This document shows positions 1-21,564 of a DNA stretch of 21,564 bases, in pieces. The notes under the pieces are model-generated. The model did no database searches, was not told the origin of the DNA, and saw only the letters and a list, made by a program, of their open reading frames with translations. The number at the start of each line of letters is the position of its first letter. The stretch's first letter is position 1. Location: the IMG/VR virus record IMGVR_UViG_3300046355_000087, positions 1-21,564 of that record; one strand, given 5' to 3'. The stretch comes from a virus. Position numbers and translations under genes: made by a program.

Positions 1-1421
1 GCAGTGATTGTGTTTGATAAAGCAAGCTGTACACCGTTAGGGCCATTTGGTCCAATCTTTACACCACGCACAGAAGAGGACGGGTTAGATGTACAAGCCA
101 CCAGCAAGTTACCGCTGGAGTCGAGGCGCATTTTTTCCGCACCCGTTGGAGAAAAAATTAACGGTATGCTGCCCGTTGTTTCTAGTGTAAAACTGCTATT
201 TGTAGCCACCAGACGTCCGCGAACCGTGTCCGCTTGGGCCAAGTCAAGGATTGCGCCAGTGGTGGCGTTGTTAATCTTAAGTGCTGTGTAGCCGCTAATG
301 GATGTAGGCGAACTCGTCCCAATACCCAGACCTGTGCTGGTTAGGCGCATTTGTTCGGAGCCGCCAAAAGTCCAAATAGGTTGTCCATTTGAGTTAATAA
401 CAAAGGCGTCTGTGTTCCATGCGTTGTTGGGCGCTCTTGTATCAACTCTAAAATCTCCACCATAACCAGAGCCTCCTCCAGCACCTACAGCTCGGATACG
501 AGCACGAACATTACTTCCGACGCTGTATGTTGAGCGAAAATTAATGTACTTTTCAGAACCATCACTATTGATGTCCCCAGTTGTAAATAAGTTAGTTCCA
601 TCAAACGTCAGCGCACTACCAGTAGTCAGCACCTTAGAGCCGTTGAGGTAGGCTACGCCGTTTGCTGTGCCGCCGTTATGCGTTACTGTGCTTGAGGTGG
701 TTAGCGTGGTGAAAGCGCCTGTATTAGCTGTTGTAGCGCCTACCGTGCCGTTAATGTTGATGGAGGCTGTGCCTGTCAGATTAGTCACTGTGCCGCTTGA
801 TGGCGTACCCAATGCACCACCGTTAACAACAGGAGCGCCAGCAGTGCCTACGTTTACTGCCAAGGCTGTGGCAATGCCTGTGCCAAGACCTGATACACCT
901 GTACCAATAGGAAGCCCTGTAGCGTTTGTCAGTGTTGCAGAAGCTGGAGTACCCAATGTTGGCGTAACCAACGTAGGGCTATTGGACATAACAACATCGC
1001 CTGTACCAGTGATGGCATTGCTGACCAATCCTTTAGATCCGTCAGAGAACACAGCACGAGAAGCTGTGAGGCTAGAGAGGATAGGTTGAGCTGTGAAGGT
1101 GACAACACCTGTAACACCCAATGTGCCAGCAACAGAAGCGTTACCGGCCAAATACAGGTCTTTGTATTTCAAAGAGCTTGTACCCAAGTCCACAGTGTTT
1201 GTAGTCTTTGGATACATGGTAGTTGTGCCTACAACAACATCTTGTACTGGACCAATCTTTGTAATGGGAGCACCGTTACCACTTGTGCCATCATGTACGT
1301 GGCCTGTGGAACTATTGAATGCAGCTTGTACACCGTCAAACTCATTGTCCAGATCGGCAGAATTTATGACGTTGCCATCTGCAATGTTGTTAGATGTATC
1401 TACCCGAACGTAACCCGTCAT
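1..1421 (-). CDS. Tail fibre protein, 3' end beyond the window
   Basis: The reading frame is open from an ATG at 1421 to the window edge (473 codons, no stop). A good ribosome binding site, AAGGAAATATT, precedes the ATG. The N-terminus (MTGYVRVDTSNN, then DLDNEFDGVQAAFNSSTGH and HDGTSG) is the type that attaches podovirus fibres to the virion. The middle holds low-complexity, Thr/Gly-rich stretches such as LVTPTLGTPASATLTN and VVNGGALGTPSSG, typical of phage fibre shafts. Towards the edge the motif GSEQMRL...GLGIG recurs as GAEKMRLDSSGNLLV, which in many fibres lies ahead of a C-terminal self-cleaving chaperone domain (peptidase S74); that domain, if present, lies outside the window. Predicted role: receptor binding. 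It is the last gene of the visible late operon. Confidence 0.85.
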   Translation of the reverse strand, partial: MTGYVRVDTSNNIADGNVINSADLDNEFDGVQAAFNSSTGHVHDGTSGNGAPITKIGPVQDVVVGTTTMYPKTTNTVDLGTSSLKYKDLYLAGNASVAGTLGVTGVVTFTAQPILSSLTASRAVFSDGSKGLVSNAITGTGDVVMSNSPTLVTPTLGTPASATLTNATGLPIGTGVSGLGTGIATALAVNVGTAGAPVVNGGALGTPSSGTVTNLTGTASININGTVGATTANTGAFTTLTTSSTVTHNGGTANGVAYLNGSKVLTTGSALTFDGTNLFTTGDINSDGSEKYINFRSTYSVGSNVRARIRAVGAGGGSGYGGDFRVDTRAPNNAWNTDAFVINSNGQPIWTFGGSEQMRLTSTGLGIGTSSPTSISGYTALKINNATTGAILDLAQADTVRGRLVATNSSFTLETTGSIPLIFSPTGAEKMRLDSSGNLLVACTSNPSSSVRGVKIGPNGPNGVQLALSNTIT

Positions 1422-1430
1422 AATATTTCC

Positions 1431-3407
1431 TTATCTTCTATCGTGTGTTGAATATTCAAGCGTCACAGCATCCAACGAAAACGGAGGGTCTTGACTATCT
1501 GAAACGAATTGCAACGAAACAGTAAAACCTGAGCCAATCACCTGTGTTTGGAATAGTTTCTTAAGCTTAGTGCCGTACACAGTTGTACCATAAGTAGCAG
1601 TATTACTACCATAAAAACCTACAGATCCTGCATTATTTGACAACGTAATTGTTGCTGGTTGAATGCTACCAAAGTCATCAAAGTCATATTTCAAGTTGAC
1701 TGATGTAGTTACAGAGCCTTGTGGATCTGTGTACAAGAACATTTTGTAGAAAGTCTTACGAATTCTTGGATCATTAATTGGAACGTATGGGGTGGCAAAG
1801 CTAGCAACAATGTTTGTTCCGTCAAAGCTATTACCACTTTCCATCTGATAGACATATCCGTCTTCGTTGGCAAAGACAATAGTTTCTGTTTGGTTTTTAT
1901 AATCGCTATCAGCGACATAAGCTTTAATACCAGATGTCTCAGCCCATTCAATAACAGATGTGTTATCGCCTGTCTTTTGTGTACCAAGAATACCTTTAGC
2001 ATTCTCATGAGTTATTGAAGAATTATAACCAAGCAATCTATACTGAGACTTCTGTTTAATAACAATACTGGCAAAGCTGCTGCTTGCTTGAATAAGCGAT
2101 GTCATCTCGTCTTGGATCTGTTTAGATACAACGCCGAGATTCAAGTCACCAATTTTGTCCGTAGCACTAAGCAAGCGCAAACCTTCTGGACCCAAGAACA
2201 TAACATCACCACCAATTTCTCGGATGGTGTCAGTGGCTACACAGCCAATGTGACGTGTGATTGGAAGCAATGTGAAATCAGCAAGGGTGTTACCTGTCAG
2301 CTGGTTAATTGTCTTCTCAGTAAAGATGATGAGAATTTCACGGAATACAACAAGTCCTGTGATTTGACCACCAACACCAATAACCCCTGAACCGTTTGCC
2401 GGGTTTAAATCTGTATCAGTGTAAGGAGATGTAAAGATGAGTTGATCACCTTTGGCAAAGAACATTTGATTCTTGTGGAACACGACAAACTGCGCACCAA
2501 GCAAATCTGTAGAACTGTCTACAAAGATAAAGCTATTCTGATCCCAAATAAACGGGTAACCAGTACCATTAACACCAGCAATCTTTTCTGTAGTGTTGAT
2601 GCGATATTTAGCTGTACGCAGTTTAATACCACTGCTATAGTTTGTAGACTTCCAAGTGATTGCTGCGTTGTCAGCAGGTGATGAAGCAAGTGCTGGATTA
2701 ATTGCAACAGTGGATGCACCAGCTGTGACAGTGGCATTAGCGGTGACGGTATAAATCTTCTCAATACCAGCAACAATAAATGTGTCACCAGCCTTCGGAG
2801 CATCAGTAAGACCATCAATAGCTAACGAGCTTCCTGTCTGACCTGCGCCATTAACTAGCACAGTGCCATAGGAAGGTGTATTAATTTTAGACCACCCTGA
2901 ACCACTTGTCTCATAGATGTCATTGTTGCGATAGGCAAGAACAGAGTCTTCCCAAACAGCAACGCCTTTGACAACACCACTGTGGCTTGTGAATGTGACA
3001 GCAGCCTTATCAGCAGGGCTAGAAGCCATTGACGCAGTGAGAGTTAATGTGGCTCTCTTGTTTGTATCATCATAGCTCACACCACCAGCAGCAATTGTAT
3101 ATGTGCCTGTAACACCAGTAATGGTGAATGTGCCACCATCAACAGGAGTTGTATAGATGTTAGCAATAATTAGCGTAGTGCCAGTTTGACCACTGCCGTG
3201 AACAAGCGGTTCACCATAAGCAGGAACAAAAGCATTTTTATATTTGATAAAGCCTTCAATGCGTTTATATCCACCATCCGTGGAAGGCTCAAAATTCTTA
3301 AGTAGACGTGCGCTACCGGGAGCTTGCAAGCCCTGCTGCAACGGGGATAAGTTAGTGACTAAGCCACCGCTAAATTGAAAGGGATAGGTTTGCCATGCGT
3401 CAGCCAT
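1431..3407 (-). CDS. Tail tube/nozzle-like protein (T7 gp12 type)
   Basis: A 658-residue protein whose opening (FSGGLVTNLSPLQQG, then SARLLKNFEPSTDGGYKRI) matches the GG...NFxP..GGxxRxxGF pattern of T7 gp12-like nozzle and related short-tail hub proteins. The centre (FREILIIFTEKTINQL, GPEGLRLLSATD) fits the beta-propeller-like body of such proteins. Two related beta-rich insertions lie at about residues 64-141 and 178-253. Both begin GxGQTGxxL and end ASSPADxAAxT, so a module of about 76 residues has been duplicated. The length is close to that of gp12 (about 790 in T7). The ATG overlaps the stop of the upstream 240-residue tail gene by one base (TAATG), so translation is probably coupled. 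The predicted site of action is the distal end of the short tail. P22 gp10-like hub is an alternative name. Confidence 0.7.
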   Translation of the reverse strand: MADAWQTYPFQFSGGLVTNLSPLQQGLQAPGSARLLKNFEPSTDGGYKRIEGFIKYKNAFVPAYGEPLVHGSGQTGTTLIIANIYTTPVDGGTFTITGVTGTYTIAAGGVSYDDTNKRATLTLTASMASSPADKAAVTFTSHSGVVKGVAVWEDSVLAYRNNDIYETSGSGWSKINTPSYGTVLVNGAGQTGSSLAIDGLTDAPKAGDTFIVAGIEKIYTVTANATVTAGASTVAINPALASSPADNAAITWKSTNYSSGIKLRTAKYRINTTEKIAGVNGTGYPFIWDQNSFIFVDSSTDLLGAQFVVFHKNQMFFAKGDQLIFTSPYTDTDLNPANGSGVIGVGGQITGLVVFREILIIFTEKTINQLTGNTLADFTLLPITRHIGCVATDTIREIGGDVMFLGPEGLRLLSATDKIGDLNLGVVSKQIQDEMTSLIQASSSFASIVIKQKSQYRLLGYNSSITHENAKGILGTQKTGDNTSVIEWAETSGIKAYVADSDYKNQTETIVFANEDGYVYQMESGNSFDGTNIVASFATPYVPINDPRIRKTFYKMFLYTDPQGSVTTSVNLKYDFDDFGSIQPATITLSNNAGSVGFYGSNTATYGTTVYGTKLKKLFQTQVIGSGFTVSLQFVSDSQDPPFSLDAVTLEYSTHDRR

Positions 3408-4129
3408 TAGTTAACCCTATCTCCAAAGTTGGAAGCTCTAGAAGCCTGTAGCATTCCTGATCGCATGTATGTATATCGGTTGACCAACATTGTGCGCATA
3501 CGCTTAATGCCTTCGTCAAACTTAGCCTTAGCAATAGAAGCAGATTGTTCGTTGCCTCTAAACATATATGCATAGTGCATCGCACCATCGACAATTACAT
3601 GCCTAAAGCGTTCTGGAATATCTGGCACATCGTCATATATTTCAAGGTCTACAGGAATGCGATAGTATTCGTAGAAGATTGTATAGGCTTGATCAGGTGC
3701 TGGCACAATACCATATTCCAAACTAGGAGCTTGGAAGACAGCAGAAGGTGGCCCACGCTTTGATGTGTCAGTTGTATATTCTTGATCGATGCTGTTCTTT
3801 AAATAATCATCATAAGAAAGCACAGATAGATTGACAGTGTTATTACCAAAGGTTGAGCTTTCTTTAATGCGGAAGGTGTCAAAGTCAATGGTGTTGGCAT
3901 CGCTAGGGAATGCATAGCGAGTAGTACCAGCAGTTAAAACTTCTTCAGCTAATACATGGTTGAAAGGCCACTCGTAATGTGTGTGGTTGATGTCACGGAT
4001 GGCAGAGTTGACAGCATCCTTGTTGTGGGCATAGAAGCCTGTGGCTGTTGAGAAGGTGCTAGACGTGAGTTCAACTTCGTTGAGTCGTCTATTCACCTCA
4101 TTAACAAGACCGATATAGTTGTATGCCAT
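3407..4129 (-). CDS. Tail tubular/head-tail adaptor protein (T7 gp11-like)
   Basis: A 240-residue protein opening with YIGLVNEVNRRLNEV, followed by an alpha-helical segment (NKDAVNSAIRDINHTHYEWPF) and a beta domain ending in IFYEYYRIPVDLEIYDD. It closes with a helical region (FRHVIVDGAMHYAYMFRG...AKFDEGIKRMR). This helix/beta/helix order, the EWPF-type motif and the position directly before a gp12-like gene fit the gatekeeper or adaptor proteins that sit between portal and nozzle in podoviruses. The length is slightly above T7 gp11 (196). It is joined to both neighbours by TAATG overlaps. Ribosome binding site AAGGAACAATAATG. Family identity is inferred from pattern and context. Confidence 0.7.
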   Translation of the reverse strand: MAYNYIGLVNEVNRRLNEVELTSSTFSTATGFYAHNKDAVNSAIRDINHTHYEWPFNHVLAEEVLTAGTTRYAFPSDANTIDFDTFRIKESSTFGNNTVNLSVLSYDDYLKNSIDQEYTTDTSKRGPPSAVFQAPSLEYGIVPAPDQAYTIFYEYYRIPVDLEIYDDVPDIPERFRHVIVDGAMHYAYMFRGNEQSASIAKAKFDEGIKRMRTMLVNRYTYMRSGMLQASRASNFGDRVN

Positions 4130-4446
4130 TATTGTTCCTTGATACGCAGTCTAATAACTCGCTCAGCTGTACTACCTGTATTGTCTGACATAGAGCAATA
4201 GAATTTATACTCAATGTTGTTAGTACCAAGACCTAGATTAATTGTGGCTACAGCACCACTAACACTTTGTGAAACGTTCTGAATACCGTTGACAGTGTTG
4301 CCAGCTGTCAACGCTGTCTTAGTGCCTGATGCATCATCAACATACCATGTAACGGAAGAAATAGCTGCACCACTTAACCAGCGTGACCAATCAACGCTGT
4401 AGTCAAGCACTTCATTTTGATCTTTATTGGGCCATCTAAATGACAT
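4129..4446 (-). CDS. Small fibre-tail adaptor-type protein
   Basis: A 105-residue protein. Its N-terminus contains the pattern DQNEVLDYSVDWSRWLSG followed by ISSVTWYVDD, which recurs in a phage family often annotated as fibre-tail adaptor. In that family a short N-terminal motif (EVLDYxxDW) precedes an immunoglobulin-like beta domain. Here the rest is beta-rich with a central GIQNVSQSVSG and ends RVIRLRIKEQ, consistent with a single Ig-like fold. It has no signal peptide or membrane segment. The stop overlaps the start of the gp11-like gene by one base (TAATG), and the gene starts 8 bases after the repeat-protein stop. Ribosome binding site AAGGAAAAATATG. Function is inferred from motif and position. 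Confidence 0.6.
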   Translation of the reverse strand: MSFRWPNKDQNEVLDYSVDWSRWLSGAAISSVTWYVDDASGTKTALTAGNTVNGIQNVSQSVSGAVATINLGLGTNNIEYKFYCSMSDNTGSTAERVIRLRIKEQ

Positions 4447-4454
4447 ATTTTTCC

Positions 4455-5426
4455 TTATGCAACTCTCACGCTTCTATCAGCGGAGGTAGTCTTTCTATAC
4501 ATGTACGTTTTACGTGGCATATTAGACACATCTACAGTACGTGTCGATGTTGTAGATCTATTCTCAACATACACCGTTCTATCTTCAGCACTCACCATCA
4601 CGGTACGTTCTTTAGCTGTAGACTTTCGCTCGACATAAATTGTGCGACTTCTACTATATAAGTGTGCTACAGCATTGTAGTCGAATACACCAGCACTAAC
4701 AGTGACAGTACCAATGCTTGTTATAGCAGAAACACCATCGAAGGTTGGTCTAGCATTCTCTCTAACAGAGACATCGCCAACAAACCCTGTTGCGTAAACA
4801 CCAGATACTGCATACAAGCTGTTTGCTATGACTAGCAAATTGCCCAATATAACATCGCTTTGCACACTAACACTTGCAATGTTAGCGTTAGCAACAATTG
4901 TTAGACTTCCCACAGAAGCCAGAGATTCAACGCCGTCTACAGGGATTCGGTTAATTGACCTTACATCAACTATACCGATGGATGTAGAAGAACTAACTCC
5001 AGCAACTTGAATGTTAGCGGCTGCTGTCTCAGTAGTGGCTCCAACTGAAGTGGTGCTAGAAACGCCTGTAAGGGGTGTTAAAGCAGATGCAACGAGTGTG
5101 GGAGTACCTACGTAGCCTGTGAAGCTAACGCCGCTAATTGGGAACCTACAACCTAAGCTGAATGTTGGTGTGCCTACAAAGCCTGTAGCAGCTACACCAA
5201 CCATGCTTGTGACAGCTACACCAACAACTCCAACACTGCCTACGACAGCAGGAGCTACTAAGCTGACAACAACGTGATTGGAGTCGCCACTAATGACAAC
5301 ACCACTATCACTTGTACCTACGGCTTGAACACCATCTGGGACGTATGCAACATTGCTAACACCATAGCGCACAGCACCATAGCGCCCAATGCCGTATATC
5401 GCTCCAGATCGAGTAGTCGTAGCCAT
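4455..5426 (-). CDS. Repeat-rich virion protein with two kinds of ~22-residue repeat
   Basis: A 323-residue protein. The N-terminus is Gly/Tyr-rich (GAIYGIGRYGAVRYG), a motif seen in many phage structural proteins. Residues about 55-245 hold repeats of roughly 22 residues around GVxxTxxVGTxTV (for example GVAATGFVGTPTF, GVSFTGYVGTPTL, GVSAITSIGTVTV). Residues 261-323 form a second, clearly tandem array of 22 residues: RTIYVERKST...RTVMVSAED, RTVYVENRST...RTVDVSNMP, and a shorter RKTYMYRKTT...RSVRVA. Both arrays predict regular beta structure, so an extended fibrous or decoration role is plausible. I recognise no catalytic motif. It sits between the fibre-tail adaptor and another structural gene. 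Similar proteins in databases are mostly unnamed. Confidence 0.65.
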   Translation of the reverse strand: MATTTRSGAIYGIGRYGAVRYGVSNVAYVPDGVQAVGTSDSGVVISGDSNHVVVSLVAPAVVGSVGVVGVAVTSMVGVAATGFVGTPTFSLGCRFPISGVSFTGYVGTPTLVASALTPLTGVSSTTSVGATTETAAANIQVAGVSSSTSIGIVDVRSINRIPVDGVESLASVGSLTIVANANIASVSVQSDVILGNLLVIANSLYAVSGVYATGFVGDVSVRENARPTFDGVSAITSIGTVTVSAGVFDYNAVAHLYSRSRTIYVERKSTAKERTVMVSAEDRTVYVENRSTTSTRTVDVSNMPRKTYMYRKTTSADRSVRVA

Positions 5427-5436
5427 CTACGCCACC

Positions 5437-5880
5437 TTAGGCGAGTCGAACGATGGCGTTGCTTGCGTCAGCTGTTGGGAATTGGACAACAAAGTCACCG
5501 TTGGTAGAGGTTTTGTCTCCACCAAAAGAGATGACAGCCACGGCATTAGTTGTACCAGTGCCACCGTCTGTTGTTGTGTTATAGATAAGAGCACCAGCAG
5601 CAGTGATTGTTGCGCTTGCCCATGTTGCATCGGCAAAGTCAATGAATGCGGTAGTGCCACTAGATGTGGGATCAATGTTTGTCAGCGTGGTTCCACCAGC
5701 TGTATAGCCTGTACCAGTAACTTCATTCGAAGAAGAGTAGTTGGTGGTGGCTGCATCTAACGATGCCGATGATGTGTACAGAGCAATCTTGAAAGTGTGA
5801 CCGCTAGATGCGTTGAAGTCGTGCTTGCGCTCCAACAATTCTTTTTTAAAGCTTGTGCAAAGTGCAGAAGTAATAGCCAT
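5437..5880 (-). CDS. Conserved phage structural protein, function unknown
   Basis: A 147-residue protein starting MAITSALCTSFKKELLERKH, with FKIALYTSSASLDAATTNY, NEVTGTGYTAGG and a C-terminal VVQFPTADASNAIVRLA. This whole pattern is characteristic of a family widespread in tailed phages and prophages, and I recognise the family but no demonstrated function. The sequence is almost entirely beta-prone, with small polar residues typical of tail or capsid surface proteins. The ATG at 5880 is preceded by AGAGGATTCTCTA, an acceptable Shine-Dalgarno. It is the first gene after a terminator that lies just downstream of the 135-residue gene, and it is followed after 10 bases by the repeat protein. Confidence 0.65.
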   Translation of the reverse strand: MAITSALCTSFKKELLERKHDFNASSGHTFKIALYTSSASLDAATTNYSSSNEVTGTGYTAGGTTLTNIDPTSSGTTAFIDFADATWASATITAAGALIYNTTTDGGTGTTNAVAVISFGGDKTSTNGDFVVQFPTADASNAIVRLA

Positions 5881-5924
5881 TAGAGAATCCTCTTAAATTG
5901 TATAAAAACGCTCTCTAATAGAGC

Positions 5925-5969
5925 ATACAAACAATAAAGGGGCGACCTCAATTATGAAGCCACCCCTTT
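5925..5969 (-). terminator. Intrinsic terminator after the 135-residue capsid-associated gene
   Basis: Read on the minus strand, 5969-5936 forms an 11-bp stem (AAAGGGGTGGC pairing with GTCGCCCCTTT, two G-U pairs). A moderately U-rich run (TTTATTGTTTG) follows. It lies 14 bases after the stop at 5984 and before the ATG at 5880. The U-tract is interrupted, so partial termination is likely. Confidence 0.7.
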
Positions 5970-5983
5970 GATTTAACTAGCTA

Positions 5984-6391
5984 TTAAGCCAATTGTTCAC
6001 GGTCAACGGAAGCGGCTGTGCGAGTACCTTGATTGACATCAATCACCAAAGCCCAGACACGACCAGCGATAACGCCGGGTGAACCAGAGATGGTAGTGAC
6101 AACGTCAATGGTGTCAGCAGCAGTGACCAAACCAGCAGTAGTGCCAGCCTTGATTGTGTTAGCAGCAGCAGCATCAAAGTCCAAGTCATTGGCGAACACG
6201 GTAGTGCCGTCAGTCACATCCAATGTATAAGTGGTCACGTTAGGAACCACGGTATAGTTTTGGAAGCCAGCAGCAAGCACCAAAGAGCCAGCGGGAACAG
6301 AGATACCAACAGTAGTACCAGAGGCGTTAGCCAATGACACTTCTTTCTCAAGCAATACTGCCTGAGGACGGATAGATTGAGCGATAGACAT
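5984..6391 (-). CDS. Capsid-associated (decoration-like) protein
   Basis: A 135-residue protein directly after the major capsid gene. It starts MSIAQSIRPQAVLLEKEVSL and continues with alternating beta strands (VPAGSLVLAAGFQ, TTYTLDVTDGTTVF, DTIDVVTTISGSPG) and ends RVWALVIDVNQGTRTA...REQLA. It has no signal peptide, membrane segment or enzymatic motif. Small beta-rich proteins encoded just after the capsid gene are commonly decoration or minor capsid proteins, so that is the inferred role; family membership is not certain. Intrinsic terminators lie on both sides. Ribosome binding site AAAGGAAATATAAAATG. Its separate terminator suggests that capsid and this protein are made in excess over the downstream tail proteins. 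Confidence 0.6.
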   Translation of the reverse strand: MSIAQSIRPQAVLLEKEVSLANASGTTVGISVPAGSLVLAAGFQNYTVVPNVTTYTLDVTDGTTVFANDLDFDAAAANTIKAGTTAGLVTAADTIDVVTTISGSPGVIAGRVWALVIDVNQGTRTAASVDREQLA

Positions 6392-6416
6392 TTTATATTT
6401 CCTTTAAAGATGGTCG

Positions 6417-6443
6417 AAAAGGGAGAGCGTTTTAAGCTCCCCC
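6417..6443 (-). terminator. Intrinsic terminator after the major capsid gene
   Basis: On the minus strand an 8-bp GC-rich stem (GGGGGAGC with GCTCTCCC, one G-U pair) encloses a 7-base loop and is followed at once by TTTT. It starts 8 bases after the capsid stop codon at 6451. The short U-run suggests it slows or partly stops transcription into the tail genes. Confidence 0.75.
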
Positions 6444-6450
6444 AGTTCAA

Positions 6451-7521
6451 TTAGGCTGCGTTGTACTTTGCAGTAACAAGGGCTTCCGGACGGAGGATCT
6501 TGCGACCATACAAATGCATACCACGGACGATGTCAGCGAAGCTGTCAGGGTCACGATAGCTTTCTGTCTTGGTGATTTGCTGAGCAGTTGCCACAGCAGA
6601 ATCTTGACCACCAACGATCACACCGTAGTTGGTGTTCTGGTTAGCAGTACCAGTAGTGCCGGGACCAGTACCAATCTTAGGCAGGTTGTTAGACACATAC
6701 ACACGGAAGCCGTGCAAGTTGTTCAACACCAAACCGTTTTGCAAGCCCGAACCACCGAAGTCACCATTCAACAAGCGGCTGTCTTCGTCCTTCAAGAGTT
6801 CCAAGAACACTGGGTCCACAACCAACCAACGGCCTTGGGTGTCAACGAATTGTTGATCCAACAGACGACCCATACGAGCGATCACCATCAAAGGAGATGC
6901 GACATCGGTAGGCATGGTGGTAGCGCCGGGCAAACGTGGAGCCAATGGGATGGAATGCTCACCAGCAGAAGAAGTGGTGATGTTACCGAAGCTGCCCTTC
7001 TTGAGCTTCATAGAAGCCAAGAGTTCGTCAGAGCCAGCAGCAGTCACAGCCTTAGTACCGGAAGCGGTAGTACGAGCGGTGTCAGCATTGCCATGCTTTG
7101 CAGATTGTTGGAAGCCAGTCAAATAGCCCAACACGTCTTGGTCATACTGGTCACGCAAGCGATAAGCTGCACGGTCAGATGCCATAGTCATGAAGTTCAC
7201 ATGAGAGTGAGCGGCTTCGATGTCGTCAATTTTGAAAGCGTAGTAGTTAGCTTGGTCAACAACCAAAGTGAAGTCTTCGTCATTCAAGTCTTGTGCTGTG
7301 ATTTGTGTACCACGAGCATACGATTGAACGCTAACTTCTGGCTCCTTGATTATTTTGACTGAGTCTCCCATTTGAGCGATTTCGCCGAAATAGTCGTTGT
7401 TGGTGATAGCTTCAATTGTCGAGGCTTTACGGAAGGCAAGTTGTACTTGCTTCGAATAGATTACTGGGGAAAAGGCTCCATTGGGCAAAGAGCCGTGGCC
7501 TGTAGCGGAAGGAAATGCCAT
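6451..7521 (-). CDS. Major capsid protein
   Basis: A 356-residue protein with the usual size and order for an HK97-fold capsid protein of podoviruses and relatives. The N-terminal region (FSPVIYSKQVQLAFRKAS, ITNNDYFGEIAQMGDSVKI) is followed by VQSYARGTQITAQDLN and DQANYYAFKIDDIEAAHSH, the typical capsid pattern of an extended arm and a domain with the spine helix (SDRAAYRLRDQYDQDVLGYL). A later segment, WLVVDPVFLELLKDEDSRLL followed by NGLVLNNLHGFRVYVSNNLP, is the common A-domain motif. It lies after the scaffold gene, though here an HNH gene intervenes, and is followed by a terminator. A clear AGGAGAATCATC precedes the ATG. It assembles with the scaffold into the procapsid shell. Confidence 0.88.
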   Translation of the reverse strand: MAFPSATGHGSLPNGAFSPVIYSKQVQLAFRKASTIEAITNNDYFGEIAQMGDSVKIIKEPEVSVQSYARGTQITAQDLNDEDFTLVVDQANYYAFKIDDIEAAHSHVNFMTMASDRAAYRLRDQYDQDVLGYLTGFQQSAKHGNADTARTTASGTKAVTAAGSDELLASMKLKKGSFGNITTSSAGEHSIPLAPRLPGATTMPTDVASPLMVIARMGRLLDQQFVDTQGRWLVVDPVFLELLKDEDSRLLNGDFGGSGLQNGLVLNNLHGFRVYVSNNLPKIGTGPGTTGTANQNTNYGVIVGGQDSAVATAQQITKTESYRDPDSFADIVRGMHLYGRKILRPEALVTAKYNAA

Positions 7522-7609
7522 GATGATTCTCCTATAGATATATATAAGGCATATAATTAAATACGCTCACATTACTACAGAGGCTGACGATGGCAGGTTG
7601 TCGATATCT

Positions 7610-8176
7610 CTAAGTGCCCAAAGAGATATGTCGGGCTGTCAAACTTTCAGGTGATTCTGATAGCTGATTGTTTTGCGTTACAAAATGACAAAGTAAAAGA
7701 AATGCTTCTTCAGCATACTCTTGCTTCATCTTATTAACAGCAGCACAGACAAGTTGTATGTTTCCAACAACGTATCCAACACTACTATCAATTCTATCTA
7801 GGCTTATGGTATTAAGTTGGTTGGCTGCTGCAAGCAGGGGCAACTTTGTATACGCACATAAACCTTTTTGTTTCTCCCATAAATCAAATAAATCTTGATC
7901 TACAAGTGAAAATTCTTTTGATCGACCCTTAGCTTTTGTACAAAGGTTTTTCAATCTAGATATAACATTCCGCTCATATGGCGGCATATATGTCATATTG
8001 TATTTAGATACTCTTCTCTTTATATGAGCAGAGTTATTTATGTAATAGTCGTGAGATGTAATAGAAGCACAAGGCTTGCAAATACTTCCCACACCAAGCT
8101 TTTTAGTTCTGTCTTTATTAAAATCAAACAGACCTTTTGTCTCGCCACACTTGCGGCAAGTCTTCATTTCACTCAT
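7610..8176 (-). CDS. Free-standing HNH homing endonuclease with N-terminal zinc finger
   Basis: A 188-residue protein. Residues 7-36 form a CxxC...CxxC zinc finger (C7, C10, C33, C36). The C-terminal half carries an HNH core of the type GLCAYTKLPL...SLDRIDSSVGYVVGNIQLV...VNKMK, with D127, D130, N139 and N148 as likely catalytic or metal-binding positions. Proteins of this kind nick or cut DNA at related phage loci and spread themselves; that is family knowledge, not shown here. It interrupts the usual scaffold-capsid gene order, with 109-base and 88-base gaps on its two sides, unlike the tight spacing of the structural genes. A good sigma70-like promoter lies 79 bases upstream of its start. 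I see no intron features. The ATG at 8176 follows GGGGAAAAAG. Confidence 0.85.
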   Translation of the reverse strand: MSEMKTCRKCGETKGLFDFNKDRTKKLGVGSICKPCASITSHDYYINNSAHIKRRVSKYNMTYMPPYERNVISRLKNLCTKAKGRSKEFSLVDQDLFDLWEKQKGLCAYTKLPLLAAANQLNTISLDRIDSSVGYVVGNIQLVCAAVNKMKQEYAEEAFLLLCHFVTQNNQLSESPESLTARHISLGT

Positions 8177-8251
8177 CTTTTTCCCCGATTAGAAACAAGA
8201 GCTAGACTGTGAATCGGCACAATCAGGGGAGCTACCCTTTTCGCTCTATGT

Positions 8252-8270
8252 AAAGTTATAGCATAACTTT
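8252..8270. promoter_or_regulatory. 19-bp palindrome overlapping the -10 of the internal late promoter
   Basis: Perfect inverted repeat AAAGTTAT-AGC-ATAACTTT (8-bp arms, 3-base centre). It covers the -10 hexamer and part of the spacer of the promoter at 8255-8282, which is the usual position of a repressor operator. It is not followed by a T-run in either direction, so it is a poor terminator candidate. Confidence 0.55.
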
Positions 8271-8282
8271 GCTATGTGTCAA
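8255..8282 (-). promoter_or_regulatory. Sigma70-like promoter inside the head operon
   Basis: On the minus strand a perfect -35 TTGACA (8282-8277) and a -10 TATAAC (8260-8255, 5 of 6 consensus) are separated by 16 bases. The promoter starts 4 bases after the scaffold stop and would drive the HNH gene and the major capsid gene. It is the best promoter match I see in the window. Confidence 0.65.
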
Positions 8283-8285
8283 CAA

Positions 8286-9155
8286 TTATCGTGCATTACC
8301 ACTAATATCGTAGACAAATTTACCAGACTGAATAGCCTTTTGAATAGCTTCTTGGTTCTTCTCGTACTGTTGTGAAGTCATTTTATTGACAGCACTCTCG
8401 TATATTACACCAACCTCATTGGCATTTGCAGGGGATGAAGCACCACGGCGAGTACCAACAGACTGTGCAACATCACGATCATAGGTGGTAACAGGTTTGT
8501 TACTCTTGCCCATGTCAGACTTGTACAGATCAATGGCACGAGCTGCAGCTTTAGCGTCTGTGTCGTTTTCGTACAAGGCGCTCTGTACCCACTTAGGTTG
8601 ATCTTCGACCCAATCATGAAACGCATCGGTGTCTCGAATCTTATCAAAGTCGGGATGCATTCTGAGCAACTCAGCCTCAGCCTTATCACGAGCAGTTTGC
8701 AATTCACGATCATCCAAAGTTTTCATTCGATCTTTGAACTCTTGGTTCTCTTCACGAATCTTCTTCAAAGCAATTGTTTCAACAATCTTAGCCACATCAG
8801 GATACTGAGCAGCCCATGCATTCAACTCATCTTCGCTTTTTGGAAGCTGGATTTGTTTCTCGGTACTCTTTGTAAGCTGATTGCGCAACTCATCAATCTG
8901 CGATTGCAGCTGTGTTTGTTGTTGTTGTGAATGGCGGCGAAGGTCACCGTAACGCTTCTTGAATGTCTTCTCTTCAGCACTCAAATTACTATCATCAGCA
9001 TCGTCAATCTTCTTATCTTCAGGAGTATTGTTTTGATCAATGAGTTTTTTCAACTCAGCTTCTTCATGTTCGATACGTTCTGTATTAGCATTACGCTTAC
9101 CAAACGAAGACACTGCCGCCACCTGAGATTTCTGTTCAAGAACTACTTCAGTCAT
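8286..9155 (-). CDS. Capsid assembly scaffolding protein
   Basis: A 289-residue, highly charged protein with long predicted helices. The stretch from about residue 60 to 160 is rich in Gln, Glu, Lys and Leu (FKKRYGDLRRHSQQQQTQLQ, IDELRNQLTKSTEKQ) and should form coiled coil. A later helix contains AEAELLRMHPDFDKIRDTDA and DWVEDQPKWVQSALYENDTD, a pattern commonly seen in podovirus scaffold proteins. Size, charge, lack of enzymatic motifs and its place between portal and capsid genes support the assignment. Scaffolds direct procapsid assembly and leave before DNA packaging. Ribosome binding site AAAAGGTAAATATG. The gap to the upstream gene is 121 bases and contains an inverted repeat without a T-run. 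Confidence 0.8.
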   Translation of the reverse strand: MTEVVLEQKSQVAAVSSFGKRNANTERIEHEEAELKKLIDQNNTPEDKKIDDADDSNLSAEEKTFKKRYGDLRRHSQQQQTQLQSQIDELRNQLTKSTEKQIQLPKSEDELNAWAAQYPDVAKIVETIALKKIREENQEFKDRMKTLDDRELQTARDKAEAELLRMHPDFDKIRDTDAFHDWVEDQPKWVQSALYENDTDAKAAARAIDLYKSDMGKSNKPVTTYDRDVAQSVGTRRGASSPANANEVGVIYESAVNKMTSQQYEKNQEAIQKAIQSGKFVYDISGNAR

Positions 9156-9276
9156 ATTTACCTTTTAAGTTGGGGCTATCTGTTGCTGTCAATACAGGGA
9201 GAGAGGTAGCCAATGATGACGGGTTGTTATTAAGTACCAACCAGCCCGTCACTGGTTATGGTATTTGTATTATAGA

Positions 9277-9894
9277 TTACTTTTTACGCTTACGAGCTAA
9301 TCCACCCTTAGCCATAGTTTGTACAGGTTGCTGTACATTTTCTACATTTTGCATAGGTTGAGCAACAGTTTCTTGTTTCATAAAGCCCATAGGAATAGGG
9401 ACGATTGGAATGCCATCTACTTGTGGGATGTAAACTTTCTGACCAGCCTCATTGACATATGTCTCAGGCTTGGACGAAGAAGCAACGCCACCAACAGCAA
9501 AGGCTTGCTCAGTCTGCCCACTTGCTGACAAAGCTGCATCAACTTCAGATTCGAAATTGTCTGCAGCAGGGGCAGGGGCCATAGGAGCTTCTGTACCAGC
9601 GCCGTGAAGAGCTTCTGGGTTTGCAACTTCATCAGCATTACCCATCTGACCAATCTCAGCCATCTTCTGCAACCCCATCTTTGCTTCGTCACGCAGGGCC
9701 ATAAGTTTTTGCAGACCGAAGTAGCGCACTACATCTGCTGGAAATACAAACTCGCCTTCGCTGAGTTTAGCGTCAATGTCGTCCCTAACTTCCTCTTGCA
9801 TAGCACCGGGAGGTACATTGTTACCGCTAACGGGATCTTGAGTGCCGCCCTCTTGCATCACACCACCTTCGGCTAATACGTTATTTACTTGCAT
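9277..9894 (-). CDS. Conserved head-module protein between portal and scaffold
   Basis: A 205-residue protein. Its N-terminal part contains NNVPPGAMQEEVRDDIDAKL, then SEGEFVFPADVVRYFGLQKL and MALRDEAKMGLQKM, a block I recognise as conserved in many podovirus-like phages at this position, with no established function. The middle is Ala/Pro-rich and probably disordered. It contains YIPQVDGIPIVPIPMGFM and ends in a basic tail, MAKGGLARKRKK, which includes the AKGG motif shared with several other proteins of this operon. It overlaps the upstream 72-residue gene by 14 bases. It may be a minor capsid or assembly protein; that is inference from position only. Confidence 0.7.
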   Translation of the reverse strand: MQVNNVLAEGGVMQEGGTQDPVSGNNVPPGAMQEEVRDDIDAKLSEGEFVFPADVVRYFGLQKLMALRDEAKMGLQKMAEIGQMGNADEVANPEALHGAGTEAPMAPAPAADNFESEVDAALSASGQTEQAFAVGGVASSSKPETYVNEAGQKVYIPQVDGIPIVPIPMGFMKQETVAQPMQNVENVQQPVQTMAKGGLARKRKK

Positions 9895-10099
9895 CGACTT
9901 CGTCCTTTAGTTTCTTAAGTTGACGCAGCTTAATCACTGCGCCTTGAGCTTGAAAGATTTCCTTCAAGTCACTAGCTTGTTCAAGCTTACGTTGTTCCAT
10001 TTCAATGGCATAGTCAATCATTTCACAGAATGCTTGCCATTGAAGTTGATTACCAGTAAGCGGTTTAAGCTTGGGGAGGTACGGCTTGTTGTTGTTCAT
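9881..10099 (-). CDS. Small helical protein after the portal gene
   Basis: A 72-residue protein from the ATG at 10099 (MNNNKPYLPKLKPLTGNQLQ). The open frame extends further upstream to 10162, but that part lies entirely within the portal coding region and begins without a good ribosome binding site, whereas AAGGATTTAGTGGTA precedes the chosen start. The rest is helical and charged (WQAFCEMIDYAIEMEQRKLE, LKEIFQAQGAVIKLRQLKKL), likely a short helical bundle or coiled coil. It overlaps the portal 3' end by 35 bases and the next gene by 14, suggesting coupled translation with both. Similar small proteins follow portal genes in related phages, but I know of no assigned function. Confidence 0.65.
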   Translation of the reverse strand: MNNNKPYLPKLKPLTGNQLQWQAFCEMIDYAIEMEQRKLEQASDLKEIFQAQGAVIKLRQLKKLKDEVDASK

Positions 10100-12149
10100 T
10101 ACCACTAAATCCTTGTTCACCCGGTACAGGAGCTGCACCAACACCAATGTTTCCACCACCACCGCCTGTCATATCGGCAACGCCGGGAGGTCCAGCAACG
10201 CCTTGTGGAGCAGCACCCTCTGCAGGGGCTTGTTGTTTCTGTAGCAACAACGCTTGACGCATTGCTTCATCCATATTGTTAGTCACCTTGTCTGGATCGA
10301 GATCCATACTCTTAGCAATTTCTCTAACAATGTATGGCATTTTAGCAAAAGGCATGAGCGCAGGGTTGGCAACAATCTGCAAGAATTGCATCAGTCGTTG
10401 GCTTCTCACTTCATTAGCCATCAAGCTTTCTGTACCACGAGCATTAACTTCCAAGTCGCCTCTGATCTCTGGGTCAAAGTCAAACTGCATATTGAAGTTG
10501 AAGAATGCCTTACCCATTGGTGCAAGCAAATAATCATCAACGTTTTTAATCACAGTTTTGGCAGAGCCGCTAGCAGCATTCATGAGCATGCTAATACCTG
10601 ACGCAGTCCTGCCAACTCCTGACACACCAGTTTGACCATGTGAGAAAGAAGCCAAGCCTGTAGATTCATCAGCAAGCTGACGAGCCTTGTCAAAGAGCTG
10701 CAGATTTTGCTGTGCCACGTTAGGAAACTGTGTACCAAACAAAGCCTGACCGGGTGCGCCGCCTTGTCTACGAAACACTTTGCCGGGATATACAGACATA
10801 TCTTGACCGGGTGTGAGATTGGTTTCATCAACTTCAAACACAAGGTTGCCAGAAAGAACCGCATTATCTACCGCCATGCGCATGAAACCATTCATCAGGG
10901 TTTGAGTGTCGTCCATGTTTTCGGCAACACCAACACCTGCAAGTGAGTAGGGGTTCAGTTCATAGGGGACAGCATAATACGGAATTTTTGACGGCTTAAA
11001 AGGATTGAGAACAAGGCGAATAATCTTGCCGTTGCAAAACCAAATGTTGGCTTGAAGTTCACCAGCATCCTCAAACTCTTTAGGGATGATGAGGTCGTTA
11101 TCTTGCAACATCTCAATATCCACATTACCCCAATATTCCAATACTTCAAAGCGTTCAACACCAAAGTTTGGTGCATAGTCTTTCAAGTCATCTTCCCAAT
11201 ATTTCTTAACGTAGGTTTCACCTTGCTCAATAACTTGATCGATGACATTGCCACGAAAGTAGGGACGCTTCTTCAACGCTCTCAGTTGTGTGCGGTTGAG
11301 CTTATGACGCTCAATGACATATTGGCATTCTTCTGTGTTGTTTGCGTCAGGGTCCCAATAGAAGTTCCACAAAGACACAGATGATGCGTCAGGCACAGTC
11401 TTAATCAATGGATTATATGTACCATCGTCTTTCCAATTTGGATATTCCTTGTTGGTTGCGAATGGACCCTTCATCACACCTGTACCAAACAGTGCCATCT
11501 CAAAAGCTGTGGAGCGAAGATGCTTAGTTGCACCTGTCTCTTCCAGCTGATCGTGGATTTTCTTCTCCATCTTCTTAGCAGCCACCATAGCTGGGTAGAA
11601 AGTTACAGAAGAAGGTGTAGCGCCTTCACCTTCTTTAAGATTGGGCAGGTCTTTCAGGTCTTCCCTCATAGCACCCAACATCTCTTCCAGCTTATCCAAG
11701 TCAAAGCCTTCGGGAATGACAGCACCTTCACCAAAAGGAATTTCATTCTTCACTTTGGTTGATTCTGTACCCTTTGGATCAGAGCTAACAGATTCAACAA
11801 TACCATCGGGTAGTACAGATGGGTCAATGCTCAGAGGAAACTTGTTATTCGAGAACAACACGTCAGTGATTTGACCATATGCTGCAAGCACCTTAGTCTT
11901 TGTCACCTTAATAAACACACGAGACTTTTCTGTCTCTGTAAACTGTACATCTGGACCGTACAAACCACGGTAATTTCTGTAAGCACGTAGCCAACGTGTC
12001 TCATCAGAACGGCGACTCTCTTCAGAACGGGTATAACGCTCGTTAATAAACTGAATTAAACCATTGCCTTTGAACGAGTCCTCGTCTTTAGTTTTGCTGT
12101 CGTCCAATGACAGATTTCTGTCGTCCATAAATGATTGCTTAGTCGCCAT
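10065..12149 (-). CDS. Portal (head-tail connector) protein
   Basis: A 694-residue protein. The N-terminal region (FINERYTRSEESRRSDETRW, LRAYRNYRGLYGPDV, then KVLAAYGQITDVLFSNNKFP) is the pattern of portal proteins in podoviruses and related marine or freshwater phages. The centre includes VSLWNFYWDPDANNTEECQY and YAVPYELNPYSLAGVGVAEN, matching the wing and clip regions. STGLASFSHGQTGVSGVGRT followed by ASGISMLMNAASGSAKTVIK is a conserved portal motif near the crown-side helices. The C-terminus is Gln/Gly/Pro-rich and probably disordered. It forms the dodecameric DNA entry ring and docks the terminase. It lies directly after terL with a 9-base gap; ribosome binding site AAAGGAATATTATG. Confidence 0.88.
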   Translation of the reverse strand: MATKQSFMDDRNLSLDDSKTKDEDSFKGNGLIQFINERYTRSEESRRSDETRWLRAYRNYRGLYGPDVQFTETEKSRVFIKVTKTKVLAAYGQITDVLFSNNKFPLSIDPSVLPDGIVESVSSDPKGTESTKVKNEIPFGEGAVIPEGFDLDKLEEMLGAMREDLKDLPNLKEGEGATPSSVTFYPAMVAAKKMEKKIHDQLEETGATKHLRSTAFEMALFGTGVMKGPFATNKEYPNWKDDGTYNPLIKTVPDASSVSLWNFYWDPDANNTEECQYVIERHKLNRTQLRALKKRPYFRGNVIDQVIEQGETYVKKYWEDDLKDYAPNFGVERFEVLEYWGNVDIEMLQDNDLIIPKEFEDAGELQANIWFCNGKIIRLVLNPFKPSKIPYYAVPYELNPYSLAGVGVAENMDDTQTLMNGFMRMAVDNAVLSGNLVFEVDETNLTPGQDMSVYPGKVFRRQGGAPGQALFGTQFPNVAQQNLQLFDKARQLADESTGLASFSHGQTGVSGVGRTASGISMLMNAASGSAKTVIKNVDDYLLAPMGKAFFNFNMQFDFDPEIRGDLEVNARGTESLMANEVRSQRLMQFLQIVANPALMPFAKMPYIVREIAKSMDLDPDKVTNNMDEAMRQALLLQKQQAPAEGAAPQGVAGPPGVADMTGGGGGNIGVGAAPVPGEQGFSGNEQQQAVPPQA

Positions 12150-12158
12150 AATATTCCT

Positions 12159-13754
12159 TTAGTAACCGAATGTTGGATCTGCGGTACGCATTCCAGCATG
12201 TGACGTAGTAAGAGGGTTGTAATCAAACAAACTGCTCCTCGGCCTACTCATAATTCCATATCTGATGGCATCATAGATGTGATCAACAGACTTTGTATCA
12301 ATGTCTTCTGGATTCTTCTTGTCCAATGGAAGGATTGGTAGTTGCGCTATAGTATTAACACAGTTACTTGTTATAACCAGCTTAGGCATCTCTGTAAATG
12401 GGTCTATTTGCAGCCGTCTATGCAACTGCTGCTTACCAGCCACCCTACTTCCAGCACTTCTATCAGCAGGTCGCCACCTACAACCTTCCATAATCATCGT
12501 TTCGGCAATAGATGGTCCAGTATCGCCCCGTTTTGCCCAACAAGAGCTATCCAGTACACCATAACGGATGACACCATCGTTAGCTTCAGCCTTCAACACC
12601 ATCTGTGCTAAATCTTTTGCCAGCACTTTAGACACATACAGCTCACGATAGATGATGAGTTGGTCACTTGGGGTGACAGCAAACCATATAACAGCTGAAA
12701 AGCTACCATATCCGTAGTCACAAGCTCTAAACTTGGCCCATGAGTTGGGGATATCGAATGGTTCCACCACATGAACAGCCCTGTTGAACTCAGGAAACGC
12801 TGCACCTTCGGCAACATCCCAATTTCCTTCAAGCAATTGCTTACGTTGGTGCTCTGGAAGAGACAACAACATGGTTTCGTAGTCACCAGAGTCAGCCAAA
12901 TAAGGATTGTCTGTCAACATCGCAGGAATAAACTTGCGTTTAAATAAGAATTCACCTTCTTTACTATGCCCTTTCGGGTATGTCAAAGGTTTTCCTGTCT
13001 CAATATCAGTGGCATAGAAGCTTTTACCAGCCGGAGCTGGGTCAATAAACATCTTCTTCACCCAAGCATGACCGGGTCCACCGGGGTTGGTAGTAGAACG
13101 CATGTAAATTGGAAGATCTGAGGCAGCAGTACGCAGACGTGAACGCATATAGTTGTATGCGAACGGGGTGTGCCACTGTGTCAACTCATCAAAACCAATC
13201 CAGCTAAAAGCTAAACCTTGATAGCGAAGCACGTCTTCATCTCTATCAAGGTATGACATCCATAGACGAGCACCGCTAGGTGCTATCCATTGCATTTTTC
13301 GTTCAGACCATTTGATGCCCGGATAAATCTTCGGATACATCTCTTGGCTTTTCCAAATTAGTTCTCGTAGTTCTTCCGTTGTATGTCGAAGGAGGAGTCC
13401 TGAAAACTGGGGGTGGCCCATAAAACGTAAAGGATCAGCCAGCATAGCGTAACTCTTACCGCCACCTGCCGCTCCACCGTATAACACTTCTCTTTCACCT
13501 GCTGCCAAAAAGAATGTTTGAGGTCCGGGGTTGGGTTTGAAGATGATGTTCTGAGATTCAACAACTGTAGGCTCCTCAGGTGATAGCGGGAGGGAAGGTG
13601 TCTCTAATGACTCGGTATTGGTCAGTGTCGAAATAACTATCGCAGGTGTCGGAGCCGACTCTTTTTTCGTAGGCTTCCGCTTTTTCAAGGGCTTCTTTGT
13701 ACCGCTCGGCAAGCTTGCGATATGTTGAAGACCGTCTTTTGAAGGATTGCTCAT
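12159..13754 (-). CDS. terL: Terminase large subunit (packaging ATPase and nuclease)
   Basis: A 531-residue protein. The ATPase domain has Walker A GGAAGGGKS (residues 93-101), Walker B WIGFDE (185-190) and the coupling motif TTNPGG (221-226). The RNase H-like nuclease domain has acidic residues at D346 (ACDYGYG), D402 (VLDSS) and D491/D495 (VDHIYDAIRYG). It cuts concatemeric DNA and pumps it into the procapsid through the portal. The first roughly 65 residues are Lys/Pro/Ser-rich and poorly structured. The ATG at 13754 is the only ATG or GTG upstream of Walker A. That start overlaps the preceding 149-residue gene by 179 bases in another frame and has only a weak Shine-Dalgarno (AAAG close to the ATG), consistent with coupled translation. 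Confidence 0.93.
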   Translation of the reverse strand: MSNPSKDGLQHIASLPSGTKKPLKKRKPTKKESAPTPAIVISTLTNTESLETPSLPLSPEEPTVVESQNIIFKPNPGPQTFFLAAGEREVLYGGAAGGGKSYAMLADPLRFMGHPQFSGLLLRHTTEELRELIWKSQEMYPKIYPGIKWSERKMQWIAPSGARLWMSYLDRDEDVLRYQGLAFSWIGFDELTQWHTPFAYNYMRSRLRTAASDLPIYMRSTTNPGGPGHAWVKKMFIDPAPAGKSFYATDIETGKPLTYPKGHSKEGEFLFKRKFIPAMLTDNPYLADSGDYETMLLSLPEHQRKQLLEGNWDVAEGAAFPEFNRAVHVVEPFDIPNSWAKFRACDYGYGSFSAVIWFAVTPSDQLIIYRELYVSKVLAKDLAQMVLKAEANDGVIRYGVLDSSCWAKRGDTGPSIAETMIMEGCRWRPADRSAGSRVAGKQQLHRRLQIDPFTEMPKLVITSNCVNTIAQLPILPLDKKNPEDIDTKSVDHIYDAIRYGIMSRPRSSLFDYNPLTTSHAGMRTADPTFGY

Positions 13755-14025
13755 CTTTGATTCGTTTACTTAGACCAACATGTGTTATGGATCGCCCCGT
13801 AACTTTAGAAAGCCAAGCAGCAACATCTCGTAAGCTATATTGCTTTATGTGCTTCTTAGCTTTCTCAAGAGCTTCAAGTTCAAGAGGGATTGGAAGAAGC
13901 ATAGTTTCATCTTCTTCGTCCTGCTTATAACCAAACGGTACAGTACGTCCAAGCTTTGGAATGGGTACATAGGTGTCCGTCTTAGGAGCTTGTGGCAATA
14001 TCCATGCGCCAAGTTCTCTGGTCAT
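13576..14025 (-). CDS. Putative DNA-binding protein between terS and terL
   Basis: A 149-residue protein. Residues about 64-88 (SLRDVAAWLSKVTGRSITHV, then GLSKRI) look like a helix-turn-helix. A basic, helical segment follows (YRKLAERYKEALEKAEAYEK), probably a coiled coil. The C-terminal 60 codons are shared, in a different frame, with the start of terL. The gene lies 3 bases after the terS stop. I recognise the pattern from other phages at this position but know of no established function; an accessory role in genome recognition or packaging is a reasonable inference. The domain-like coding signal in the overlap argues that it is real and not a shadow. Confidence 0.7.
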   Translation of the reverse strand: MTRELGAWILPQAPKTDTYVPIPKLGRTVPFGYKQDEEDETMLLPIPLELEALEKAKKHIKQYSLRDVAAWLSKVTGRSITHVGLSKRIKDEQSFKRRSSTYRKLAERYKEALEKAEAYEKRVGSDTCDSYFDTDQYRVIRDTFPPAIT

Positions 14026-14028
14026 ATC

Positions 14029-14397
14029 TTAATCCTCTGATCGATCCTTCGCTGGCAAAATCATCACACCATTTGTGCTTTCAACTTGAACCTTGTCAGT
14101 CTTCACAAGACCAGCCCTGTCCAACAAATCTTTAGCAGCATTCATCTTTTCTTTGATGCCCAGCTCAGTGGGATCAATTATACCACCAACCATAGCAATG
14201 GCTGCAGTGGGAGCATGCATGGCAATATAGAGCTGTGTGGCTTCAATGATTTCTTCTTTGAGGTAATTGGTAAGCTGAGAAGTTTTGTAATTCTCAGAAA
14301 AACCAGCCATCACTTTAGCCTTGGAAATATTTCCTTTAGCTTCATTGAAGAGCGCCTCAAGAAACTTCTTATGTTGTTCTGTTAGTTCTTTAGCCAT
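14029..14397 (-). CDS. terS: Terminase small subunit
   Basis: A 122-residue protein starting MAKELTEQHKKFLEALFNEA at 14397. The frame runs upstream to 14499, but that extension is inside the preceding gene, and AAAAAAGGATGAT sits just before the chosen ATG. The N-terminal part (GNISKAKVMAGFSENYKTSQ) is a helix-turn-helix of the small terminase type. A helical oligomerisation region follows (KEEIIEATQLYIAMHAPTAA), then AAKDLLDRAGLVKTDKVQVE, a C-terminal pattern shared with many small terminases. It would recognise the phage packaging site and recruit TerL. It starts one base after the stop of the 118-residue virion-type gene. Confidence 0.82.
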   Translation of the reverse strand: MAKELTEQHKKFLEALFNEAKGNISKAKVMAGFSENYKTSQLTNYLKEEIIEATQLYIAMHAPTAAIAMVGGIIDPTELGIKEKMNAAKDLLDRAGLVKTDKVQVESTNGVMILPAKDRSED

Positions 14398-14398
14398 A

Positions 14399-14755
14399 TC
14401 ATCCTTTTTTATGTGCCGGGTCAAAATATTCTTCAACGGAAACTGTAGCGTCCATTGTTGAACCAGCTTCTGGTGTAATAACAATATAATCACCAGCACT
14501 CAAGGCTAAGTAGCTACCGTCAAGTTTTAGAAAAGAATATGCAGAAACTGTATAACCGCCAACAATGTAATATTCAGTACCTGCACTGTAGTCATGCCAT
14601 TTGATAGATACGGTCTTGTTACCGCTAGTAGTGTTGGTAACAAACAGAAGCTCCACCCTAGCAGTGTGATTGTCTGGACAAGTGTAGATAGTATTAGCTG
14701 CACCTGCTGTCAGGTTTTTACCAACACTTCTAACTCTTGAATTATTTGAAGCCAT
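14399..14755 (-). CDS. Beta-rich virion-type protein upstream of terS
   Basis: A 118-residue protein with the sequence pattern NLTAGAANTIYTCPDNHTAR, VELLFVTNTTSGNKTVSIKW, then YLALSAGDYIVITPEAGSTM and VSVEEYFDP. This is typical of small single-domain beta-sandwich proteins on phage particles, such as head fibre or decoration proteins. It has no signal peptide or membrane segment. The start overlaps the previous gene's stop by one base (TAATG), and the stop lies one base before the terS ATG. The fold and virion location are inferred; no name can be given with confidence. Confidence 0.6.
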   Translation of the reverse strand: MASNNSRVRSVGKNLTAGAANTIYTCPDNHTARVELLFVTNTTSGNKTVSIKWHDYSAGTEYYIVGGYTVSAYSFLKLDGSYLALSAGDYIVITPEAGSTMDATVSVEEYFDPAHKKG

Positions 14756-15036
14756 TACTTCTTCTTGGCTCGGCTAGCTTCAGACAAAGCAATAGCAATA
14801 GCTTGCTTAGAGTCTTTAACAACCTTACCACCTTTACCACTGTGAAGGGTTTTGTCTTTAAACTCACCCATAACTTTACCAACCTTCTTAGTCTGCTTAG
14901 GCGTGAGCTTGGCTTTAGAAACCATCCCACCCTTTGCATATTCAGAATATTGATCCTCAAGCTTACGCTTGTCTTTAAGCTTTGACGCAATAAGTGCTTT
15001 TGCTTCAGCATCTGAATATTTAATAGGAACTTTCAT
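14755..15036 (-). CDS. Small basic protein, DUF6496-like
   Basis: A 93-residue, Lys-rich protein. The C-terminal half, KVGKVMGEFKDKTLHSGKGG followed by KVVKDSKQAIAIALSEASRA and KKK, is the pattern I know from phage and bacterial proteins annotated DUF6496. It is an Arg/Lys-rich helix-forming domain of unknown function. Residues 34-37 form the AKGG motif (YAKGGMVSKAK). The high charge suggests nucleic-acid or membrane contact, but nothing in the sequence decides this. The start overlaps the preceding gene's stop (TGATG), and its own stop overlaps the next start (TAATG). Confidence 0.7.
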   Translation of the reverse strand: MKVPIKYSDAEAKALIASKLKDKRKLEDQYSEYAKGGMVSKAKLTPKQTKKVGKVMGEFKDKTLHSGKGGKVVKDSKQAIAIALSEASRAKKK

Positions 15037-15425
15037 CAGTCTTCCATTTCAAACTTCTTAACTTCCCAAGCCTGACAAGCACGTAGGTTGTGACAGATGA
15101 AATCAAACTTGTGACAGAAACCTCTACCACCACCATCCATGTCCATGTCATTCAATGGAATTGCTTCCATAGCTTCCAACATCTCTGGTGTGTTTTCAAA
15201 GTATTCACAATTGGCACACAGCTGTCTACGTGCCTGAGATTCATCAACAAGCCAAATCTCAGCCATCTTAGACCAATAGGGTTGGTTGCTTGTCATATCC
15301 GGAGAAGCTTTCTCTGGACCTAAAGACCAATCCTTCATCAACCTCTTTACCGTGGCATCGTTGTCTTTAGCACTTGGAACTTCAGGTGCTAAAGAAACTA
15401 CACAAGGAGCCATTAAGCCTTTCAT
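15036..15425 (-). CDS. Cysteine-cluster protein, possible metal or Fe-S binder
   Basis: A 129-residue protein. The second half carries five cysteines in the order C70-x2-C73, C104, C111, C117: LCANCEYFENTPEMLEAM, then GGGRGFCHKFDFICH and NLRACQAWE. CxxC followed by GxC and a final CxAW resembles high-potential iron-sulfur proteins, though a zinc site would fit as well. The first half (VKRLMKDWSLGPEKASPDMT) is not Cys-rich. I recognise similar proteins in other phages without known function. A second ATG at residue 5 is a possible start; the first is kept because it forms the tight 3-base spacing typical of the operon. It is probably cytoplasmic: no signal peptide. Confidence 0.65.
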   Translation of the reverse strand: MKGLMAPCVVSLAPEVPSAKDNDATVKRLMKDWSLGPEKASPDMTSNQPYWSKMAEIWLVDESQARRQLCANCEYFENTPEMLEAMEAIPLNDMDMDGGGRGFCHKFDFICHNLRACQAWEVKKFEMED

Positions 15426-15428
15426 AGC

Positions 15429-15689
15429 TTAACACTTCTTCCCAGCCATACCACCTTTGGCAAGCTTCTTAACTGCACCACCCTTAGCCATTGCTTTCAT
15501 TGGAGCCTTCTTCATGGGAGCCTTAGCAACCATACCACCCTTAGCAAGCTTCTTCTGACCTTCGTAAGCTTTACGTTCCATCTCATTAGCTTTGTCCAAC
15601 ATCTGATTACGAACATCTTGTGGGATGGTCTTATCGTTTGCTGCTGCCCGATACTTTTCAATTTTCTGTGCGTCTGTAGTTGTAGCCAT
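15429..15689 (-). CDS. Small basic protein with three AKGG motifs
   Basis: An 86-residue protein from the ATG at 15689 (MATTTDAQKIEKYRAAANDK). The upstream extension to 15719 lies in the previous gene, and AAAAGGAAAGAAATAAA precedes the chosen start. The N-terminal half is helical and charged (DVRNQMLDKANEMERKAYEG). The C-terminal 40 residues are low-complexity, very basic and repeat AKGG three times (LAKGGMVAKAPMKKAP, MAKGGAVKKLAKGGMAGKKC). It has no known domain. Basic tails of this kind could bind DNA or RNA, or mediate packing in the head; that is inference. It starts one base after the 206-residue gene. Confidence 0.6.
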   Translation of the reverse strand: MATTTDAQKIEKYRAAANDKTIPQDVRNQMLDKANEMERKAYEGQKKLAKGGMVAKAPMKKAPMKAMAKGGAVKKLAKGGMAGKKC

Positions 15690-15690
15690 T

Positions 15691-16311
15691 TTATTTCTTT
15701 CCTTTTGAGTTAAACACATTGTGAGGCTTCATAGAAGCGCCGATACCTTTGTTCATCACCAAGCCACCTTTAGCAAGTTTTTCTTCAGTGCTGTAGGTAC
15801 GGCCTTCATATCTAAAGGTATCTTTACCTGCGTCTTTAGCATCCTTGAAAGACTCTCTAAACACTTCAGCACTCTTCGTATCTTTTTTATAGGTGGGATA
15901 GTCTTCCTTGTTCACACGCTCATCGTCACCCTTACCTTTGGTTTCACCTTTTGCAATGCGCTCTTTAGCACTCTCACTAAGTTCAACCCTATCGCTAGCA
16001 GATGCTTTATCAATTGCTTTACCAAGCCCACTCTTTTCAATACCTTTGCGTACCAACTCATCACCACCAGCTTCACCAATGGAACGTCCAACACCGTAGC
16101 CAGCAGACAAGGCCATACCAGCTGCACCAGCTCGTGTCATGTTTCTAGTACTTGCACGTTCACCGGCAGAACGCTGTGCATCCCTTGCTGGTTCATTCGG
16201 TGCGTCTGGTTTTAAACCTCTTGCTGTTCTCTTCAGGTCATCAGCTGTTTCTTTAACAACATCATCCCGCATCGATACAGACTTGTCCCATTTGGTATCT
16301 TTAGTAGCCAT
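15691..16311 (-). CDS. Unknown charged protein with AKGG motif
   Basis: A 206-residue protein I cannot name. Residues 1-60 are charged and probably helical or disordered (KETADDLKRTARGLKPDAPN). Residues about 60-85 are small and Gly/Ala-rich (AGAAGMALSAGYGVGRSIGE), which may form a short amphipathic or membrane-contacting helix. The C-terminal part has AEVFRESFKDAKDAGKDTFR followed by YEGRTYSTEEKLAKGG, a motif I have seen in other phage proteins and which ends in AKGG. The last residues are basic (NSKGKK). It lies one base before the AKGG-repeat gene and 32 bases after the 79-residue gene. A virion-associated role is possible but not shown. Confidence 0.6.
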   Translation of the reverse strand: MATKDTKWDKSVSMRDDVVKETADDLKRTARGLKPDAPNEPARDAQRSAGERASTRNMTRAGAAGMALSAGYGVGRSIGEAGGDELVRKGIEKSGLGKAIDKASASDRVELSESAKERIAKGETKGKGDDERVNKEDYPTYKKDTKSAEVFRESFKDAKDAGKDTFRYEGRTYSTEEKLAKGGLVMNKGIGASMKPHNVFNSKGKK

Positions 16312-16343
16312 GTGCTTTCTTTCAATATCTTAGTTATAACATG

Positions 16344-16583
16344 TTAGCGATATTTCGCCGTCTTCTCAGCTATGCCTTTGGGTTGGGCAACAAACTGTTT
16401 ACCCTGTGCCTTACCCTTACGCTTTGCTTTTGTTGTCGCTGCATACTCTGCAGCAGACAATGCTTTGATGGCTTTCTCAGGCAAATATCTTTCACCTGTT
16501 TGACTAGAAGGCTTTCCAGACTTTGTCTTCCATTTCTGGTCTGACCAATCCTTCAAAGCTTTTTGTGGCTCTTTAAGAGGCAT
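16344..16583 (-). CDS. Small basic conserved phage protein
   Basis: A 79-residue, Lys-rich protein from the ATG at 16583 (MPLKEPQKALKDWSDQKWKT). GGGAG sits 8 bases upstream, and the longer frame to 16622 lies inside the endonuclease gene. The core KSGKPSSQTGERYLPEKAIK followed by ALSAAEYAATTKAKRKG is conserved among phage proteins of unknown function that occur in the same kind of gene cluster. The predicted form is mostly helical with a basic surface. It overlaps the endonuclease VII-like gene by 11 bases, so it is probably translated by coupling. I assign no function. Confidence 0.65.
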   Translation of the reverse strand: MPLKEPQKALKDWSDQKWKTKSGKPSSQTGERYLPEKAIKALSAAEYAATTKAKRKGKAQGKQFVAQPKGIAEKTAKYR

Positions 16584-17031
16584 TGCTGTAACTCCCAAAA
16601 TTTTCAAGATACTCAACAGCACTCTGAAGAATAACAGCGTTATCCTTGAACATACCTAGAGCACGATTACACTGTTTGCAAAGAACACCACGAAACTCTC
16701 CGGTATTATGGTTATGATCTATAGCACTATCAATTAATGATATTTTTGATTTGCAAATAGCACAACAACAATCTTGTTTATTTAATTGATCTGTCAACTG
16801 TTCTGGCGAAATACCATAACGGGCGCATCGTTTAGCCAGAGTCCAAGGATCTTTATCCCGGTAGTCTTCAACCTTATCTGGATTCTTTTCTACCCATCCC
16901 CTATGTCTTTTATAAAGACAAGTATTGCAATGGCTTTTATAGAGATGCGCCATCTTTCCACCACGACTACGAAACGATGAAAGCGGCTTTGATTCTTTAC
17001 AATCAGTACAAGACTTTACTTCATCAATCAC
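16573..17031 (-). CDS. Endonuclease VII-like HNH nuclease with N-terminal zinc finger
   Basis: About 152 residues if read from the GTG at 17031, which is preceded by GGCGG and gives an 8-base overlap with the upstream gene. The frame is open to 17181, but that part covers the upstream gene in another frame. An N-terminal CxxC...CxxC finger (C8, C11, C35, C38) precedes the nuclease core CCAICKS...AIDHNHNTGEFRGVLC...CNRALGMF, matching the recombination endonuclease VII family (D105, H106, H108, N122, zinc Cys C90, C93, C118, C121). T4 endonuclease VII resolves branched DNA before packaging. Here the protein could do that or be a homing nuclease. It is wedged between two small basic-protein genes with overlaps at both ends. 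Confidence 0.8.
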   Translation of the reverse strand: MIDEVKSCTDCKESKPLSSFRSRGGKMAHLYKSHCNTCLYKRHRGWVEKNPDKVEDYRDKDPWTLAKRCARYGISPEQLTDQLNKQDCCCAICKSKISLIDSAIDHNHNTGEFRGVLCKQCNRALGMFKDNAVILQSAVEYLENFGSYSNAS

Positions 17032-17206
17032 GATAGCCACCGCCTTTTGCTTTATATTCCTTAGCAACAATTTGACTTTTTCTGGCGCTCCACTCGCCCG
17101 GATCTCCGCCTTTGCTACCAGCTTTAACCTTAGCAACCAAAGCTTTTCGCATTGTTGGTTTGGTATAATTGCCAGCAGCATTCACTGTAGATTTTGTTTT
17201 TGCCAT
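17024..17206 (-). CDS. Small basic conserved phage protein
   Basis: A 60-residue protein, MAKTKSTVNAAGNYTKPTMR at the start and GEWSARKSQIVAKEYKAKGG at the end. The motif WSARK...AKxYKxxGGGY recurs in small basic proteins of phages and some large DNA viruses. No activity is known to me. It is strongly positively charged and short enough to be a nucleic-acid-binding or structural peptide. It contains a variant of the AKGG motif near its end. It starts after CCTCACC-type spacer sequence 10 bases downstream of the 90-residue gene, with GGTGAG as a possible Shine-Dalgarno, and overlaps the nuclease GTG by 8 bases. Confidence 0.65.
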   Translation of the reverse strand: MAKTKSTVNAAGNYTKPTMRKALVAKVKAGSKGGDPGEWSARKSQIVAKEYKAKGGGYRD

Positions 17207-17216
17207 TTAACTCACC

Positions 17217-17489
17217 TCACCATTTAACTCGGTCCGACCAGTATGCGGCTGACATCTTACCCTTGTCAATATTCTTAGCATGACGAGCTTCAAAGCTTTT
17301 CTTACGAGCCTTCTCAGACTCTGTTGTTGGATTGGCTCCAGCACCTTTAACACCTTGCTGTCCAAACCTAATAAGCTTCACCACATCACCTTCTTTAGCC
17401 AACACAGCATGACTCTTTGTTGGATGCTTAGGCGTTGCTTTAGGTTTATTGTAACCAGCAAACTCTTCTTGTCCACGTTTAATTGGCAT
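17217..17489 (-). CDS. Small basic conserved phage protein
   Basis: A 90-residue protein with the conserved core VVKLIRFGQQGVKGAGANP followed by KKSFEARHAKNIDKGKMSAA and YWSDRVKW at the C-terminus. I recognise this block from many phage genomes, usually near packaging genes; the function is not established. It is Lys/Arg-rich, soluble and without membrane segments. The N-terminus MPIKRGQEEFAGYNKPKATP is polar and likely flexible. It overlaps the 89-residue gene by 11 bases, so translation is probably coupled. Together with the 60- and 79-residue proteins it forms a run of basic proteins opening the late operon. Confidence 0.7.
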   Translation of the reverse strand: MPIKRGQEEFAGYNKPKATPKHPTKSHAVLAKEGDVVKLIRFGQQGVKGAGANPTTESEKARKKSFEARHAKNIDKGKMSAAYWSDRVKW

Positions 17490-17748
17490 ATCGATGTACC
17501 CCTTTACGATCTTTCCAACCTTCAGCCTTCATAGCAGCCTCCACTCGGTCTAACGGAAAATAATATCCTGTACGTTTTTCTAAAGCAGCTCTTACAAAGT
17601 AAACATCTGAATGTGGAATGTGAACATTGTCTAACACTCCCCTGTTCATAGCTATATAGATTTCAGAGACAACGGAATAGGGTTTAGTATTTAACACCCC
17701 TTTAGATTCCAACTGTTCTCTTGTAGACAACAAATCAATGTTCTTCAT
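17479..17748 (-). CDS. Conserved protein, first gene of the leftward operon
   Basis: An 89-residue protein with the conserved core YSVVSEIYIAMNRGVLDNVH followed by IPHSDVYFVRAALEKRTGYY and FPLDRVEAAMKAEGW. The alternation of helices and the VEAAMKAEGW end suggest a small winged-helix-like or helical domain, which could bind DNA; this is inference. I recognise the pattern from phage genomes but know no function. It is the promoter-proximal gene of the late operon. The ATG at 17748 follows AGAAAGAAAAC, a weak Shine-Dalgarno. The predicted leftward promoter lies 85 bases upstream. Confidence 0.65.
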   Translation of the reverse strand: MKNIDLLSTREQLESKGVLNTKPYSVVSEIYIAMNRGVLDNVHIPHSDVYFVRAALEKRTGYYFPLDRVEAAMKAEGWKDRKGVHRYAN

Positions 17749-17805
17749 GTTTTCTTTCTAATCAACAACCAATGAGTGTGTTTCACTTGTCGGTGTCGAA
17801 ATGGT

Positions 17806-17931
17806 CTTCATAGATCTTCATAGTTTGTAGATAGTATAGAATGCTTTAGATCTTCTATGAATATCTATGAGAATAAATAATAGTAATAAGAAGTTTCTTA
17901 AGAATGCTTCAGAACTATGAAGTCTTCATAG
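17806..17931. repeat. Cluster of CTTCATAG/CTATGAAG half-sites around the late promoter
   Basis: CTTCATAG occurs at 17806-17813 and 17816-17823, ten bases apart. CTATGAA and CTATGAG lie at 17855 and 17865, again ten bases apart and in the opposite orientation, covering the -35 region. At 17915-17931 the half-sites meet in a perfect palindrome, CTATGAAG-T-CTTCATAG. The one-helical-turn spacing and promoter overlap suggest an operator array for one regulator. Confidence 0.6.
17833..17861 (-). promoter_or_regulatory. Candidate leftward late promoter
   Basis: On the minus strand, -35 TTCATA (17861-17856, 4 of 6 consensus), a 17-base spacer and -10 TATACT (17838-17833, 5 of 6). It lies 85 bases upstream of the first gene of the leftward operon and within the half-site cluster. 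The weak -35 would suit an activated or repressed promoter. Confidence 0.5.
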
Positions 17932-18549
17932 CCCCCCTACCCCCATAGGATGGAGTGTTACACACTTGCGAAAGGCTTGTCAAGCTTTATTTTTGTTTAT
18001 TTTACATGTGTAACCTTTAGGTTTAGTTTGTAACAAATGTGTTGTACTCATAGGTTGCTGTTGAGTGATGTACTCTGTGTCGAACTGCATGTAGCATATC
18101 ATAGCCTCTAGAAACGATTATAAGGCACATTGTAGCCGACTTCTTAGTTTGGGAATAGCAGCATAGTGTGAAGGCTGTTTAGCTCGTTGTAGAGGCTTTA
18201 AATTAATGTGGAGTGGAGCAGAGGCTGTGTATATGCTTTTTTACCTATGTGGTTAACAACTTCATTTTCCTGATTTTAGGACGAGGCTGTATACAAATAG
18301 CGCCCTACCCCCGGATGGCCCACGCACCCCCTCGCATGATGTGCGCTGGGGCGGGATGCGTCATGATGATGCATGTCATGGCGCAAGTGATGACATGTTA
18401 TGCATGCAATTAAACCGTGTGTGTGGAAATTCCTTTGGAATCAACAACTTAGCAGATTGTAAAAACTGATTGAGAATCAGGATTCCCTACGGGGTTGCCT
18501 ACTAAAACCATCAATTAATGACCAACGGGTCAGTAACAATCAAGGTGGT

Positions 18550-18633
18550 ATATCCACAGGGTTATCCACAACCCTCTAAAAGTTATCCACAGCTTAACCA
18601 AAGTTATCCACAGCTTAACCAAAGTTATCCACA
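18550..18633 (+). other. Candidate replication origin: phased DnaA boxes
   Basis: Four perfect TTATCCACA boxes start at 18562, 18583, 18604 and 18625, all in the same orientation and each exactly 21 bases apart. A one-mismatch box, ATATCCACA, lies at 18550. The last three boxes are embedded in a longer repeat, AGTTATCCACAGCTTAACC, so the array is a set of iterons. TTATCCACA is the strongest known binding sequence of bacterial DnaA. The 21-base period places all boxes on the same DNA face. AT-rich sequence follows at about 18780-18860. Confidence 0.75.
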
Positions 18634-18692
18634 GCCTAAAGAGATCCGCACACGTTACGAAGTGTCGGAACATTTCAACAACTACCGACATA

Positions 18693-18709
18693 TTGTTACT
18701 ACGTAACAA
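18693..18709. promoter_or_regulatory. 17-bp palindrome, possible operator
   Basis: TTGTTAC-TAC-GTAACAA, perfect 7-bp arms with a 3-base centre, 60 bases to the right of the last DnaA box. Size and symmetry fit a dimeric repressor site. It has no T-run, so it is unlikely to be a terminator. The bound protein is unknown. Confidence 0.4.
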
Positions 18710-18799
18710 AGAACAACACAGCAAACAAAACGTTTCACAGTACTACTTTCAGCTTCATCACACTGTCAATCCATCCAGTAATCGAAATGTATTAATCAA

Positions 18800-18869
18800 C
18801 TTAAGACTTTCATAATCGCTTTTTATATGACAACTCCGTTGGCATCTTAAAAAGCTTGAAAGTCTTAAG
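18800..18869. repeat. Long interrupted hairpin 1 in the hub
   Basis: Perfect 13-bp arms CTTAAGACTTTCA (18800-18812) and TGAAAGTCTTAAG (18857-18869), then a 5-base/1-base internal loop, then 8-bp arms GCTTTTTA (18818-18825) and TAAAAAGC (18848-18855), leaving a 22-base loop. In total 21 pairs. A weak rightward promoter (TTAAGA, 17 bases, TATATG) overlaps its left arm. Confidence 0.7.
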
Positions 18870-18894
18870 ATCTGCGTACGTCATGTGCAACCCT

Positions 18895-18979
18895 ATGTCT
18901 TTCATTTAACAGAAATAGATTTCCTTCTTTGTTTACGAAGAAGGAAAGATCTATTTCTTCTTAGTTAAATGAAAGACAT
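18895..18979. repeat. Long near-perfect hairpin 2 upstream of the first rightward gene
   Basis: Arms of 16 bp (ATGTCTTTCATTTAAC, 18895-18910, with GTTAAATGAAAGACAT, 18964-18979), 10 bp (AGAAATAGAT with ATCTATTTCT) and 9 bp (TTCCTTCTT with AAGAAGGAA) stack around an 8-base loop. In total 35 pairs, interrupted only by bulges of 5 and 2 bases on the right arm. It ends at the base before the AAAGGA ribosome binding site of the gene starting at 18993. As RNA it would be a good RNase III substrate; as DNA it could extrude a cruciform. Confidence 0.8.
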
Positions 18980-18992
18980 AAAGGACAAAACG

Positions 18993-19136
18993 ATGGAAAA
19001 ATTGCTTGCCAAGTACCGCTCAGAACCAACCGACAAAAATGCTTTGAAGGTCAAAGCGTATTACATCAAGCATCCCTTTGCTGGTTTGTTGCTAAGCAAA
19101 GACGATCAAGCACTGGTTGCCAAGTTGGTCTACTAA
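18993..19136 (+). CDS. Small protein, first gene of the rightward operon
   Basis: A 47-residue protein: MEKLLAKYRSEPTDKNALKV, then KAYYIKHPFAGLLLSKDDQA and LVAKLVY. AAAGGA lies 7 bases before the ATG, an excellent ribosome binding site. An in-frame ATG at 18970 lies inside the upstream hairpin and lacks such a site. The protein is helical and slightly basic; Leu spacing in the C-terminal helix suggests a protein contact surface. I recognise no domain. The upstream hairpin ends immediately before the ribosome binding site, so RNA structure or processing probably controls its translation. Being first in the early operon, a host-takeover role is possible, but nothing in the sequence shows this. 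Confidence 0.65.
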   Translation: MEKLLAKYRSEPTDKNALKVKAYYIKHPFAGLLLSKDDQALVAKLVY

Positions 19137-19210
19137 GGGTTTATCCCTAGTGGCATGGCAAAATTGTCGTGCTACAGTGCAACCTCATTTCAACGAGTCG
19201 CCAGACTCAC

Positions 19211-19222
19211 TTCCTAAAGGAA
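19211..19222 (+). promoter_or_regulatory. Self-complementary Shine-Dalgarno cassette (copy 1)
   Basis: TTCCTAAAGGAA: the AGGA ribosome binding site pairs with the TTCC just before it. Followed by ACAAATC and the ATG at 19230. Confidence 0.55.
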
Positions 19223-19229
19223 ACAAATC

Positions 19230-19949
19230 ATGTTCAAGTCAAAATCGTTACTTTCAGTGTCAGCCGATGCCAAAACTGTCAAGGGTGAAACCTTAGGTTT
19301 CTTAACTGGCATCCTCTACCTTGCTCCAGCCACTACTACCAAGTGGAATACTTGTTCAATGGCATCAATTGCCCAATGCGACAAAGCATGCTTATTCACT
19401 GCAGGACGTGGTGCAATGTCAACAGTGGCACAGGGTCGCATCAATAAGACAATCTGGTTCTTTGAAGAACGAAACAGCTTTATGCAACAGCTTGCAAAAA
19501 ACATTCGATCACTGAAAGTGAAAGCGAAAAACAAAGGGTTAACTTTGTTAATTCGTTTGAACGGAACCAGTGACATTCGTTGGGAAACCGTAGGTTTTAC
19601 TGACGTTGATGGCACTGAATATGTAAACATATTTGCCGCATTTCCCGAAGTGCAATTCTACGATTACACCAAGGATGCAAATCGTAAAGAGTTGCCAAGC
19701 AACTACGATCTGACTTTTTCCTACAGTGGTGTTGAGGGTTTCCAACCCTTCGTTGAGATCGCTGTTACTAAGGGAATGAGAATGGCAGTGGTGTTCCGTA
19801 AGGAACAGGACATCCCTAATACCTTCAAAGGTATTCCCGTTGTCTCTGGTGACAAAAGTGATGTTCGTCATCTTGATGATCAAGGTGTGATTGTCGGCTT
19901 GTATGCCAAAGGTAAAGCGAAGCTTGATCAATCTGGTTTCGTTGTCTAA
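19230..19949 (+). CDS. Conserved phage protein with three-Cys motif (DUF7227-like)
   Basis: A 239-residue protein. The N-terminal region KTVKGETLGFLTGILYLAPA is followed by a cysteine motif C42-x7-C50-x3-C54 (CSMASIAQCDKACLFTAGRG). Next comes a helix starting INKTIWFFEERNSFMQQLAK. Then strand-like motifs follow in order: LIRLNGTSDIRWE (107-119), VQFYDYTKD (141-149), LTFSYSG (161-167), MAVVFRK (185-191) and SGDKSDVRHLDD (206-217). It ends GVIVGLYAKGKAKLD. The pattern is that of a phage family I recall as DUF7227, with no proven function. Repeating strand/helix order suggests an alpha/beta barrel, and the three Cys could hold a metal or Fe-S cluster; both are inference. It is the largest early product and adjoins the putative origin, so a replication-linked role is possible. 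Confidence 0.7.
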   Translation: MFKSKSLLSVSADAKTVKGETLGFLTGILYLAPATTTKWNTCSMASIAQCDKACLFTAGRGAMSTVAQGRINKTIWFFEERNSFMQQLAKNIRSLKVKAKNKGLTLLIRLNGTSDIRWETVGFTDVDGTEYVNIFAAFPEVQFYDYTKDANRKELPSNYDLTFSYSGVEGFQPFVEIAVTKGMRMAVVFRKEQDIPNTFKGIPVVSGDKSDVRHLDDQGVIVGLYAKGKAKLDQSGFVV

Positions 19950-20224
19950 AGCGTAGCTTTGATAGCCTTGCCTGAAGCCCTTAGGGGCTTTGGAGAATGT
20001 TATCTAACATTGTGGTTGCATCGCTGTGAAGCGTAGCTTCCTAGTTCTTTAAAAACCTAATGCTAGTGTCGGTGAGGGCTTGCATCCTAACAAGGTGCAT
20101 GCCACTGCTATGGACTAGCCCAGCCTGTACAGGGTGAATGTGCAGGGCATGCTGATACATCATGCTGATAATGTATGTGAGAGACAATTTCCACTGTGGC
20201 ACTGGGGTCGGTGTTAGACAGTGG

Positions 20225-20262
20225 GTTTCTGTGAGGGCTTAAATCAAAGCTTTCACAGAAGC
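20225..20262 (+). promoter_or_regulatory. Stable hairpin in the leader of the 61-residue gene
   Basis: TTCTGTGAGGGCTT (20227-20240) pairs with AAGCTTTCACAGAA (20247-20260) over 14 bp including two G-U pairs, with loop AAATCA. Two further pairs extend it outward (one G-U). It ends 31 bases before the ATG at 20294. There is no T-run after it, so RNA processing or translation control is more likely than termination. Confidence 0.6.
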
Positions 20263-20275
20263 AATGTCGCTTCTC

Positions 20276-20288
20276 TTCCTGTAAGGAA
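20276..20288 (+). promoter_or_regulatory. Self-complementary Shine-Dalgarno cassette (copy 2)
   Basis: TTCCTGTAAGGAA: 5-bp arms TTCCT and AGGAA with a 3-base loop, the ribosome binding site lying in the right arm. Followed by ACAAC and the ATG at 20294. Confidence 0.55.
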
Positions 20289-20293
20289 ACAAC

Positions 20294-20479
20294 ATGGAAA
20301 CAATCTATGTGAGAGTAGACAAAGTCTACGGTAAAGAGGTTATCTACCCAGTATGTGACAAGGCTAAATGCTTTGCATCCATTGCTGGCACTGTGACACT
20401 GACAAGGGACACACTAAAGTGGGTTAGCAAGCTGGGCTACTGCATCGAAGTGCCACAAACTGAGTATTCATTCTCCTGA
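20294..20479 (+). CDS. Small early protein, unknown function
   Basis: A 61-residue protein: METIYVRVDKVYGKEVIYPV, CDKAKCFASIAGTVTLTRDT and LKWVSKLGYCIEVPQTEYSF. I recognise this pattern from phage early regions, without a known function. CDKAKC looks like a possible half metal site, but there is only one further Cys (in GYC), so metal binding is uncertain. The beta-prone start and the TLTRDTLKWVSKLGYCIEV segment suggest a compact alpha/beta fold. It is preceded by the shared Shine-Dalgarno cassette and a strong hairpin. Its TGA stop is part of the cassette of the next gene, which suggests coupled translation. Confidence 0.6.
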   Translation: METIYVRVDKVYGKEVIYPVCDKAKCFASIAGTVTLTRDTLKWVSKLGYCIEVPQTEYSFS

Positions 20480-20484
20480 AAGGA
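20474..20484 (+). promoter_or_regulatory. Self-complementary Shine-Dalgarno cassette (copy 3)
   Basis: TCCTGAAAGGA with 4-bp arms. The TGA in its centre is the stop codon of the upstream gene. The next ATG follows at 20491. Confidence 0.5.
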
Positions 20485-20490
20485 AACAAA

Positions 20491-20652
20491 ATGTCTGACA
20501 ATTGGACACCCATCATCAAAGATCTTGAAGAGCAAGGCATCACTGCCTACCATCTACATCCTGCCAACGGTTGCACAATGGTCAGCTACGGCAGGGTTGT
20601 TGCCTACTACTATGTAGTAGATGACCAAGTTGTTGACGTAATTTATGACTAA
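20491..20652 (+). CDS. Small early protein, unknown function
   Basis: A 53-residue protein: MSDNWTPIIKDLEEQGITAY, HLHPANGCTMVSYGRVVAYY and YVVDDQVVDVIYD. It has a helix followed by three beta strands and an acidic end. I recognise no family. It is too short for confident homology, but the excellent ribosome binding site (AAAGGAAACAAAATG), the 11-base spacing after the 61-residue gene and the codon use in line with its neighbours support it as real. It ends 19 bases before the next ATG, with the shared cassette between. Confidence 0.6.
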   Translation: MSDNWTPIIKDLEEQGITAYHLHPANGCTMVSYGRVVAYYYVVDDQVVDVIYD

Positions 20653-20653
20653 C

Positions 20654-20666
20654 TTCCTGAAAGGAA
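20654..20666 (+). promoter_or_regulatory. Self-complementary Shine-Dalgarno cassette (copy 4)
   Basis: TTCCTGAAAGGAA: arms TTCCT and AGGAA, loop GAA, the clearest copy. It decides the start at 20672 over an in-frame ATG at 20645 that lies before it. Confidence 0.6.
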
Positions 20667-20671
20667 ACAAC

Positions 20672-21067
20672 ATGCAACCCACTAAAGTGTTCGTCTATTT
20701 CAACCTGCACAAGAAGTGCTTCAGCGTTAAGGCACTGGAAGGTGCAATGAAGGGCAGGGTGATAGCCCATCGCCATGATGTGTTGCTCTACGATGCCACC
20801 TTCAAGGTGTCTGAGGCTGGACGACAACGGGTTCTTCGTGAGAAGAAAAAGAATGTTCATGCTGGTGTCTGTGGCACTTGGGATGAACGCTCTTTCGACA
20901 GTCAAACGATTGATCAGATCATCGTCATTGGTCAAGCCATTATGTACAACCCCTATAAGTACGACAGCTTCGTCACCCTGTATGGCGAAGCCCCTGTCAA
21001 AACTGCAAACATTGCTGCTCTGTCTGCCATCAATCAACGAGCAACCATCCGTATTCACAACGCCTAA
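20672..21067 (+). CDS. Conserved phage early protein, unknown function
   Basis: A 131-residue protein from the ATG at 20672 (MQPTKVFVYFNLHKKCFSVK). An earlier in-frame ATG at 20645 overlaps the upstream gene and lacks a ribosome binding site. The block GRVIAHRHDVLLYDATFKVS followed by EAGRQRVLREKKKNVHAGVC is well conserved in phage genomes I know, but has no demonstrated role. Beta strands come first, then a basic helix (RQRVLREKKKNVH) that could contact nucleic acid, then another beta/alpha region (PYKYDSFVTLYGEAPVKTAN). No catalytic motif is evident. It is followed after 11 bases by the next gene, whose cassette contains its TAA stop. Confidence 0.7.
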   Translation: MQPTKVFVYFNLHKKCFSVKALEGAMKGRVIAHRHDVLLYDATFKVSEAGRQRVLREKKKNVHAGVCGTWDERSFDSQTIDQIIVIGQAIMYNPYKYDSFVTLYGEAPVKTANIAALSAINQRATIRIHNA

Positions 21068-21071
21068 AAGG
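21063..21071 (+). promoter_or_regulatory. Self-complementary Shine-Dalgarno cassette (copy 5, weakest)
   Basis: CCTAAAAGG with 3-bp arms only. The TAA inside is the upstream stop codon. GGAAACACT then leads to the ATG at 21079. Confidence 0.4.
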
Positions 21072-21078
21072 AAACACT

Positions 21079-21357
21079 ATGTCAATATCCACAGTCTTCG
21101 CCGCTCTCATTGCACAGAGCAACGGCAAATTTGTAACCGTCACCTTTCATAAAAAGGATGGTGAGCTTCGTAAAATGAATTGCCGCTTAGGTGTTACCAA
21201 ACACCTTAAGGGTGGCAAATCCACCGTAGACCGTGACAAATACTTGGTTGTCTACGATGTGCAAAGCAAAGGGTATCGATGCATCAACAAAGACGCCATT
21301 GTGTCTGTGGCACTCGGTGGTGAATCTGCCACCATCCAACAAGTAGCAACAGCATGA
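21079..21357 (+). CDS. Small beta-barrel-like early protein
   Basis: A 92-residue protein. The segment GKFVTVTFHKKDGELRKMNC followed by RLGVTKHLKGGKS and LVVYDVQSKGYRCINKDAIV matches a family of small phage proteins with an SH3-like beta-barrel pattern: short strands, a conserved RxGVxKxLKGG turn, then YDVQxxGYRxIN. No catalytic residues are apparent, and the basic loop could bind nucleic acid. Function unknown. The TGA stop overlaps the ATG of the following small gene (ATGA), so translation is coupled. Confidence 0.65.
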   Translation: MSISTVFAALIAQSNGKFVTVTFHKKDGELRKMNCRLGVTKHLKGGKSTVDRDKYLVVYDVQSKGYRCINKDAIVSVALGGESATIQQVATA

Positions 21358-21527
21358 CACCAGACGAATTGCAAGACATCGGCATAGATGTTGCACGATA
21401 ATGCACTTGAGATGGCACAGCCATTGTTCAAGCCTTCTTTGCGTCACTGACCGATGCCAACTTTCACACTCTGCGAAGCCGTCTTGAAGACGCTTACAAC
21501 AACTATCTTGAAGAGGCACAGATATGA
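21354..21527 (+). pseudogene. Small early gene disrupted by two compensating indels
   Basis: The ATG at 21354 overlaps the previous stop (ATGA), and the TGA at 21525 overlaps the next ATG, with both ends in the same frame (58 codons). In between, that frame has a TAA at 21399 and a TGA at 21408, giving only 15 residues (MTPDELQDIGIDVAR). From 21397 to 21420 the +1 frame reads DNALEMAQ, and from 21421 the original frame reads AIVQAFFASLTDANFHTLRS and on to LEEAQI. Removing the C at 21396 and adding one base after 21420 would restore a helical 57-residue protein. Either the gene is broken or the assembly has two base errors here. Function unknown. Confidence 0.6.
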
Positions 21528-21564
21528 CACAAAAAACATTCACCGTCATCGTCTATTCAGACCC
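21524..21564 (+). CDS. Start of the next early gene, cut by the window edge
   Basis: Open from the ATG at 21524, which overlaps the preceding stop (ATGA), to the edge: MTQKTFTVIVYSD. AAGAGG lies 10 bases upstream as ribosome binding site. Thirteen residues are too few to name the product; TFTVIVYSD looks like a first beta strand. Confidence 0.5.
   Translation, partial: MTQKTFTVIVYSD

Follow-up and report, generated by a model that had tools for sequence, protein, structure and literature searches.

The stretch of DNA analysed here (the window) is a 21,564-bp IMG/VR record, a fragment (~21.6 kb) of an uncultured water phage related to the HMO-2011 group. Genes are directed leftward from position 17748 and rightward from position 18969, and the 1.2 kb in between harbour an array of DnaA boxes, which is separated from the rightward operon by two strong hairpins. 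A previous, sequence-only reading had placed the array between divergent operons and beside two long hairpins, and this was borne out by the gene map and by folding. The region contains the following features:

17479..17748, minus strand: leading gene of the leftward operon (89 aa), without a Pfam match; located left of the region in relatives too
18518..18706, plus strand: ORF spanning the array, with a repeated YPQ peptide, judged not to be a gene
18519..18532, unstranded: small palindrome TGACCAACGGGTCA, the sequence of which varies among relatives
18544..18558, unstranded: GGTGGTATATCCACA, according to the alignment the window version of the inverted repeat GGTGGTATAT..ACCACC of the relatives
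18550..18558, plus strand: ATATCCACA, 3 bp 5' of the first perfect box ("double DnaA box"), overlapping the conserved inverted-repeat element
18562..18633, plus strand: array of four perfect DnaA boxes (TTATCCACA) at 18562, 18583, 18604 and 18625, with a 21-bp period
18800..18869, unstranded: hairpin 1, a long palindrome, z -6.9, 28 pairs in the family model
18895..18979, unstranded: hairpin 2, an 85-bp near-perfect inverted repeat, z -11.9, ending just 5' of the ribosome-binding site of the rightward operon
18969..19136, plus strand: opening ORF of the rightward operon (55 aa), without a Pfam match and probably translated from the in-frame ATG at 18993
19230..19949, plus strand: GP88-family gene (PF17338, phrog_1617), adjoining the region in relatives

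The four perfect boxes in one orientation and 21 bp apart, which the sequence-only reading had reported, were confirmed, as was the presence of ATATCCACA at 18550; in addition, we noticed the gap of 3 bp between the latter and the first perfect box. Gaps of 2-3 bp between boxes are preferred by E. coli DnaA in vivo (PMC11317965), and the 18550/18562 pair thus has the preferred geometry. The statement that the repeat unit extends beyond the box also holds, since Tandem Repeats Finder gives the 21-bp unit AAAGTTATCCACAGCTTAACC (2.9 copies, 97% matches, 18579-18639); the spacer of the first box differs from the other spacers in the array. Two of the repeat spacers contain TTAACCAAA, a box with two mismatches which starts 2 bp after a perfect box and may be a coincidence. 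Under a second-order Markov model of the whole window, both strands included, 0.21 perfect boxes are expected in the window, and the expected number of four-box clusters within 72 bp is ~8e-12, so that a chance origin of the array was rejected. Beyond the array, no perfect DnaA box was found in the window.

According to its large terminase, the window is nearest to HMO-2011-type phages, with 74% to an uncultured spring phage (MW202701) and 60-78% identity to named members of this type (Roseobacter and SAR116 phages). The homologous terminase is accompanied by a similar gene order in the left arm. The HMO-2011-type group is characterized by a DNA polymerase with a DnaJ central domain (PMC9038755). 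In the relative G001, a PolA was found which gave no DnaJ match, and primase and helicase are fused. The polymerase gene is absent from the window, which stops short of its own replication genes, and the replisome is deduced from the relatives. A host search against genome contigs matched only unrelated metagenome bins. A homologue of mycobacteriophage L5 gp82 (PF25735) is encoded at 20645-21067 of the window, where the DNA is similar to mycobacteriophage genes over ~180 bp; G001 has such a homologue near the same region. C-rich stretches are present at 17930-17946 (ATAGCCCCCCTACCCCC) and 18301-18315 (ATAGCGCCCTACCCCC), and a similar pair exists in the relative L213.

Conservation was analysed in 44 loci collected by the hairpin-2 pattern, a few of which are the same contigs as the terminase relatives L138, L139 and L141. 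In these three, boxes were found at the same intergenic site and both hairpins are present. Altogether, 38 of the 44 hairpin-bearing relatives have box matches (at most one mismatch) close upstream of the hairpins. In the typical layout, direct boxes are located at -171 and -149 from hairpin 2 and an inverted box at -113, which corresponds to a distance of 22 bp between the direct boxes and a further 36 bp to the inverted one; some relatives carry an additional upstream pair at -218 and -197. In 32 distinct sequences, identity amounts to 95.7% in the box columns versus 69.7% in the spacers, and random placement of three 9-column blocks matched the box identity in 0 of 20,000 trials. This footprint, in which the box columns are far more identical than the spacers, identifies the 9-mer as the selected unit, and, as judged from the alignment, the box cluster is maintained by natural selection in the relatives.

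Conservation of box number and spacing had been suggested as a check; the exact architecture of the window is not maintained. The spacing is 21, 22, 26 or 36 bp in relatives, and box number and position differ, the window array being farther out (-333 to -270 from hairpin 2) and lacking the inverted box. Upstream of the boxes, the relatives have the inverted repeat GGTGGTATAT..ACCACC, which covers the spot matching window position 18550. It appears that in the window lineage an older set of two direct boxes and one inverted box was replaced by the 21-bp tandem array.

No boxes were found at this site in L213, L216 and L217. In this interval, the first two of these boxless relatives carry different direct repeats; in L213 (5824-5959), they comprise TTTAAGTATACAAT, which is present twice, and the 31-bp TCCCGATCAGGACA repeat. 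The L213 repeats are perhaps a swapped initiator site. In a tree of the GP88 gene box presence is clustered, yet several gains or losses are required. Most other terminase relatives and named marine phages examined are devoid of boxes. An exception is the more distant relative G005, with two perfect boxes in a divergent intergenic region and neither hairpin 1 nor hairpin 2.

The two hairpins differ in the use of G-U pairs. In hairpin 1, 16 pairs have changed on both sides and none on one side only, and 98.6% of the cells pair. In the predicted folds of 27 distinct sequences, G-U accounts for none of the 761 plus-strand pairs and for a single minus-strand pair. RNA helices usually evolve through G-U intermediates, and because such intermediates are lacking here we interpret hairpin 1 as palindromic DNA. 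The pattern comes from related sequences and is suggestive of a structure at the DNA level, such as a cruciform, a single-strand hairpin or a protein site. Perhaps template switching keeps this palindrome perfect. The predicted folds of hairpin 2 have G-U at 15 of 473 plus-strand pairs and at 1 of 458 minus-strand pairs; thus, with G-U mostly on the plus strand, this hairpin could have a role in the RNA transcribed rightward. An Rfam search with the hairpins gave sub-threshold matches only, and a known RNA family was rejected for this reason.

The GP88-family protein encoded next to the region was considered as a possible initiator, and its predicted fold gives no such indication. The best structural alignments of this fold are nearly all with radical-SAM enzymes (NifB, QueE, viperin), at Z ~6 and 3.7-4.5 A over ~150 residues, with Z below the conclusive level. 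The cysteines C42, C50 and C54 are invariant and have a non-standard CX7CX3C spacing. The GP88 family may possibly be an unrecognised radical-SAM-like phage family. GP88 genes and box arrays co-occur on five contigs (L073, L084, L121, L315 and L377) and on none of the control contigs, a link which is too weak to be claimed. In L073, the array (1297-1389) is located in a divergent intergenic region ~500 bp upstream of the GP88 gene and comprises five perfect and two near boxes with gaps of 2-3 bp and longer. The virus contig L315, which also encodes GP88, has five boxes at ~3026-3310 beside approximately eight copies of an A+T-rich repeat (ATATAAGCATATTCAT), an oriC-like arrangement.

Which protein binds the boxes? 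DnaA domain IV (PF08299) was not found in 13 related records, while a control matched in 10 of 14 genomes, and on this basis a phage-encoded DnaA was rejected. G001 is a circular relative of 58 kb with a 127-bp overlap of its contig ends, and its early region encodes PolA, a 5'-3' exonuclease, a Toprim-DnaB (primase-helicase) fusion, ribonucleotide reductase, Thy1 and an integrase. The ORFs scanned in this early region gave no Pfam match to an initiator or helicase loader, Rep or lambda O-type included. Since no box-binding domain of DnaA is encoded in the 13 related records, the DnaA of the host is the likely ligand. The proposal that host DnaA is recruited or titrated here therefore stands in so far as selected boxes with helical phasing occur in a control region and host DnaA probably binds them, but the data do not separate recruitment from titration.

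To place the 21-bp period in a broader context, viral sequences were scanned for two boxes 10-40 bp apart. This yielded at least 120 stretches, and 110 pairs were left after removal of duplicates. Among the matches listed, the spacing of these 110 pairs peaks at 11-13, 20-22 and 32 bp and is phased with the helix (~10.5 bp; Rayleigh R 0.69, p ~1e-23); of the listed spacings of at least 15 bp, 24 of 54 fall at 20-22 bp versus 6 expected. Pairs of a control 9-mer, the DnaA box read backwards, show a 3-bp coding period and only a weak helical signal. Inside long ORFs were 33% of the box clusters versus 64% of the control clusters. The A+T excess in the neighbourhood of viral arrays as a class is only ~2%. 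Because viral box pairs are phased among the matches listed, the 21-bp distance seems to reflect a general preference, to which the window conforms in a regular manner; four boxes in a row at exactly 21 bp were found only in L045 among the loci surveyed.

The assertion that many lytic phages lack such arrays proved too strong, as several lytic groups carry them. Similar arrays are present in the lytic isolates Shigella phage A7, Enterobacter phiEap-1, Lactococcus 949 and WRP3, Klebsiella PA45-9 and Vibrio BD1; in the named phages searched with the array, the arrays matched and no homologous flanks were found. In the T7-like phages A7 and phiEap-1, the array is at most ~180 bp away from the record end. 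Studiervirinae (T7-like) arrays are located at 22-135 in L276 and at 1509-1612 in L277, within ~180 bp of a genome end.

Based on these observations, we regard the array as a cis-acting site for host DnaA which is most likely part of the phage replication origin, a reading that we hold with about half of our confidence. Host DnaA would bind the boxes, a well-supported step, and, as the phasing suggests, would oligomerise on one face of the helix. It would then help to melt the A+T-rich DNA that lies between the array and the rightward operon and can form the hairpins, and the phage primase-helicase and DNA polymerase would load at the opened DNA. Titration of DnaA may occur as a side effect or even as the main effect, and early transcription may be under DnaA control.

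In line with an origin, the box cluster exceeds chance and is conserved in relatives, and its geometry, a 21-bp phase with one 3-bp double box, fits cooperative DnaA binding. We also counted in favour the location at the divergent junction, the covarying palindromes, the early region of G001 with its lack of a recognisable initiator, and the GP88-bearing contig L315, where five boxes lie beside A+T-rich direct repeats. The boxless relatives L213, L216 and L217 were counted against. The hairpin DNA belongs to the least stable ~0.3-1.2% of the genome (100-bp windows), and in some genomes other sites rank higher; beside the window array there is no tandem A+T-rich unwinding repeat. A minimum of GC skew at this place had been suggested as a check, and indeed, in five near-complete relatives, the cumulative minimum is 34-155 bp from the start of hairpin 2. 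However, transcription diverges at the same point, and the maximum, where it can be placed, is not opposite but ~21 kb away at a convergent gene junction. Thus, the skew is confounded by gene orientation and cannot decide on the origin, and we rejected it as proof. Our confidence does not exceed an even balance mainly because T7-like phages carry arrays close to a genome end, and T7-type replication is not known to use DnaA. The presence of an array is therefore not sufficient to indicate an origin.

A broader explanation is that phased arrays are a general device for the capture of host DnaA, gained repeatedly by unrelated phages with an own replisome, and that some of them, including those near the genome end of T7-like phages, serve to disarm host replication or to handle incoming DNA rather than to fire an origin. 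We put this forward tentatively, as a proposal that is clearly less likely than not.

A fairly improbable alternative is that the array functions as a DnaA sink with no origin, the phage copies binding host DnaA and blocking new rounds of host replication. On the E. coli chromosome, DnaA is titrated by datA. Such a role would agree with the arrays near the genome end of A7 and phiEap-1, lytic phages which are not expected to need DnaA, and with the 3-bp gap of the 18550/18562 pair, which is favoured by DnaA in vivo. This double box is, however, the only one in the window, and double boxes with a gap of 2-3 bp occur in 0 of the 44 hairpin relatives. Moreover, the boxes keep a fixed position with respect to the palindromes and the third one is inverted, which suggests an architecture and not a sink.

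We consider it rather unlikely that DnaA bound to the array mainly activates or represses the divergent early promoters. DnaA control of transcription was described for lambda pR, and both the intergenic position between divergent operons and the end of hairpin 2 just before the first rightward ribosome-binding site would suit this role. Against it, the region 17700-19300 contains only one sigma-70-like match versus a mean of 4.0 in shuffled sequences, and no promoter can be placed relative to the boxes. Very improbable in our view is a DNA-entry signal, in which boxes and palindromes pause or anchor incoming DNA. The model for it is the T5 injection stop signal, in which DnaA boxes are combined with palindromes, repeats and inverted repeats (PMC13250531). 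Within the annotated signal of T5, we found a single perfect box as well as near boxes at a distance of 12 bp. The linear T5 genome, however, has this signal in its terminal repeat, whereas G001 and G013 are circular assemblies with overlaps of 123-127 bp, and there is no sign of a fixed end here. Finally, the tandem 21-bp array with an open frame through it might be taken for iterons of an own phage initiator, matching the DnaA box by accident, or for a coding repeat (YPQ), but this is likewise very improbable in view of the selection on the 9-mer itself, the inverted copy, spacings in relatives that are not multiples of three, an array ORF with no homologue there in relatives, and the lack of a Rep-type initiator among the early-region ORFs scanned in G001.

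Taken together, the DnaA-box cluster in this phage control region is real and under selection, and it is most likely part of a DnaA-assisted origin. In the open-access literature searched, there was no report on the use of host DnaA in this phage group. New are the conservation and architecture of the cluster in this group, the paired DNA palindromes and the general helical phasing of viral box pairs. To our knowledge, it is not known how most phages with own replication enzymes choose their start site, and a 500-bp region with footprinted boxes and covarying DNA palindromes offers a way to test this. From the wider spacing signal, it seems that viruses use host DnaA more commonly than assumed.

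Compared to known systems, the window array resembles those of the lytic phages A7, phiEap-1, 949, WRP3, PA45-9 and BD1 in having several perfect boxes, often with a spacing of 20-22 bp and mostly outside annotated genes, while those belong to other phage groups, occupy other genome positions and have no homologous flanks. With the T5 injection stop signal it shares a noncoding location in phage DNA and the combination of DnaA boxes with palindromes and direct repeats; that signal is part of a terminal repeat of a linear genome, whereas here the site is a divergent operon junction and the assemblies of relatives are circular. Consensus boxes, one pair of them with a 3-bp gap, are reminiscent of datA and the double DnaA boxes of E. 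coli, but the spacing in the window is mostly 21 bp and the relatives lack pairs with 2-3 bp gaps. P1 oriR and RK2 oriV are DnaA-dependent plasmid origins. Like these and E. coli oriC, the array consists of clustered perfect boxes with helical phasing in an intergenic region, beside DNA that is predicted to be of low stability; it differs from them in being a putative origin that would serve a phage-type replisome, as deduced from the relatives, and in having long covarying palindromes alongside.
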